From: Nocardia pneumoniae NBRC 100136
GTDB taxonomy: Bacteria > Actinomycetota > Actinomycetes > Mycobacteriales > Mycobacteriaceae
Length of the DNA stretch: 64,000 bases
Reading direction: 5' to 3'
Assembly (NCBI RefSeq): GCF_000308755.1
Contig: NZ_BAGF01000008.1
Span: forward strand, 1 to 64,000
This document shows, one piece after another, positions 1-64,000 of this stretch (the stretch's first letter is position 1; each line of letters starts with the position of its first letter). The position numbers were made by a program, and so were the translations under genes. Below the pieces are notes generated by a model, which had not been told where the DNA came from, searched no databases, and was given only the letters and a program-made list of their open reading frames with translations.

Positions 1-938
1 AGCAGACGCAGTGAGCTCAGGTCGGCCGCTTCCCATTCGGTGGCGGCGCACCAGAGCTGGGCCAGCGGGGGCACCACCGCCGTGACCGTGACGCCATGCC
101 GCTCGATGGCGGCGAACGCGTTCTCCGGACTCGGATCGCTGACGAACACCACCGCGCCGCCCACGCCGACGGTGCCGAGAATGCCGGGGCAGGCCAGCGG
201 AAAGTTGTGTGCCGCGGGCAGTGTCGCGAGGTATACGTCGTTCTCCGTCAATTCGCACACCTCAGCGCTGGCGGTCGCGTTGTAGACGTAGTCGTCATGC
301 GTGCGGGCGATCAGCTTCGGCAGGCCGGTGGTGCCGCCGGAGACCAGCATCAGCGCGATGTCACCCGGATCGATCTCGGGCAGCTCGCCGCCCTCGCGGG
401 GGATCGAACGCAGGTCGGTGAAGGGTCCCGGATCGCCCAGCACCAGGACGTGGAGAAGCGTGGGCACCGCGTCCCGCACGGTCGCGGCGAGGTCGCGGTA
501 GTCGAAATCGCCGACCCGGTCGGCGACGATGTAGCCGACCGCCTCGGAAAGCCCGGCCAGGTGTTCGATCTCGGCGCGCCGGTGCGCGGGCAGGCTCAGG
601 ACGGGGATTATCCCGGCCCGCAACAGCCCGAACAGCACGGTCAGGAACTCCGGCACGTTCGGCAGTTGGACCACCACCCGGTCGCCGGGTGCGATGCCCA
701 GTGCGAGCAACCCGTGGGCCATTCGGTCGGCCGCGGCGTCGACCTCGGCGTAGGTACGCGGGCCATCCGCGTCGAGTAGCGCGGGGCGCAGCGGATGCTG
801 TGCTGCGGTCGCGCGCAGCAGATCACCGAGCGGTCGCCCGGTCCAGTACCCGGCGGCTCGATACTCCGCGGCCGTGTGCGCGGGAAAGGGGACATAGCCG
901 TCGCGATGCGGTGCGGACGCGAGGGGTGTCGAAGTCAC
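1..938 (-). CDS. Aryl-AMP ligase (salicylate/2,3-dihydroxybenzoate), 3' part outside window
   Basis: Translation of the reverse strand from GTG 938 gives the N-terminal ~312 residues of an EntE/MbtA-type stand-alone adenylation enzyme. These activate salicylate or 2,3-dihydroxybenzoate as the aryl-AMP and load it on an aryl carrier protein. The A3 core reads SGGTTGLPKLIARTHDDY, the signature of aryl-acid ligases, preceded by an N-terminal PFPAHTAAEYRAAGYW segment typical of the family. The start is supported by GAGG 6-10 nt upstream. The gene is divergent from the aryl-carrier NRPS at 1073, across a 134-bp region with an IdeR-type box, so it should supply the starter unit for that NRPS under iron control. 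Salicylate is favoured over dihydroxybenzoate only because nocobactin and mycobactin use it; the specificity residues were not resolved. Confidence 0.9.
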   Translation of the reverse strand, partial: MTSTPLASAPHRDGYVPFPAHTAAEYRAAGYWTGRPLGDLLRATAAQHPLRPALLDADGPRTYAEVDAAADRMAHGLLALGIAPGDRVVVQLPNVPEFLTVLFGLLRAGIIPVLSLPAHRRAEIEHLAGLSEAVGYIVADRVGDFDYRDLAATVRDAVPTLLHVLVLGDPGPFTDLRSIPREGGELPEIDPGDIALMLVSGGTTGLPKLIARTHDDYVYNATASAEVCELTENDVYLATLPAAHNFPLACPGILGTVGVGGAVVFVSDPSPENAFAAIERHGVTVTAVVPPLAQLWCAATEWEAADLSSLRL

Positions 939-977
939 GGTCTGCCTCACAGAAAGTCGAGCCGAGGGTTACCTTAG

Positions 978-996
978 ATAGGTTAGGCAACCCTAT
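978..996. promoter_or_regulatory. IdeR/DtxR iron box in divergent siderophore promoter
   Basis: The 19-mer ATAGGTTAGGCAACCCTAT matches 15 of 19 positions of the IdeR consensus TTAGGTTAGGCTAACCTAA. It lies midway between the divergent aryl-AMP ligase and NRPS starts. Repression by Fe(II)-IdeR under iron sufficiency is inferred from this position and from known control of mbt/nbt genes. Confidence 0.8.
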
Positions 997-1072
997 TTCA
1001 ATGCGATAGGCTACCCGCCGAGCAGTCTCGATCCGCCGGGCTTCGGCGGCGACCAAGGAGTGGCAGCGCCAG

Positions 1073-4000
1073 ATGCAGTCAGCACAGCGACCGGGGGACG
1101 GGACGGGGAAAGCGGAAAACGTGGCAGACGCGGGGCCGGTGGTGGGACGTGCCGAGATCCGCGCGGCCATCGCGAGCCAGCTCGGCATCCCCGCCGACTC
1201 GATCGCCGACGACGCCGACCTGATCCAGCTGGGCTTGGACTCGATCCGGACGATGAAGCTGGCCGGTGGGTGGCGCAAACGCGGCATCGACATCAATTTC
1301 GCGCTGCTGGCGGCGAACCCGACCGTGGACGGCTGGCACGGGCTGCTCGGCGGTGCGGGTGAGCCGGAGGCGGTCGAAGCCCCCGAGCCGCGGCCGGAAC
1401 AGGCGGAGCAGGACGACGACGCTCCCTTCGCGCTCGCGCCGATGCAGCACGCCTATTGGATCGGCCGCTCCGAGTCGCAGGAGCTGGGCGGCGTCGCGGC
1501 GCACCTGTATGTCGAGTTCGACGGCGCCGGGGTGGATCCCGGACGCTTGGAGCGAGCGGTCGAAGCCCTGGTGCGGCGGCACCCGATGCTGCGGACCCGC
1601 TTCCGGCCGGACGGCACCCAGCAGACCATGACCCATCCGGGCCGCCCGGTATGGACGCTGACCGACCTGCGCGCACTGCCGCAGGAGCAGGCGCAGGAGA
1701 CGTTGGAGTCGTTGCGTGACCGCAAGACTCACCAGCGGATGGCCGTCGAGGACGGTCAGGTCATCGACATCGCGCTGACCCTGCTCGCCGACGGGCGGAC
1801 CCGGCTGCATCTGGATGTGGACATGCTGGCGGCCGACGCGATGAGCTATCGCATCCTGGTCAGCGATCTGGCTCGCCTCTACCACGGTGAGTCGCTTCCG
1901 GAGCAGGAATACACCTTCCGGCGCTACCTCGCCGACCAGCCGAACGGACGCGGCGCCGAGCACGATCGCGACCGGGAGTGGTGGCAACAGCGACTCCATG
2001 AGCTGCCCGGCGCACCGGAACTCCCGCAGGCACAGAGTGTTTCGGGACCGAGCCGGACGGTGCGCTATCACCGGTGGCTCGCCCCGGAGGCGAAAACGCG
2101 GCTGTTCGAGGCCGCGCACGCCCGCGGCATCACTCCGGCCATGGCGCTGGCTTCCGTGTTCGCCGAAACCATCGGAGCATGGTCGGCGCAACGGCGTTTT
2201 CTGCTGAATCTGCCCCTGTTCCATCGCGAACCGGTGCATCCGCAGGTCGACGGGGTGGTCGGCGACTTCACGTCCTCCGTGCTGCTCGAGGTCGACGTGA
2301 CCGAACCGGCCACCGTCACGCAGCGAGCTCGCGCCCTGCAAGCGAGTCTGCACGCCGCCGGTGCGCACACCGCGTACTCCGGCCTGGAGGTGCTGCGCGA
2401 TCTGGGCCGCCTGCACGGCGAGCCGGTGCTCGCGCCGATCGTCTACACCAGTGCGCTCAACCTCGGGGAGTTGTTCGCCGACGTCGTCACCGAGACCTTC
2501 GGCGAGCCGGTGTGGATCATCTCGCAAGGCCCGCAGGTGCTGCTGGACGCGCAGATCACCGAGGTGCGCGGCGGTCTGCTGCTGAACTGGGACGTGCGCG
2601 AAGCGGCCTTCCCGCCCGGTGTGCTGGACGCGATGTTCGCCCGGTACATCGACGCGATCAACCGCCTGGCGGGGGACGGCGCCTCGCACGATCGGGCGGC
2701 GGGCTGGGATGCCGAGGCGGCGCTGCGGATTCCGGTCGAGCAGGCGGCCACCCGGGCGCGGGTCAACGCGACCTCGGGTCCGGTGAGCGGACGGTTGCTG
2801 CACAGCGGGTTCTTCGCGAACGCGGCGGCGGAACCCGAAACGCCCGCGCTGATCCGGGAACGGGACGGAGCGATCTCCTACGGACAGTTGGCGGCCGAAG
2901 CGTTGGCCGTCGCGGGTGCCCTGCGCGAAGCCGGTGCCCTGCCGGGTGATCCGGTCGCCGTGCAGTTGCCGAAGGGGCCGGACCAGATCGTGGCGGTCCT
3001 CGGCGTGCTCGCGGCCGGGTCGGTCTATGTTCCGATCGGATTCGATCAGCCCGCGGCCAGGAGAGCGGAGATCCTGCGCACCGGTGATTGCGTCGCCGCG
3101 CTGACAGTCGAAGGCGCGGAGATACCGGGGGTGCGGACCGTGGCACTCAGCGCGGCACGTCGTCATCCGGAACCGTTGCCGCGTCCCATCTTCGGTTACC
3201 CCGAGAGCATCGCCTACGTGCTGTTCACCTCCGGCTCCACCGGCAAGCCGAAGGGCGTGCAGGTCCCGCATCGGGCCGCCATGAATACCATCGATGACCT
3301 GAACGAGCGTTTCGCCCTCGGCTCGGCGGACCGCTGTCTCGCGCTCTCGGCGCTCGAGTTCGACCTGTCGGTCTATGACATCTTCGGTGTGCTCGCAGCG
3401 GGCGGCGCGGTGGTGACGGTCGACGACGCGCAGCGCGGCGAGCCCGCGCAGTGGGTGGAACTGATTCGCCGCCATGGCGTTTCGCTGGTCAACTGCGTGC
3501 CCAGCCTGCTCGACATGCTGCTCGCCGCCGCGGCGGGCGCTCGCCTGGACTCGCTGCGCACCGTGCTGCTCGGCGGCGACTGGGTGGACGTCGCCCTGCC
3601 GAGCCGATTGTCGGAAGTCGCGCCGGACTGCCGGTTCGTCGCGCTGGGCGGCGCGACGGAGACCGCGATCCATTCCACGATCTGCGAGGTGGTCGGCGCC
3701 GACGTTCCGGCGGACTGGAGCGCGGTGCCGTACGGCACGCCCCTGCGCAACGTGCGCTGCCGGGTGGTCGGCCCCACCGGCCACGACTGCCCCGACTGGG
3801 TGACCGGCGAGCTCTGGATCGGTGGCGACGGCGTCGCGGCGGGCTACCGCGGCGATCCGGAGCGCACCGCCGAGCGGTTCGTCGTCCACGACGGCATGCG
3901 CTGGTACCGCACCGGCGATCTGGCTCGGTACCTCCCGGACGGTTGCCTGGAATTCCTCGGGCGCGCGGACCATCAGGTCAAGATCCGTGGTTACCGTGTG

Positions 4001-4618
4001 GAACTCGGTGAGGTGGAAAGCGCGTTGCGGTCCGTGCCCGGTGTGCGTCACGCGATCGCCGCGGTGGTCGGAACCGCGGCGCCCAAGCTGGCCGCCGCCG
4101 TGGTGCCCGAGGCTGGCGCCGACACGACCGTGGCGGCGGTGCTGGACGCCGTCGCGGATCTGTTGCCCGCCTACATGGTTCCCGCCCGGGTGGAGATCCT
4201 GCCCGACCTGCCGCTGACCCCGAACGCCAAGCCCGACCGCAAGGCGATCCACGCGGTTCTCGCGCGCGGCGACGACGACGTCGAATACGTCGCTCCCCGA
4301 ACCGATCTGGAACGGGCGCTGGCGGACGTCGTCGCGACGGTGCTGAGCGTCGAGCGGGTCGGCGCCACCGACGACTTCTTCGCCCTGGGCGGTGATTCGG
4401 TGCTGGCCACCGCCGTGATCGCGCGGGTGCGGGAGTGGCTGGACGCGCCCGACACGGTCGTCGCCGATCTGTTCGCGGCGCGGACCGTCGAGGGGCTGGC
4501 CGGGCGTATGACCGATCGGGAACGTGAGCGTGGAACGGCAGGACGACTGGACACGGTAGCGGCGGTCTATTTGGAGGTCGCGGCGATGTCGGACGAGGAG
4601 ATCCTCGCCAGCACGTAG
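1073..4618 (+). CDS. Siderophore NRPS, ArCP-Cy-A-PCP (MbtB-like, no thioesterase)
   Basis: 1181-residue nonribosomal peptide synthetase. Domains: aryl carrier protein (LGLDS, phosphopantetheine Ser57); heterocyclization domain ~105-540 with the DxxxxD signature at Asp250/Asp255 in place of HHxxxDG; adenylation domain ~575-1060 (YVLFTSGSTGKPKG near 714, FDLSVYDIFG, KIRGYRVELGEVE near 966, PNAKPDRK near 1052); peptidyl carrier protein (LGGDS, Ser1109). It should condense an aryl acid delivered by the ligase at 1-938 with Ser/Thr/Cys and cyclize to an aryl-oxazoline or -thiazoline. The A-domain code read by eye is D-L-Y-N-L-G-L-I-H-K, closer to the Cys code DLYNLSLIWK than to Ser or Thr codes. 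No thioesterase follows the PCP, unlike MbtB (~1414 aa), so the chain must pass to another synthetase outside the window. ATG 1073 follows AAGGAG at 12 nt. Confidence 0.93.
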   Translation: MQSAQRPGDGTGKAENVADAGPVVGRAEIRAAIASQLGIPADSIADDADLIQLGLDSIRTMKLAGGWRKRGIDINFALLAANPTVDGWHGLLGGAGEPEAVEAPEPRPEQAEQDDDAPFALAPMQHAYWIGRSESQELGGVAAHLYVEFDGAGVDPGRLERAVEALVRRHPMLRTRFRPDGTQQTMTHPGRPVWTLTDLRALPQEQAQETLESLRDRKTHQRMAVEDGQVIDIALTLLADGRTRLHLDVDMLAADAMSYRILVSDLARLYHGESLPEQEYTFRRYLADQPNGRGAEHDRDREWWQQRLHELPGAPELPQAQSVSGPSRTVRYHRWLAPEAKTRLFEAAHARGITPAMALASVFAETIGAWSAQRRFLLNLPLFHREPVHPQVDGVVGDFTSSVLLEVDVTEPATVTQRARALQASLHAAGAHTAYSGLEVLRDLGRLHGEPVLAPIVYTSALNLGELFADVVTETFGEPVWIISQGPQVLLDAQITEVRGGLLLNWDVREAAFPPGVLDAMFARYIDAINRLAGDGASHDRAAGWDAEAALRIPVEQAATRARVNATSGPVSGRLLHSGFFANAAAEPETPALIRERDGAISYGQLAAEALAVAGALREAGALPGDPVAVQLPKGPDQIVAVLGVLAAGSVYVPIGFDQPAARRAEILRTGDCVAALTVEGAEIPGVRTVALSAARRHPEPLPRPIFGYPESIAYVLFTSGSTGKPKGVQVPHRAAMNTIDDLNERFALGSADRCLALSALEFDLSVYDIFGVLAAGGAVVTVDDAQRGEPAQWVELIRRHGVSLVNCVPSLLDMLLAAAAGARLDSLRTVLLGGDWVDVALPSRLSEVAPDCRFVALGGATETAIHSTICEVVGADVPADWSAVPYGTPLRNVRCRVVGPTGHDCPDWVTGELWIGGDGVAAGYRGDPERTAERFVVHDGMRWYRTGDLARYLPDGCLEFLGRADHQVKIRGYRVELGEVESALRSVPGVRHAIAAVVGTAAPKLAAAVVPEAGADTTVAAVLDAVADLLPAYMVPARVEILPDLPLTPNAKPDRKAIHAVLARGDDDVEYVAPRTDLERALADVVATVLSVERVGATDDFFALGGDSVLATAVIARVREWLDAPDTVVADLFAARTVEGLAGRMTDRERERGTAGRLDTVAAVYLEVAAMSDEEILAST

Positions 4619-4676
4619 CCTCGCCCGCGGTGTTCGAACCTCTCGCTCGGGCGCGGCGCGGACTAAACTTGCCGCT

Positions 4677-5555
4677 ATGGCCAGGTGGGATACCTCGAAC
4701 CTCGCCGACCAGAGCGGTCGGACGTTCATCGTGACGGGCGCCAACAGCGGCTTGGGAGCCGAGACGGTGCGGGCACTGGCCGGGGCGGGGGCCGAGGTGG
4801 TGCTGGCCTGCCGGAACCTGGCCAAAGGGGAGCAGGTGGCCGCCGAGCTCGGGGACCGAGCCGAGGTGCGCAGGCTGGACCTGGCCGATCTGGCCTCGGT
4901 GCGCGAGTTCGCCGACAGTGTCGACCGGGCCGACGTGCTGATCAACAACGCGGGCGTGATGGCGCTGCCCGAGGGGCGCACCGCCGATGGATTCGAACGG
5001 CAGATCGGTACCAACCATCTCGGTCACTTCGCGCTCACCGGGCTGCTGCTGGACAAGATCGCCGACCGGATCGTCACCGTCTCCAGCGGCGCGCATCAGA
5101 TCGGCGCCATCGACCTGGACGATCTCAACTGGGAGCGGCGCAAGTATCAGCGCTGGCCCGCCTACGCGCAGGCCAAACTGGCCAATCTGATGTTCGCCCG
5201 GGAATTGCAGCGCAGGTTGACCGCGGCGGGTTCGCGGAAGATCTCGGTGGCCGCGCATCCCGGCTACGCGGCGACCGAGTTGCAGTCGCACACCGAGTCG
5301 TTCCAGGACAGGCTGATGGCGCTGGGCAACCGCCTGCTCGCCCAGAATGCCGCGATGGGTGCGCTGCCGATCTTGTACGCCGCGACCGCCGACGTGGAGC
5401 CCGGCGGTTTCTACGGCCCGACCGGGTTCGGCGGAATGCGCGGGTACCCGGGGCCGTCCGGGTCGTCGAAGGCGTCCAGGGACGAGAAGGTCGCGGCCGA
5501 GTTGTGGGACCTGTCGGAGAAGCTGACCGGCGTCACCTACGACTTCACGAAGTAG
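4677..5555 (+). CDS. Short-chain dehydrogenase/reductase
   Basis: 292 residues with the classical SDR NAD(P)-binding motif TGANSGLG near residue 20, the NNAGVM motif and the catalytic YAQAK (YxxxK). Length and layout fit the retinol-dehydrogenase-like SDR group common in actinomycetes; the substrate cannot be told. A TAAACT -10 hexamer at 4664-4669 ends 7 nt before ATG 4677, so the mRNA is probably leaderless and transcribed separately from the NRPS that ends 58 nt upstream. No evidence ties it to siderophore synthesis. Confidence 0.9.
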   Translation: MARWDTSNLADQSGRTFIVTGANSGLGAETVRALAGAGAEVVLACRNLAKGEQVAAELGDRAEVRRLDLADLASVREFADSVDRADVLINNAGVMALPEGRTADGFERQIGTNHLGHFALTGLLLDKIADRIVTVSSGAHQIGAIDLDDLNWERRKYQRWPAYAQAKLANLMFARELQRRLTAAGSRKISVAAHPGYAATELQSHTESFQDRLMALGNRLLAQNAAMGALPILYAATADVEPGGFYGPTGFGGMRGYPGPSGSSKASRDEKVAAELWDLSEKLTGVTYDFTK

Positions 5556-5679
5556 CCGATCGCTGGCTTGCCCGGCCCCCGGAGCGTTGTGGCGCAGCTC
5601 ACATCACGCGATGTCACACTGGGGTGCACCGCGCCGTCGTCTTTGTGAACCCAACGGGAACGAACAAAGGACGGAAATC

Positions 5680-6150
5680 ATGGAACGCCGCTTCGATCTC
5701 TACGCCAACCCGGTCGCGGGCAGCTTCGTCAAGCGACTCACCATGGCCTCCAAGGTGATCAGCGACTCCACCCTGCCCGCCGCCACGCACGAGCTGGTGA
5801 AGATCCGCGCCAGCCAGATCAACGGCTGCGGCTACTGCACCGACATGCACACCAAGGACGCAGCGCACGCCGGGGAGACCTCCGTGCGGCTCAACCTGAT
5901 CGCGGCCTGGCACGAGGCCACTGTCTTCACCGAGGCCGAGCGCGCCGCGCTGGCGCTCACCGAAGAGGCCACCCGCATCGGCGACGGCCGCGCCGTCAGC
6001 GACGCGGTGTGGCAGGAGGTGCGCAAGCACTACGACGACGACCAGATCGCCGCCCTCATCGCCGCCATCGCGACGATCAACGCCTGGAACCGGATGAACG
6101 TCATCGCCCGCACGCCTGCCGGGGACTATGTTCCTGGCCAATGGGGGTAG
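5680..6150 (+). CDS. Carboxymuconolactone decarboxylase / AhpD-like protein
   Basis: 156 residues. NGCGYCTDMHTKDA gives the CxxC-x3-H redox site of AhpD-like alkylhydroperoxidases within the carboxymuconolactone decarboxylase fold; the C-terminal INAWNRMNV segment is also typical. Such proteins are thiol peroxidases of unknown natural substrate. The reading frame stays open to 5587, but ATG 5680 has AAAGGA 8-12 nt upstream and gives the usual family N-terminus, so it is preferred. Downstream lies a copy of repeat family A. Confidence 0.88.
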   Translation: MERRFDLYANPVAGSFVKRLTMASKVISDSTLPAATHELVKIRASQINGCGYCTDMHTKDAAHAGETSVRLNLIAAWHEATVFTEAERAALALTEEATRIGDGRAVSDAVWQEVRKHYDDDQIAALIAAIATINAWNRMNVIARTPAGDYVPGQWG

Positions 6151-6228
6151 AAGCTCGCCGTAGCTTTGGCGCGAACCGCCCGGGCAAGCCTGGCACCGCG
6201 TACACCTGCGACGCGATGAACCGCGCAA

Positions 6229-6412
6229 CGCAGCCACACCACCCCATTCCAGGTTTCGAGCGAAGCGAGACCGAGCATTGCCCGTTCGCGGCCCGGCTCG
6301 CGTCCGAGTGGCCGCCGCGCAAGCGACGAAGTCGCGAGCGGCGGTCGCTCGGACGCGAGCCACAAAGGGGCCGTGAACACGCAGCGCCGCAGGCGCTGCA
6401 AATTGAACACAG
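6229..6412 (+). repeat. Dispersed repeat family A, copy A1 (full: L, M and R modules)
   Basis: Most complete copy. Module L contains GCGAAGCGAGACCGAGCAT (6260-6279 region). Module M is an imperfect palindrome of ~65 bp starting GCTCGCGTCCGAGTGGCCG and ending CGGACGCGAGC (~6296-6360). Module R contains GCAGCGCCGCAGGCGCTGC, a hairpin with 8-bp arms and a 3-nt loop (6380-6400). Related copies lie at 7728, 8383, 29234 (inverted) and 58842. It fills most of the gap between the AhpD-like gene and the DAHP synthase leader. Confidence 0.85.
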
Positions 6413-6433
6413 AGTTAGCCGCACCACTCCGCG

Positions 6434-6462
6434 TTCACGGAGTGGTTGCGGCCTGGTACTGT
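6434..6462 (+). promoter_or_regulatory. Promoter of aromatic leader peptide / DAHP synthase
   Basis: TACTGT at 6457-6462 is a good actinobacterial -10 (TANNNT), with a weak TTCACG -35 at 6434-6439 and a 17-bp spacer. The predicted transcription start falls at or next to GTG 6470, so the leader peptide would be read from a leaderless transcript. Confidence 0.6.
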
Positions 6463-6469
6463 GCCTGAC

Positions 6470-6541
6470 GTGCAGCGCGTGTATTTCTGGTTTAGCAAGC
6501 CGGCCCTGGGTGGGCTGGTCTGCGGCAACCACGTGCGCTGA
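6470..6541 (+). CDS. aroR: Leader peptide of DAHP synthase, with Tyr-Phe-Trp-Phe (aroR-like)
   Basis: A 23-codon reading frame from GTG 6470 to TGA 6539-6541 begins VQRVYFWFSKPALGG. Four consecutive aromatic codons (TAT TTC TGG TTT) are what a ribosome-mediated attenuator sensing Tyr/Phe/Trp charging would need. A -10 hexamer ends 7 nt before the start. A short leader gene (aroR) upstream of the class I DAHP synthase gene aroF is described in Corynebacterium glutamicum; this looks like the same arrangement, with all three aromatic residues represented. The DAHP synthase starts 85 nt after the stop. Confidence 0.75.
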   Translation: MQRVYFWFSKPALGGLVCGNHVR

Positions 6542-6551
6542 CGACATTCCA

Positions 6552-6609
6552 CCCCGAGCCGGATGATGGACCGGCTCGACGGGTTTCACGTCCGTGGGTC
6601 GGCCCCGAG
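6552..6609 (+). promoter_or_regulatory. Candidate attenuator region between leader peptide and DAHP synthase
   Basis: GAGCCGG (6556-6562) and CCGGCTC (6571-6577) form a perfect 7-bp stem 14 nt after the leader stop. A direct repeat CCCCGAG occurs at 6552-6558 and 6603-6609, offering alternative pairings. There is no U-tract, so whether the switch acts on termination or on access to the AGGAA ribosome site at 6613-6617 is unclear. Confidence 0.4.
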
Positions 6610-6626
6610 AAAAGGAAACCCACGAC

Positions 6627-7718
6627 ATGACAACCGCAGCCGACGTCGACGCTCGGCATTCCGATCTGGACGATCAACGCACCTTGAACATCAGCCCGCT
6701 GCGCTCGCCGGCGGAGGTGCGTCGCGTGCATCCGATCACCGATGCCCTCGCCGACACCGTCCGTGCGGGCCGCAAGGCCACCGTGGACGTGCTCAACGGC
6801 GCCGACGATCGCCTCATGGTGATCGTCGGCCCATGCTCGGTGCACGATCCCGCCGCCGCCTTGGACTACGCCCGCCGACTCGCGGCCAAGGCCGCCGAAC
6901 TCGACGATCGGCTGCACGTGGTGATGCGCGTCTACTTCGAGAAGCCGCGCACCAGTCTGGGCTGGAAGGGCCTGATCAACGACCCGCACCTGGACGGCTC
7001 GTTCGACGTCAACACCGGTTTGGGCTTCGGCCGCAAACTGCTGGTCGACATCACCGCGCTCGGGCTGCCGGTGGCGTGTGAGTTCCTCGACCCGATCACC
7101 CCGCAGTACATCGCGGACCTGGTGTCCTACGGCGCGATCGGCGCGCGTACCGCGGCCAGCCAGGTGCACCGGCAGCTCAGCAGCGCGCTGTCGATGCCGG
7201 TCGGCATCAAGAACGGCACCGACGGCGATGTCCAGGTGGCGGTGGACGGCGTGCGCGCCGCGGCGGCGAGTCACGTCTTCCCCGGCACCGACCTCGACGG
7301 CCGCTCCGCGCTGATCCGCACCACCGGCAACCCGGACTGCCATGTCATCCTGCGCGGCGGCAGCAACGGCCCGAACTACGACGCGGCTTCGGTCGCGGAG
7401 GCGTACCTGCGGCTGGAGAAGTCGTCGCTGCCGCAGCGGGTCGTCGTGGACGCCAGCCACGGCAACAGCAACAAGGACCACAACAAGCAGGTGGACGTGG
7501 TCACCGACATCGCAGACCGGCTGGCCGCGGGCGAAGCCGGTGTGGTCGGCGTGATGCTGGAGAGCTTCCTGGTCGCGGGACGCCAGGACCTCACCCTCGG
7601 TCGCGCGGCCGAACTCACCTACGGCCAATCCATCACCGACGCGTGCTTGGACTGGGACACCACCGCGCGCCAGCTGGACCGGCTGGCCGACGCGGTGCGG
7701 CAGCGTCGCGCGCGCTGA
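6627..7718 (+). CDS. aroF: Class I 3-deoxy-7-phosphoheptulonate (DAHP) synthase
   Basis: 363 residues of the AroF/G/H family, which joins phosphoenolpyruvate and erythrose 4-phosphate in the first step of the shikimate pathway. Visible motifs: IVGPCSVHDPAAALDYA, EKPRTSLGWKGLINDP, KNGTDG and DASHGNSNKDH (metal and substrate ligands). ATG 6627 has AGGAA 9 nt upstream and gives MTTAADVDARH; an in-frame ATG at 6594 would run through the presumed attenuator. Expression is probably set by the upstream aromatic leader peptide. The 3' end runs into repeat copy A2, which separates it from a convergent methyltransferase gene. Confidence 0.96.
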   Translation: MTTAADVDARHSDLDDQRTLNISPLRSPAEVRRVHPITDALADTVRAGRKATVDVLNGADDRLMVIVGPCSVHDPAAALDYARRLAAKAAELDDRLHVVMRVYFEKPRTSLGWKGLINDPHLDGSFDVNTGLGFGRKLLVDITALGLPVACEFLDPITPQYIADLVSYGAIGARTAASQVHRQLSSALSMPVGIKNGTDGDVQVAVDGVRAAAASHVFPGTDLDGRSALIRTTGNPDCHVILRGGSNGPNYDAASVAEAYLRLEKSSLPQRVVVDASHGNSNKDHNKQVDVVTDIADRLAAGEAGVVGVMLESFLVAGRQDLTLGRAAELTYGQSITDACLDWDTTARQLDRLADAVRQRRAR

Positions 7719-7727
7719 TCGAGCGCC

Positions 7728-7797
7728 CGGGCTCGCGTCCGAGTGGCCGTCGCTTTGCGAGGAAGTCGTCAGCGGCGGTTGCTCAGGCGCGAGCCCA
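7728..7797. repeat. Repeat family A, copy A2 (module M only)
   Basis: GGGCTCGCGTCCGAGTGGCC at the left and GGCGCGAGCCC at the right form a long imperfect inverted repeat matching module M of copy A1. It lies between the convergent DAHP synthase and methyltransferase genes, 10 and 14 bp from their stops, so it could act as a bidirectional terminator. Confidence 0.75.
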
Positions 7798-7811
7798 GCG
7801 GGCACTGTGAC

Positions 7812-8354
7812 TCAGACCGAGCAGATCAACCCCAGCAGATCTCCGGATGAGATGAGGCGAACGTCGAAGTCCGCCTCGGTCAAGTACTCGGTGAGCTTGC
7901 CCGGAGCCGGTTTCGGACTGGTCGGCTCGGGGGCGTCGGCCGTGCCGTAGCCGTAGTACAGGCACAGTGTGCCGCCGGGCGCCAGGAGCCGCCGGATCAA
8001 AGCGAGTTCGGCACTGGGCTTTTTTGTCCAGAACAGATTGACGTTCACCGCCAGGATCTTGTCGAAACGCCTTGCCTCTGGCCCGATCTCGAACAGCAGC
8101 CGGTCCGGGTCCACGCTGGTCAGCTCGGCGTGCACCAAGCGGACCCGGCCCGAATCGAGTTCTGCGGCGTGCTTCTTACGCGCGCGGGCGATAGCCGTCG
8201 CGGAACGCTCGACGCCGACGATCGTCCCGTCGGTCACCTTTGCGGCAAGGCAGGCGATCGACTCGCTGGAACCCGGGCCGATCTCCAGGACCCGGTCGGC
8301 GGGACGCACGTCCATGGTCCGCACTATCCAGTTGAACCGCTGGTCGACTGCCAT
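7812..8354 (-). CDS. Class I SAM-dependent methyltransferase
   Basis: 180 residues with the glycine-rich SAM motif VLEIGPGSS near residue 23, an acidic residue after motif II (GVERS), LVHAELTSVD for motif III, and LLAPGGTLCLYYG after it. It is a small Rossmann methyltransferase of unknown substrate; no cyclization, N- or O-methyl specificity can be read. Its start lies beside repeat copy A3 and its end beside A2. Confidence 0.85.
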   Translation of the reverse strand: MAVDQRFNWIVRTMDVRPADRVLEIGPGSSESIACLAAKVTDGTIVGVERSATAIARARKKHAAELDSGRVRLVHAELTSVDPDRLLFEIGPEARRFDKILAVNVNLFWTKKPSAELALIRRLLAPGGTLCLYYGYGTADAPEPTSPKPAPGKLTEYLTEADFDVRLISSGDLLGLICSV

Positions 8355-8382
8355 CCTCGCAATTTACGACATGCCTGCATAC

Positions 8383-8476
8383 CGCTTTCGCGCGAAGCGA
8401 GACCGAGCATTACCGGATCGCAAGCCACAAGAAGGCCCGCGAACACGCAGCGCCGCAGGCGCCGCAGATCAAGCAT
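8383..8476 (+). repeat. Repeat family A, copy A3 (modules L and R)
   Basis: GCGAAGCGAGACCGAGCAT (8393-8411) followed by GCGAACACGCAGCGCCGCAG (8439-8458) matches the L and R modules of A1, with module M missing. The right end overlaps the stop codon of the acetyltransferase gene at 8469-8471. Confidence 0.8.
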
Positions 8477-9044
8477 CGAACTCGGCGGGCCAGCCGTCGG
8501 CGGGGCCGGGAGGATCGGTGCGCAGCCGGGCGGCGTACCAGTGGTCGCGGCGGCGGCCGCGCTGCATGCTGCCCAGCCGGGACATGCCTTCGTACCGGAA
8601 TCCGGCGCGGCGCACGACCGCGGCGGAGGCGTAGTTGCCGACGAACGCACGCCAGCTGATCCGCTCCAAGCCCAGCCCATCGGCGCGGAACCCGAAGTCG
8701 CACACCAGATTCACCGCCTGGGTCATCAGGCCGCGCGACCGCTGCGCTGGGGTGAGCCAGAATCCGATCTCGGCCGCGCTCTCGTCGCGTTCTCCGAGGC
8801 CGATCGTGCCGACGACCGGTCCGTCGGGACGCAGCCGCATGGCCCAGGTCGGGCTGCGAGCCGCCCAGCCGGGGATGACGACGTCCTCGATGAAGGTCAC
8901 CGCGTTCTCTCGCACGTACGGCACCGGGATGGTCACCCATTCCCCGATGGACGGCTCCTGGCAGCATTCGGTGATGGTGTCCACGTCGTCCATCGTCGGC
9001 GCCGACAGCCAGATCGTCCCGTTCGTCAGCACGTGATGGTCCAT
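8469..9044 (-). CDS. GNAT family N-acetyltransferase (RimJ/RimL type)
   Basis: 191 residues. IWLSAPTMDDVDTITECCQE at the N-terminus, the EIGFWLTPAQRSRGLMTQAV acetyl-CoA loop (Q/RxxGxx-type) and the ISWRAFVGNYASAAVVRRAGF strand fit RimJ/RimL-like acetyltransferases acting on N-terminal or small-molecule amines. Substrate unknown. The stop codon TGA (8469-8471) lies inside module R of repeat A3, at the same repeat position as the stop codon of the sensor kinase gene at 58940. Confidence 0.88.
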   Translation of the reverse strand: MDHHVLTNGTIWLSAPTMDDVDTITECCQEPSIGEWVTIPVPYVRENAVTFIEDVVIPGWAARSPTWAMRLRPDGPVVGTIGLGERDESAAEIGFWLTPAQRSRGLMTQAVNLVCDFGFRADGLGLERISWRAFVGNYASAAVVRRAGFRYEGMSRLGSMQRGRRRDHWYAARLRTDPPGPADGWPAEFDA

Positions 9045-9151
9045 CGGGCCATGCTGTCACAGACAGCCGCGCCGGATCATCCGGTTTATCCGTCACGACG
9101 CCCGGATACCGCTCGGGGGCCGTGCAGTGCAGGACCGTAGACTCCCTGGTG

Positions 9152-10063
9152 ATGGTTGCCGCGCTGCTTTCCGACCTGTTCGAGTCACATCGGGCGCACT
9201 TGCTCTCGGTCGCCTATCGGCTGACGGGCAGCGTCGGCGATGCCGAGGACGCGGTCCAGGAGAGCTGGTTGCGGCTGGCGGGCGCGCACCAGTCCGAGAT
9301 CGAGGATCTGCGGGCCTGGCTGACCACCGTGGTGAGCCGCATCTGCCTGGACCGTTTGCGTAGTGCGGCGGTGCGCCGGGAAAGCTATGTCGGCCAGTGG
9401 CTGCCCGAGCCCGTGGTCACCGCCCGCACGCCGTCGATCGCGCCGGACCCGCTGGAGGCGGTGGTGCGCAAACAGGAGTGCCGGTTCGCGGCAATGGTCG
9501 TGCTGGACACCCTGACGCCACCGCAGCGGGTGGCCTTCGTGCTGCACGAGGGACTCTCGGTGCCGTTCGACGAGATCGCCGACATTCTCGGCATCTCCGC
9601 CGACGCCGCACGTCAGCTGGCCGTGCGCGCCCGCAAGGCGGTGGCGCGGACGCCGCAGCCGGTGCCGGACGCCGAGCACGAGGAGGCAGTGCAGCGTTTT
9701 CTCGTCGCGCTCGGTTCCGGTGACGTGAACGCCGTTGCCGCGGCGCTGCACCCGGACGCGGTGATGATCGGCGACGCCAACGGCACCACGGCCACCGCGA
9801 TGAACGTGCTGCACGGCGCGGATCGGATCGCCCGTTTCTACTTGGGGCTGGTACGCAAGTACGGGCTCGAGGACGCGCCTTCGGTGTACGAATTCGCCTC
9901 GGTCAACGGGCAATTGGGCCTCGTGGTCGCCGGGCGTCCAGCGCAGGACGGTCGCGCGGGTTACCCCACGCGGGTTGTCGGTTTCACCGTCCGTGACGGG
10001 TTGGTCTGGGGGACTTACGATCTGGCGAATCCAGCCAAGCTGGGCGGGATTCGGCTGGGTTGA
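9152..10063 (+). CDS. ECF41-type RNA polymerase sigma factor (SigJ-like), first copy
   Basis: 303 residues: sigma region 2 (LFESHRAHLLSVAYRLTGSV ... DAEDAVQESWLRL), region 4 (LTPPQRVAFVLHEGLSVPFD, ISADAARQLAVRARKAV), then a ~110-residue SnoaL-like C-terminal extension (residues ~195-303). ECF41 factors carry this extension in place of a dedicated anti-sigma factor. TAGACT at 9138-9143 ends 8 nt before ATG 9152, so the start is taken there as leaderless (GTG 9149 is the alternative). No COE-type partner gene is adjacent, unlike the second copy at 12572. Confidence 0.9.
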   Translation: MVAALLSDLFESHRAHLLSVAYRLTGSVGDAEDAVQESWLRLAGAHQSEIEDLRAWLTTVVSRICLDRLRSAAVRRESYVGQWLPEPVVTARTPSIAPDPLEAVVRKQECRFAAMVVLDTLTPPQRVAFVLHEGLSVPFDEIADILGISADAARQLAVRARKAVARTPQPVPDAEHEEAVQRFLVALGSGDVNAVAAALHPDAVMIGDANGTTATAMNVLHGADRIARFYLGLVRKYGLEDAPSVYEFASVNGQLGLVVAGRPAQDGRAGYPTRVVGFTVRDGLVWGTYDLANPAKLGGIRLG

Positions 10064-10365
10064 GCGCACCCGCCGGTCGACGACCGAGACGTGCGAGTCG
10101 GAGCCGGGCTCAACCCGTCGAGGATGCGGAGTCACGGCCGGTCGGACGGCGACCGACGAGTTCGTGACCGGATCGGGCACGAAGGCCGCACGGAAATGCA
10201 GTTCGGACGGCGGGCCGATTGGGGCGGAAATTTGTAAACGTGTCGTTTTCTCAATATCCCGGCGTCTTGTGGCCTGAAACATGGCGAGGCTGGCTGCGTT
10301 GGAGCAACGGACAATCTCGCCGATAAATGCTCTGGTCACCCCCTATATGGGCGGGTGGCTACCAC

Positions 10366-10396
10366 TTGGCAACGATTGTCACTCCTGGACTAGTCT
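10366..10396 (+). promoter_or_regulatory. Promoter of aminotransferase gene, within a 339-bp intergenic region
   Basis: TTGGCA (10366-10371) and TAGTCT (10391-10396) with a 19-bp spacer end 6 nt before ATG 10403, predicting a leaderless mRNA. In the remaining gap (10064-10402) the only other structure seen is the palindrome AAACG-TGT-CGTTT at 10236-10248, of unknown function. Confidence 0.6.
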
Positions 10397-10402
10397 CCGA
10401 AT

Positions 10403-11569
10403 ATGCCCTCGCGACCCCAGACCGTTGCCCGCCTGCGCCCCTTCGCCTCGACGATCTTCGCCGAGATGACCGAACTCGCCGTCCGGCACGACGCGGTCAA
10501 CCTCGGCCAGGGATTTCCCGACACCGATGGGCCCGCGAGCATGCTGGAGGTGGCCCGCCGCGCCATCGCCGAAGGCCACAACCAGTACCCGCCCGGGCGG
10601 GGCGTGCCGGTGCTGCGCCGAGCCGTCGCCGACGACCGCGCCCGGCGCTACGGGACCGTCTACGACCCGGACACGCAGGTGCTGGTGACGGTGGGCGCGA
10701 CGGAGGCGATCAGCGCCGCGGTGCTCGGCCTGGTCGAGCCGGGCGAGGAGGTCGTGCTGATCGAGCCCTACTACGACTCCTACGCCGCCGCGGTGGCGCT
10801 GGCCGGTGCTCGGCGGCGCACGGCCAAACTGGTGGCCGACGGTGACCGATTCGTCCTCGACCTGGACAGCCTGCGCGCCGCGATCACCCCGGCGACCCGG
10901 ATGCTGATCGTCAACTCGCCGCACAACCCGACCGGCACGGTGCTCGGCCGTCACGACCTCGAGGCGATCGCCGAGATCGCCTGTGAGCGTGACATTCTGG
11001 TGCTCACCGACGAGGTCTACGAACACCTGGTCTACGACGGCGCCGAGCACATCAGCTTGGCCACCCTGCCGGGCATGGCCGAGCGCACGATCGTGGTGTC
11101 CAGCGCGGCAAAGACTTTCAGTGTCACGGGATGGAAGACCGGCTGGGCGTGCGGCCCCACCGACCTGATCGACGGCGTGCTCGCGGCCAAACAGTTCCTG
11201 ACTTTCGTGGCCGGTGGGCCGTTCCAGCCCGCGGTCGCGCACGCGATCAACCATGAGCTGGGTTGGGTCGCGAAGTTGCGGGATACGTTGTCCGAGAAGC
11301 GCCTCAGCCTCTCCGCGGCGCTGGCCGACACCGGGCTCGGCGTGCGGACCAGCGCGGGCGGCTACTTCGTCTGCGCCGACATCACTCCCCTCGGCGCCGC
11401 CGACGGCCTGGCGTTCTGCCGGGAACTGCCGAAGCGGCTCGGCGTCGCGGCGGTGCCGGTCAGCGTGTTCGCCGACGACACCGCCGCCTGGAACCACCTG
11501 GTGCGTTTCACCTTCTGCAAGCGCGACGAAACGCTGGAGGAGGGTGTCCGCCGGTTGCGCAAGGGCTGA
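10403..11569 (+). CDS. PLP-dependent class I/II aminotransferase (DapC-like)
   Basis: 388 residues. VNLGQGFPDTDGP at the N-terminus, the NSPHNPTGTVL loop, LTDEVYEHLVYDG, and the Schiff-base lysine Lys237 in SSAAKTFSVTGWKTGW define a fold-type I aminotransferase. As recalled, it corresponds in order and length to M. tuberculosis Rv0858c (DapC, N-succinyldiaminopimelate aminotransferase, lysine/peptidoglycan synthesis). The same subgroup includes methionine and kynurenine aminotransferases, so the substrate is not certain. Transcribed from its own leaderless promoter. Confidence 0.9.
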   Translation: MPSRPQTVARLRPFASTIFAEMTELAVRHDAVNLGQGFPDTDGPASMLEVARRAIAEGHNQYPPGRGVPVLRRAVADDRARRYGTVYDPDTQVLVTVGATEAISAAVLGLVEPGEEVVLIEPYYDSYAAAVALAGARRRTAKLVADGDRFVLDLDSLRAAITPATRMLIVNSPHNPTGTVLGRHDLEAIAEIACERDILVLTDEVYEHLVYDGAEHISLATLPGMAERTIVVSSAAKTFSVTGWKTGWACGPTDLIDGVLAAKQFLTFVAGGPFQPAVAHAINHELGWVAKLRDTLSEKRLSLSAALADTGLGVRTSAGGYFVCADITPLGAADGLAFCRELPKRLGVAAVPVSVFADDTAAWNHLVRFTFCKRDETLEEGVRRLRKG

Positions 11570-11581
11570 TTGCCGGGGAGC

Positions 11582-11618
11582 GGTATCGGCGGCCGCCGCG
11601 AAGCCGGACGCCGATACC
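11582..11618. terminator. Bidirectional terminator-like hairpin
   Basis: GGTATCGGCG (11582-11591) pairs perfectly with CGCCGATACC (11609-11618) around a 17-nt loop, in the 56-bp gap between the convergent aminotransferase and hydrolase genes. No U-tract on either side. Confidence 0.5.
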
Positions 11619-11625
11619 TGTCCGG

Positions 11626-12381
11626 TCAGGCCGGTGACGTATCGGCCCTGCCGAGATGCCGAACGAAGAACCGGATCGCGCTGTCTACCTCGAACCTGGG
11701 CACGTCGCCATGCCCGCCCGCGTTGGCGTGCAACGTCTTTTCCTTCGAAGCGAACGCGTCGAACAACGCCAGGCCGGATCGACGGTCGACCAGCTCGTCG
11801 TCCCACTGGAGCAGGAATTCGATCGGGACGGTGATCCGTGCCGCGGCCTCGGTCAGTGCTTCATGCCCGAGACAACCGAAGACCGCCGCGGTGATCCTGG
11901 GTTCGACCGCCGTCAACGGCACCCCGATGCCGGTGCCCTGCATGATGCCCCAGAAGCCGACCGGCCCTTCGGGGCCGATCTGCGGCAGTTCCCGCAAGGC
12001 GTCGAGGGTGGACTGCCATTCCGGGACGGCACGTTCGGCCAGGGAGGTGTGCAATCCGGCGATGATCGTGCCGATCGGCTCGCCCGCCGCCTGCGCGCAC
12101 CGTAAGGCGGCGATGTGCTGTTCGTCGGCCGCCGTGCGGGGTCGGTCGCCATGTCCGGGTGCGTCGATCGCGGCGACGTGGAAACCGCAGTCGGTGACGA
12201 AGCGGTGCGCACGGCCAAGGATTCCCGGTGCTCTCTTGTGCTGGCCGCCACCGTGCGCCATCAAAACCAGTGGCGCGTGATCGGAGCCCGATGCGGGCGA
12301 CCAGAGCACTCCGGGGACCTCACCCACAGTGAAGTCGCGCTCGACGACACCGTTCGACGATGTCTCCGCAGTGAAATGCAT
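11626..12381 (-). CDS. Alpha/beta-hydrolase family protein lacking the nucleophile serine
   Basis: 251 residues with a dienelactone-hydrolase-like layout: LVLMAHGGGQHK oxyanion-hole region, IDAPGHGDRP, the nucleophile elbow region GFWGIMQGTGIGVPL near 144-158, an acid in LLQWDDELVDRR and a late His in NAGGHGDVP. In related proteins the elbow reads as GxSxG; here position 147 is Met (codon ATG, 11941-11943), so the catalytic serine is absent although the acid and His remain. Either the protein is not a hydrolase or another residue serves. The neighbouring genes do not suggest a pathway. Confidence 0.8.
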   Translation of the reverse strand: MHFTAETSSNGVVERDFTVGEVPGVLWSPASGSDHAPLVLMAHGGGQHKRAPGILGRAHRFVTDCGFHVAAIDAPGHGDRPRTAADEQHIAALRCAQAAGEPIGTIIAGLHTSLAERAVPEWQSTLDALRELPQIGPEGPVGFWGIMQGTGIGVPLTAVEPRITAAVFGCLGHEALTEAAARITVPIEFLLQWDDELVDRRSGLALFDAFASKEKTLHANAGGHGDVPRFEVDSAIRFFVRHLGRADTSPA

Positions 12382-12571
12382 AGGTTGTTGCCTTTCGAGA
12401 TTGCCTTCGCGGCGCTCCCGGCGACACCTATGTCAATCGCCCAACCGTGAAGAAGATGGGGAGCACCCGATCGTTACAGCGTTGATGGGTCTCACCTCCT
12501 CGCGTGATGTCACGGACCCACGCACGCTACCAGCTGGAAGGTCTTCCCGCGCAACCTTTTCTCGCGCTCCT

Positions 12572-13468
12572 TCAGCGCAGGGTGAGTGGGGTCTCGGTTT
12601 CGACGCGGGTCAGCTTCTCCGGGTTGCGGACGTAGTACATGCCGGTGATGCGGCCGTCCTCGACGCGAACCGTCATGACACCGTCGAACTCGCCGTCCAC
12701 GCGCAGAGCGAGTGCCGGGTTGCCGTTGACCACGGTGGGCTCGGTGGTGACGGCCACTTCGGTCCTACGGAGGCCGCCGACCAGGTAGCGGACCACTTTG
12801 TCGGCGCCGAGGATCGGCCGCAGCGCGGCCCGTTTGACGCCGCCGCCGTCGCTGACCAGGACGACGTGCGGGGCGAGTATGTCGAGCAGGTCTTGGGGGT
12901 CGCCGGTGTCGAGCGCGCGGCGGAACGACTCCAGCGCCGCTCGCGTCTGGCTCGGGGCGACCACCTGGCGGGGGCGGCGGGCGTCGACGTGCCTGCGGGC
13001 GCGGTGCGCGATCTGGCGGACCGCCGCGGGAGTCTTGTCGACGGCGGCCGCGATCTCGTCGTAGCCGATGTCGAAGACCTCGCGCAGCACGAAGACCGCC
13101 CGCTCGGTGGGTGAGAGCGTCTCGAGCACCAGCATCAACGCCATCGACATGCTCTCGGCGAGCTCGACGTCCTCGGCCACGTCCGGCGTGGTGAGCAGCG
13201 GCTCGGGCAGCCAGGGACCGACGTACGCCTCCTTGCGGCGCTTCATGGTGCGCAGCCGGTTGAGCGCTTGTCTGGTCGTGATCCGGACCAGGTAGGCGCG
13301 CTCGTCGTGCACCTGCTGCGCGTCGACCGCCACCCAGCGCAGCCAGGTTTCCTGGAGGACGTCTTCGGCGTCGGCGGCCGATCCGAGCATCTCGTAGGCG
13401 ACGGTGAAGAGCAGGTTGCGGTGGGCGACGAACCTGTCGGTCGCCGAGTTGGTGGCATCGTCGTTCAT
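12572..13468 (-). CDS. ECF41-type RNA polymerase sigma factor (SigJ-like), second copy
   Basis: 298 residues: sigma region 2 (FTVAYEMLGSAADAEDVLQE), region 4 (LSPTERAVFVLREVFDIGYD, AAVRQIAHRARRH) and a SnoaL-like C-terminal domain ending with YYVRNPEKLTRVE, all typical of ECF41. ATG 13468 is chosen; the open frame upstream is not sigma-like and contains the promoter. It lies directly downstream of a FAD oxidoreductase gene on the same strand, the usual ECF41-COE pairing, and both genes have the same promoter sequence (see 13503 and 14830), pointing to autoregulation. Confidence 0.93.
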   Translation of the reverse strand: MNDDATNSATDRFVAHRNLLFTVAYEMLGSAADAEDVLQETWLRWVAVDAQQVHDERAYLVRITTRQALNRLRTMKRRKEAYVGPWLPEPLLTTPDVAEDVELAESMSMALMLVLETLSPTERAVFVLREVFDIGYDEIAAAVDKTPAAVRQIAHRARRHVDARRPRQVVAPSQTRAALESFRRALDTGDPQDLLDILAPHVVLVSDGGGVKRAALRPILGADKVVRYLVGGLRRTEVAVTTEPTVVNGNPALALRVDGEFDGVMTVRVEDGRITGMYYVRNPEKLTRVETETPLTLR

Positions 13469-13502
13469 CTCGGTCCTAGTTTGCTGGTAGCCGTCGAGAG
13501 TT

Positions 13503-13531
13503 GAGACACCGCCCGGCGCACGGCTGTGACA
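13503..13531 (-). promoter_or_regulatory. ECF41-type promoter of sigma gene (autoregulation)
   Basis: On the reverse strand TGTCACA (13525-13531) is followed after 14 bp by GGTGTCTC (13503-13510), 34 nt before ATG 13468. TGTCACA is the known ECF41 -35 motif. The same TGTCAC-N16-GTGTCTC arrangement occurs before the oxidoreductase gene. Confidence 0.7.
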
Positions 13532-13597
13532 CGTCCAGGCCCTGCGGGGACGCCGCCACACGACACGCGGCGCAGATATCGGCGACCGACACGTGGC

Positions 13598-14797
13598 TCA
13601 TGCTGCCCGATCGGCGGTGAACGCTTGCTCGCCCTTGGCCTCCAGCAGTTCTTTGCGCTTGTCGTCCTTGGCCCACCAGGTGCGCACACCGGGCTTGCGT
13701 GCTTCGTACCCGAGCTGCCAGACGGTACTCCAGCACACGAGTTCCTTGACCTTCGCGCCCGGCCAGCCGCCGAGGTAGTGCTTGTTGGCGGTGTCGTGCT
13801 TGTCGGAGAACTGGAAGATGCCGGCGCGACGGCCGAGGCTGATGCACTGCCCGGCGAACCCGACGTCGATGGTCGCGGGCCGCTTGCCCGCGATCCGGCT
13901 GAGCACGGTCTCGGCGGCCTGCGGGCCCAGCTGGACGGCGGACTGGCAGCCCATCCGGAACGGCAGGCCCGACGGCGCCGCGGAATCTCCGGCCGCGACG
14001 ATCCGCGCATCGTCCACGCTGGTCAACGTCTCGTCGGTGCGCAGACGGCCCGCGGCGTCGGTGCTCAGCCCGCTACGCGCGGCCAGGTCCGGCACACCGA
14101 ACCCGGCGGTCCAGATGGTCACCGCGCTCCGCAGCGTGTGGCCGCCACTGAGCCGCACGGTATCGCCCGTCACGGCCGTGACTTTCGACTCGCCGCCTTC
14201 CAGCACGGTCACTCCGAGCTCGGCCAGCCGCTTGGCGACCACTCGTCGACCGCGAGGGTGCAGATACGGGCCGAGCACTCCGCCGCACACCAGGGTTACG
14301 TGGCGACCCTGCTCGGCCAGCTCGGCGGCGGTCTCGATACCGGTGGGACCGGCTCCGACAACCGTCACCGCGGCCGTGGCGGGCGCGGCGTCGAGGACCG
14401 GCCGCAGCCGCTGCGCATCCTCCAGAGTGGCGATCGGATACGCGAACTCGGCCGCTCCCGGCACGCGCGGGTCGGCGCCGCCGCTGCCCACCGCGTAGAT
14501 CAGGTAGTCGTAGCCGACCGTGCCGCCGCCCGCCAACTCCACGCTGCGCCCGCCCGCGTCGATCCGTGTCACGGTGTCGACCACCAGCCGCACGCGCTCG
14601 CTCAACACCTTTCCGTAGTCCGCGACCGCGTCGTACGTTCCGGCCACCAGTTGGTGCAGGCGGATCCGCTCGACGAAGTTCGGACGCGGGTTGATCAGCG
14701 TCACGGTCACGTCGTCGCGCTGCGTCAGTCGATTGGCCGCCATCACACCGGCGTATCCGCCGCCGATCACGACAACATCGGCGATGTTCTCGGTCAT
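13598..14797 (-). CDS. NAD(P)/FAD-dependent oxidoreductase (NDH-2-like), ECF41 partner
   Basis: 399 residues. FAD-binding VVVIGGGYAGVMAA at the N-terminus, a second Rossmann motif VTVVGAGPTGIETAAELAEQ near 145, and ARIVAAGDSAAPSGLPFRMG near 290 (flavin-binding ATG/GD motif) place it among type II NADH dehydrogenase/ferredoxin-reductase-like enzymes. Such oxidoreductases are one of the three COE protein types commonly encoded next to ECF41 sigma factors. The sigma gene follows 129 bp downstream on the same strand, and both are preceded by the same promoter motif. Electron acceptor and physiological role are unknown. Confidence 0.9.
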   Translation of the reverse strand: MTENIADVVVIGGGYAGVMAANRLTQRDDVTVTLINPRPNFVERIRLHQLVAGTYDAVADYGKVLSERVRLVVDTVTRIDAGGRSVELAGGGTVGYDYLIYAVGSGGADPRVPGAAEFAYPIATLEDAQRLRPVLDAAPATAAVTVVGAGPTGIETAAELAEQGRHVTLVCGGVLGPYLHPRGRRVVAKRLAELGVTVLEGGESKVTAVTGDTVRLSGGHTLRSAVTIWTAGFGVPDLAARSGLSTDAAGRLRTDETLTSVDDARIVAAGDSAAPSGLPFRMGCQSAVQLGPQAAETVLSRIAGKRPATIDVGFAGQCISLGRRAGIFQFSDKHDTANKHYLGGWPGAKVKELVCWSTVWQLGYEARKPGVRTWWAKDDKRKELLEAKGEQAFTADRAA

Positions 14798-14829
14798 GGT
14801 GTCTCCTTCGTTCGAGGGGGTCGGACAGG

Positions 14830-14858
14830 AGACACCGCGTGGTCGATTGCCGTGACAG
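14830..14858 (-). promoter_or_regulatory. ECF41-type promoter of oxidoreductase gene
   Basis: On the reverse strand TGTCACG (14852-14858) and GGTGTCTC (14830-14837) are separated by 14 bp, 32 nt before ATG 14797. Spacing and the GCGGTGTCTC end are identical to the promoter of the sigma gene at 13503-13531. Confidence 0.7.
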
Positions 14859-14862
14859 TGTT

Positions 14863-14878
14863 GTGAGGTAGATCACTA
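14863..14878. promoter_or_regulatory. CRP-like site
   Basis: TGTGAGGTAGATCACT matches TGTGA-N6-TCACA with one mismatch, just upstream of the ECF41-type promoter of the oxidoreductase gene. A near-twin is at 43863-43878. Confidence 0.4.
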
Positions 14879-15037
14879 TGCGGCGGCTCGTACGCGGCTT
14901 CGGATGGGCGACGTAATCGCCGAGCATGCGAGCAGACTCAGCTCGCGGATCTGCATGGCGACCTTGCCCGACCACTACGCTGCGCACCCTGTTCGGGACA
15001 CCGAGATCGTCGGGTCGGCAGTCGATTCGACGGCGGG

Positions 15038-15682
15038 TCAGGCGGGCACGGGGCGAGCGCGGTCGGTAGCAAGAAGCGCGGCGATCGCGCCGAGCATGGT
15101 GCCGGTGATGTAGCGCTGGGTGCGCAGCCACAGAGGCCGCTTGGTGAGGAAGGTCGCGAGGCCGCCCGCACCGAGGACGATCAGTCCGTTGACGGTGAGC
15201 GCCACGGCGATCTGCACCGCCCCCAGGCATAGACTCTGCAACCACACCTTGCCGTGGTCGGGCGTCACGAACTGCGGAATCAACGCCATGTACATGATCG
15301 CGATCTTCGGATTCAGCAGATTGGTGACCAACCCCATCGTGAACAGCCGTCGCGTCGGATCAGCCGACAGCGCCGTGGGAGCGAACACCGAAACCCCACC
15401 CGGCCGCAACGCCTGCCACGCAAGCCACCCCAGATAAGCCGCCCCAGCCAGCTTCACCGCCAGATACAACCCCGGCACCACCGCGAACACCGCCGTGATC
15501 CCGGCAGTAGCCGCCGCGAGATAAACCCCGAACCCAGCCGCCACCCCACCCAACGACACCAGCCCGGCCCGCCGCCCCTGCGACACCGTCCGCGACACCA
15601 GATACATCATGTTCGGCCCCGGCGTGAGCACCATCCCCAACGCCGCCACCGCAACCCCAACCACCGCCGCCATCTCGATCAT
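15038..15682 (-). CDS. LysE/RhtB family amino-acid exporter
   Basis: About 214 residues with six predicted membrane segments and the N-terminal LTPGPNMMYLVSRTVSQGRR motif of LysE/RhtB exporters; a later NLLNPKIAIMYMALIPQF is also diagnostic. ATG 15682 (MIEMAAVVGVAVAALG) begins right at the first membrane segment; the open frame continues to 15763 but the extra residues are hydrophilic and unlike the family. Substrate not determinable. A second family member is at 20687. Confidence 0.9.
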   Translation of the reverse strand: MIEMAAVVGVAVAALGMVLTPGPNMMYLVSRTVSQGRRAGLVSLGGVAAGFGVYLAAATAGITAVFAVVPGLYLAVKLAGAAYLGWLAWQALRPGGVSVFAPTALSADPTRRLFTMGLVTNLLNPKIAIMYMALIPQFVTPDHGKVWLQSLCLGAVQIAVALTVNGLIVLGAGGLATFLTKRPLWLRTQRYITGTMLGAIAALLATDRARPVPA

Positions 15683-15819
15683 GCCCCCGATCCTCACCTG
15701 TCCCGCTCCCCGCCGTCTCGGTCCAGTTGACGGTTGCTGGTCGTTCAGAGACTGATACGACAACAGGCGGCCGGAGGATCAGTGCAGGGTTCGACGTGCG
15801 GGGCTTCGTGCCTCTGTGC

Positions 15820-16026
15820 TCATGGCTGCCGGAACTTTCCATCGGCTACGCCAGCGGCGAAAGCCTCCCACTCGCCGGGCGCGAATACCAGCGCCGGGCC
15901 GGTGGGGTTCTTCGAGTCCCGAACTCCGACGCGCCCGTCGTCAAGAAACGCCACCTCGACGCAGTCGCCATGTCCTCCGCTATGGCTGCTCTTGAACCAC
16001 TTTGCGCCGGACAGGTCGGTGTTCAC
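15820..16026 (-). CDS. DUF397 domain protein (regulator partner)
   Basis: 68 residues with the DUF397 pattern: WFKSSHSGGHGDCVEVAFLD, VGVRDSKNPTGPALVFAPGEW. These small proteins are encoded next to XRE-type regulators in actinomycetes and are thought to modulate or be controlled by them (also described as toxin-antitoxin-like). Its start overlaps the stop of the XRE gene by 4 bp (ATGA), so the two are translationally coupled. Confidence 0.92.
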   Translation of the reverse strand: MNTDLSGAKWFKSSHSGGHGDCVEVAFLDDGRVGVRDSKNPTGPALVFAPGEWEAFAAGVADGKFRQP

Positions 16027-16901
16027 GCTGAGTACTCCTTCACCATCTGCCGTAGCAGACTCCTGCTTGCTTGCGCGTCCAGCGCGGAGCGGTGGAGGGC
16101 CGTAGACGCGCTTTTGTATATTGCGACCTCCGCGTCTTCCTCAAAGTACAGGTTGCTGGTGAAGGACTCGACATACACCACGGGCGGATCGGCGTCGAAC
16201 GACAGGATTGAGAACGCGCCGGTAGCTGTCCCTGCTGGATAACCAGCAGTGAACGGCAGAATGCGGATGCTGATGTTCTCGCGGGTGCTCATGTCGGCTA
16301 GGTGCAACATCTGGGCGCGCATGATCCTTTGGTTCCCGACAACCCTGCGCAGTATCGCCTCGTCCAAGACCATGTTCACCTCCAAGGGCTTGGTCTTGCG
16401 AGTCAGGCTCGCTTGGCGCTGGAGTTTCAGTTCGATGCGCCGGGTCTGTTGCGCCTCGGAGTCGTGCGGGAAGAACAGCTGGTTGAGCGACTTCGCGTAC
16501 TCGGCAGTCTGGAACGGGCCGGGTACCAATTCGGATCGGTAGATGTCGATCGAACGTGCCTCGTACTCCAGGCCGACGTATACGTCGAATCGCTCCTGCA
16601 TGACGTCGGTGTGCTGCTGCCACCATTTCTTCGGTTGCGCAGTCGCCTCCTCGAGGAGGCCGATCAAGGCCGCCACTTCGTTCTCGTCTTCGATACCGAG
16701 GACTTCGCATAGGTCGCGTACGTCACGATCGTTGAGCGTGCCGAGATACCCTCTCTCGATGCGCGATTGAGTCGGGACGCTCCAGCGCATCGCTTTCGCA
16801 ACGTCTGGCTGCCTGAGATTCGCCGCGTTGCGGGCCTCGCGGATGTGGTTGCCGAACCGGCGTCGTGGTAGCGACGGTGGCGGTGTGCTGTCCTTGGCCA
16901 T
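16023..16901 (-). CDS. XRE-family helix-turn-helix regulator with DUF5753-type C-terminus
   Basis: 292 residues. HTH at ~15-75 (FGNHIREARNAANLRQPDVA, SVPTQSRIERGYLGTLNDRD), then the large C-terminal domain typical of the Streptomyces WhiJ/Scr1-like group (YRSELVPGPFQTAEYAKSL, RRIELKLQRQASL, EAILRRVVG, ILPFTAGYPAG). GGGGGA just before ATG 16901 supports the start. Base composition is lower in GC than the surrounding genes. A perfect palindrome lies 14 nt upstream, suggesting autoregulation, and the gene faces a divergent set of three small genes. Confidence 0.93.
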   Translation of the reverse strand: MAKDSTPPPSLPRRRFGNHIREARNAANLRQPDVAKAMRWSVPTQSRIERGYLGTLNDRDVRDLCEVLGIEDENEVAALIGLLEEATAQPKKWWQQHTDVMQERFDVYVGLEYEARSIDIYRSELVPGPFQTAEYAKSLNQLFFPHDSEAQQTRRIELKLQRQASLTRKTKPLEVNMVLDEAILRRVVGNQRIMRAQMLHLADMSTRENISIRILPFTAGYPAGTATGAFSILSFDADPPVVYVESFTSNLYFEEDAEVAIYKSASTALHRSALDAQASRSLLRQMVKEYSA

Positions 16902-16915
16902 CTGTCCCCCTTGAT

Positions 16916-16991
16916 TCTTTCAGAATGAAAGATATTGTCACACAGCTTGATAGCTATCCAGCAGGTTTTCGGCAATACATTGAAATTTTCA
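16916..16991. promoter_or_regulatory. Paired palindromes in XRE / small-gene divergent promoter
   Basis: TCTTTCA-GAA-TGAAAGA (16916-16932) is a perfect inverted repeat, and TGAAA-T-TTTCA (16981-16991) is a related one in the opposite arm order. Both sit in an AT-rich stretch between XRE (start 16901) and the operon starting at 17150. They are the best operator candidates for the XRE protein. The rest of the 248-bp gap shows no further structure. Confidence 0.5.
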
Positions 16992-17149
16992 GATTGATGG
17001 CGTCAGTGTGCGGGACTGGTGGTCTCCTGGATGTGCGCCCGGTAGGGGAGATTGCCCGAGTGGCTCTACGCCGCTGCTCGGTTCAGCTCAGACCTGATCG
17101 GCCTGTGTCTGGGGCGCACCTTCAGTTACGAGTGAGCAGGGGAGCACTG

Positions 17150-17629
17150 ATGGACGAGGCTTTTGGGGACACGCCACAGTCCCGCGTCAACTATTACCGG
17201 CGGGTGTGCGACCTGCCCGCGGTCATCGATCCGCCCTCTCTGGGCCGGATCATCATGAAAGCAACTCACGTATGGGGCATCATCATGCCCGCTCCACTCG
17301 GTGCGGCGGTCAAAAACCATATGCGCCAGCATCATTCGATGGTCGGACCGATCATGTCGCACCCACGGTCGAAGCGGTGGACCATCCTCACCAGACCTGA
17401 TCTGCCCGACGAAGTGCGACTGTTCGCCGAGATGTATCGGCTGAACGTGTCGATCGTGCGGACCGGAGGAACGATCGCGCTACCGAGCCCGGATCACCGG
17501 TCGGCGCATGTGCGGCTGTGGGTGGAACCGCCGAACTGCCCATTCCGCCCATCGGGTCTGGTCGTGGTCGACGCCATCCGAGCGTGCACCGGACCTGGCA
17601 AGCCTCCGAGGACGGCGGCGCATGTCTGA
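17150..17629 (+). CDS. Hypothetical protein, first gene of small operon divergent from XRE
   Basis: 159 residues, not recognised. Begins MDEAFGDTPQSRVNYYRRVC and contains several His/Met-rich stretches (HMRQHHSMVGPIMSHP) and a C-terminal basic/proline region. ATG 17150 is preceded by AGGGGAG at a good distance; the frame is open back to 16865, but that part overlaps the XRE promoter and its operators. The next gene overlaps its end by 8 bp. Location beside an XRE/DUF397 pair suggests it belongs to the same regulated unit; no function can be assigned. Confidence 0.65.
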   Translation: MDEAFGDTPQSRVNYYRRVCDLPAVIDPPSLGRIIMKATHVWGIIMPAPLGAAVKNHMRQHHSMVGPIMSHPRSKRWTILTRPDLPDEVRLFAEMYRLNVSIVRTGGTIALPSPDHRSAHVRLWVEPPNCPFRPSGLVVVDAIRACTGPGKPPRTAAHV

Positions 17630-17852
17630 ATCCGAACTGCCCGGGTCGCTGCGGTTGTCCGAGTGCATCGGCGCTGTCTTCCGGAACACGACTGACACGC
17701 TGATGTACGTCGGCTGTCCGCAGTGCCGTCATGTCGCCCCGGTGCACGAGAACCTGATCGGCGAACACAGCGGTGTGTCCGGCCGCGAATGCCCGACCGC
17801 CAAGCTCCGCGTGGTCGATGACAGGTCCGATTTCGTGATCGGTGGTCGGTGA
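17622..17852 (+). CDS. Hypothetical protein with CPQC motif
   Basis: 76 residues, MSESELPGSLRLSECIGAVF at the start and VGCPQCRHVAPVHENLIGEH in the middle, followed by one more Cys (RECP). The cysteines resemble a small zinc ribbon. The start overlaps the preceding stop by 8 bp and the following start by 1 bp (TGATG), so it is translated as part of a three-gene unit. Function unknown. Confidence 0.6.
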   Translation: MSESELPGSLRLSECIGAVFRNTTDTLMYVGCPQCRHVAPVHENLIGEHSGVSGRECPTAKLRVVDDRSDFVIGGR

Positions 17853-18088
17853 TGGGTGGCGGTGAACCCACACCCGCCAACACGTCCCCCAGACCTACGG
17901 AGACCGATGTCCGCCTCAGCGTCTTCTGGCACGGTCTGCATCTCGAGTTCGCCGCCTGCACCACAGCGGCACACGCATTCGTCAAGGAATGGAGGTCGGC
18001 ACACTACGGCGATGCGGTTGAAGTCTTCCCGGACGGCGCGGAGGGCCTTCCTCGCCTCCCCTGCGAGCGGCTCTACCTAGAGCCATGA
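17852..18088 (+). CDS. Hypothetical protein, third gene of small operon
   Basis: 78 residues (79 if GTG 17849 is used). No recognised domain; the C-terminal half reads SVFWHGLHLEFAACTTAAHA, with a final PCERLYLEP. The start overlaps the previous stop in a TGATG junction. Probably co-regulated with the two genes before it. Confidence 0.55.
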   Translation: MGGGEPTPANTSPRPTETDVRLSVFWHGLHLEFAACTTAAHAFVKEWRSAHYGDAVEVFPDGAEGLPRLPCERLYLEP

Positions 18089-18265
18089 CATCAGGGGACT
18101 CGCAGTCCAGTTGAAGGTCGCTGCACGTTGGGGGAAGACATTGCGCCTTTCGGTTGTTGCACCCGGTCGCTGCCGCACCCCCGCATCGGGAAGAAGAGCC
18201 CGGTAACCTGCGGGGTTGTCAGTGGGGTCGGGGAGAATGGCGGGGAATCGATACGAGGAGGGACT

Positions 18266-19924
18266 GTGACCGACGGTCCGCTGATTGTGCAGAGTGACAA
18301 GACGCTGCTGTTGGAGGTCGACCACGAGTTGGCCGATGCGGCGCGGCAGGCGATCGCGCCGTTCGCCGAGTTGGAGCGGGCGCCGGAGCATGTGCACACC
18401 TATCGGGTGACGCCGCTGGCGCTGTGGAACGCGCGGGCGGCGGGGCACGATGCCGAGCAGGTGGTGGACGCGCTGGTCAGTTTCTCCCGGTACGCGGTGC
18501 CGCAGCCGTTGCTCGTCGACGTGGTCGACACCATGGCGCGCTACGGGCGGTTGCAGCTGGTCAAGCATCCCGCGCACGGGTTGACGCTGGTCAGCCTGGA
18601 TCGCGCGGTGCTGGAGGAGGTGCTCCGGCACAAGAAGATCGCGCCGATGCTCGGCGCGCGCATCGACGAGGACACCGTCGTGGTGCATCCGTCCGAGCGC
18701 GGCCGGATCAAGCAGATGCTGCTGAAGATCGGCTGGCCCGCCGAGGACCTCGCCGGATACGTCGACGGCGAGGCGCACCCGATCGAACTCGACTACGTGA
18801 CCGACGGCTGGCATCTGCGCGACTACCAGCAGATGGCCGCCGACTCGTTCTGGGCGGGCGGGTCCGGTGTGGTGGTGCTGCCCTGCGGCGCGGGCAAGAC
18901 GATGGTCGGCGCCGCGGCCATGGCCAAGGCGAAGGCGACCACGCTGATCTTGGTCACGAACACGGTCGCGGGCAGGCAGTGGCGTCGCGAACTGCTCGCG
19001 CGCACCTCGCTCACCGAGGACGAGATCGGCGAGTATTCCGGCGAGCGCAAGGAGATCCGCCCGGTCACCATCGCCACCTATCAGGTGATCACCCGCCGCA
19101 CCAAAGGCGAGTACAAGCACCTGGAGCTGTTCGACAGCCGCGACTGGGGCCTGGTCATCTACGACGAGGTCCATCTGCTGCCCGCCCCGGTCTTCCGGAT
19201 GACCGCCGATCTCCAGTCCCGCCGCCGCCTCGGCCTGACCGCGACCCTGGTCCGCGAGGACGGCCGCGAAGGCGACGTGTTCTCCCTGATCGGCCCGAAG
19301 CGCTACGACGCGCCCTGGAAGGACATCGAGGCCCAGGGGTGGATCGCCCCCGCCGAGTGCATCGAGGTCCGGGTCACGCTGACCGATGCCGAACGGATGG
19401 CGTACGCGACCGCCGAGCCGGAGGAACGCTACAAGCTGTGCTCCACCGCGCACACCAAAATCGCCGTGGTCGAGTCGATCCTGGCCCAGCATCAGGACGC
19501 GCCGAGCCTGGTCATCGGCGCCTACTTGGAACAGCTGGACGAACTCGGCGCCGCGCTCGACGCGCCGGTGATCCAGGGTTCGACGAAAACCAAAGAGCGC
19601 GAGGAGCTCTTCGACGCGTTCCGGCGCGGGGAGATACCGGTGCTGGTGGTGAGCAAGGTCGCGAACTTCTCCATCGATTTGCCGGAAGCATCCGTGGCCG
19701 TGCAGGTGTCGGGCACCTTCGGTTCGCGCCAAGAGGAGGCGCAGCGCCTCGGCCGGTTGCTGCGGCCGAAGCACGACCGCGGCCAAGCCCATTTCTACTC
19801 GGTGGTCGCCCGTGACACCCTCGACGCCGAGTACGCCGCGCATCGCCAGCGTTTTCTCGCCGAGCAGGGGTATGCCTACCGCATCACGGATGCCGACGAC
19901 TTGCTCGGCCCCGCCATCGGATAA
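18266..19924 (+). CDS. XPB-type superfamily 2 DNA helicase
   Basis: 552 residues. N-terminal damage-recognition-like domain (~1-190), Walker A LPCGAGKTMVG (Lys211), DEVH box IYDEVHLLP (Asp300), RRRLGLTATLVREDG, the RED-like motif and a C-terminal helicase domain with VQVSGTFGSRQEEAQRLGRLLRP (motif VI). It corresponds to the bacterial XPB/Ercc3 helicase (Rv0861c), a 3'-5' helicase linked to DNA repair. GTG 18266 has GAGGAGG 4-5 nt upstream; the open frame back to 18128 is discarded. The helicase-associated protein at 24567, adjacent to XPB in mycobacteria, is here separated by several genes. Confidence 0.95.
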   Translation: MTDGPLIVQSDKTLLLEVDHELADAARQAIAPFAELERAPEHVHTYRVTPLALWNARAAGHDAEQVVDALVSFSRYAVPQPLLVDVVDTMARYGRLQLVKHPAHGLTLVSLDRAVLEEVLRHKKIAPMLGARIDEDTVVVHPSERGRIKQMLLKIGWPAEDLAGYVDGEAHPIELDYVTDGWHLRDYQQMAADSFWAGGSGVVVLPCGAGKTMVGAAAMAKAKATTLILVTNTVAGRQWRRELLARTSLTEDEIGEYSGERKEIRPVTIATYQVITRRTKGEYKHLELFDSRDWGLVIYDEVHLLPAPVFRMTADLQSRRRLGLTATLVREDGREGDVFSLIGPKRYDAPWKDIEAQGWIAPAECIEVRVTLTDAERMAYATAEPEERYKLCSTAHTKIAVVESILAQHQDAPSLVIGAYLEQLDELGAALDAPVIQGSTKTKEREELFDAFRRGEIPVLVVSKVANFSIDLPEASVAVQVSGTFGSRQEEAQRLGRLLRPKHDRGQAHFYSVVARDTLDAEYAAHRQRFLAEQGYAYRITDADDLLGPAIG

Positions 19925-19943
19925 GCGGAGGAATTTCCTCCGC
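19925..19943. terminator. Perfect palindrome directly after XPB stop codon
   Basis: GCGGAGGAA-T-TTCCTCCGC begins at the base after the TAA of the helicase gene; it can fold as a 7-bp stem with a 5-nt loop. It may terminate the XPB transcript or be an operator for the next gene, which starts 21 bp later. Confidence 0.4.
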
Positions 19944-19964
19944 AAGCTGTGCTAGGAATAACGC

Positions 19965-20633
19965 GTGCGACGCTTCGAATTCGCGGTGGACCGCAGACAT
20001 GCCCACGCGGTCAACGAAGTCTTCGCCGACCTTCGACGCCTGCGCCTCATGGCGATCGCCGCCGCGGTGGTCGCGGCGGCCGGAACGGCGTTCCTGATCT
20101 GGCTGGACCACACCTGGGCGTATCTGCTCGCGGTCGCGTTCGCGCTCGGCGCGGTGACCGCGCTGTGGGTGGCGCTGTGGACGCCGCGGCATTCCAGCAT
20201 CGACAAGCTGTACGCGGACGGCGAGCTGGTCCCTGCGGTGGTCTCGGAGACCTACCCGTCCGGGGTAGTGCTGCTCGCCCTGGTCGACGTGTCCGCGCCG
20301 GAAACGAGCGATCCGCGCTACGCCCTGGTCATCAGGAAGGTCCGCACGCTGCCCGGCCACCAGGCCAAGGCGGGCGAGCGGGTGCCCTCGGTCGCCGTGC
20401 GCACCGACAGGGCGCCACGGCAGGTGGGCGAGCGCTGGCAGTCGGTGAGCGCCATGCCGATCGCGTGGGGCACCACCGACGGTACGGTGATCGAACGCGC
20501 CCGCGCCGCGATCAGCGAGGTCGAGTGGCGGCTGCTCACCGACAATCTCGCGCTCGCCGACAAGGTGCGGCGCACCACCACGAAACGACTGCTGCTCGAT
20601 CCGCACCAGCTGCCCGGTGAGCTCGGTTCCTGA
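19965..20633 (+). CDS. DUF3239 membrane-associated protein
   Basis: 222 residues: a basic N-terminus, two adjacent membrane segments (~28-70: LMAIAAAVVAAAGTAFLIWL and YLLAVAFALGAVTALWVALW), then a cytoplasmic domain with SSIDKLYADGELVPAVVSET and VAVRTDRAPRQVGERWQSVS. The layout fits DUF3239, a family found mainly in actinomycetes and of unknown function. GTG 19965 has no ribosome site; a TAGGAAT stretch at -12 suggests a leaderless start. Confidence 0.8.
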   Translation: MRRFEFAVDRRHAHAVNEVFADLRRLRLMAIAAAVVAAAGTAFLIWLDHTWAYLLAVAFALGAVTALWVALWTPRHSSIDKLYADGELVPAVVSETYPSGVVLLALVDVSAPETSDPRYALVIRKVRTLPGHQAKAGERVPSVAVRTDRAPRQVGERWQSVSAMPIAWGTTDGTVIERARAAISEVEWRLLTDNLALADKVRRTTTKRLLLDPHQLPGELGS

Positions 20634-20686
20634 ATCCGGCTGCGAACTCCCGGTTTTCCGGTTGCGGGTATGCCTACACTCGGAAG

Positions 20687-21325
20687 ATGGTCCCAGCGTC
20701 CAACTTGCTGGCATTCATCGTCGCCGCGACCGTCATCATCGTCGTGCCGGGCCCCGGTGTGCTGTTCACCGTCGGCCGCGCACTCACCCTCGGTCGGCGG
20801 GCGGCGCTGTTGTCGGTGCTCGGGCATGCCGCGGGCGTCTACGTCGCGTTGGTCCTGGTGGCGATCGGGCTCGGCGCGCTGCTCACGGCGTCGGCGCTGG
20901 CGCTCACCGTGGTCAAGTTCGCGGGCGCGCTGTATCTGATGTACTTGGGCGTCCAGGCTGTTCGCCAGCGCGGGGCGTTGCGCGCGGCGCTGGGCACCGC
21001 GGTCGAACCGGCGACCAATGTCCGGGTGCTGCGCCAGAGCGCGATCGTCGGGCTCACCAATCCCAAGGCGATCGTCTTCTTCTCCGCGGTGCTGCCGCAC
21101 TTCGCCGACCCGGGCAGCGGCTCGTTGTCCTGGCAATTCCTCCTGCTCGGCACGGTCTTCCTCGCCATCGCGCTCGTTTCCGACAGCGCGTGGGCACTGC
21201 TGGCCGCTTCGGCCAGGTCCTGGTTCGCCCGGTCGCCGCGCAGACTGGAGGCGGTCGGCGGCGCGGGCGGCGTGATGATCTTCGGTGTCGGCGCGTCGGT
21301 GGCGTTGACCGGCAGCGCCGACTGA
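20687..21325 (+). CDS. LysE/RhtB family amino-acid exporter
   Basis: 212 residues with six membrane segments, VVPGPGVLFTVGRALTLGRR near the N-terminus and IVGLTNPKAIVFFSAVLPHF, both LysE/RhtB signatures. TACACT at 20675-20680 ends 6 nt before ATG 20687, giving a leaderless start. Substrate unknown. Confidence 0.9.
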   Translation: MVPASNLLAFIVAATVIIVVPGPGVLFTVGRALTLGRRAALLSVLGHAAGVYVALVLVAIGLGALLTASALALTVVKFAGALYLMYLGVQAVRQRGALRAALGTAVEPATNVRVLRQSAIVGLTNPKAIVFFSAVLPHFADPGSGSLSWQFLLLGTVFLAIALVSDSAWALLAASARSWFARSPRRLEAVGGAGGVMIFGVGASVALTGSAD

Positions 21326-21398
21326 AGCGGCTACCATCCTGCGAGGTCGGTGCGTCGGCACCGAAAACAGGTGGGGTTGCAGAGGGGTGGTCGCTCGT

Positions 21399-22808
21399 AT
21401 GAGGTTGTCCGGCTGGATGTGCGCCGCGATCGCCTGCGCGTTCGTCGCCGTGTCGTCGCCACCCGCGAACGCCGACTCGGCCGCGGACCCGCTCGTCGGC
21501 GCACCGGGCCTGGGTGACCCCTACTACCCGATGGACGGCAACGGCGGCTACGACGTTCAGCACTACCGCGTCGGCATCGACTACGACCCGCCGAGCCGCG
21601 CGCTCACCGGATCCACCGAGATCTTCGCCACAGCCACCCAGGGCCTGCGCCGCTTCAACCTCGACTTCACCGGGCCGGAGGTGCGCATGGTGTCGGTGAA
21701 CCACCTGCCCGCCGCGTTCGAGCGCAACGGCGAGCACGAGTTGACCGTGACGCCGATGCTTCCGCTGCTGCCCCGCCTGCCGTTCGTCGTCACCGTCGAC
21801 TACGCCGGGGCCGCCGTGGACACCGAAGGCGAGGGATGGACCTTCGCACCCAGCGGCGGCGCGTTCGTCGCGGGAGAGCCGCACTCGGCGACCAGTTGGT
21901 ACCCGCTCAACGACACCCCGCTGGACAAGGCCACCTTCGAGCTGCACGCCACGGTCCCCGCGGAGTGGGAGGTGGTGTCCAACGGTGTGCGCACCGAGAA
22001 CGTGGTGCGCGATGACAAGCGGACGGTGGGCTGGGTGACCACCAAGCCCGTGCTCGGCTATCTGACCACCGTCGCCATCGACAAGTTCGACTACCTCGAG
22101 CAGCGCCGCGCCAATGGCACCCCGCTGGTCAGCGCGTTCGCGCCGAACGCGGAGATTCACCACCGCGAGAACGAGCAGCGCCTGCCGGAGATCCTCGATT
22201 TCGCCGAAAACCTCTACGGCCCCTACCCGTTCGAGACCGCAGGCGGCATCTACCTGGACGCCGACATGCAGTTCTCGCTGGAAACCCAGACCCGCCCCAT
22301 CTACGCGCCGAAGAGCGATCTGCGAACCGTCGTGCACGAGATAGCGCACCAGTGGTGGGGCGACTGGGTGTCGGTGCGCCACTGGTCGGACATCTGCCTC
22401 AACGAGTGCTTCGCCAGCTACACCGCCGACTACCTGTGGCCCGAGCGAATGGAGGGGGAGAACGTCGACGAGGACTACCGCGAGACCATCCGCAAGTACC
22501 GCGACAACGCGAAGTTCTGGGACATTCCGCTGGAGAACCCCGGCGCCGGAAAGGAATTCACCTCGGTCTACTACCGCGGCCCGCTGTTCCTGCACGCGCT
22601 GCGCAAGCAGATCGGCGACCCGGTGTTCTTCCCGGCCGTGCGCGACTTCCTCGCGGCACACGCCTACGGCAACGCCTCCATGCCGGAGTTTCGCGCGTTC
22701 GTTCAGTCCAGGTCGCCCATGGACCTGACCGGTTTCTTCGACGCGTGGCTCAACCGCACCGAGCCGCCCCCGGAGGAGTACTTGTTCCCAGCGGCGCTAC
22801 GGGGCTGA
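21399..22808 (+). CDS. Secreted M1-family metallopeptidase
   Basis: 469 residues with an N-terminal signal peptide (MRLSGWMCAAIACAFVAVSS, cleavage near ANADS). Zinc site HEIAH (His313, Glu314, His317) with Glu336 in LNECF as third ligand (HExxH-x18-E). The GAMEN motif that anchors the substrate N-terminus in M1 aminopeptidases is replaced by AGGIYL. The helical C-terminal domain of large aminopeptidases is missing, as in other short secreted actinobacterial M1 proteins. GAGGGG lies 11 nt before ATG 21399; GTG 21387 overlaps that site and is less likely. The 3' end is 10 bp from a convergent gene. Confidence 0.9.
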   Translation: MRLSGWMCAAIACAFVAVSSPPANADSAADPLVGAPGLGDPYYPMDGNGGYDVQHYRVGIDYDPPSRALTGSTEIFATATQGLRRFNLDFTGPEVRMVSVNHLPAAFERNGEHELTVTPMLPLLPRLPFVVTVDYAGAAVDTEGEGWTFAPSGGAFVAGEPHSATSWYPLNDTPLDKATFELHATVPAEWEVVSNGVRTENVVRDDKRTVGWVTTKPVLGYLTTVAIDKFDYLEQRRANGTPLVSAFAPNAEIHHRENEQRLPEILDFAENLYGPYPFETAGGIYLDADMQFSLETQTRPIYAPKSDLRTVVHEIAHQWWGDWVSVRHWSDICLNECFASYTADYLWPERMEGENVDEDYRETIRKYRDNAKFWDIPLENPGAGKEFTSVYYRGPLFLHALRKQIGDPVFFPAVRDFLAAHAYGNASMPEFRAFVQSRSPMDLTGFFDAWLNRTEPPPEEYLFPAALRG

Positions 22809-22818
22809 GTGTGCGCCA

Positions 22819-23646
22819 TCAGGCGTCGTCGACGCGCTGACTCGCCTTCGTCACCCTGCGTTCGGCCCGATCCAGCTGGCGCTGTGCGGCGTGCAGGTGC
22901 TCCTTCGCCGACCGCTCGGCCGACTTGCGGAACTGCCGCTGCTCTTCAGCACGGGTGAGTTCGTCGCGCAACGCGGCGACGCGCGCGTCCACCTCGGACA
23001 ATGTTCGTGCAGCGTCGTCGAGCGCGGCTTGTGCCGAATCCCGTTCGGCCCGGGCCGATTCGAGTGCTTCCTGCGCGTCCTCCAGCTCTCGGCGCGCACT
23101 GTCGTCCGCCTTCGGCTCCGATGGCGCTCGGCGCGGTGTCGCCGGTTCGGGAACCGCGACCAGATTCGGCCCGCTCGGCCCGAAGCCTTCGTAGCTCGCC
23201 GCCGTGGCGAGCGTTCCCGTGCGCAGTCGCTCGGCCACCTCGGGTTCGGCGAGGGCCGCCGTCAACGTCTGGCCGACCTCCCGCACGACGCCATCGCCCA
23301 CCGGGTGGCCATGCTCCGCGGCCAGCGTGCCCGCCTTCATGGCCAGCGCGTTGACCAGCTGCTGCCGCTGGGCGGTCAGGCTGCGCAACTGCTCGGCGGA
23401 CAGCTCGCGCTGTGCGGCGGCCAGCGCCGCGCCCAGCCGCAACAGGGCGTCCACGTCCTCGGGCGCCGCGCGGGCGAGCAGATTCGCCGTCCACGCGGAC
23501 AGGGTGGGTTTGCGCAGTTTGCCGATCGCGGTCGCGAGCTGCTTGTCGCCCGCCTTCTTCGCAGCGGCGACCCGATCCGCGCGAGCCGCGACGAACTCGG
23601 CGGGAGCCAATCCGTACAGGTCGTTCGCGACGTCCTGGACCGTCAT
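22819..23646 (-). CDS. Coiled-coil protein of unknown function
   Basis: 275 residues. Conserved N-terminal block MTVQDVANDLYGLAPAEFVA followed by AAKKAGDKQLATAIGKLRKP; C-terminal ~110 residues are a predicted coiled coil rich in Ala, Arg, Glu and Gln. Proteins with this N-terminal block are widespread in actinomycetes but have no known function. TACGCT ends 8 nt before ATG 23646 (leaderless); an upstream in-frame ATG at 23703 is rejected. Confidence 0.8.
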   Translation of the reverse strand: MTVQDVANDLYGLAPAEFVAARADRVAAAKKAGDKQLATAIGKLRKPTLSAWTANLLARAAPEDVDALLRLGAALAAAQRELSAEQLRSLTAQRQQLVNALAMKAGTLAAEHGHPVGDGVVREVGQTLTAALAEPEVAERLRTGTLATAASYEGFGPSGPNLVAVPEPATPRRAPSEPKADDSARRELEDAQEALESARAERDSAQAALDDAARTLSEVDARVAALRDELTRAEEQRQFRKSAERSAKEHLHAAQRQLDRAERRVTKASQRVDDA

Positions 23647-23720
23647 ACCGATTAAGCGTAACGACACGGTCTCGCGCAGCGACACAAACCGCATACTGGA
23701 CAAAAGTCCAGCCGGTGAAA

Positions 23721-23828
23721 ATGCGAAAGGCGTTGCTAGTGAATTACTCTGCGTTCCAACTGCTCGGCCGTCTGGTCCCCACCATCATCGGTTTCTCACT
23801 CTTGGCACTCCTCGGCCTGCACATGTAG
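23721..23828 (+). CDS. Candidate small hydrophobic protein
   Basis: A 35-codon frame reading MRKALLVNYSAFQLLGRLVP then a hydrophobic segment ending LLGLHM. It has a basic start and one possible membrane helix, and GGTGA just upstream, but too close (3 nt) for a convincing ribosome site. It ends right before repeat copy B1. It may be a real membrane microprotein or chance. Confidence 0.3.
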   Translation: MRKALLVNYSAFQLLGRLVPTIIGFSLLALLGLHM

Positions 23829-23856
23829 CGTCACATGCCACCGCGTCGAAACGACT

Positions 23857-23978
23857 GATTTCGCAAGCACATGGGTAACCGATAGGGCACGCCCAGAACC
23901 CGAGCGGCCCCAACGCAGGACCTGAACGCAGATCTTTCGCCACCCAACTCGTACGGCCTGAGTACCCGGAGAGGCGGG
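23857..23978 (+). repeat. Dispersed repeat family B, copy B1
   Basis: Starts GATTTCGCAAGCACATGGGT, passes CAACGCAGGACCTGAACGC, and ends GTACGGCCTGAGTACC then CGGAGAGGCGG. Aligned by eye with B2 (26932) and B3 (47853) over ~120 bp at high identity. The right end is about 5 bp from the TATCCT -10 of the LppU-like gene. Confidence 0.85.
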
Positions 23979-23982
23979 GGAG

Positions 23983-24012
23983 TATCCTCACCGCGTTCAC
24001 GGTCCGTGAACG
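23983..24012 (+). promoter_or_regulatory. -10 element and 19-bp palindrome before LppU-like gene
   Basis: TATCCT (23983-23988) is followed by the perfect palindrome CGTTCACGGTCCGTGAACG (23994-24012), which would overlap the transcription start. A repressor binding there would block initiation; the regulator is unknown. Confidence 0.5.
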
Positions 24013-24035
24013 TGTTCGGTGAGAGAGGTTTACAG

Positions 24036-24566
24036 GTGAAGTTTCCAGGAGCGAGGCTGCTGGCACGCATTGTGCTCGCCCTCGTCGCGGCGGCCGCGGT
24101 GGTCATCACGGTGGCCGGATGTTCGTTGATCGAGGATGCGGGCAAATCCGACACGGCCAAGGCCAAGGTCGGCGACTGCATCAATGTCATCGAAGGCTCG
24201 GCGGTCGATTCCAAGACCGAGCCGGTCGACTGCTCGTCGGACAAGGCCGTGTACAAGGTCGCGCAGTCCTATGACAAGAAGACCGATTGCGCCTCCGACT
24301 ACACCTCCTACGAGGAGACCCTGGGCGGCGGCACCACCGCCTTCCTGTGCCTGGCGCCGAACTTCAAGGAGGGCCGCTGCTACAACGAGAGCAGCGCGAC
24401 CGGATACAAGCACGTCGACTGCGGCTCTCCGGAAGCGAGCTTCCGCGTGCTGAAGCGGATCGACGGCCAGGCCGACGAATTGCTGTGCGGCCAGGATGCC
24501 GACGGCTTCCGCCTCATCGAAACCGACCCCAAGGCGACCTTCTGCACGGGCGAGCCGAAGAACTGA
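24036..24566 (+). CDS. LppU/SCO3897-like lipoprotein
   Basis: 176 residues. Basic start, hydrophobic segment (LLARIVLALVAAAAVVITVA) and lipobox VAGC with acylated Cys29. The secreted part contains KVGDCINVIEG and VDCSSDKAVYKV and six further cysteines, the pattern of the LppU/SCO3897 family of surface lipoproteins of unknown role. GTG 24036 has GAGAGAGG 7 nt upstream. Its stop TGA abuts the complementary stop of the convergent gene (TGATCA, 24564-24569). Confidence 0.85.
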   Translation: MKFPGARLLARIVLALVAAAAVVITVAGCSLIEDAGKSDTAKAKVGDCINVIEGSAVDSKTEPVDCSSDKAVYKVAQSYDKKTDCASDYTSYEETLGGGTTAFLCLAPNFKEGRCYNESSATGYKHVDCGSPEASFRVLKRIDGQADELLCGQDADGFRLIETDPKATFCTGEPKN

Positions 24567-26873
24567 TCACTCCAACAGGGCAACCGACGCGATCCGGTGC
24601 AGCGTGAAGTGCCGGACCGCGCCGGTCACCGGGTCCAGCGCGTCCAACTGCCCGTTGCCCACTTTCAACGGCTCCACCACCCGCTGGGTGGCGACGCCCT
24701 GGGCGTCGACGTAGCCGATGTTCACCGACCGCCGCACCCGGGCAGCCAGCTGGAGCAGAGCCAGGGTCGCCGCGGTATTGGTCCGGGTGCCGTCCGGGCG
24801 CACCGCGTGACCCGAGCGGGCGCTCGCGGCGCGTTCGCCCGCGCGTAGTTCCGCGACCAGCGACTCCAGTTGCTCGGCGCTGGGTGATGTCGGGCGGTAC
24901 GGCTGCCGCGCGGCGGGCCGCACGGCGATCCGTGCGCCGCGCGGGCGCAGATCGACGATCGCGCCCGCCGAATCCTCGCCCACGGGCGCGAAACCGGCGG
25001 CCCGCAGCTGTTCCAGCACTTCGCTCAGCGGCGCCTGGGCGATGGCGACGGTCGGCGCGATGGACCGCAGCGCCAGCGCACTCGCCATCGGCGCGGACAG
25101 CACCTGTGCGAGCAGTGCCGGGTCGTCGGTGCGGAGGAACGACTGCGCCATACCCGCCCGCAGCTGGCCATGCCGCCGCGCCACGTCATCGATCAGGTAG
25201 GTGAGTGCCTGCGGGATCGGCGTCCGGGAATGCTTGGCGAACAAGGCGTGTAGCTCTGCCGCGGTCATGCCCGCGTCGAGCGCGCGGCGCACCGAGGACT
25301 CGCTGATCCGATACACCGTTGCGGCACCGGCGGACTCGACGTCGCCGACGAGGGCGATGCCGTGCTGAAGGTCGGTGGTCAGCGGGCCGGGGGCGATCAC
25401 CGTCAGATCCGCCTGGACCAGCACGTGATCCACCGGCTCCGGCAGCGCCGCCTCCATCTCCGCCTCGGCGTCGGTCACATTGGTCGCCGCCCCGTGCAGC
25501 AGCGCCCGCGCCGGAGCGCCGAGCGCGCCGCGGCCGACGAACCCGAGCGCCGCCGCCTCGGCCAGGGTCTGCTCGATCACCTCCGGCCGGAAATTGCGGC
25601 GCCTGCGCGGTTGCCGCCACGCCAGCACCCGGCCGACATCCGCCGGGTCCAGTGCGGTGCCGGACGGATACTCCGCGAGCAGGTCGAGGATGGCGCGCCG
25701 GTCGCGCGGTGCGTGCGGAGTGCGCAGCTCCAGCGACAGCGCCGCCAGCGGCTTGTCGTTGGCGTCGCGCATACCGATCATCCACGGCATCCGGTCCAGG
25801 TCGAGCCAGGTGAGCGCGAGGGTGGCCCAGCGCCGCGCGGGCGGCGCCTGGAGCCACGCGTCGACCGCGGGGGTCGGCGCCCAGAAATCCTCGGTCGAGT
25901 CGAACTCCGGTGGTGGGTCCGGCAAACCCTTCTCCAGCAGTTTCCCGGCCGCCAGGAGTTCGACCAGCAAACCGGCCCTCGGCTCGTCGACCCCGGCTTG
26001 CTTGGCGATGCGACGCAGCTCCCGCACACCCAGTCCGCCTGCGCGTAAGGCCGGGGCGGGCGCCTGGCCGAGCACGTCGAGCACGCTCGCGCAGTGCCGC
26101 AGCAGCTCGCCCACTTCGCCCGCCGTGACGGCGTTGACCTCGGCGGGGTTGTGGTCGGTGTGGCGCGGCCGCGGTGGCGTCAGTGCGTGCGGGTGGGTGA
26201 CCGGTTCCCGGCGCAGCACCTGGCCGACCGTGACCGGCAGTTCGACGGTCTCGTCGTCGATCCAGTGCAGCAGCCTGCTGGCCAGCAGCCGCTGAATCGG
26301 GCGGTCGGCGGGGGTGCCGGGTGCGGCGTCTCTGGTGCGCCCGCGTGGACCGGTCGTGGCCAGCTTGTCCAGCAGGGCTCGTTCGGCCGGAGCGAGATCG
26401 GCGAGGGCGGCGACCACTTCGGGTTCGGTGAGCGCGTCCGGAATCTCGGTCGCGCTGCCGATCGGCCACGGCAGCGCCTCGGCGGCCGCGGGGACCAGAC
26501 GCCACCGCCGCTGGTCGTCGAGCCATACCAGCGCGCGTGCGGTCAGGCGCTCGAGCGCTTCGTCGATCGCGGCGGGGGACACCCGTTCGCTCAGCTGCAC
26601 GTGCAGGTCTTCGCTGCGCGGACCATCGCCCGTGGTGTGCGCGCCCTCGTCGGTGCGGCGATGCAGCGCAAGGGTTTCCAGAATGGCGAAGTCGAGCGTG
26701 TTCAGGTCCTCCGTGGCGCGCAGCACCGAGGCGCGCTGCTCGGTGCGGGCGGCGAGCACGGCCATCGAGGAGGGCAGCGGCACGGCCAGGTCCGGCCGAA
26801 GCTGCAACAGCGTGACGAGCTGGGCATCACTGCGGCCACCGAGCCATCCGGCGAGGGAGTCGGTCGCGGTCAT
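24567..26873 (-). CDS. Helicase-associated protein (XPB/Ssl2-like N-terminal region, WYL-like C-terminus)
   Basis: 768 residues without helicase motifs. The protein matches by context and length the large conserved protein beside XPB in mycobacteria (Rv0862c type). It has an N-terminal LRPDLAVPLPSSMAVLAART block, a central helicase-associated-like region (LVQADLTVIAPGPLTTDLQ, YRISESSVRRALDAGMTA) and a C-terminal WYL-like segment (VNIGYVDAQGVATQRVVEPL). It may form a module with XPB. TAGGGT ends 7 nt before ATG 26873 (leaderless); GTG 26882 lies within the -10 to start interval and is less likely. Confidence 0.88.
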   Translation of the reverse strand: MTATDSLAGWLGGRSDAQLVTLLQLRPDLAVPLPSSMAVLAARTEQRASVLRATEDLNTLDFAILETLALHRRTDEGAHTTGDGPRSEDLHVQLSERVSPAAIDEALERLTARALVWLDDQRRWRLVPAAAEALPWPIGSATEIPDALTEPEVVAALADLAPAERALLDKLATTGPRGRTRDAAPGTPADRPIQRLLASRLLHWIDDETVELPVTVGQVLRREPVTHPHALTPPRPRHTDHNPAEVNAVTAGEVGELLRHCASVLDVLGQAPAPALRAGGLGVRELRRIAKQAGVDEPRAGLLVELLAAGKLLEKGLPDPPPEFDSTEDFWAPTPAVDAWLQAPPARRWATLALTWLDLDRMPWMIGMRDANDKPLAALSLELRTPHAPRDRRAILDLLAEYPSGTALDPADVGRVLAWRQPRRRRNFRPEVIEQTLAEAAALGFVGRGALGAPARALLHGAATNVTDAEAEMEAALPEPVDHVLVQADLTVIAPGPLTTDLQHGIALVGDVESAGAATVYRISESSVRRALDAGMTAAELHALFAKHSRTPIPQALTYLIDDVARRHGQLRAGMAQSFLRTDDPALLAQVLSAPMASALALRSIAPTVAIAQAPLSEVLEQLRAAGFAPVGEDSAGAIVDLRPRGARIAVRPAARQPYRPTSPSAEQLESLVAELRAGERAASARSGHAVRPDGTRTNTAATLALLQLAARVRRSVNIGYVDAQGVATQRVVEPLKVGNGQLDALDPVTGAVRHFTLHRIASVALLE

Positions 26874-26931
26874 CCCATCCACCCTACGACGCCGGGCTCC
26901 GCGGCCACCGGGCGCTACGAGCGCACCGACC

Positions 26932-27054
26932 GATTTCGTGAGTACATGGGTAACTCACCGGGTACGTCCAAAACCCGAGTGGCACCTGACGCAGGACCTC
27001 AACGCGAATCTTGCGCCACCCGACTGGTACGGCCTGAATACTCGCCAGAGGCGG
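26932..27054 (+). repeat. Dispersed repeat family B, copy B2
   Basis: Starts GATTTCGTGAGTACATGGGT, contains GACGCAGGACCTCAACGCGA and ends TACGGCCTGAATACTCGCC then AGAGGCGG. It lies between the divergent helicase-associated gene and the DUF gene at 27074. Its right end is 6 bp from the TAGCAT -10 of the latter. Confidence 0.85.
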
Positions 27055-27073
27055 CGCAGCTAGCATGGGGGCC

Positions 27074-27262
27074 GTGGTGAACAAATCGAAGAAACCCTAC
27101 GTCGACAACGGCTGGCCGAAGGTCGCCGACGGTGACCACGCGGTCACCGAGCTCTCCTCGGCCCGCTCCGGTGGTCTCTCGCCCTACGGCGAGGACACCG
27201 AGTTTCCGGTCCCCGCCGAGCAGCTGCCCTACATGCACCCGAACACGGTGATCAACCGCTGA
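27074..27262 (+). CDS. Small conserved protein (Rv0863-like position)
   Basis: 62 residues, hydrophilic: [20 protein letters not shown], then [20 protein letters not shown] and a [10 protein letters not shown] end. No domain recognised; by position it corresponds to Rv0863 beside the helicase-associated gene. TAGCAT (27061-27066) ends 7 nt before GTG 27074, so a leaderless start is chosen; GTG 27077 and ATG 27065 are alternatives. A strong terminator follows. Confidence 0.75.
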
Positions 27263-27289
27263 GCGCGCCGGAACGTTCTCGACTACGGA

Positions 27290-27327
27290 GAAGGGCCCCG
27301 CATCCTCGTTGATGCGGGGCCCTTCTT
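27290..27327. terminator. Strong bidirectional intrinsic terminator
   Basis: GAAGGGCCCCGCATC (27290-27304) and GATGCGGGGCCCTTC (27311-27325) form a perfect 15-bp stem with a 6-nt loop, followed by TT. It lies between the convergent small gene and rpf. Confidence 0.9.
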
Positions 27328-27340
27328 CACGAGTGTGGGG

Positions 27341-28140
<800 letters not shown>

Positions 28141-28258
28141 CGTACGACGAACCGCGGGAAAAATCACTATTTGGTAACCGGCGTGTACGGACCGGTCTCG
28201 ACTCGATCTCGAGCACTGTAAAGCGCCTTAGTGCAGCTAGATGAGCTGCGGTAGCGAT

Positions 28259-28311
28259 GGTGACGGGCCGTCACCGCGCTGTGACCTTCTCGTTATGTGA
28301 CGAGGATCACA
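28259..28311. promoter_or_regulatory. CRP site and palindrome upstream of rpf
   Basis: TGTGACGAGGATCACA (28296-28311) is a perfect TGTGA-N6-TCACA CRP site. GGTGACGG-G-CCGTCACC (28259-28275) is a perfect 17-bp palindrome beside it. M. tuberculosis rpfA is a known target of the CRP homologue Rv3676, and here the site is ~325 nt upstream of the rpf start, consistent with a long leader. The rest of the 405-bp gap is the structured leader. Confidence 0.75.
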
Positions 28312-28375
28312 CACCTGAGCGGGTAACGATTGCGTTGGATGACCGGTGTGGCGCCGCGGAGGCGGTACCTCCGGT

Positions 28376-28618
28376 TCAGCGTGATCTCCGTCCGGAACGC
28401 AGTGCGAACACGACAGCGAGGAGGAAGCCCAACGGCGCGAGCAGCGCGCCGAAATACAGCCACAGCCCCGGCTCGCCATCGGTCAGCACCGGGGTGGCGA
28501 AGATGACGACGATCGCCAGCAATCCCAGCGCGAACAGGCAGAGCGCAAGCCGCAGCAACCAATCGCCGCGGCGCCGCGGCGCGCCCTCGGACGGAGTCGG
28601 AGTGGAAGAGTTCGTCAC
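28376..28618 (-). CDS. Small two-helix membrane protein (Rv0870c position)
   Basis: 80 residues: hydrophilic N-terminus [20 protein letters not shown], then membrane segments [20 protein letters not shown] and [20 protein letters not shown] and a basic tail. Function unknown. TACCGT ends 6 nt before GTG 28618, so a leaderless start is inferred. Divergent from the cold-shock gene. Confidence 0.8.
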
Positions 28619-28662
28619 GGCTCGACGGTAAAACTGATGTGCTCGCGTTATTCGCGCCGGGG

Positions 28663-28816
28663 TAGACTCGATGGCAATCGCGTCCCGCAATCGTGCTGGG
28701 CGCGTTCTTTTCGCACAGGAAAAGGGCCGGTCGCCGCACCGCCGCGGGACCGGACGGAAGACAGATGTGCTCGGGCCGTAGGGGTCCGAGTTTTCGATGA
28801 TGAACGGGTGAGCGCA
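28663..28816 (+). promoter_or_regulatory. Promoter and long leader of cold-shock gene
   Basis: TAGACT at 28663-28668 would start transcription near 28675, leaving a ~140-nt untranslated leader before GTG 28817. Long structured leaders are usual for cold-shock genes; no defined motif was identified in this one. Confidence 0.45.
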
Positions 28817-29236
28817 GTGCCGACCGGCAGGGTGAAGTGGTACGACGTCGAAAAGGGCTTCGGCTTCCTTTCCCAGGACGAGGGTGAGGACGTCTACGTC
28901 CGCTCGTCCGCGCTGCCCCAGGGCGTCGAGGGCCTCAAGCCGGGGCAGCGCGTCGAGTTCGGCATGGCCGCGGGGCGTCGCGGCCCGCAGGCGCTGAGCC
29001 TCAAGCTGCTGGAGGCGCCGCCCTCGGTCCGGCAGGGCCAGGAACGCAACGCGCGCAAGGAACCTCCCGCCCGCAGGCACACCCCCGACGAGCTGCACGG
29101 CATGGTCGAAGACATGATCACCCTGCTCGAGGCGAAGGTGCAGCCCGACCTGCGCAAGGGCAAGTACCCGGATCGCAAGACCGCGCAGCGCATCTCGGAA
29201 GTCGTCCGCGCCGTGGCCCGCGAGCTGGACCGGTAG
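28817..29236 (+). CDS. cspB: Cold-shock domain protein (CspB-like, extended)
   Basis: 139 residues. The cold-shock domain occupies ~1-70: [20 protein letters not shown] (RNP1) and [11 protein letters not shown] (RNP2), so it binds single-stranded nucleic acid. An additional ~70-residue charged C-terminal region ([20 protein letters not shown]) is also found in the mycobacterial CspB (Rv0871, ~135 aa). GTG 28817 gives the family start [11 protein letters not shown] 28808 is possible. The stop is followed at once by repeat A4. Confidence 0.9.
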
Positions 29237-29370
29237 CTCGCGTCCGAGCGACCGCCGCTGGCGACTGCGTCGCGGACGCGACGGCCACTCGGACGCGAGC
29301 CGGGCCGCGAACGGTAGATGCTCGGTCTCGCTTCGCTCGAAATCGGGATGGGGCCGTGTGGTTGCGTGGG
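29234..29370 (-). repeat. Repeat family A, copy A4 (inverted, L and M modules)
   Basis: On the reverse strand it reads TTTCGAGCGAAGCGAGACCG (module L), GTTCGCGGCCCGGCTCGCGT, then the module M palindrome ending CTCGGACGCGAGC. Module R is missing. It begins at the stop codon of the cold-shock gene and lies between that gene and the convergent sulfatase. Confidence 0.85.
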
Positions 29371-29402
29371 CGGTACCCGCGGCACTGGAGGACTGCGGTG
29401 AA

Positions 29403-30950
29403 TTAAGAACTCCGCAGTTCTTGGGCGACAAGCGAATCGACGAGGTCGTTCATCTCCTCGATCAGTGCCGCCGCACCGCCGCCGTGGGCCAGGTTCTGCA
29501 TTTCGAGGGGATCTTCCTGGCGGTCGTAGAGTTCGTAGTCGAATTCGCTACGTGGCCCGGCTATGTGCTGGGGTGTCGAGTAGCGGGCGAAGCTGTAGCG
29601 GGGTGTGATCGCGCCGCGCAGGCAGTATTTGACGCCGGGTACCTGGCCGCCACTGGATTTGGCGTCGGAGGTGAGAAGGATGGCGTCGCGGACGACGCCA
29701 TCCGGGTGGGTCAGCAGCGGGGTGAGGTCTCTGCCGACCATCGGGCCGACCGTGGAGGCGTCGGCACCGGCCAAGGCGGCCAGAGTGGGCACCAGGTCGA
29801 TGTGCGAAGTCAGTGCGGCGGTCGTGCTTCCGTGCGTAGCGGGGTTTCTGGGGTCGGAGATGACCAAGGGCACGCGGTTGTTCTCGCGGTAGATCATCGC
29901 CCCCTTCTGCCGTAGTCCGTGCGCGCCACCGAGTTCGCCATGATCGGCCACCCGGACCACGACGGTGTTGCCCGCGCCGCCGCTGTGGTCCAGCGCGTCG
30001 AGGACCTTGCCGAGCAATTCGTCCGTGCGGCGCAGCAACTCCAGATACCAATTGCCCCACTGCCGCCACTGCCTGCGCCCGAGAGGTGAGTCGACCTCGT
30101 TGGGCATGCGGCCGCCGACGGCCTCGTTCATGGTGCGCCAGACCGTCTGCACGTGCGGCTTGGTCGACAAGTCGGACTCGAAGTTCGGCGGTATGTCGGC
30201 GCCGTGGTCCGGCACGTCCTCGAGCCGGTAGAAACGCGGGCAGTACATCATGTCGTGCGGGTTGACCATGCTCACCACGCACAGCCACGGCTCGGGGTCG
30301 TTGCCGTGGCGTCGCAGCCACCCGGCCGCGTTCTCGACGACGCCCGGATCCTCCTGGGTGCCCTCGTTCGGACGGCCGCCGGACAGGATGTCGTAGGCCT
30401 CGTCGAATCCATAGGCCGACAGCGCTGTGCTGTCGGCGCCGACGGGCTCGGACAGATGCCACTTCCCGATGTACGCGGTGCGGTAGCCGGACTTCTTCAG
30501 CACCGTCCCCAGGGTCGGGATCGCGGTGTCGAGATTCGGGCTCCAGGCGTGCAGCGGACCGAGGACCGCGCCCATCAGGTCGTTGCCGCGGACGTTGTCG
30601 GTCATGCCGCTGACCGGAGCTTGCAGGCCGGTGAAGAACGCCGATCGCGCCGGCGAGCAGGGGGCGGTGGGCGAATGGTGCATCGCGAACCGCACTCCGG
30701 CGGCCTCGACCCTGGCGCGGGCGGGCAGCGTGAAACCGGAAGGCAGAACGACATCCGCACGCTCCTGGTCGGTCATCACCACCAGGATGTTCGGCCGCGA
30801 CGCGGGGGCGGCCGCGGCCTCGGCGCCGAGAGTGCCGCGCAGGACCGGTACGGCGGCGGATGCGGCGGCCATCATCGCGAGAACCTGACGCCGGTTCGGC
30901 GTCGGGGAACGATCGGACGCGAGGGGCTGATCGGGGGTCGAGAGGGACAC
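29403..30950 (-). CDS. Tat-exported sulfatase
   Basis: 515 residues. A twin-arginine signal (NRRQVLAMMAAASAAVPVL, Arg20-Arg21) precedes an arylsulfatase-family catalytic domain: NILVVMTDQERAD (metal Asp), CSPARSAFFTGL with Cys98 as the formylglycine precursor, GKWHLSE, and VRVADHGELGG. It should hydrolyse sulfate esters outside the membrane; the substrate is unknown. GTG 30950 has AAAGG 8-12 nt upstream; the frame is open to 30992. A divergent TetR gene and a shared operator suggest substrate-induced expression. Confidence 0.9.
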   Translation of the reverse strand: MSLSTPDQPLASDRSPTPNRRQVLAMMAAASAAVPVLRGTLGAEAAAAPASRPNILVVMTDQERADVVLPSGFTLPARARVEAAGVRFAMHHSPTAPCSPARSAFFTGLQAPVSGMTDNVRGNDLMGAVLGPLHAWSPNLDTAIPTLGTVLKKSGYRTAYIGKWHLSEPVGADSTALSAYGFDEAYDILSGGRPNEGTQEDPGVVENAAGWLRRHGNDPEPWLCVVSMVNPHDMMYCPRFYRLEDVPDHGADIPPNFESDLSTKPHVQTVWRTMNEAVGGRMPNEVDSPLGRRQWRQWGNWYLELLRRTDELLGKVLDALDHSGGAGNTVVVRVADHGELGGAHGLRQKGAMIYRENNRVPLVISDPRNPATHGSTTAALTSHIDLVPTLAALAGADASTVGPMVGRDLTPLLTHPDGVVRDAILLTSDAKSSGGQVPGVKYCLRGAITPRYSFARYSTPQHIAGPRSEFDYELYDRQEDPLEMQNLAHGGGAAALIEEMNDLVDSLVAQELRSS

Positions 30951-30994
30951 GGGGGATGGACCTTTCGGACGCGGTGGAACGGTCGCATCCACTG

Positions 30995-31025
30995 TAACTG
31001 ATGAATTGACTAAATCATTCAGTTA
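30995..31025. promoter_or_regulatory. Operator between sulfatase and TetR genes
   Basis: TAACTGA (30995-31001) and TCAGTTA (31019-31025) form an inverted repeat with an inner TGAAT/ATTCA pair, in an AT-rich segment. It overlaps a TAGACT hexamer at 31024-31029 and lies 45 bp from the sulfatase start. Probable binding site of the adjacent TetR protein. Confidence 0.55.
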
Positions 31026-31065
31026 GACTGTTCGCTGCAGGTGAGCGCCGCGATACTGTGCAGTG

Positions 31066-31671
31066 GTGTCACCACCCGAGACGACGTCCACCACGGCGCG
31101 CGGAGAGCAGACGCGGCGGTCGATCCTCGATGTCGCCACTCGGCGGTTCGCCGATCAAGGTTTCCGCAACACGTCGGTGGCCGCGGTGGCGCGGGAACTG
31201 GGTTTGGCGCCGTCGGCGGTGTATTTCCACTTCGCCGACAAGGAGGCTCTCTTCATCGCCGCGTTCGACCGCGACGCCGCTCGACTGTGCGATGACGCGC
31301 TGGCCCGGCAGGGGCCGATGGACGCCGCGTACTGGCAGGAGGTCGTCAGGCGATTCGTGACGCAGCTCGGCAGCTACCCGCTGGTGCATCGTGTGCTCGC
31401 GGGCCGCGAGCCGGGACTGCTCGGACGGCTGATCGACGGCATCGTCCCGCAACGCATTCGGCAAGCGCTCGAGACATCGTTGCGGGCCGGTCAGCAGTCC
31501 GGGGACATCGCCGATGACCTCGATCCGCGCGACACCGCGATAGCGCTGGAAGCCATCTTCACCGCGGTCGTCATCACGGTGGTGCAAGTCGGCGGCAGCG
31601 GCACCTCGGAGCGCGTCGACGCTGTCGGCCGTTTGGTCCGGGCCGCGATCACAGCGAAACGGTCGAGCTGA
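31066..31671 (+). CDS. TetR-family regulator (sulfatase neighbour)
   Basis: 201 residues. N-terminal HTH: GEQTRRSILDVATRRFADQG, FRNTSVAAVARELGLAPSAV, YFHFADKEALF. The C-terminal ligand domain is of the AcrR/tetR_C type. TACTGT (31054-31059) ends 6 nt before GTG 31066 (leaderless). Divergent from the sulfatase, which it probably controls. Confidence 0.9.
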   Translation: MSPPETTSTTARGEQTRRSILDVATRRFADQGFRNTSVAAVARELGLAPSAVYFHFADKEALFIAAFDRDAARLCDDALARQGPMDAAYWQEVVRRFVTQLGSYPLVHRVLAGREPGLLGRLIDGIVPQRIRQALETSLRAGQQSGDIADDLDPRDTAIALEAIFTAVVITVVQVGGSGTSERVDAVGRLVRAAITAKRSS

Positions 31672-31701
31672 CCGGCAAGCCCGAAGCGCGGCGGAGCCGG
31701 T

Positions 31702-32283
31702 CTATGCCGTGCTGATCGACCAGGTGGCGTGCGGCAGGTAGAACTCCTTACCCGTTTCGTCGCGGGCGAGGATCGGGAGCTGGAATTCGACGCCGATGAG
31801 GCGCAGGTCGGGCTCCGGTTTCGACTCGATGGTCAGCGCGAGGGCGCGGTCGGGGTAATCGTTGCGGCTGATCACCCGGTCGACCTTCTCGCCGGACGGC
31901 AGGATGTAGACGAGCTGGGCGAGCCAGGGAGCATCGGCGACCTGCCTCGGCAGCGACAGCTGGAGTGGATAGCCCGCGGGAACATCCAGTTCGACGGTGC
32001 GGCCACGGTGACAGTCCGGTGTGTCGGGAGCGCAGGCCAGCGACGCGAACAGCGTGCCTTCCATGGCGTCCTCGGGCAGGATGCTGCAATGCTGCATGGT
32101 CACCGCGCAGTAGCTGAACGGCCGTACGGTGACCGTCTTGCCGTGCGCGTAGGCGGTGAGGGTGACGTCCGGTTCGTCGGCGTTGCGGATCAACACCGCC
32201 AGCACGCCGACGAAGGCGACGGTGAGCACGAGCAGGGCGGCCGCGACCAGCGCGACGATCGTGCGTGCGTTGAGCTTGCTCAC
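31702..32283 (-). CDS. DUF2771 secreted/membrane-anchored protein
   Basis: 193 residues: one N-terminal membrane segment (TIVALVAAALLVLTVAFVGV) and an extracytoplasmic domain with PFSYCAVTMQHCSILPED and CAPDTPDCHRG (two likely disulfides). It ends with FYLPHATWSISTA. This is the DUF2771 family (Rv0875c position), of unknown function. GTG 32283 overlaps the stop of the transporter gene upstream (GTGA, 32280-32283), so the two are translationally coupled and may form a transport or envelope unit. Confidence 0.85.
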   Translation of the reverse strand: MSKLNARTIVALVAAALLVLTVAFVGVLAVLIRNADEPDVTLTAYAHGKTVTVRPFSYCAVTMQHCSILPEDAMEGTLFASLACAPDTPDCHRGRTVELDVPAGYPLQLSLPRQVADAPWLAQLVYILPSGEKVDRVISRNDYPDRALALTIESKPEPDLRLIGVEFQLPILARDETGKEFYLPHATWSISTA

Positions 32284-34214
32284 CAGATCGGGTCTCCTTG
32301 CCCTCGTTGGATGCGTGTGGTGTCGCCGCCGCGCCGCGGCGCGTGGCCGTGCGCACGGGATGTGCCAGCCGGGTGCCCGTGTGGCCGGGCCGCGGGAACC
32401 TCTTGCTCCGCGTGCTGCGGACGATTGCCGCCGAGCCCGGGCAGCAGCGAGTGTCCTCGGAAGCTCACGAAAGTCTGCACCAGGCCGATCACGAGTATCG
32501 CGGTGATCACCGCGAAGCCCTTCCAGTAGTCGGTGGGCAGCAGCACACCCGCGGCCCCGCCGACAACCCAGCTGAGCTGCAGAACGGTCTCCGACCGCCC
32601 GAAGCCGGACGCGATCGACTCCGGCGGCAGGTCGTCCTGGATCGCGGCGTCCAGCGACACCTTGGCCAGCGCGCTCGTCGCGGCCGCGACCAAGGCGGCG
32701 ACCGCCGCGCCGAGCAGATTGTTCGCGAACGTCGCGAACAGCGCCACGAACGCGCACGCCGCGGTGCAGCCGAGCACGATCAGCGAGGGCTTGCCGAGCT
32801 TGAGCCGGGCGCCGGTCGCGTTGCCCGCGAAATTTCCGACGGCCGCGGCCGCGCCGACCACGCCGAGCATGGCGGCCTGCTGCACCGGACGGTGCTCGGT
32901 CGCCTTGGCGACGAACGCGACGTAGAAGGTGAGAAACCCGGTCAGCACGCGGATGGCGCCATTGCCCCACAGCCCGGTCACCACCGCGCGGCCGAGCGGC
33001 TGCCTGCGCTTGCGCGGCGGCACCGCCGACTCCTTGCCGGACGAGAGCACCTCGGTGTGCGCGTCGGCGCCGTGATAGCTCAACGTCGCGGGCACCTCCC
33101 CCTCGGTGACCTCGACCCAGGACGGGATGCGCAGGCTCAGATATGTGCCAGCGCAGGCGATCAGTACGGCGAAGACCAACGCGCCGTTGGAGCCCGCGAT
33201 GGCGGCGGCGAGCCCGGCCAGCGCTCCCGCGCCGATGGTGCCGCCGACCAGACCGAACACCGTGAGCCGGGAGTTCGTGCGGACCAGATCGATATCGGGC
33301 GGCAGCACGCGGGGCGTCACCGCGCTCTTGAGCACGGAGAACGATTTGCTGCCGATCATCATGCACAGGGCGAGCGGATACAGCCCCCAGGTGTCGAACT
33401 CGATGAGCAGCACCACCGCGAGCACCGCGCGCAGCGCGAACGAGGCGGCCAGCGCCAGTCGGCGGCCGCGCTGCAGGCGATCGAGCATCGGACCGATCAG
33501 CGGCGCGATCACGGCGAACGGCGCGATCGTGATGAGCAGGTACAGAGCGACTTTCGTCTTGCTCTCCGCGGTGGCGCTGGCGAAGAACAAGGTATTGGCC
33601 AGTGCCACCGCGATGGCCGCGTCGAGGGCGAAGTTCGCCATGGTCGCGTAGGTGAGCGCCGTGAGTCCCGACTTGTCGGCGCCGTCGGCCTTGGCCGCGC
33701 GCTGGAAGGTCGCGATGCCCTTCTCGGTGAGTTCCCGGCCGCGCATAGCCGCGACGCGGGTAACGGTGAGCTTGCGGGGGACGCGCTGCCCGCCGGGGGC
33801 AGCCGCGGCTTCGCGTGGTTCGACCTGCTCTTGGACGAGGGTCTCGGGATAGTCGGGTTCGGTGCGGCCCGGCGGCTCGGTGGGACGGGGCGGTCGCGGG
33901 CGACGCGGGAAAACGCGCCGAGGCGCGCGATCGGAGGACTGCGGCTGCTCCGCGTCGACTCCGCGCGGCAAGCGTTTGGTCGCGGGAGGTTCGGGGGGTC
34001 GCGGCGTTTCGTCACGTCGGCCCGGCGATCCCGGCTGGTCGTAGCGCCCGGCGGCGCGCCGCGTATCCGGCCCGAGCGGGGGCAGCGGCCTGCGGCGGCG
34101 CGGCGCGTCAGGTGGCGGGTATCGGTCGAAACCGGGGTGCCGCTCGAAAGGCGGGGACTCCTCGCCCGCCCACCGATCACGGTCGGGACCGGAAGGTTCG
34201 CGGGGAGTAGTCAC
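32280..34214 (-). CDS. MFS-type membrane transporter with long disordered N-terminus
   Basis: 644 residues. The first ~150 are Pro/Arg-rich and disordered (PPDAPRRRRPLPPLGPDTRR); the rest has about 12 membrane segments with an MFS loop signature (IGPMLDRLQRGRRLALAASF). It corresponds in order and architecture to Rv0876c. Substrate unknown. Coupled by a 4-bp overlap to DUF2771 downstream. The N-terminal region is longer than needed for transport and may bind partners. Confidence 0.85.
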   Translation of the reverse strand: MTTPREPSGPDRDRWAGEESPPFERHPGFDRYPPPDAPRRRRPLPPLGPDTRRAAGRYDQPGSPGRRDETPRPPEPPATKRLPRGVDAEQPQSSDRAPRRVFPRRPRPPRPTEPPGRTEPDYPETLVQEQVEPREAAAAPGGQRVPRKLTVTRVAAMRGRELTEKGIATFQRAAKADGADKSGLTALTYATMANFALDAAIAVALANTLFFASATAESKTKVALYLLITIAPFAVIAPLIGPMLDRLQRGRRLALAASFALRAVLAVVLLIEFDTWGLYPLALCMMIGSKSFSVLKSAVTPRVLPPDIDLVRTNSRLTVFGLVGGTIGAGALAGLAAAIAGSNGALVFAVLIACAGTYLSLRIPSWVEVTEGEVPATLSYHGADAHTEVLSSGKESAVPPRKRRQPLGRAVVTGLWGNGAIRVLTGFLTFYVAFVAKATEHRPVQQAAMLGVVGAAAAVGNFAGNATGARLKLGKPSLIVLGCTAACAFVALFATFANNLLGAAVAALVAAATSALAKVSLDAAIQDDLPPESIASGFGRSETVLQLSWVVGGAAGVLLPTDYWKGFAVITAILVIGLVQTFVSFRGHSLLPGLGGNRPQHAEQEVPAARPHGHPAGTSRAHGHAPRRGGDTTRIQRGQGDPIW

Positions 34215-34287
34215 GCATCCAATTCTGGCGTACTCCGGCGCTGGGCGTTCACTCGCGCTCCGTGGCGGCCCGTGCGGTCCGCGTCGC

Positions 34288-35061
34288 TCAGGCCGGAGTG
34301 AAGCGGACTTCGAACATGGTCGGCCAGTTCTTCCCCGTGATCAGGAATCGGTCGGTCCCCGGCAGTTGGGCGATGCCGTTGAGCGCGTCGGCCCCGGCCC
34401 GCGCGGTCGGTGGGAGCAAACCGGTGGTGTCGATGGACGCCACAACGCGGCCGGATTCCGGGTCGATGCGCAGGATGGTGTCGGTGGGCCAGTCGTTGGC
34501 GTAGACCGACCCGTCCGCGGCGCACTCGAGCTCGTTGAGGCGCGCGTTGTTCCGGCTGGTCAGAGCGACCGATCCGGTCGCGGCGAAGGTGACCGGATCA
34601 CGGAAGGTGAGCCGGTCGCTGCCGTCGCTCATCACCAGCCGCCCATTCCTGGCGCACAGGCCCCAGCCCTCGCCGTCGTAGCGCGCCCGGCCGCGTTCGG
34701 CGAGCGTGGCCGGGTCCCTGGCGATGGCCACGCCGTCATGCCAGGTGAGCTGCCAGAGGGTGCCCCCGGCGAGGGTGATGCCCTCCCCGAAGTAGGGCGC
34801 GGGCAATTCGGCCCTGGCCAGCTCCTCGCCGGTCGACAGCCGCGACGCGCGCACGCTCGACGCTCCGGCCAGGCCGGTGCCTTCGTAGAGGATGTCGCCG
34901 TCGACCTCGAGTCCCTGGGTGAACGCCTGCCGATCGTGTGGTCTGGTGCCGACTACCTCGATGTTCATCCTGGGTGGCGGGTCATCGGCGGCACCGCATC
35001 CACCCGCGACGAGCAGACCGACCAGCACACTGACGGCCAACCGACGCCGATTGCGCTCCAT
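34288..35061 (-). CDS. Glutaminyl-peptide cyclotransferase, lipoprotein
   Basis: 257 residues: lipoprotein signal with LVAGGC, then the glutamine cyclotransferase beta-propeller: RPHDRQAFTQGLEVDGDILY, EGTGLAGASSVR, LWQLTWHDG, GEGWGLCARNGRLVMSDGSD, LNELECAADGSVYANDWPTD. It would form N-terminal pyroglutamate on exported proteins. TACATT ends 7 nt before ATG 35061 (leaderless). Only 17 bp separate it from the divergent DUF3027 gene. Confidence 0.93.
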   Translation of the reverse strand: MERNRRRLAVSVLVGLLVAGGCGAADDPPPRMNIEVVGTRPHDRQAFTQGLEVDGDILYEGTGLAGASSVRASRLSTGEELARAELPAPYFGEGITLAGGTLWQLTWHDGVAIARDPATLAERGRARYDGEGWGLCARNGRLVMSDGSDRLTFRDPVTFAATGSVALTSRNNARLNELECAADGSVYANDWPTDTILRIDPESGRVVASIDTTGLLPPTARAGADALNGIAQLPGTDRFLITGKNWPTMFEVRFTPA

Positions 35062-35078
35062 ACGGCAAAATGTAGGCC

Positions 35079-36878
35079 GTGAGCGCAGTTTCTGTTTCGG
35101 AGTCCGGCGTGCGGCCGATTCTGGCTGATGCCGTGGACCTGGCCCGCCGTGCGCTCCTGGAGTTGGAACCGGTGGCGGTCGGGGCGTACCTGGGGGTGAT
35201 CGCCGAGGACGAGAGCTCGGCGACGCACCGGTTCGAGGCCACGCTGCCCGGCTATCGCGGCTGGCAGTGGGCGGTCGTGGTGGCCGCCCCGCCGGATGCC
35301 GATTACGCGACGGTCAGCGAGTCGGCGCTGTTGCCGGGGCCCGACGCCTTGGTCGCGCCCGAATTCGTGCCGTGGGAGCAGCGGATTCGTCCCGGCGACC
35401 TCGCGCCGGGGGATCTGCTCGCCCCGCCCGCCGACGATCCGCGCCTGGTGCCCGGTTATGTCGCGACCGGCGATCCGGTGGTCGACGAAGTGGCCTACGA
35501 GGTCGGTCTCGGCCGCACCAAGGTGATGAGCAGGGAAGGCCGCGAAGAGGCCGCCGAGCGCTGGTACGCGGAATACGGCCCCGATTCCGAGATGGCCAAG
35601 GCCGCGCCCGGCACCTGCGGGACCTGCGGGTTCTATCTGCCGCTGGCCGGATCGCTGCGCGCCGCGTTCGGCGTGTGCGGCAACGCCATGGGCGCTGACG
35701 GGCACGTGGTCCACGTCGCCTACGGCTGCGGCGCCCACTCCGACACCGAGGTGCCAAGCGGCAGCGGTTCCCCGCTGTACGAGGCGTACGACGACGCGGC
35801 GATCGAGATGATCTCGCTGGAGCCGGAGCGCGCCGAGTCCGCGTCACGCGTCGCCGAGCAGGATTCCACCGAGCCCGCGGCAGAAGCGGGCGAGCATCCC
35901 GCGGTCGAGGCTGCGAGCGATGGGTCCGGCGCTGTCGCCGAGCAGGCCGAAGAGGTCTCCGAGGGTGTCTCCGGCGTCGAAGGTGACGCCGCGACCGATG
36001 CCGTCGCCGAGACCGTGGCTGCCGACGTATCCGCACCGGAGGTCCTCGCCGACACGGTGACCACCCCGAGCGAAGCCGACGAAAGCGGCGCCGCAGTGGT
36101 TGCCGAATTACCCGAGGAACACAGTGCCGAAGCTGCCGCCGAACCGACGGCCGTCGACGGTCCCGCCAGCGCGGGGGATCACACTGCCGTGCCCGGTGAG
36201 TCCGCCGACGACGAGTCGGGCGCGGTGCCGATCGACACCGACAGTGCGGAGGAGACCGCCGAGCAGAAGCCCGGCGCGACCGACTCGTCCCGTCCCGCTG
36301 TGGATGACGAAAGCGACCCGGCATCGGTAGATCCGCTCACCACCAGCTCCGCCAGCACGCAGGGCATCATTGGCTCGACGGGTGACGCACACGAATCCTC
36401 CGTGGCTGCGTCGCAGATTCTGGTCGAGTCCTCCGCCACTGAGTGGCCGACGACGGTGTCGGACTCCACGGAGTCCAACACGACGGGTTCGAACGACGCC
36501 GTCTCGAGCGCGACGGAGTCGGGCGCAACCGAGGGGCAGAGCGTCAGCGTTGCAGCAGACGATGTGATCGAGCCGGGATCGGTAGACACACAGCTGGGCC
36601 TCATCGAGCAGCAGGCGACCGAGACCGAGTCGACTCGGTCGGATTCCACCGGGCACGAGGTGGCCGAATCGGGCCCGGCCGAGGCAGTCGAATCCCATGG
36701 TGAAGGCGTCTCGACCGCGCGCGATGGCGAGCTGGAGTCCGCGGAGGCGCGGTCGGCTCTGATCGAGGGATCGGAGCCCGAGACTCCGGCCGCCGAGCCG
36801 ACCGGAATCGAACAGGCTGATGCGCGGGCCGGTGCGGCCGAGGCACGGCCGGAGTTCCCGCCATCGCCGCGGAGCTGA
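35079..36878 (+). CDS. DUF3027 protein with ~330-residue acidic low-complexity tail
   Basis: 599 residues. The N-terminal ~265 residues are DUF3027 (Rv0877 type): YRGWQWAVVVAAPPDADYAT, VPWEQRIRPGDLAPGDLL, GLGRTKVMSREGREEAAERW and a cysteine set CGTCGF, VCGN, YGCGAHS likely to bind zinc. The remainder is Ser/Thr/Glu/Val-rich repetitive sequence without a fold, giving a protein more than twice the family length. Function unknown. Its stop overlaps or abuts the presumed start of the GHKL gene that follows. Confidence 0.88.
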   Translation: MSAVSVSESGVRPILADAVDLARRALLELEPVAVGAYLGVIAEDESSATHRFEATLPGYRGWQWAVVVAAPPDADYATVSESALLPGPDALVAPEFVPWEQRIRPGDLAPGDLLAPPADDPRLVPGYVATGDPVVDEVAYEVGLGRTKVMSREGREEAAERWYAEYGPDSEMAKAAPGTCGTCGFYLPLAGSLRAAFGVCGNAMGADGHVVHVAYGCGAHSDTEVPSGSGSPLYEAYDDAAIEMISLEPERAESASRVAEQDSTEPAAEAGEHPAVEAASDGSGAVAEQAEEVSEGVSGVEGDAATDAVAETVAADVSAPEVLADTVTTPSEADESGAAVVAELPEEHSAEAAAEPTAVDGPASAGDHTAVPGESADDESGAVPIDTDSAEETAEQKPGATDSSRPAVDDESDPASVDPLTTSSASTQGIIGSTGDAHESSVAASQILVESSATEWPTTVSDSTESNTTGSNDAVSSATESGATEGQSVSVAADDVIEPGSVDTQLGLIEQQATETESTRSDSTGHEVAESGPAEAVESHGEGVSTARDGELESAEARSALIEGSEPETPAAEPTGIEQADARAGAAEARPEFPPSPRS

Positions 36879-36922
36879 CCAAGGCCGCCGATCCGTTCGG
36901 CACTTGGGCGCTGCGCGCGGCG

Positions 36923-39829
36923 GTGCTCGCCGCATGGCGCGATTCGCCGACACGGTTGCGTGAGGACGCCGCCACCGAGAACGACCTGGTGCGGGCGGGC
37001 TACCGAGACCGGCTGCTGACCGAGTTGGCGCAGAACGCGGCCGACGCCGCGGGGAAAGCGGGCGTCGCCGGTCGCCTGGTCGTGCGGCTCGACGGCCGGG
37101 ACCTGCATATCGGCAATACCGGTGCGCCGCTGGACGTTTCCGGTGTGCACGCGCTGACCGCACTGCGCGCGTCCGGGAAGGGCGAGACCGGCACGGTGGG
37201 CCGGTTCGGCGTCGGATTCACCGCGGTGCTCGCGGTGAGCGACGAGATCGAGGTGCGTTCGACCTCGGGATCGCTGCGGTTCTCCCGCACGCGAACCAAG
37301 GACGAGCTGCACCGGAACGAGATCCGGATACCCACCGCCGAAACGGGCGAATTCGCCCCTCCGGTGCTCCGGTTGGCTTGGCCGACCCAGACGCCACCTG
37401 CCGATGGCCTGGACACCGAAGTCGTGCTGCGCCTGCGTGCGGACGTGGACGCCGACGCGCTGCTGGCCGCGATGCACGCGGAAGCCGTCGACCTGCTGCT
37501 GGAACTGCCCGCCTTGCAGCGCATCCGCATCGGCGCGGACGAATTCGTCAGCAGCGCCGAGGACATGGGCGACGGCATGCGCGAGGTGTACGTCGACGGC
37601 CCCGGCAGCGAACAACGGACTTGGTGGCAGTACCGCACGCCCCGTGCCCGCTGGCTGCTGCCGGTGCGCGACGGCAAGCCGGTGGCCGCGGCCCCGGACG
37701 TGCTGCGGGCGCCGACCAGGTCCGATGAGGAACTGTCGCTGCCCGCGCTGCTCATCGCCGATATCGCGATGCAACCGGATCGCCGGAGATTGTTGCCCGG
37801 CGCACGCCTGGGCGAATTAGCCGAAGGCTACGCGGATTTCGCCCGGGCACTGCCGCCGCGCGACCGCCTGGTGCTCGTCCCCGCGCCCGGTTTCGCCCGC
37901 AGCGAGGCCGACGGCCTGCTCCGCGAAGCGCTGATCCGCGAATTGCAGACGCACCTTTGGCTGCCCGTCATCGCCAGCCACCGGCGTACCCCGCTGGAAG
38001 GACTCGACGGTGGGCTTCCCGCCACCGCCGACGAACCGCTTTCGGATGGCACTGCCCTGACCGCCACCGAGCAGCGCGACCTGTTCGGCGGCGGACCCGC
38101 CGATTCGGGTAGCGGACCGAGCCGCGCGCCCGGCACTGGACTGGGCGAGATGGCGGGAGCGCGGCAGGCTCGCTCACTGGACGTCGCGGTCCCCACCCGC
38201 GCATTCGTCTTCACCGGTCTGACCGCGGAGTTGGCCGCGCTGCTCGGAGAGGTGGTCGATCCGTTGGTGATCCCGGACCTCTCCGGGCGGGCGCAGGCCG
38301 AGGCCATGGGCGTGCTGGACGTGCACCGGATCGGATTGGCCCGTCTCGCGGAGCTGTCCAGCGGGTTGGAGCGGCCGCCGGCGTGGTGGCGGTCGTTCTA
38401 CGCGGCGTTGGAGCCGTTCGTGGTCGATCCTCTCGCGGCGGAAGAACTCGGCGCGCTGGCGGTGCCGCTGGCCGACGGCAGGCTGGTCACCGGTCCGCGC
38501 ACGGTGGTGCTGGACGACCATCTCCAGGTCGCGATCCCGGTGCACTGGGCACGGCTGGCGCATCCGGACGCGGCGCATCCGCTGCTGGCCCGGCTCGGTG
38601 CGCGGTCGGCCACCGCCGAGGAACTGCTGAGCGATCCGGCCTTGCGCGCCGACCTGGAGGATCACCCCGGCGACCCCGACACCGCCGACGCCGTCCTGCG
38701 TCTCGCCGCGCACGCCGACCCGGCCGCGTTGCCGCCCTGGCTCGGGCTGCTCGAACTGCCCGCCACCGAGGGCGAAGCGCTGCCCGCCGACGAACTGCTG
38801 CTACCCGGTGCGCCGCTGCGTGAGCTGCTGGTGCCGGACGCGCCGTTCGGGACGGTGGACCCCGAGCTGGTGGATCGTTACGGCGCGGACGCGCTGCGCG
38901 CGATCGGCGTGGGCTGGGATTTCAGTGTGATCGTCGAGGCCGACCCGACCGGACCGGACCACGATCTGGACGACGAGGAACGCTGGTGGTCCACGCTGCC
39001 GGACGATCCGCCGGAGCTGGCCGCGGTCCGCGACCTCGACCTGGTGGACGACGCCGCCTGGCCGGATGCGTTGCGGCAGTTGGCGGCCACACCGCGGACC
39101 CGCCGCCTGCTGGCCGACGCCGACGGTTACACCGCGTGGTGGCTGCGCAGATACGCGCGGATCGACGGCACCCCGATGGGGTTGTTCCGCCATCCCGCCG
39201 ACACCGAATTCGCCGGATTACTACCGGCTTTCGCCGTGCCGGACGTCGACCCGGACGCCTTCCGCGCCGTTCTCGCAAGCCCCGACGCGATCACCGACGA
39301 GCTCGCTGCCGCGCTGCTGGAAGCGCTCGCCGACCCGTCCGAAACGCCTGTGCCCGAGACCGTTTCGCGCGCGCACGCCCGTTTGTCCGCTGCCGTCGCC
39401 GCGAACCTGCTCGATCTCGGCAACCTCGACCCGCCCGATCGCGTGCGCGCGCTCTCCGGCGCCGTGGTCGACCCGGGCGACGCGTTCGTCCTCGACCAGC
39501 CGTGGTTCGGCCTGGCCGTGCCGCCGGACCGCGTGGTGGTCGGTGACGCCGAAAACGCCTCGGCCCTGGCGGCTTTGCTCGATCTGCCGCTGGTCTCGGA
39601 GGCCGTCACCGCCGAGGTGGTCGACGCAGGACGCCGGACGACCTGGGCGGTGGAGCCGCTGGGCGTCGTGCTGCGCCAGCTGTTCACCCTGCCCGCGCAG
39701 GACGGCGAACTGGTGCTGCACGAGGATCTCCTGGTGCGGTTGAGCGGCGCGATCGAATCCACGGTCGCGGTGCCCTGGTGGCGCGTCGGCTCGACCGTCC
39801 ACGTCCGGACGCCACGATTGCGCAGCTGA
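36923..39829 (+). CDS. GHKL (sacsin/HSP90-like) ATP-binding protein
   Basis: 968 residues. LLTELAQNAADAAGKAG is the N-box of an HSP90-type ATPase and GRFGVGFTAVLAVSD the G-box (motif GxGF), as in the actinobacterial sacsin N-terminal-like protein family; the long C-terminal part has no recognised domain. GTG 36923 is the first standard start, but the in-frame sequence upstream reads ADPFGTWALRAAV, which matches the conserved N-terminus of relatives. Translation probably begins at CTG 36875, overlapping the DUF3027 stop in a CTGA junction. The two proteins are therefore likely to be coupled. Function unknown. Confidence 0.88.
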   Translation: MLAAWRDSPTRLREDAATENDLVRAGYRDRLLTELAQNAADAAGKAGVAGRLVVRLDGRDLHIGNTGAPLDVSGVHALTALRASGKGETGTVGRFGVGFTAVLAVSDEIEVRSTSGSLRFSRTRTKDELHRNEIRIPTAETGEFAPPVLRLAWPTQTPPADGLDTEVVLRLRADVDADALLAAMHAEAVDLLLELPALQRIRIGADEFVSSAEDMGDGMREVYVDGPGSEQRTWWQYRTPRARWLLPVRDGKPVAAAPDVLRAPTRSDEELSLPALLIADIAMQPDRRRLLPGARLGELAEGYADFARALPPRDRLVLVPAPGFARSEADGLLREALIRELQTHLWLPVIASHRRTPLEGLDGGLPATADEPLSDGTALTATEQRDLFGGGPADSGSGPSRAPGTGLGEMAGARQARSLDVAVPTRAFVFTGLTAELAALLGEVVDPLVIPDLSGRAQAEAMGVLDVHRIGLARLAELSSGLERPPAWWRSFYAALEPFVVDPLAAEELGALAVPLADGRLVTGPRTVVLDDHLQVAIPVHWARLAHPDAAHPLLARLGARSATAEELLSDPALRADLEDHPGDPDTADAVLRLAAHADPAALPPWLGLLELPATEGEALPADELLLPGAPLRELLVPDAPFGTVDPELVDRYGADALRAIGVGWDFSVIVEADPTGPDHDLDDEERWWSTLPDDPPELAAVRDLDLVDDAAWPDALRQLAATPRTRRLLADADGYTAWWLRRYARIDGTPMGLFRHPADTEFAGLLPAFAVPDVDPDAFRAVLASPDAITDELAAALLEALADPSETPVPETVSRAHARLSAAVAANLLDLGNLDPPDRVRALSGAVVDPGDAFVLDQPWFGLAVPPDRVVVGDAENASALAALLDLPLVSEAVTAEVVDAGRRTTWAVEPLGVVLRQLFTLPAQDGELVLHEDLLVRLSGAIESTVAVPWWRVGSTVHVRTPRLRS

Positions 39830-39839
39830 GGCGCGCGGC

Positions 39840-40469
39840 CTACTGCTCGGCGTAGCTCGTGATCATCTCGCTGAGCAGATCGAGCTGCCCGCGGACGCTC
39901 TCGCTGTCGTTGTCCACCAGCCAGCGCAGCACGATACCGTCGATGACGTTGAGGGTGAACCGGCTCAGCGTCCGCACCGGGACCGACCACCGGGTCGACG
40001 TCGCGTCGCGTGCGTGCTCCAGGATGTCGGCGACGGTGGAGTCGTTGAAGTTGTACTGTTCGCGCGCGATCGCGAGTTTCGCCGGTGTCTGTTCGCCCTC
40101 GCGCAGCGCGTAAGTGGTCGTTTCGTAAGTGAGCAGCTGCCGTTCCGGAGTAGCTTCAATGTTCAACCACATCAGTTCCAGTCCGGCGCGCACCAATTTT
40201 TGAAGGGCTTCTTTTCCACTTTCGACTTCTTGCCAAACCGCTTCGTTCGCGTCGACCGAATCGCGCAATTCCATCGACAACGCTTTGACCAGCTCGGTCA
40301 TCAGCGCGTCCTTGTTTTCGAAACAGTAATGCACCACACCGAGCGAGACGCCGGCCGCCTGAGCGACATCGCGCGTGGTCACGCCTGCAACGCCCTTTTT
40401 TTCGGCAAGGCCGATCGCGGCCTCGATAAGGTGGGCCCGTCGTTCTTCGACGCTCAATCGGGAGGACAC
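39840..40469 (-). CDS. TetR-family regulator (ceramidase neighbour)
   Basis: 209 residues. HTH: RRAHLIEAAIGLAEKKGVAG, VTTRDVAQAAGVSLGVVHYC, FENKDALMTELVKAL; C-terminal domain of a TetR_C group with MWLNIEATPERQLLTYE. It has a lower GC content in the central part. Divergent from the ceramidase gene, which it probably controls. Confidence 0.9.
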   Translation of the reverse strand: MSSRLSVEERRAHLIEAAIGLAEKKGVAGVTTRDVAQAAGVSLGVVHYCFENKDALMTELVKALSMELRDSVDANEAVWQEVESGKEALQKLVRAGLELMWLNIEATPERQLLTYETTTYALREGEQTPAKLAIAREQYNFNDSTVADILEHARDATSTRWSVPVRTLSRFTLNVIDGIVLRWLVDNDSESVRGQLDLLSEMITSYAEQ

Positions 40470-40582
40470 CCAAGGGAGTTAAGCGCGCACCGCGCGTGCA
40501 GTCAATTCGCGGGCCGAAAAATTTGGACTGGACGAGTGACCAGTTGTGTGGTTCGCTGCCATCGGACGGAAGGGAGACGGGT

Positions 40583-42631
40583 ATGCCGGTGTCGCGCAGA
40601 ACTGTTGTCGCCGCGGCGGCGGTCGGTTCCGCTACGCTCGCGGCCGCGATGCCGGGGATCAGTGGCGCTCCGGCGGGCGCCGCGCCGGATTCCGGCGGTT
40701 ACGAGATCGGCGTCGGGCTCTCCGACATCACCGGACCGGCCGCCGAATGCGGGATGATGGGTTACTCCCAGGTGGAGCAGCAGACCGCTGGCATTCACCT
40801 GCGTCCGCGGGCCAGGGCGTTCATCATCGGCAGCGCCGGGCGGCGGATCGTCTTCGTGGTCGCCGAGAACGGCATGATCTTCCAGTCCGTGCACCGGGGC
40901 GTGCTGACCGAATTGTCCCGGCGCTTCGGTGATCTGTACACCGAGCAGAACGTCCTGCTCACCTCCACGCATTCGCACGCGACCTGCGGCGGCTCCAGCA
41001 ACGACTACGCCTACAACCTGTCCATCCTCGGCTTTCAACAGCAGGTGTACGACGCCGAGGTGAACGGGATCGTCGAGGCGATCGCCGCCGCGCACGCCGA
41101 CCTCGGCCCCGGCTCGCTCGCGCTCGGCCGCGGTGAGCTGCACGACGCGAGCGTGAATCGCTCCCGGGTGGCCTGGGAACTCAATCCGCCCGAGGACAGG
41201 CGACACTTCCCCGATGCCATCGATCCGGCGGTGACCGCCCTCGCCCTGCGCAAGGGAGGGGCGACGGTCGCGACGATCACCTGGTTCGCCACCCACAACA
41301 CCTCGATGACCAACGCCAACCGCCTGATCAGCTCGGACAACAAGGGTTACGCCGCCTTCTCCTACGAGCACATCGAGCACGGCGTGCGCTACCTGGACGG
41401 CAAGCCGTCGTTCGTCGCCGCCTTCGCGCAGACCAACGCGGGCGACATGTCACCGAATCTGAACCTGCGGCCGGGGTCCGGACCCACCGAGGACGAGTTC
41501 GAGAACACCCGCATCCTCGGCGAACGGCAGTACCTGGCCTCGAAAGAGGCGGTGGCGCAGGCACGCTCGATCGCGGGACCGGTCGACGCGATGCTCTGCT
41601 ACATCGACCTGGCCGACATCGCCGTGGGCGGTCGCTTCACACCCGACGGCCAACCGCGCCGCACCGCACCGGCCGCGGCGGGCGTTTCGCTCATCGCGGG
41701 CAGTGTCGAGGACGGCCCAGGTCTGCCCGGCGGACCCGTGCCGGAGGGCGTGCGCAACCCGTTCCTCGAGTCGCTCGGTGATCCCGGCCAGGCGGCACCG
41801 GCCTGGTTGGCGGATGCGCAGGCGCCCAAGGTGATCGCCGCGCCGCTCGGCCTGCTGCCTCCGGTCGCCTGGGTGCCGAATGTATTGCCGATTCAGCTCG
41901 TTCGCATCGGTGAGCTCTATTTGGCCGCGGCGGGAGGCGAATTCACGATCACCGCGGGGCTGCGGATCCGCCGTGCCGTCGCGCAGGCGCTGAACGTTCG
42001 GCTGGAGCAGGTGCTGATGCAGGGCTACGCGAACGCCTATCACGAATACGTCACGACGCCCGAGGAATACGACGCACAGCAGTACGAGGGCGCCTCGACA
42101 CTGTTCGGCCGCTACACGCTGTGCGCCTATCAGCAGGAATTCACTCGTCTGGCTACCGCATTCGCCGGTCGCCGGCAGGTGGCCCGTGGCCCGGCACCGC
42201 GCGACGTTTCGCATCTCCAGCCGAATTTCCAACCGGGCGCCGGACCGGATGTCGCCGCGCCGGGCCGTGGTTTCGGCGAGGTGCTCGTGCAGCCCGACCC
42301 GTTCTACGGACGTGGCGGCCGAGTTCTGGCCGAATTCGTCTCGGCGCATCCGAAACACGACAATCGCCGCAACGGCACGTTCCTGGAAGTGCAGCGCAGG
42401 AACGCCTCCGGCGAGTGGGTGCGGGTGGCCAACGAGGGCGAGTGGGCGGTGAAGTTCTTCTGGAGCAAGCACGGCACGGCGACGTCGGTGGCCCGGTTCA
42501 CCTGGAACATTCCATTCGACGCCGCGCCGGGTCGCTACCGTTTCCAGCACTACGCGACTCGTCTCGGTGTCGACGGCGCGCTGTACCCGTTCACCGGGAT
42601 CACCGACGAATTCGAGGTCGGCGGGCCGTGA
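40583..42631 (+). CDS. Tat-exported neutral ceramidase
   Basis: 682 residues of the neutral/alkaline non-lysosomal ceramidase family, which hydrolyses ceramide to sphingosine and fatty acid. Signal MPVSRRTVVAAAAVGSATL has a twin-arginine motif. Visible features: VGLSDITGPAAECGMMGYSQ, STHSHATCGG and FATHNTSM (zinc histidines), NAGDMSPNL with Ser290 (catalytic NxGDxSPN), and the C-terminal Ig-like domain ending TGITDEFEVGGP. ATG 40583 has AAGGGAGA 5-6 nt upstream; the frame is open to 40496. Such ceramidases are known in Pseudomonas and mycobacteria and act on host or environmental sphingolipids. Confidence 0.95.
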   Translation: MPVSRRTVVAAAAVGSATLAAAMPGISGAPAGAAPDSGGYEIGVGLSDITGPAAECGMMGYSQVEQQTAGIHLRPRARAFIIGSAGRRIVFVVAENGMIFQSVHRGVLTELSRRFGDLYTEQNVLLTSTHSHATCGGSSNDYAYNLSILGFQQQVYDAEVNGIVEAIAAAHADLGPGSLALGRGELHDASVNRSRVAWELNPPEDRRHFPDAIDPAVTALALRKGGATVATITWFATHNTSMTNANRLISSDNKGYAAFSYEHIEHGVRYLDGKPSFVAAFAQTNAGDMSPNLNLRPGSGPTEDEFENTRILGERQYLASKEAVAQARSIAGPVDAMLCYIDLADIAVGGRFTPDGQPRRTAPAAAGVSLIAGSVEDGPGLPGGPVPEGVRNPFLESLGDPGQAAPAWLADAQAPKVIAAPLGLLPPVAWVPNVLPIQLVRIGELYLAAAGGEFTITAGLRIRRAVAQALNVRLEQVLMQGYANAYHEYVTTPEEYDAQQYEGASTLFGRYTLCAYQQEFTRLATAFAGRRQVARGPAPRDVSHLQPNFQPGAGPDVAAPGRGFGEVLVQPDPFYGRGGRVLAEFVSAHPKHDNRRNGTFLEVQRRNASGEWVRVANEGEWAVKFFWSKHGTATSVARFTWNIPFDAAPGRYRFQHYATRLGVDGALYPFTGITDEFEVGGP

Positions 42632-42640
42632 CGCGGCCGA

Positions 42641-42880
42641 CTACAGACCGGTCTGCGCGCCCTTGTCGCCGCGTCGCGCCCCGCGGCGCTGGATCAGGTA
42701 GATGACGAGGCCGATCACGCCGACCACGAGCCCCATCAGACAGACCGGGCGTGCCGCCTCCCACCGGTCGCCGCTCGCCCACACCACCACGGTGGCGAGC
42801 AACCACAGCGCGCTGCCGACCGCCAGCACGGGGCGCGGATCGGTCAGCCGCGGTGGAAGTTGCGGGACATTCTGCGTCAC
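42641..42880 (-). CDS. DUF2530 membrane protein
   Basis: 79 residues with two membrane segments (VLAVGSALWLLATVVVWASG and CLMGLVVGVIGLVIYLI) and the LPPRLTDPRPVLAVG start of DUF2530 (Rv0879c position). Unknown function. TAGGCT ends 6 nt before GTG 42880 (leaderless). Confidence 0.88.
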   Translation of the reverse strand: MTQNVPQLPPRLTDPRPVLAVGSALWLLATVVVWASGDRWEAARPVCLMGLVVGVIGLVIYLIQRRGARRGDKGAQTGL

Positions 42881-43021
42881 GCGCCCAGCCTAATGGGCGT
42901 AGTCGGGCCGTGGTCGCGCACCGCGCGGAGCCGGAAGCCGAGGCAGCCGAGCGGCGGCGAGGTGGCCTCCAGCGGCGAGAACCGGCCGCGCCGTGCGGCG
43001 GTCGGCGTATCGTTTGCCACT

Positions 43022-43459
43022 GTGACCACGCCATCGGATCTTCGAGCCCTCGCTGGTGAGCTCTCGCTGGCGGTCGTTCGGCTGACGCGGCACCTGCGCG
43101 GACGTCGTACCGACTCGCAGATCTCGCTGACTCAGCTGTCCGCGCTCGCGACGCTCGCGCGGGAGGGTGCGATGACACCGGGAGCGCTGGCGGCGAAGGA
43201 GCGCGTCCAGCCGCCGTCGATGACCCGCGTGATCGCGTCGCTCACCGATCTCGACCTGGTGGAGCGCAATCCGCATCCGACCGATGGCCGTCAGATCATC
43301 GTCTCGTTGTCTCCGGCGGGGCGTGCGCTCATCGCCGACGAGACCAGCGCCCGCGAGGCGTGGATGACCGAACAGCTGTCCACGCTCACCGAAGACCAGC
43401 TCGTCGTGCTCAGCCGCGCCGTGGCGATCATGAAGCAGATCGTCGCGGAATCGGAATAG
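43022..43459 (+). CDS. MarR-family regulator
   Basis: 145 residues. Winged-helix with TQLSALATLAREGAMTPGAL, RVQPPSMTRVIASLTDLDLV and ERNPHPTDGRQIIVSLSPAG, the MarR pattern (Rv0880 position). TATCGT (43008-43013) ends 8 nt before GTG 43022 (leaderless). The palindrome AGTTA-N9-TAACT at 43813 is a possible target. Confidence 0.9.
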   Translation: MTTPSDLRALAGELSLAVVRLTRHLRGRRTDSQISLTQLSALATLAREGAMTPGALAAKERVQPPSMTRVIASLTDLDLVERNPHPTDGRQIIVSLSPAGRALIADETSAREAWMTEQLSTLTEDQLVVLSRAVAIMKQIVAESE

Positions 43460-43507
43460 CGGTCACGGGCGCTACGAGATTCGTATGACCGTCGCCGCGA
43501 CGTCGGG

Positions 43508-43747
43508 TCAGTGTCCGGTGCGAATGAGCCGCACGCTGGTCTTGGCGCCCCACCACAGCAGCCCGGCCGCGCTCGCCAGGAAGAGGACGAAGGCCGGATA
43601 GACCAGCACGCCGTAGTCGTCGGACCACCTCGGCAGGTGGGTGAACTGGGTGCCCGCGGCGACGAGCAACAGCAGCCCGAGCACCGCCGCGATCGGCGCG
43701 AGGGGCGCGGTGTCCTGGTCGGCCGGTGGAGCTGGGCGGTCGGTCAT
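43508..43747 (-). CDS. Small two-helix membrane protein
   Basis: 79 residues: short acidic/Pro-rich start (MTDRPAPPADQDTAPLAPI), membrane segments AAVLGLLLLVAAGTQF and VLVYPAFVLFLASAAGLLWW. No family recognised. ATG 43747 has AGGAGGG 7-13 nt upstream. Upstream are a palindrome and a CRP-like site. Confidence 0.75.
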   Translation of the reverse strand: MTDRPAPPADQDTAPLAPIAAVLGLLLLVAAGTQFTHLPRWSDDYGVLVYPAFVLFLASAAGLLWWGAKTSVRLIRTGH

Positions 43748-43812
43748 GGTGGAGCCCTCCTGGTGAGGTCGGCTCGGCGCCGCATCGAGGCGCGGTGGCA
43801 CACTGGCGAGTC

Positions 43813-43878
43813 AGTTACCTTCTAGCTAACTTTCGCATCCGAGGGCCGTTCCGTTAACAATCTGTGATATAGATCACT
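43813..43878. promoter_or_regulatory. Palindrome and CRP-like site upstream of small membrane gene
   Basis: AGTTA-CCTTCTAGC-TAACT (43813-43831) is an inverted repeat of MarR-like form. TGTGATATAGATCACT (43863-43878) matches the CRP consensus with one mismatch. Both lie 65-130 nt upstream of ATG 43747. Confidence 0.45.
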
Positions 43879-43922
43879 ATCGTGACGCTGGAACCGGATA
43901 CAGCCCGCCGCCTCGTCGACGC

Positions 43923-44324
43923 CTATCGGGCCACGAATGGCTGATCGCTGTCCACGATCTCCCGGCCCAGTGGGAACAGTGAGATCGGTATCAATTTGAG
44001 GTTGGCCCAGCCGAACGGGATGCCGATGATCGACACGAACAGCGGAATGCTCGTCAGGAGGTGACCCAGCGCAAGCCACCATCCGGCAACGATGAACCAG
44101 ATGACATTGCCGATCAGCGAGCCCGCGCCCGCGCCGGGCTTCTCCACCGTGGTCCGGCCGAACGGCCACAGCACGTAGACCGCGATCCGGAAGGAAGCGA
44201 TTCCGAAGGGGATCGTGATGATCAGGACGAAGCAGATGATCCCCGCCACGATGTAGCCCACCGCCAGCCAGAACCCGGCGAAGATGAGCCACAGGATGTT
44301 GAGAACCAACTGGATCGGCTTCAT
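43923..44324 (-). CDS. YccF family membrane protein
   Basis: 133 residues with four hydrophobic stretches and the YccF repeats NILWLIFAGFWLAVGYIVAG ... ITIPFGIASFRIAVYVLWPF and VIWFIVAGWWLALGHLLTSI ... IGIPFGWANLKLIPISLFPL. Family of inner-membrane proteins of unknown function. The start at ATG 44324 gives the usual MKPIQ(L)VLNILW. Confidence 0.9.
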   Translation of the reverse strand: MKPIQLVLNILWLIFAGFWLAVGYIVAGIICFVLIITIPFGIASFRIAVYVLWPFGRTTVEKPGAGAGSLIGNVIWFIVAGWWLALGHLLTSIPLFVSIIGIPFGWANLKLIPISLFPLGREIVDSDQPFVAR

Positions 44325-44396
44325 GACACCAGCATGCCAGCCCCGCGCCGATTCGGACATCGTCGTCCTTCCCGGCGGCGGGACGCGGGCCTGTGC

Positions 44397-45599
44397 TCAG
44401 AAGAACCAGCCGAGCACCGCGTCCCGCTCGGTGCGAAAGGCCTCCTCGAACGCGCGCAGGTGGGCGGAATCCTTGGCCCGCAATCGGTTCGCCGCGGCGA
44501 ACAGCCGGGCGGGATACGCGCCGAAGTACATGCTGCCGAGGACGTCGATGCCGAGTTCGATGTCGGCGGCACGGCCGGTCGGTTCGCAGACCGCCTGTCC
44601 GTCCCGCGCCCGCAGCGCGAAGGCGCCACCCGCGTTACGGAAGGGGTCGGTCACCTCCAGCACCACATCCAGGTCGGCCGCGTACGCGCGCGCGGCCAGC
44701 GCGGCGGGAATATCCATGAGGCGCAGCCACAGTCCGTCGTAGCGGGCCTTCGTGCGCACCAGTCGCGGGTCGGTGAGCAGGTAGGGCAGCGGGTCGTGGT
44801 CGGTGAGCACGGCTTCGAGCCGCTGGACCAGATCGAGTCCGAGCAGAGCCCGCCACAGCGCCGCGTGCGCCTCCGCGGTGACCGCGCGCAATTCGACGAC
44901 CTCGACCGTTTTCGCCCGGCCGTCGGAGTGGAAGCGATAGAGCGCGTAGCCGTCGGCGTGCAGCAGGGCGAACAGGTCGCTGCCGCCGTCGCGAAAGCGT
45001 TCCGGGTCGTCGAAGAGGATGTCCCAGCTGGCGGTCGGACGCACCTGCGCGGCGGGCACCAACCTGCGCCAGCGGTCGTAGATCGTCTCCGCCGCCGGGC
45101 GGATGTCCCGCGGAGCGCGCAGCGTGACCCCGCCCGGGTCCGGCGCCGACGGCAGGAACTCGGCGAATCGGCGCTCGATGGTGACCGCGTTCTCCCGTGT
45201 CGCCGGGCCGTAGCCGAAACGGCCGTAGATGCCGCCCTCGCTGGCGGTGAACATGGTCAGCGGCAAGCCCGCAGCCTCCACGCGCCGATGCTGTTCGGTG
45301 TACATGGCGCGCAGGATGCCGCGCCGCCGATGCGTCGGCGCCACACCGACACCGGCGATGCCGCACGCCTGCACGGTCCGTTCGCCGGGCACGGTCACCG
45401 TCAAGGTGGTGGACTGCACGTGCCCGACGATCTGTCCGTCCGCCTCCGCGACGATCGAGTTCCGCTGCGGGAACAGCAGCGGTACGCGGTCCAGCTCCGC
45501 CGGGTCGTAGCGGGTGCCGAAGGAGGTCTCCACCAGCGTCAGGATCGCGGGTCCGTCCTCGTCGACGGCGGAGCGAATCGTGATTCCCGGAGGCGTCAT
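44397..45599 (-). CDS. Eis-like GNAT acetyltransferase
   Basis: 400 residues with the three-domain Eis layout: N-terminal GNAT (ITIRSAVDEDGPAILTLVET, VGVAPTHRRRGILRAMYTEQ as acetyl-CoA loop), a second GNAT-like domain and a C-terminal sterol-carrier-like domain ending in aromatic residues (LGWFF), where Eis uses the terminal carboxylate in catalysis. Eis family enzymes acetylate lysines and aminoglycosides at several positions; the native substrate here is unknown. ATG 45599 gives MTPPGITIRS. Confidence 0.88.
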   Translation of the reverse strand: MTPPGITIRSAVDEDGPAILTLVETSFGTRYDPAELDRVPLLFPQRNSIVAEADGQIVGHVQSTTLTVTVPGERTVQACGIAGVGVAPTHRRRGILRAMYTEQHRRVEAAGLPLTMFTASEGGIYGRFGYGPATRENAVTIERRFAEFLPSAPDPGGVTLRAPRDIRPAAETIYDRWRRLVPAAQVRPTASWDILFDDPERFRDGGSDLFALLHADGYALYRFHSDGRAKTVEVVELRAVTAEAHAALWRALLGLDLVQRLEAVLTDHDPLPYLLTDPRLVRTKARYDGLWLRLMDIPAALAARAYAADLDVVLEVTDPFRNAGGAFALRARDGQAVCEPTGRAADIELGIDVLGSMYFGAYPARLFAAANRLRAKDSAHLRAFEEAFRTERDAVLGWFF

Positions 45600-45712
45600 G
45601 CCTCGACCATCCCACGTTTGCGCACGCGACCGCATCGGATTTTCCTCGGCGCAGGCCACTGCCGAGCGAACGCCGATTCGGCCCGATGGAAGCCGCGCGG
45701 CAGGATGGAGCC

Positions 45713-46516
45713 GTGGCCGAAGTGATCGACATCGATGACCCCGCCGACCCCAGGGTCGACGACTTCCGCGATCTGAAGTCGGCCGACCGGAGGCCCGATC
45801 TGCCCGGGCGCAAGGGACTGGTGATCGCCGAGGGCGTCGTGGTCGTCCAGCGGATGCTGGACTCGCGATTCACCCCGATCGCGTTGCTCGGCGTGGAACG
45901 CAGGCGCGCCGAACTGGCCGACGACCTCGTCGCGGTCGATGGTCCGTATTACCGCGCATCGGCCGAGGTGATGGCCGAGGTGGTCGGCTTCCATCTCAAT
46001 CGCGGCGTGCTCGCCATCGCCCGGCGTCCGGCGGAACTCGAGGTGACCGAGGTGATCGAGAAGGCGCGGACCGTCGCGGTGCTCGAGGGCGTCAACGATC
46101 ATGAGAATCTCGGCGCGATGTTCCGCAACGCGGCCGGACTCGGAGCCGATGCGATCCTGTTCGGCGACCGCTGCGCCGACCCGCTCTACCGCCGCGCCGT
46201 TCGGGTCTCGATGGGCCATGTGCTGCGGGTGCCCTTCGCTTCCCTGCCCGAGTGGCCTGGTGGACTGGATATACTGCGGCGCAAGGGATTCCAGATCGTC
46301 GCGCTCACCCCGAATCCGGCGGCGGTGAATCTGGCGACGGCGATGACGGGGGAGCGGGTGGCGTTGTTGCTCGGGGCCGAGGGCCCCGGACTGACCGATG
46401 AGGCCATGCGGGCCACCGATATCCGGGCGCGCATCCCGATGTCGCCGGGCACCGACTCGCTCAATGTCGCGACCGCGGCGGCGATGGCCTTCTACGAGCG
46501 GGTGAGGACCGCGTGA
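45713..46516 (+). CDS. TrmH/SpoU-family RNA 2'-O-methyltransferase
   Basis: About 267 residues of the SPOUT fold: motif 1 LEGVNDHENLGAMFRNAAGL, motif 2 VALLLGAEGPGLTDEAM, motif 3 IPMSPGTDSLNVATAAAMAF with the knot, and an N-terminal RNA-binding part. It corresponds to Rv0881. GTG 45713 has GGAG directly upstream but close (2 nt); ATG 45686 is the alternative. The next gene overlaps its stop (GTGA). Confidence 0.92.
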   Translation: MAEVIDIDDPADPRVDDFRDLKSADRRPDLPGRKGLVIAEGVVVVQRMLDSRFTPIALLGVERRRAELADDLVAVDGPYYRASAEVMAEVVGFHLNRGVLAIARRPAELEVTEVIEKARTVAVLEGVNDHENLGAMFRNAAGLGADAILFGDRCADPLYRRAVRVSMGHVLRVPFASLPEWPGGLDILRRKGFQIVALTPNPAAVNLATAMTGERVALLLGAEGPGLTDEAMRATDIRARIPMSPGTDSLNVATAAAMAFYERVRTA

Positions 46517-46812
46517 CCGGGCCGTATCGTCCCTACCCTGCTTACCAGGACCCGACCCCATGGGGCGCGGGGCTCACCGTGGCGACGATGGTGGCGCTGC
46601 TGTCGGCGGTCGCGGTGTACTCCTTCGGCGCCGCGTTGGCCGAAGTGCACCCGCTGCTCGCGGTGGCGGTGAATCTGGTCGCGGCGGGCGGCGCCGCGCC
46701 CAGCGCGTGGCGGTGGCGCTTCGCCCCGGTGATCCGGTGGGTGGTCGGCGGCGTCGCGGCGGGTGTGCTGCTCGGATGGTCGATCTTGCTGATCGGCGCG
46801 CTCGCGGCTTGA
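46513..46812 (+). CDS. DUF2537 membrane protein
   Basis: 99 residues, with a Pro/Tyr-rich start (MTGPYRPYPAYQDPTPWGAG) and three membrane segments ending VVGGVAAGVLLGWSILLIGA. DUF2537 (Rv0882). The GTG start overlaps the methyltransferase stop by 4 bp, so the two are co-translated. It ends 27 bp from the convergent gene. Confidence 0.85.
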   Translation: MTGPYRPYPAYQDPTPWGAGLTVATMVALLSAVAVYSFGAALAEVHPLLAVAVNLVAAGGAAPSAWRWRFAPVIRWVVGGVAAGVLLGWSILLIGALAA

Positions 46813-46839
46813 TGGGCGCGGCCGGATCCGGCCGATCCG

Positions 46840-47583
46840 CTAGAGGACCCGGTCGGGACCGCGCAGCCAGCCGAACAGGCCCCGCTTGCGCTGCGCCGCA
46901 TGCGTTTCCCCGTCGGCCGGGACCTGCCTGGCGGGCTCGGGGGCGTGGCCCTTGGGATAGAGCGTGAATCCGCAGACGGGGATGTCACCCGGTACGAGCG
47001 CCCCGGCCGCGGCGGGTGCGCGGTAGTGGAACCCGAGCCATTCGTTGTTGGCGGCGTCGGCGAAGTCGAGCGGGTCGAACGGCAGCGTCTGCGGGTCGGG
47101 TAACTCGCCCGCGCGCCACCGGACCGGATGCTCGCCCGCCCAGTACGGCCGCTCCCACACCAGCGGAAGTCCCTCGTCCTCCAGGATGTTCACCCGGGTC
47201 GAGCTGAACGACCTGCGCAGCTCGCCGCGTTCCCAGTGCGCGAACGCGCCCCAGCCGTGCTTCGCGTCGAAAGCCACCAGGTAGGTGTGTTCGGAGGCCA
47301 GGGGGCGCACCAGCAACTCCGGAATCGCGGTCGGATGGACGCGCACGGCCGCCGCCGAACACAGGACGGTCACGCCGGGATAGCAACCGATGTACACCTG
47401 GCCGGCTTCCGGGCCCGCGCAACCGGCCAGCGTGCCGACCATGATCGGCCGGACATCGCAGTCGTCGTGCAGTTGCTTCGCCAGTGCCAGTGCGGCTTCC
47501 GGGGCCGGGTCACGGTTCGCGCGCAGCACCGCCAGGGGGTCGGGTGCATCGACATACCAGAGTGACGAAGCCTTCGACAGCAC
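46840..47583 (-). CDS. DUF6928 family protein
   Basis: 247 residues. Core: LSKASSLWYVDAPDPLAVLR, VYIGCYPGVTVLCSAAAVRV, HAKHG(W)GAFAHWERGELRRSF and RPYWAGEHPVRW, the DUF6928 pattern of an uncharacterised actinobacterial family. GTG 47583 has GGGAGG 8 nt upstream and matches the family's usual start; the frame is open to 47757. C-terminal region is Pro/Arg-rich and ends LFGWLRGPDRVL. Confidence 0.8.
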   Translation of the reverse strand: MLSKASSLWYVDAPDPLAVLRANRDPAPEAALALAKQLHDDCDVRPIMVGTLAGCAGPEAGQVYIGCYPGVTVLCSAAAVRVHPTAIPELLVRPLASEHTYLVAFDAKHGWGAFAHWERGELRRSFSSTRVNILEDEGLPLVWERPYWAGEHPVRWRAGELPDPQTLPFDPLDFADAANNEWLGFHYRAPAAAGALVPGDIPVCGFTLYPKGHAPEPARQVPADGETHAAQRKRGLFGWLRGPDRVL

Positions 47584-47852
47584 GTCCGGCACCTCCCGAT
47601 AGTTGCACGAATCAACTCCGCGAACTTCGAGCAACGCACGGTGGTGCCGATCGGCGCCACCGCTGAGGTGACCTGCCCGGCGCCGACGCACGTCGTCGAC
47701 CACCCCAGAACTTACTCGTCCCGGACCAACTACGTTGTGGCTTCGCACCGCGGACACGTGACGCGTCCAGCTGCCGCTGCCGACGCGTTCCCGTCCTCAC
47801 GTCTGCGCCGGTGTAGCTCTTATGGGCGATCGAGCATCCAATCGTCACCACG

Positions 47853-47974
47853 GATTTCGCGAGCACATGGGTAACTCACCGGGAACGCCCAAAACTCGAG
47901 CGGCACCCAACGCAGGACCTGAACGCGAATCCCGCACACCCAACTTGTACGGCCTGAAGACGCGGAGAGGCGGG
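47853..47974 (+). repeat. Dispersed repeat family B, copy B3
   Basis: Starts GATTTCGCGAGCACATGGGT, contains CCAACGCAGGACCTGAACGC and ends TTGTACGGCCTGAAGACGCG then GAGAGGCGGG. Its right end is 11 bp from the sepH stop codon. Confidence 0.85.
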
Positions 47975-47985
47975 ACGGAACAGCC

Positions 47986-49035
47986 TCAGTGACCCGAGCT
48001 GCGCACCCCGAGCAGCACGTCCTCCCACGACGGCATCGGAGCCTTGCCGCGCTTGCTGCGGCTGGGCTTCGCAGGAGCCTTGGCCGCGGGCTTCGCGGGC
48101 TCCTCGGCGGCGGGCGCCTGCGCGGCGGGCGCGGACGGGGCGGTGTCCGCGGCGGCGCCGGAAGTCGTTGCCGCGGCGGCGCCATTGGCGGGCGCCGCGT
48201 TACCGGCGGCGGAAGCCGTGGTGCTCGACGCGGCGGGCGTCGCACCGGTGCCCGCCGGGATCGCAGCGGAGCTGCCACCGGCCGCGACGGCACGCTGTTC
48301 GTAGTACTCGTCCAGGGTAGCCTGGTTCTGGCGGCTCGCCGGGCGCGTAGTCGGAGCGGCCGGGGTGGGGCGGGGTTCGGCCACCGGCTCCGGTGGGGCC
48401 GCGGCCGGTTCCGGCTCGGCGGGCAGGATCGTCGCCAGCCCGCGCAGCGCGCGGCCGAAATCCGGATCGATCAGATCGGAGGCCGGATCGTCGAGCGGGG
48501 ACACCGAGCCGCCGTGCGCGTCCGGCTGGTAACGCCAGTGCGCGGCGATCTCGGAACGCCCATTCTGCCACTGCAATTGGGCGACCCAGTACCCCTTCTC
48601 GTCCTTCCAGGCATCCCACTCGGCGCCCTCGATGTTGTGCCCGCGCGCGGTGAAAGCGGCGGTGACCACGTCGATGAGCGTTTCCACGGCGGGGCCGTCG
48701 GGACGCACAGGGTGCGCCTTCTGGGCGAGTTCGGCGGCACGGGCCCGTTCCAGCAGCACCGGATAGGCGAACCGCTCGACGCGGCTGGCCGGCATTCCGG
48801 ATTCTTCGGTGACCTGTTCCACGGAGGCCCCTGCACGAATACGGGCCTGGATATCGCGGGGACGCATAGTTGCTTCCATTTCGATCTCAATCTGGCCGAA
48901 TCGGGCAAGGTCTCCGCGCGCGGCGGCTCGCAGTTTGTCGTCGGCGGGAAGCCGGAACTTCTGACCGGACTCGGTGTCGATGCACACGATGTGTGTGGAG
49001 TCGGGCGTCACCCCGATCACTCGAAGTTCACGCAC
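47986..49035 (-). CDS. sepH: Septation protein SepH (DUF3071)
   Basis: 349 residues. The N-terminal ~170 residues carry the SepH domain: VRELRVIGVTPDSTHIVCID, RPRDIQARIRAGASVEQVTE (a helix-turn-helix-like part), VERFAYPVLLERARAAELAQ. The C-terminal half is Ala/Pro-rich and disordered. SepH binds FtsZ and helps its assembly (SCO5855, Rv0883c). AAGGAGG lies 6-12 nt upstream of GTG 49035. Repeat B3 follows the stop. Confidence 0.93.
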   Translation of the reverse strand: MRELRVIGVTPDSTHIVCIDTESGQKFRLPADDKLRAAARGDLARFGQIEIEMEATMRPRDIQARIRAGASVEQVTEESGMPASRVERFAYPVLLERARAAELAQKAHPVRPDGPAVETLIDVVTAAFTARGHNIEGAEWDAWKDEKGYWVAQLQWQNGRSEIAAHWRYQPDAHGGSVSPLDDPASDLIDPDFGRALRGLATILPAEPEPAAAPPEPVAEPRPTPAAPTTRPASRQNQATLDEYYEQRAVAAGGSSAAIPAGTGATPAASSTTASAAGNAAPANGAAAATTSGAAADTAPSAPAAQAPAAEEPAKPAAKAPAKPSRSKRGKAPMPSWEDVLLGVRSSGH

Positions 49036-49245
49036 CGTTACCTCCTTATCGCGTCGACTCGCGACACCGCCCACTTTTCGAAACAGTAGTGCACATCTGA
49101 GATTCCTGGGGCAGGACACGCGGCACGGAAATCGCCAGCGCGACTCCCGTGCCCCGCTAATCTGCTCTATTCGACCTGCCGCGCCTAATTTTTCGGCGTG
49201 TCGATCCCGGGCGTGTTGCGGCCGTAGGGCCGAAATGAGCGGCGG

Positions 49246-51073
<1,828 letters not shown>

Positions 51074-51089
51074 GGCGTCATTCCAGCGT

Positions 51090-51971
51090 CTACAGGCGCA
51101 CGAAGGTGAAACCCATGGCGCGGATCTTCGGTAGCGCCGCCTTCATGCCCGCAGCGGTTCCCGAGTGCGGCCGATGCATATGCGCGAGGGAAATGGCGCC
51201 AGACGCGGCGGCATTCATCGCCGATTGCACCTTGGCGGCCGACGCGGTCGCGCCGAAATCGGCGTTGATGCTGAAACCGACCGGGGCTTCGCCCAATTCG
51301 TGCACGATAGCCACCGCGACGTCGTCGTAATGGGCGGTGCCCGCACGGAAGAATCGCGGCGGCGTGCCGGTCAGCCTGGTGAGCAGCTCATGGTTGGCCC
51401 ACACTTCGTCCGCCGCTTCTTGCGCCGTCCGGGTGCCCGCGATGCCATAGGCTTCCCGCCCGTTCACCGAGAGCGGTTTATGCGCGACACCGTGATTGGC
51501 CAACTCGAACAGCGGGTTCATGGCCAACTGCGCGGCCCGGGCGCGGTTCGCATCGATCCAACGCTTGTTGAGGAACAGCGTCGCCGGAATCTTTTCGTCA
51601 TCAGGAAATTCAGCAGCGCTTCATCGTTGTCGCTGTTTCCCGGCCCGCCGCAGGCGTCGAAAGTGAGCGCCAGCTGCTTGCCGGTGGCCGCGAAAGTACT
51701 TGTGACGCCGGGCATCTCCACGCCCCACCGGCACGGCTGCGTGCCGGCGTGCGCGGCGGCGACCGCGGTGGGCGAAACGGCGTTCGGGGGAGCGGGGGCC
51801 GCCGAGACCGGCGCGATCCGCGCTCGCGGGAGGAGTCTCCGCGTTCGCCAGCACCCCGGGCCGCGGCGTCGATGTGTTCGGTGTGGTGTCGCACCCGGCG
51901 GCGGCGAAACCCGCGGCCAGCGCGGCGCCGATGCCAAGCACCCGCCGCCGCGATAGTCCTCTGTACTGCAT
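51090..51971 (-). pseudogene. Polysaccharide deacetylase lipoprotein broken by two compensating frameshifts
   Basis: The N-terminus MQYRGLSRRRVLGIGAALAA with a following AAGCD is a Tat-type lipoprotein signal in one frame (to ~51840). The middle part (GVTSTFAATGKQLALTFDAC to DEALLNFLM) continues in another frame (51838-51598). The rest (KIPATLFLNKRWIDANRARA to GFTFVRL, including NHGVAHKPLS, RFFRAGTAHYDDVA and SLAHMHRP) returns to the first frame. Taken together it is a NodB-fold deacetylase with TFDAC (metal Asp) and HxxxH-type residues. The shifts map near a CCC run (~51835) and a run of four A on the coding strand (~51597). Either a recent pseudogene or sequence errors; the conserved sequence argues that the gene was active until recently. 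Confidence 0.8.
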
Positions 51972-52076
51972 CGCTCAGGTCCTCTTGACCACTTCCCCGG
52001 GATGCTACGCGAGCCGGACGGCGGGAAAACGTCTTCCGCCGACCCCGTCCGGCTCGCGTCCGTCGTGCGCTGCGGG

Positions 52077-53225
52077 CTACCGGTGGGCGATCGACGCCCA
52101 GCCCGCGACATCCTCGGGCTTGCGGGGACCGGGCCCGGTGTAGATGGCGGCCGGGCGGACCAGCTTGCCCAGCTGTTTCTGCTCCAGGATGTGCGCGCAC
52201 CAGCCCGCGGTGCGGCCGCAGGTGAACATGGCCGGCATCATGTGCGCGGGCACCTCGGCGAAGTCCAGGATCACCGCGGCCCAGAACTCCACGTTGGTCT
52301 CGATGGCGCGGTCCGGACGCCGCTCGCGCAGCTCCGCCAGCGCGGCCTGCTCCAGCGCGGCGGCGACTTCGTAGCGCGGGGCGGCCAAACGCTTCGCGGT
52401 GGCGCGCAGCACCCTGGCGCGGGGGTCCTCGGCCCGGTACACCCGGTGGCCGAAGCCCATCAGCTTCTCCTTGCGGTCCAAAATGCCCTTGACCAGGGCA
52501 CGGGCATCGCCGGTCCGCTCGACCTCTTCGATCATCGGGAGCACGCGCGCGGGCGCGCCACCGTGCAGCGGACCGGACATGGCGCCGATCGCGCCGGACA
52601 GCGAGGCCGCCACGTCGGCGCCGGTGGAGGCGATCACCCGGGCGGTGAAGGTGGAGGCGTTCATGCCGTGCTCGGCGGCGGAGACCCAGTAGGCATCGAT
52701 GGCCTCGGTGTGGCGCGGGTCCGGGTCACCCTTCCAGCGGGTCATGAAGCGCGCGGTGACCGTGGTGCACTCGTCGATCTTCTTCTGCGGGACCGCGGGC
52801 TGGTAGATGCCGCGCGCCGACTGCGCGACATAGGACAGCGCCATCACCGAAGCGCGGGCCAGGTTCTCCCGAGCGGTTTCGTCATCGATGTCCAGCAGCG
52901 GCTGGTAGCCCCAGATCGGCGCCAGCATGGCCAGGCCAGCCTGCACGTCGACGCGCACGTCACCGGTGTGCACGGGCAGCGGGAACGGCTCGGCGGGCGG
53001 GAGGCCCCGGCCGAACGATCCGTCGACCAGCAGGGCCCACACGTCACCGAAGGTCACCTGGCTTTCCACCAGGTCCTCGATGTCGACGCCGCGGTAGCGC
53101 AGCGCGCCGCCGTCCTTGTCGGGTTCGGCGATATCGGTGGTAAAAGCAACCACGCCCTCCAGGCCACTGACGAAATCGCTGGGTACGGTGGCCTGCCCAC
53201 CGGAAACCGCGGGGCTGGTAGTCAT
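52077..53225 (-). CDS. citA: Citrate synthase 2 (CitA)
   Basis: 382 residues. Type I-like citrate synthase: ALRYRGVDIEDLVESQ, catalytic His in SAAEHGMNASTF and in MGFGHRVYRAEDPRARV, and Asp/Glu near the C-terminus (NVEFW). Corresponds to CitA (Rv0889c), smaller than GltA. AAGGAGAG precedes ATG 53225. It carries out the acetyl-CoA/oxaloacetate condensation; why two citrate synthases are kept is unknown. The gene is divergent from pdxH. Confidence 0.93.
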   Translation of the reverse strand: MTTSPAVSGGQATVPSDFVSGLEGVVAFTTDIAEPDKDGGALRYRGVDIEDLVESQVTFGDVWALLVDGSFGRGLPPAEPFPLPVHTGDVRVDVQAGLAMLAPIWGYQPLLDIDDETARENLARASVMALSYVAQSARGIYQPAVPQKKIDECTTVTARFMTRWKGDPDPRHTEAIDAYWVSAAEHGMNASTFTARVIASTGADVAASLSGAIGAMSGPLHGGAPARVLPMIEEVERTGDARALVKGILDRKEKLMGFGHRVYRAEDPRARVLRATAKRLAAPRYEVAAALEQAALAELRERRPDRAIETNVEFWAAVILDFAEVPAHMMPAMFTCGRTAGWCAHILEQKQLGKLVRPAAIYTGPGPRKPEDVAGWASIAHR

Positions 53226-53346
53226 GTTGCGACTCTCCTTGCACTTGGGTCGCATGTTCTCGCCGATGAGAAGATGTCGGATTTGACGAGCACATGCCGA
53301 TCATCAAAACCTTAGACCCTCGCTACCCCGGAGTAACGTCTGGCCC

Positions 53347-54075
53347 ATGCGTGACCTGGACAATTCACCTCGCGGCAACGAAACGGCGGACTTCCCGCCG
53401 ACCACCGATCTCGCCGCCATGCGGGTGGACTACGGCGGGCTGCCGCACGGCGGCAACGAGGACGTCGACCTGGACGAGACCTGGCTGGCCGGCGGTTGGG
53501 AGCCGCTGCTGCGGCACTGGATCGAACAGGCCACCGCGGTCGGCATCGCCGAACCCAACGCCATGGTGCTGGCCACGGTGTCGGTCGTGGACGGCACGCC
53601 ACGGCCGGTCGCGCGCACCGTGCTGTGTAAAGGGCTCTCGCCCGAGGGTGTGATCTTCTACACGAACTACGACTCGGACAAAGGCGCCCAACTGGCCGCC
53701 GTCCCGTACGCCGCGGTCACCTTCGTGTGGCCCGCCCTGGGCAGGCAGGTGCACCTGCGCGGCACGGTGGAACGGGTGCCCGCCGAGACCACGGCGGCCT
53801 ACTGGCGTTCCCGGCCGCGGGACTCGCAGCTGGGCGCATGGGCGTCCCGCCAGTCCAAGCCGATCGGTTCACGGGCCGAACTGGACCGCACGCTGGCCGA
53901 GGCGACCGCGCGATTCGCCGATGTCGACGAGATCCCGGTGCCGCCGCACTGGGGCGGGTTCCTGCTCCGCCCCGACGAGGTCGAGTTCTGGCAGGGTCGC
54001 CGCGGCAGGCTGCACAACCGGATCCGGGTGCGTATCGCGGACGGCACGTCCACGGTGGAACGCCTGCAACCCTGA
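53347..54075 (+). CDS. pdxH: Pyridoxamine 5'-phosphate oxidase
   Basis: 242 residues. FMN-binding [18 protein letters not shown] strand ([20 protein letters not shown]), [44 protein letters not shown] and [16 protein letters not shown] are PdxH signatures. Makes pyridoxal phosphate in the salvage pathway. TAACGT (53334-53339) ends 7 nt before ATG 53347 (leaderless). Confidence 0.96.
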
Positions 54076-54144
54076 GGTATTCCCACCCCACGCGTGAGAA
54101 TTCTCCCGTCGAACCCGGCAAGTGGACTGGATACGCTGCGGCCG

Positions 54145-55425
54145 GTGAAACTGCTCGCCGACACAACCCCGTTGCGCCATCCGGACTTCCGACGCCTGTG
54201 GAGTTCGGGCATCGTCACCATGATCGGTGCGCAGCTGTCCATCGTCGCGGTGCCGCAGCAGATCTTCCAGATCACCGGCAGCTCCGGCTATGTCGGCCTG
54301 GCCGGATTGTTCGGCCTGGTCCCGCTGATCGTGTTCGGCCTGTGGGGCGGCGCGCTCGCCGACGTGCTGGACCGGCGCAAACTCTTGCTGATCACCAATT
54401 CCGGCACCGGGCTCACCGCGCTCGCCTTCTGGCTGCAAGCGGCCGCCGGGGTGGACAACGTGTGGATCGTGCTCGGCCTGCTCGCGGTGCAGCAGGCCTT
54501 CTTCGCGGTGAACCAGCCGACCCGCAGCGCGACCATTCCGCGCCTGTTGCCGGAAGGTCGACTGGCCGCGGCGAATTCGCTGAACATGACGGTCATGCAG
54601 TTCGGCGCGATCGCCGGGCCGGTGCTGGCCGGCGTGCTCATCCCGGTGGTCGGCCTGGCCACGCTGTACCTGATCGACGCCGTCGCGCTGCTGGCCACGC
54701 TCTGGGCGGTCTGGCGGCTGCCCGCACTGCCGCCGACCGGAACGGTGCGACGAGCCGGGTTCCGCACCGTGCTGGAGGGTTTCGGCTACCTCGCGACCCA
54801 GCGGGTGCTGCTCGCGTCCTTCGCGGTGGATGTGATCGCCATGGTGTTCGGCATGCCGCGGGCGCTGTTCCCGCAGATCGCGCACGAGACCTTCGGCGAC
54901 CCGGCCACCGGCGGCGTCGCCCTCGGTTTGCTGTTCGCCTCGATGTCGGTGGGCGCTGTGCTCGGCGGCGTGTTCTCCGGCTGGATTCCGCGCATCCGCC
55001 GCCAGGGCTTCGCCGTGCTGGTCTGCATCGCGCTGTGGGGCCTGGCCATGGTCGGATTCGGTGTCGCCGTCGGGCTCACCGGGCACGGGCTCGGCCTCGG
55101 CGCGGGGCTGTGGATCGCGCTGGCCTGCGCGGCATTCGGCGGCGCGGTCGACATGGTCTCGGCCGCGTTGCGGGTCACCATGCTGCAGACCGTCGCGACC
55201 GACGACCTGCGCGGGCGGCTGCAAGGCGTGTTCACCGTGGTTGTCGCAGGCGGCCCGCGTATCGGTGATGTTGCCCACGGTTTCGCCGCGGCGAGCCTGG
55301 GTACCGCTGTGGCTGCGGCGGGAGGAGGGGTGCTCGTGGTGGTGGGCGTACTGATCGCGGCGGTCGCGTTTCCGGCTTTCACGCGTTACCGTGTCCGTCG
55401 CGCTGCTGCCGAAATAGCCGTCTGA
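54145..55425 (+). CDS. MFS transporter (DHA3-like)
   Basis: 426 residues with about 12 membrane segments: HPDFRRLWSSGIVTMIGAQL, ALADVLDRRKLLLITNSG (MFS loop 2-3), and RLLPEGRLAAANSLNMTVMQ. This is the enterobactin-exporter-like/DHA3 group; the substrate is unknown. TACGCT (54132-54137) ends 7 nt before GTG 54145 (leaderless). GTG is preferred to the upstream in-frame 54094. Confidence 0.9.
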   Translation: MKLLADTTPLRHPDFRRLWSSGIVTMIGAQLSIVAVPQQIFQITGSSGYVGLAGLFGLVPLIVFGLWGGALADVLDRRKLLLITNSGTGLTALAFWLQAAAGVDNVWIVLGLLAVQQAFFAVNQPTRSATIPRLLPEGRLAAANSLNMTVMQFGAIAGPVLAGVLIPVVGLATLYLIDAVALLATLWAVWRLPALPPTGTVRRAGFRTVLEGFGYLATQRVLLASFAVDVIAMVFGMPRALFPQIAHETFGDPATGGVALGLLFASMSVGAVLGGVFSGWIPRIRRQGFAVLVCIALWGLAMVGFGVAVGLTGHGLGLGAGLWIALACAAFGGAVDMVSAALRVTMLQTVATDDLRGRLQGVFTVVVAGGPRIGDVAHGFAAASLGTAVAAAGGGVLVVVGVLIAAVAFPAFTRYRVRRAAAEIAV

Positions 55426-55617
55426 AGTGCACCGCTAACGCCGGGCGACCGCGCGTCGCCGTGGTCGAGGAACCTCACCGCGCCAGGATGTGTTTGTGAG
55501 CCGCCGCAGGACTACCCTCCGGTATTGTCCGCGTCGGTGAACGGCTAGCGTTGAGGCAAGCGCATCGTGCGCCGACCGCGCCGGTGCCTGTGGTTCTAGC
55601 CTGAGAGGGATCCTTCC

Positions 55618-56931
<1,314 letters not shown>

Positions 56932-56970
56932 CCGAAATACCCACCACCATCTATCGAAGGGGATAGCCGC

Positions 56971-57330
56971 ATGACCAAACCGGAGATCGAGTTCCAAGAA
57001 GGGCCCGCGCCCACCGAGCTGGTGATCAAGGACATCATCGAAGGCGACGGCAAGGAAGCCGTGCCCGGTGGCACCGTCGAAGTGCACTATGTGGGCGTCG
57101 AATTCGAATCCGGTGAGGAGTTCGACTCGTCCTGGAACCGCGGCGAGTCCATCACCTTCCCGCTGCGCGGTCTGATCCAGGGCTGGCAGGACGGCATCCC
57201 CGGCATGAAGGTCGGCGGCCGCCGTCAGCTGACCATCCCGCCGGAGCTGGCCTACGGCCCGGCCGGTGCGGGTCACCGCCTGTCGGGCAAGACGCTGGTC
57301 TTCGTGATCGACCTGCTCAGCGCGAACTGA
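56971..57330 (+). CDS. FKBP-type peptidyl-prolyl isomerase
   Basis: 119 residues, one FKBP domain: VEVHYVGVEFESGEEFDSSW, FPLRGLIQGWQDGIPGMKVG, RRQLTIPPELAYGPAGAGHR, LVFVIDLLSAN. All ligand-pocket residues (Tyr, Phe/Trp, Asp, Ile, Trp, Tyr) are visible. No signal peptide, so cytoplasmic. GAAGGGGA precedes ATG 56971. Probably co-transcribed with gltA, 39 bp upstream. Confidence 0.95.
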   Translation: MTKPEIEFQEGPAPTELVIKDIIEGDGKEAVPGGTVEVHYVGVEFESGEEFDSSWNRGESITFPLRGLIQGWQDGIPGMKVGGRRQLTIPPELAYGPAGAGHRLSGKTLVFVIDLLSAN

Positions 57331-57435
57331 GCGGGCGCGGGGCCGCGACGATTTCCCGCTCGGGTACGCAGGGGTGCTCCCTGCGCAGGCGGGGATTATC
57401 CGTCCGGTGCCGCACACGAATGGTAGAGCGATGAC

Positions 57436-57474
57436 ATGGCTCGTGCTGCGCACTGCGTAGCACGAGCCATTGTC
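57436..57474. terminator. Bidirectional intrinsic terminator
   Basis: ATGGCTCGTGCT (57436-57447) pairs perfectly with AGCACGAGCCAT (57459-57470), 11-nt loop, then TTGT. It lies between the convergent FKBP and YhgE genes. Confidence 0.8.
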
Positions 57475-57482
57475 GTATTCCC

Positions 57483-58649
57483 TCACTCCCGGACGATTTC
57501 GACCGGGTCGGTGAGGGCCGATGCCAGGGCGGATTGCTGGGTGCCGGTGCTTTGCGGGAGGGCGGCGACGGCCTTGCCGGTCTGGGTGCTCAGGTTGTCG
57601 ACGATGTTCCGCAGCTGGGTGACGCCGCCGGTGAGCTGGTCGACGGCGCTGACCAATTGGGCGCCGCCCTGCTCGGCGAGTCGCGGCAGGTCCTCGGCCA
57701 GCTTCGCGCCTTCGGACAGTTGGGCGCTCGCGCTGGTCAGGCGGTCGACGACGGTGCGAAGCAGGGTGCCGAGATCGGTGTCCGGGTCCACCGCGTCGCC
57801 GACGAGCGAGCCGAGGCCGGTGAGCTGGGCGCCCGCCTGGCTGGATACGCCGCGCAGCGCTTCGAGTTTTCCGATGATGTCGGCCAGCGCCGGATCGTTC
57901 GCGAAGGGCAATGCGCGCAGCAGCGGCAGAACCTGGTCGAGCCCGCCGCTCACTGTATTCGCCGTCTGCTCCACCTGCGCGATCGTGATGCCCGTGGAAT
58001 CCAGCGCCGCGGCAAGTTGATTCGCCTGCGCGGCGGCGCCATCCACGGTCGAGTTCAGCAGCGCGATCGCCGAGGTGAGTTGGGCCGAGCCCTGGCGAGC
58101 GAAGTCGAGGAAGCCGAGCAGCTGGTCGGCGCCCGAACTGAACTGACCGGCTCCGGCGGCGGCCGCGTCGACGCCCGCGCCAAGCAGCTGGGCGGTGAAT
58201 CGCACCTGCGACATCTGCGACCGGGCCTGCGCGACGGCGGTGAGCGCGGCATCCACCCCGGCCGCGCCGATCCGGCGCGTCACCTCGGCCACCGCGCCGT
58301 TCACCAGGTCGGCGTCGGCGTCGTGGTGGGCGTCCACGGTGACCTTGGCCCGCTTGGGCTGTGCTCCGGTGAGGGTGCCGATGGACTCGGTGAGGTCGGC
58401 GGGCAGGGTGATGACCGCGGCGTAGTCGCCAGCCGCCTCGCCCGGCGCGATGGCGGTCCAGTCGTAGCCACCCGCCTCCTGCAACGCCGTGACGACGCGC
58501 GCACCGGTCGGCCCGCTATCGGCATTGACCAGGGCGATTGCCCTCGGGGCCCGATCGGACCCGGTATACGCGGCGATTCCGGCGCCGACCCCTCCCGCGG
58601 CGAGGAGAGCAACGGCAAGAAGTGCGCAGCGAGCGCGTTTTCCGATCAC
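57483..58649 (-). CDS. YhgE/Pip-type protein lacking C-terminal membrane half
   Basis: 388 residues. An N-terminal membrane segment (CALLAVALLAAGGVGAGIAA) is followed by the YhgE/Pip domain: IALVNADSGPTGARVVTALQ, GGYDWTAIAPGEAAGDYAAV and long coiled-coil regions (AGAGQFSSGADQLLGFLD). In full-length relatives the coiled coils lead into a C-terminal permease-like membrane domain; here the reading frame ends right at LTDPVEIVRE, where that domain would start. Start GTG 58649 follows an inverted repeat. Whether it works with a separately encoded membrane subunit is unknown. Confidence 0.85.
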   Translation of the reverse strand: MIGKRARCALLAVALLAAGGVGAGIAAYTGSDRAPRAIALVNADSGPTGARVVTALQEAGGYDWTAIAPGEAAGDYAAVITLPADLTESIGTLTGAQPKRAKVTVDAHHDADADLVNGAVAEVTRRIGAAGVDAALTAVAQARSQMSQVRFTAQLLGAGVDAAAAGAGQFSSGADQLLGFLDFARQGSAQLTSAIALLNSTVDGAAAQANQLAAALDSTGITIAQVEQTANTVSGGLDQVLPLLRALPFANDPALADIIGKLEALRGVSSQAGAQLTGLGSLVGDAVDPDTDLGTLLRTVVDRLTSASAQLSEGAKLAEDLPRLAEQGGAQLVSAVDQLTGGVTQLRNIVDNLSTQTGKAVAALPQSTGTQQSALASALTDPVEIVRE

Positions 58650-58658
58650 GTTCGCAAA

Positions 58659-58677
58659 CCATAAACGCGAGTTATGG
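58659..58677. promoter_or_regulatory. Inverted repeat upstream of YhgE-like gene
   Basis: CCATAA-ACGCGAG-TTATGG is a perfect 6-bp-arm inverted repeat ending 10 bp upstream of GTG 58649, placed where a repressor would bind. YhgE genes are often next to TetR genes, but none is adjacent here. Confidence 0.4.
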
Positions 58678-58841
58678 CCCGGCCCTTGGCGTTTCTCTGA
58701 GAGTTGAGTAAGGGGTGTGTTCAATCGGCGTGGTATGGGTGCTGTGCTCCGAGGTCGGTCACTTGAAGCCCGGCGAGCCGTCCGAGTCGGCACCAAGTGG
58801 CGAACACGAAGACGGCACGGTGATCGCCTCAGGTAACCACA

Positions 58842-58948
58842 TGGCGCACTCCAGGTTTCGAGCGAAGCGAGACTGAGCGTTTCCCGTTCGCGGCCAAACC
58901 AGCACAGCCGCGAACACGCAGCGCCGCAGGCGCTGCAAATTAAACACC
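58842..58948 (+). repeat. Repeat family A, copy A5 (modules L and R)
   Basis: TTTCGAGCGAAGCGAGACTG (58857-58876), then TTCCCGTTCGCGGC and CGCGAACACGCAGCGCCGCA (58909-58928), with the module R hairpin GCAGCGCC-GCA-GGCGCTGC. Module M is missing. It overlaps the end of the sensor kinase gene, whose stop TAA (58940-58942) lies in the repeat. Confidence 0.85.
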
Positions 58949-60316
58949 GCCGGGAAGATCCAGGACTAATCGGATGCCGCCGAGGGTGCCTTCGTCGAAA
59001 TAGGCTCGCCCGCCATGTAACTGAGCCTGCTGGGCGACCAGTGCGAGGCCAAGGCCGGAGCCGCCCTTACTGGCCTCGCTGCCGCGGAAGAAACGGTCGA
59101 AGACGGCTCCGCGCTCGTGCGGCGGGATGCCGCGACCGTTGTCGTCGATGCTGATGACGATGTGGCCGTTCGGCGTCCGGTGCGCGGAGACCAGGGCCTC
59201 GGTGGCTCCACCGTGCTTGACCGAGTTGGCCAGCGCGTTGTCCACCGCCAGCCGCAGCCCGGCGGGCAGACCGCGGGTCACCAGTTCGGCGTCGGAGTCG
59301 ATGCGCACGGTGAGGCCGGGGAAATGCCGCATGGCGTCATGTGCGGCCTGGTCGCACAGGTCGCCGACGTCGGTGGCGACGTGGTCGCGCTCGTTGGTCA
59401 GGTCGCCGGTGGCCAGCCGCTCCAACGCCGCGAGTGTCGTCTCCACCCGGCCCTGGCTGCGTTGCAGGTCGTCGAGGATCTCCGCGCGCTGCGCCTCGTC
59501 GAGATCGAGGGTGCGCAGCACTTCCAGGTCGGTGCGCATCGCGGTGAGCGGGGTGCGCAACTCGTGGGCGGACACGGCGGCGAAGTCGCGCGCGGTCTCC
59601 AGCGCGGCGGCGGTCTCGGCCTGCGCCTGATCCACCCGTTGCAGCATGGTGTTGACCGCGTCGGCCAATTTCTCCGACTCGTGCACGCCCGCGCCCTCCA
59701 CCGGTGGCTGCGTGTCCCGCGGATCGGGGAACGCGCTACGCGCGTCGACCTGCCGGGTGAGCCGGACGATCGGGCGCACCGCGGCTCCCGCGAGCAGCCA
59801 GCCGAGCCCCGCGGCGGCGGCGATGGACAGCAGGGCGCCGCCGAGCACCCAGCGCTGCTGCTCCGCGGTGGCTTCGGCCGCCCCCGCCGCGGGGATGCCG
59901 AGCGACACCACCCGGCCCACGGGCTGATTCTCCGTCGTGGTGAGAATCCGGTACGGGGTCCCGCCCACCGTGACGGTGCGCGAACCGGTCGGCAGCGCGG
60001 GCAGTTCGGTGGTGGTGCTGGCGACGACGGCGCCGTTGTCCCGGACGGTCACCGCCATGTCGTTGTTCAACCCGGTCAGGCTGATGAACCGGACCGCGAT
60101 CTGCGGCTCGATCAGCACGATGCGCGCCGCGATGGCGAGTTGCTGGTCGGACTGCTGCACGTTGTTGCGCTCGATGGCGCGGATGCTGATCAGGCTGATC
60201 AGCGTCACGATGATGATCGCGCCTGCGGCCGCGGCGCCCGCGACCCGGGTACGCAGCGAAAACGACCGTCGCCCTCGGGTTTTCGGCGATGTGGTGGAGG
60301 CGCGGGCCGCACTCAT
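58940..60316 (-). CDS. prrB: Two-component sensor kinase (PrrB-like)
   Basis: 458 residues: membrane segment ([20 protein letters not shown]), periplasmic loop ([20 protein letters not shown] ... [12 protein letters not shown]), second membrane segment near 170-190, HAMP-like [18 protein letters not shown]-box [20 protein letters not shown] (His phosphorylated), N-box [10 protein letters not shown], and G-boxes [10 protein letters not shown] and [10 protein letters not shown]. Corresponds to PrrB (Rv0902c). ATG 60316 overlaps the regulator stop (ATGA). The stop codon lies in repeat A5. Confidence 0.93.
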
Positions 60317-61014
60317 TTCGGCGCTCGCAGCACGAACCCGACGCCGCGGATCGTGTGCAGCAGTCGGGGTGTGTCGCCCACCTCCAGCTTGCGGCGGAGA
60401 TAGCCGACGAAGACGTCCACCACATTGGTGTCGGCGGCGAAGTCGTAGCCCCACACCAGTTCCAGCAGGCGTTCCCGGCTCAGCACCACGCCGACGTTCC
60501 TGGCCAGCGTGGACAACAGCTCGAATTCCCGCTTGGTCAGCTCGATCTCGCGGCCGTGCAGCAACGCGCGGTAGCCAGCGACGTCCACCTCCAGCGGGCC
60601 GATGGTGATCGCGCCGGGGGTGGACGGGGCGGGTGTGTCGGACCGGCGGCGCAGCAGGGCCCTGATCCGCGCCACGAGCTCTTTGAGCACGAACGGCTTG
60701 ACCAGGTAATCGTCCGCGCCGGACTCCAAGCCGGAGATGCGATCGTCCACCGACGCGCGAGCGCTGAGCACGCAGATCGGCACCTCGTTGCCCATCGCGC
60801 GCAACGCCGTGACCACGCCAGCGCCGTCGAGCACCGGCATGTTCATGTCCAGCACGACGGCGTCGGGCGCGTGTTCGCTCACGGTGCGCAGCGCCTGCGC
60901 ACCGTCCCTGGCGACCAGCACCTGGAAACCGGACAGCCGCAGCCCGCGCTCGACCGACGCGAGCACGTCCTCGTCGTCGTCGACGACCAGAACGGTCGGG
61001 CTCGATGTCGTCAC
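60313..61014 (-). CDS. prrA: Two-component response regulator (PrrA-like)
   Basis: 233 residues: receiver domain with [13 protein letters not shown], phosphorylation Asp in [14 protein letters not shown], conserved Lys in DYLVKPF; C-terminal OmpR-type winged helix ([40 protein letters not shown]). Corresponds to PrrA (Rv0903c), part of a conserved, often essential, actinobacterial system. GTG 61014 has GGAGAGG 8-14 nt upstream, and that ribosome site is the end of repeat B4. Co-transcribed with prrB (4-bp overlap). Confidence 0.95.
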
Positions 61015-61020
61015 GGCAGG

Positions 61021-61080
61021 CCGCCTCTCCGGGTCTTCAGGCCGTACAAGTCAGGTGACGCGGATTTGCAGTCGGCCGGT
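61021..61080 (-). repeat. Dispersed repeat family B, partial inverted copy B4
   Basis: On the reverse strand it ends ACTTGTACGGCCTGAAGACC then CGGAGAGGCGG, matching the right ~35 bp of copies B1-B3 closely, with weaker similarity further left (GCAAATCC then CGC). Its GGAGAGG is the ribosome site of prrA. Confidence 0.75.
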
Positions 61081-61095
61081 GGGCCAGTTAGTACG

Positions 61096-61482
61096 TTAGT
61101 AGTTGTGGCAGGACTCGGCCACGGTGCGGATGGTGTCGCGCAGCTGGGCGGTTCGCGGGTCGTTCTGGGCCTCGCGCACGGCGTCCGGGTTCTCGTCGAT
61201 GGCCCGTTGCAGCTCGGCGCGCCGCTGCTGGACCGGCTGATCGAACTTGCGCTGCAATTCCGCCTTCTGGGTCGGGTTGGCGTCGAGCATCGCGGCCAGC
61301 TGCGGCGCCTTGGCGTGCAGTGCGGCGTCGACCTGGGCAAAGGAGCAATCCGAGGTCAGCAGCGGCTCGGCGAGTTCCATCGGGCCCGCGCTCGCGCTCG
61401 CGGGGCTCAGGAAGACGGCGATCGTCGCGAATCCGCCCGCGGCGAGCGCGGCGACGGCGGGGCGGCCTGCGGAACGCTTCAT
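61096..61482 (-). CDS. Hemophore-related secreted protein
   Basis: 128 residues with a signal peptide (PAVAALAAGGFATIAVFLSP ... ASA) and a small helical domain: LLTSDCSFAQVDAALHAKAP, MLDANPTQKAELQRKFDQPV, ending TVAESCHNY. Two cysteines (one near the start, one at the end) probably form a disulfide. This resembles the hemophore-like family of mycobacteria and nocardiae (Rv0203-like), but no heme ligand can be named. ATG 61482 follows GGAGG at 10 nt. Placed between prrA and prpE; any link is unproven. Confidence 0.7.
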   Translation of the reverse strand: MKRSAGRPAVAALAAGGFATIAVFLSPASASAGPMELAEPLLTSDCSFAQVDAALHAKAPQLAAMLDANPTQKAELQRKFDQPVQQRRAELQRAIDENPDAVREAQNDPRTAQLRDTIRTVAESCHNY

Positions 61483-61603
61483 AGGGTGTTGCCTCCAGAT
61501 CATCGAATGGTTGCGGTGCGGTCTCGAGGCTATTTCGAACGGCTGGCACCGGGCTGAACGTCCTCTGTGGAAACTCTGAGGACATGCGCCGGGCCGCGCG
61601 GAA

Positions 61604-63667
<2,064 letters not shown>

Positions 63668-64000
63668 ACCCGTGACTCCCTAGCCTCGCCTCGATGCCCG
63701 CCTCGATAGATCTGGTTGATTGTGGCAGACTTCACGCGACGCCCGGGTGGGTGCCGCTACCTTTGGTTTTGCCTGGAACTGGCAGGTCAATGATCGCGAC
63801 ATCACGCCAAGGCACCCAAGAAGTTATTGATCCGTTAGAATCTGATGTCACTTATTTGGGCCGTCGTAGGACGCAATCTTTCGGCCAGCCGCAGTTCTCG
63901 GCCAGCTCCACCTGTCGAGCCATGTACACGATCGTGGGGGCTCGGCTGATGGCGCTCGGTAGAGGCCAGTTTGGAAAGTGAGTGGGACATGCGTGACGCC
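63668..64000. other. Intergenic region with possible start of next gene at right edge
   Basis: 333 bp, lower in GC than the rest of the window. No gene could be supported in 63668-63989. An ATG at 63990 (ATGCGTGACGCC) after GAGTGGGA could begin a plus-strand gene that continues outside the window, but only four codons are visible. Confidence 0.4.

Follow-up and report, generated by a model that had tools for sequence, protein, structure and literature searches.

The window, a stretch of 64,000 nucleotides of Nocardia pneumoniae NBRC 100136 (contig NZ_BAGF01000008.1), carries on its forward strand a class I DAHP synthase gene (6627..7718, ATG at 6627) that matches the TIGR00034 aroFGH profile with 488.9 bits and is preceded, as the original prediction had it, by a ribosome site, AAGGAA at 6612-6617. 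In a profile search of the genome this gene (aroF/aroG/aroH family) was the only PF00793 match, and matches to class II DAHP synthase are located elsewhere in the genome. The closest named relative found at the locus is from Nocardia (N. xishanensis, 93% identity). Between 4677 and 10063 lie, in this order, an SDR, an AhpD-like protein, the leader and DAHP synthase discussed here, a methyltransferase, an acetyltransferase and a SigJ-like sigma factor, an order partly or wholly preserved in the related genus loci with flanking sequence. Two similar long palindromic stretches (about 6296-6362 and 7730-7797) stand on either side of the DAHP synthase gene; they run from GGCTCGCGTCCGAGTGGCCG... to ...GCGAGCC and, by eye, look like a repeated element. 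An NRPS with an adenylation domain is encoded at 1073-4618, 2 kb before DAHP synthase, and we take its N-terminal carrier and cyclisation-like motifs to resemble those of the MbtB/NbtF siderophore enzymes. Because a siderophore-like NRPS is so close by, iron stress could drain chorismate beside an aromatic sensor.

Directly upstream of the DAHP synthase gene, a short frame and several complementary segments make up a putative leader, with the following features:

6457..6462, + strand: -10 hexamer TACTGT, 7 nt before the GTG (read directly; spacing of 6-8 nt in the other leaders)
6470..6541, + strand: leader frame MQRVYFWFSKPALGGLVCGNHVR, 23 codons from GTG 6470 to TGA 6539-6541, with no ribosome site upstream (read directly and by comparison)
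6482..6493, + strand: putative control codons TAT TTC TGG TTT, Tyr-Phe-Trp-Phe (by comparison)
6500..6513, + strand: S1, CCGGCCCTGGGTGG, partner of S2 (inverted repeat, 86% complementary); it also opens a local hairpin, P1 (6499-6506/6512-6519)
6549..6562, + strand: S2, CCACCCCGAGCCGG, the swing strand, with S1 or, by its 3' half, S3 as partner (inverted repeats; compensatory changes in other genera)
6571..6578, + strand: S3, CCGGCTCG, 3' arm of an 8-bp hairpin with 6555-6562, with no T run after it (inverted repeat)
6593..6604, + strand: S4, CGTGGGTCGGCC, whose CGTGGGT is able to pair with ACCCACG 6618-6624 around the ribosome site (minimum-energy fold; conserved GGGTCGGY-like motif)
6612..6617, + strand: ribosome binding site AAGGAA of the DAHP synthase gene (read directly)

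Direct reading confirmed the predicted 23-codon frame with its four consecutive aromatic codons, the -10 hexamer 7 nt before the GTG, and a hairpin before the ribosome site, which is a perfect 8 bp (6555-6562/6571-6578). The direct repeat predicted along with them is only partial in the window (GGGCTGGTC in the frame, GGGTCGGCC at 6596-6604); a repeat search gives another, weak 19-nt pair (74%) that is not the predicted one. An inverted repeat search independently returned both 6500-6513/6549-6562 and 6555-6562/6571-6578, with 6555-6562 common to the two. The RNA from 6470 to 6629 is more stable than its shuffles (z -3.0; 2/200 shuffles as stable), and P1 is present in the minimum-energy fold of the leader. 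An 11-nt inverted repeat joins the promoter spacer (6442-6452) and the leader frame (6522-6532). A sigma-70 consensus scan found no promoter at the locus, and a terminator scan of the + strand from 6541 to 6626 found no terminator-like site. Rfam (T-box, riboswitch and leader families) gave 0 matches in the window at gathering score, and its only match on 18 related loci was a tRNA; a T-box or riboswitch reading was thus rejected. We also discarded a second sensor copy in the same genome, the sole other TAYTTYTGGTTYA match (L290) sitting inside a 40-codon open stretch.

DAHP-synthase upstreams were sampled from named genomes and from the same genus, family, order and class; 148 genomes of the genus were searched and 74 upstreams examined, and some of the sampled genomes may belong to one species. 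After removal of duplicates (L001, L082, L162, L163, L283, L284, L286, L287), an aromatic leader is present in 203/232 actinobacterial upstreams, namely the 202 of the main count, on which all leader statistics rest, and L234, recovered on a re-check of eight upstreams that had been scored negative for a leader. Early frame ranking used aromatic content alone, later rounds preferred start candidates with a TANNNT, and automatic leaders in the final count required one; among loci from L082 onward, no leader-like frame was discarded for want of it. Four less aromatic leaders (L193, L214, L233, L276) were entered manually, the start was shifted to an inner codon in four (L088, L093, L225, L232), and the gene behind one of the 202 (L289) matches DAHP synthase weakly (34% identity, E 5e-5).

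Within the genus of the window, the frame is found in 70/74 upstreams, with YFWF in 69/70 and PAxGG in 70/70; the 8-bp hairpin is present in 65/70 of these leaders and a GGGTCGGY-like motif precedes the ribosome site in 69/70. Relatives thus retain the frame and the aromatic codons, the loss of which had been named in advance as one observation that would speak against a leader peptide. The four genus upstreams without a leader are all second gene copies. The peptide core YFWFS(K/R)PAxGG is preserved over several genera, other groups retain the layout with different residues (YWRF, RWYAYF), and F, Y and W are all present in 194/202 leaders.

Of the 29 upstreams without a leader, some belong to second gene copies (L168-L171, L263, L264, L266), ten (L248-L257) to more distant enzymes in one other family of the order, and five (L273, L277, L280-L282) came from the class search; the others are L029, L016, L067, L074, L119, L265 and L267. 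In L029, from a Streptosporangiaceae MAG, the leader core RWYWRFT is kept but its frame has no early stop codon. Copies with and without a leader can be contrasted within three genomes of the window's genus (G007, L102/L168; G040, L150/L169; G047, L105/L170) and three of another family of the order (G329, L229/L263; G341, L226/L266; G347, L227/L264); in all six, the copy without a leader is the more distant DAHP synthase. This contrast leaves out L119 and L171. Upstream of the complete class II DAHP synthase (L292) there is no aromatic leader with leaderless-type spacing, and that gene has a leaderless-type start of its own.

A TANNNT ends 6-8 nt before the ATG or GTG in 202/202 leaders (exactly 7 nt in 169), compared with 8/2554 other ATG/GTG codons in the same stretches, and an AGGA-like site lies 5-16 nt upstream in 1/202. 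Leader starts were picked with a preference for TANNNT; since the background is 0.3% per codon, the result is beyond chance despite this biased choice. A -10 hexamer at this distance and the near absence of ribosome sites suggest that the leader transcript is leaderless. Leaderless translation of an attenuator peptide had been considered unusual, a view that finds no support: in the available parts of the published reports, seven of the eight attenuator leaders reported for S. lividans are described as transcribed leaderless (PMC8079986), and the C. diphtheriae ilvB leader is leaderless as well (PMC5784534). Because leaderless attenuator leaders are common in actinobacteria, such a start is not surprising here.

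The sensor favours Tyr and Phe codons that DAHP-synthase genes avoid. Tyr is encoded by TAT in 209/223 cases (94%) in the 202 leaders versus 6/480 (1%) in 82 DAHP-synthase genes, and Phe by TTT in 214/334 (64%) versus 2/455 (0.4%); in five other genes of the window the counts are 11/50 for TAT and 3/61 for TTT, the rarity of TAT being milder there. The quartet TAT TTC TGG TTT is found in 104/116 YFWF leaders and TAT TGG CGC TTT in 32/36 YWRF leaders, so that conservation reaches synonymous positions and otherwise avoided codons. The bias depends on position, since the middle Phe is usually encoded by TTC, the common codon. TAT and TTT may be favoured for slow wobble decoding; alternatively, they may keep the region unstructured.

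The pairing of S1 with S2 is best seen outside the window's type of leader, where the GGCTC motif used to locate S1 occurs in 60/74 leaders. In 53 of these 60, S1:S2 makes 10-11 of 11 gapless pairs, with exchanges of C-G to U-A and of G-C to A-U. Counted from the last aromatic codon's first base, S1 begins 8-9 nt further on in 47/53 terminator-bearing leaders, and 9 nt further on in the window. In an alignment of 33 sequences (L015, L210 and L289 left out), both sides have changed in 6/11 S1:S2 pairs and 8/10 terminator pairs; jointly, 97.2% of cells pair in the two helices versus 87.9% when shuffled and 37-45% when slid, and together they do better than 500/500 shuffles. When partners were swapped between 77 sequences, 0/10000 permutations were as good as the own S1:S2 partners, yet this loose duplex test gives a weak signal when post-stop sequence is shuffled instead (mean z -0.94; z < -2 in 14/77). 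For S2:S3, 0/10000 permutations were as good as the own partners in 38 sequences, and z is below -1.5 against shuffled sequence in 29/38. Compensatory pairing across relatives, which had been proposed as a check, is therefore found in other genera for both S1:S2 and S2:S3.

Inside the window's type, covariation is almost nil because the segments hardly vary. The 3' half of S1:S2 makes 6/6 pairs in 56/66 sequences, a value that 13% of shuffles reach, and the helix is nearly invariant apart from a compensatory pair in L012. Column-pair covariation (APC) over 51 window-type sequences gave no pairing signal and was abandoned; most of its top pairs are non-pairing and look phylogenetic. Swapping partners does not weaken S3:S4 in the window's type (7395/10000), in contrast to the other types, where 0/10000 permutations were as good. 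Of the claim of an aromatic leader peptide at DAHP synthase, then, the leaderless signature, the conserved aromatic codons and the compensatory RNA pairing stand.

The types also differ in their terminators. U-tailed terminators occur in 2/128 window-type leaders, in 27/54 and 16/20 leaders of two other groups, and in 2/770 shuffles. One of the two in the window's type, L015, has the other architecture; L127, also of the window's type, has the hairpin GAGCCGG/CCGGCTC followed by seven T, a textbook terminator. The terminator starts 0-5 nt past S2 in 57/59 leaders and overlaps S2 in two, and S3 lies beyond the terminator hairpin in the other types and after an 8-nt loop from S2 in the window's type.

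We folded the leaders with the ribosome stalled at the aromatic codons or placed at the stop codon, leaving out L218 in the window's type and L015 and L210, whose gene start is misassigned, in the others. In 34 leaders of the other types, S1:S2 has 8.8 pairs and S2:S3 1.35 in the stalled state, versus 0 and 7.2 at the stop codon, where the loss of S1:S2 is by construction since S1 is excluded from that fold. In 53 window-type leaders, the 3' half of S1 contributes 5.6 pairs to a duplex with the post-stop segment in the stalled state and 0 at the stop, and the mean probability of the hairpin is 0.72 stalled versus 0.96 at the stop; it is higher when stalled in only 7/53, and the window's own hairpin stays at 0.85 when stalled. 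The mutually exclusive pairings share S2 and show compensatory changes in other genera, so that a switch by ribosome position is well supported; their dependence on the ribosome is predicted by folding. In the other types the U-tailed terminator persists whatever the state (0.97, 0.97 and 0.98 in 53 leaders) and starts beyond S2, so it is not competed by the switch, and classical antiterminator competition was rejected for these types.

Taken together, the leaderless-type 23-codon YFWF frame is most likely a ribosome-mediated attenuator, in which a ribosome stalling for lack of charged aromatic tRNA would favour S1:S2 and turn the gene on; we give this reading a probability of just under 0.8. 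According to the folding predictions, a stalled ribosome occupying the aromatic codons would let S1:S2 form and release S3, and a ribosome at the stop codon would abolish S1:S2 and let S2:S3 form. Starvation would then correspond to S1:S2 and high expression, and sufficiency to S2:S3 and low expression. In trp/his-type enterobacterial attenuators, a stalled ribosome selects between exclusive RNA pairings. The window's leader likewise has a run of end-product codons and exclusive pairings; unlike the trp/his type, it has a leaderless-type start and no U-tailed terminator, and its sensor codons precede S1, so that a ribosome stalled on them would cover little of S1. Because of the missing U-tailed terminator, we do not file it as a classical transcription attenuator. 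As in the aroR type, an aromatic leader that its spacing suggests is leaderless lies directly upstream of an aroF-type gene.

Since the hairpin has no T run, we propose that in the Nocardia type the read-out, the weakest step of the model, may act mainly at the translation start of DAHP synthase, via S3/S4 and the ribosome site, the main alternative being a T-less or Rho-dependent stop of transcription. We commit to the switch and leave the read-out between these two because the terminator is uncompeted, the accessibility of the ribosome site is unchanged and the docking costs are mixed.

A read-out by translation alone, in which S4 would sequester the ribosome site and S3:S4 would free it, as in the mycobacterial cysteine leaders, is a serious candidate that we place somewhat below even odds. 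The spacer pairs better with its own than with a swapped ribosome site (1/5000 in 53 window-type sequences, without L091, L173 and L218; 1/10000 in 36 others, which still include L015 and L210 with their misassigned gene start), but the advantage over shuffled spacers is modest (mean z -1.43 in the window's type, -0.89 in the other types). The better fit of S3 to its own S4 in the other types and the absence of a terminator in the window are also consistent with it. Of three docking windows tried, the only significant one, the 30S docking site from -18 to +10, costs less to open when stalled in 40 and more in 13 of 54 leaders of the window's type (p=0.002), and less in 19 and more in 6 of 34 of the other types (p=0.011). 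Against such control, the ribosome site stays, on average, about equally unpaired in both states (0.39 vs 0.37 in the window's type, 0.40 vs 0.43 in the others), and the opening cost in the window itself is 9.98 stalled and 4.99 at the stop, the wrong direction for translation control. We rejected the direct chain from a stall through S3:S4 to an open ribosome site: S3:S4 is rare in the window's type (0.10 stalled, 0.01 at the stop), and because it rarely forms and ribosome-site pairing is unchanged, this is where the chain is weakest. Overall, folding lends weak support to Shine-Dalgarno control, and the fold of the window itself contradicts it.

Transcription may instead be the level of control: the hairpin at 6555-6578 (S2:S3) would act as a stop that needs no T run, by itself or together with Rho, and S1:S2 would be a classical antiterminator that removes the hairpin's 5' arm; we give this nearly the same odds as translation alone. 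It would fit the sharing of 6555-6562 by the two pairings in the window and the fall in hairpin probability on stalling, although the hairpin persists when stalled in most sequences. L127, with seven T after this hairpin, argues for it; the scarcity of U-tailed terminators in this type, one of the two being the differently built L015 and none lying in the window, argues against it, as would a need of mycobacterial RNA polymerase for a U tract. In favour of transcription, aroR of C. glutamicum is reported, in the accessible part of a review, to act on aroF transcription (PMC11802643).

More tentatively, and with slightly less confidence than we have in either read-out, the ancestral actinobacterial DAHP-synthase attenuator may have been a swing-strand switch, in which S2 moves between S1 and S3 without competing with a terminator. 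A U-tailed terminator, if present, would sit untouched in the S2-S3 loop, and the Nocardia/Rhodococcus/Amycolatopsis type would keep the switch without it. Because the terminator-less type retains the switch, the conserved output would be either control of the translation start or S1:S2 bringing the stalled ribosome beside RNA polymerase, and the rare wobble codons would set the sensitivity to the three amino acids.

It is improbable that a small functional or arrest peptide is the purpose of the frame, with selection on its residues and RNA pairing secondary. The preservation of the peptide core across several genera would agree with such a role, but the avoided codons and synonymous positions are conserved too, PAxGG is encoded by S1, the counterpart of which shows covariation in other types, and other groups have the same layout with other residues. 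A chance frame or artefact, which the short length and GTG start might suggest, is excluded for practical purposes by the conservation, spacing, codon bias and pairing statistics.

A relative of the window's leader is already known from Corynebacterium glutamicum, where the aroR leader of aroF was reportedly described by Neshat et al. in 2014. In the accessible parts of two papers (PMC4046766, PMC11802643), this leader contains Phe-Tyr-Phe, and the second, a review, describes aroF transcription as altered by Phe limitation and not by Tyr availability. Integration of all three amino acids by one peptide, as originally predicted, may fit the 194/202 leaders with F, Y and W, but less so this account of C. 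glutamicum. In both aroR as described there and the window, a class I DAHP synthase follows a leader whose aromatic codons are consecutive; unlike aroR, the window's leader has YFWF, with all three aromatics consecutive, an S2 shared by S1:S2 and the downstream hairpin, and no U-tailed terminator. Two sampled leaders, MRNWRFYFEWGSGR (L190) and MRMWRFYFSKAPEAETS (L210), combine FYF with the same TANNNT spacing and may be Corynebacterium-like; in L190, GGCTCCGGC pairs with GCCGGAGCC.

Leaderless attenuators of other pathways are known from S. lividans (leuL, trpL, ilvL) and C. diphtheriae (ilvB), and the available parts of these reports (PMC8079986, PMC5784534) describe the same combination of a leaderless peptide, sensor codons and a biosynthetic gene, some of this class also lacking a clear terminator. 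The S. lividans table (PMC8079986) has no DAHP-synthase leader as far as it is shown, and the DAHP-synthase leaders differ from these attenuators in that the switch strand covaries around the terminator. Mycobacteria also have cysteine-responsive leaderless short ORFs, described as acting by translation attenuation (Canestrari 2020, as cited in the available part of PMC13236596); they sense another amino acid and serve another target, and ribosome-site control is weakly supported in the window. A 2005 comparative study found, in its accessible part, no conserved element for phenylalanine/tyrosine operons in actinobacteria (PMC1262725). Our literature search (actinobacteria, Streptomyces, Rhodococcus/Nocardia, proteobacteria), largely at the level of titles and so not implying absence from print, returned no DAHP-synthase leader outside Corynebacterium.

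Leaderless actinobacterial attenuators and C. glutamicum aroR were already known; the leader described here varies this kind and is set apart by the three-aromatic sensor, the rare-codon bias and a switch working without or around a terminator. It broadens the attenuator of one species to an element across several actinobacterial families, one that would gate entry to the shikimate pathway in genera relevant to antibiotics and aromatic chemistry. Because codon usage is inverted, a choice of slow-wobble codons in attenuators can be tested directly, and a switch that bypasses its terminator, or exists where there is none, raises a pointed question about how attenuation works in high-GC bacteria.

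Aromatic leader frames were also seen at non-actinobacterial DAHP-synthase loci (50 within L019-L081, from Xanthomonas, Dyella, Burkholderia, Bradyrhizobium and others), for example KFYFYFFWHL, SFYFWYYGFP and TSYFWYFSYD; Rfam gave no match in the five of these loci that were checked. In 32/50 of the non-actinobacterial upstreams, versus 1/200 control stretches, there is a frame in which 4 or more of 5 residues are aromatic.
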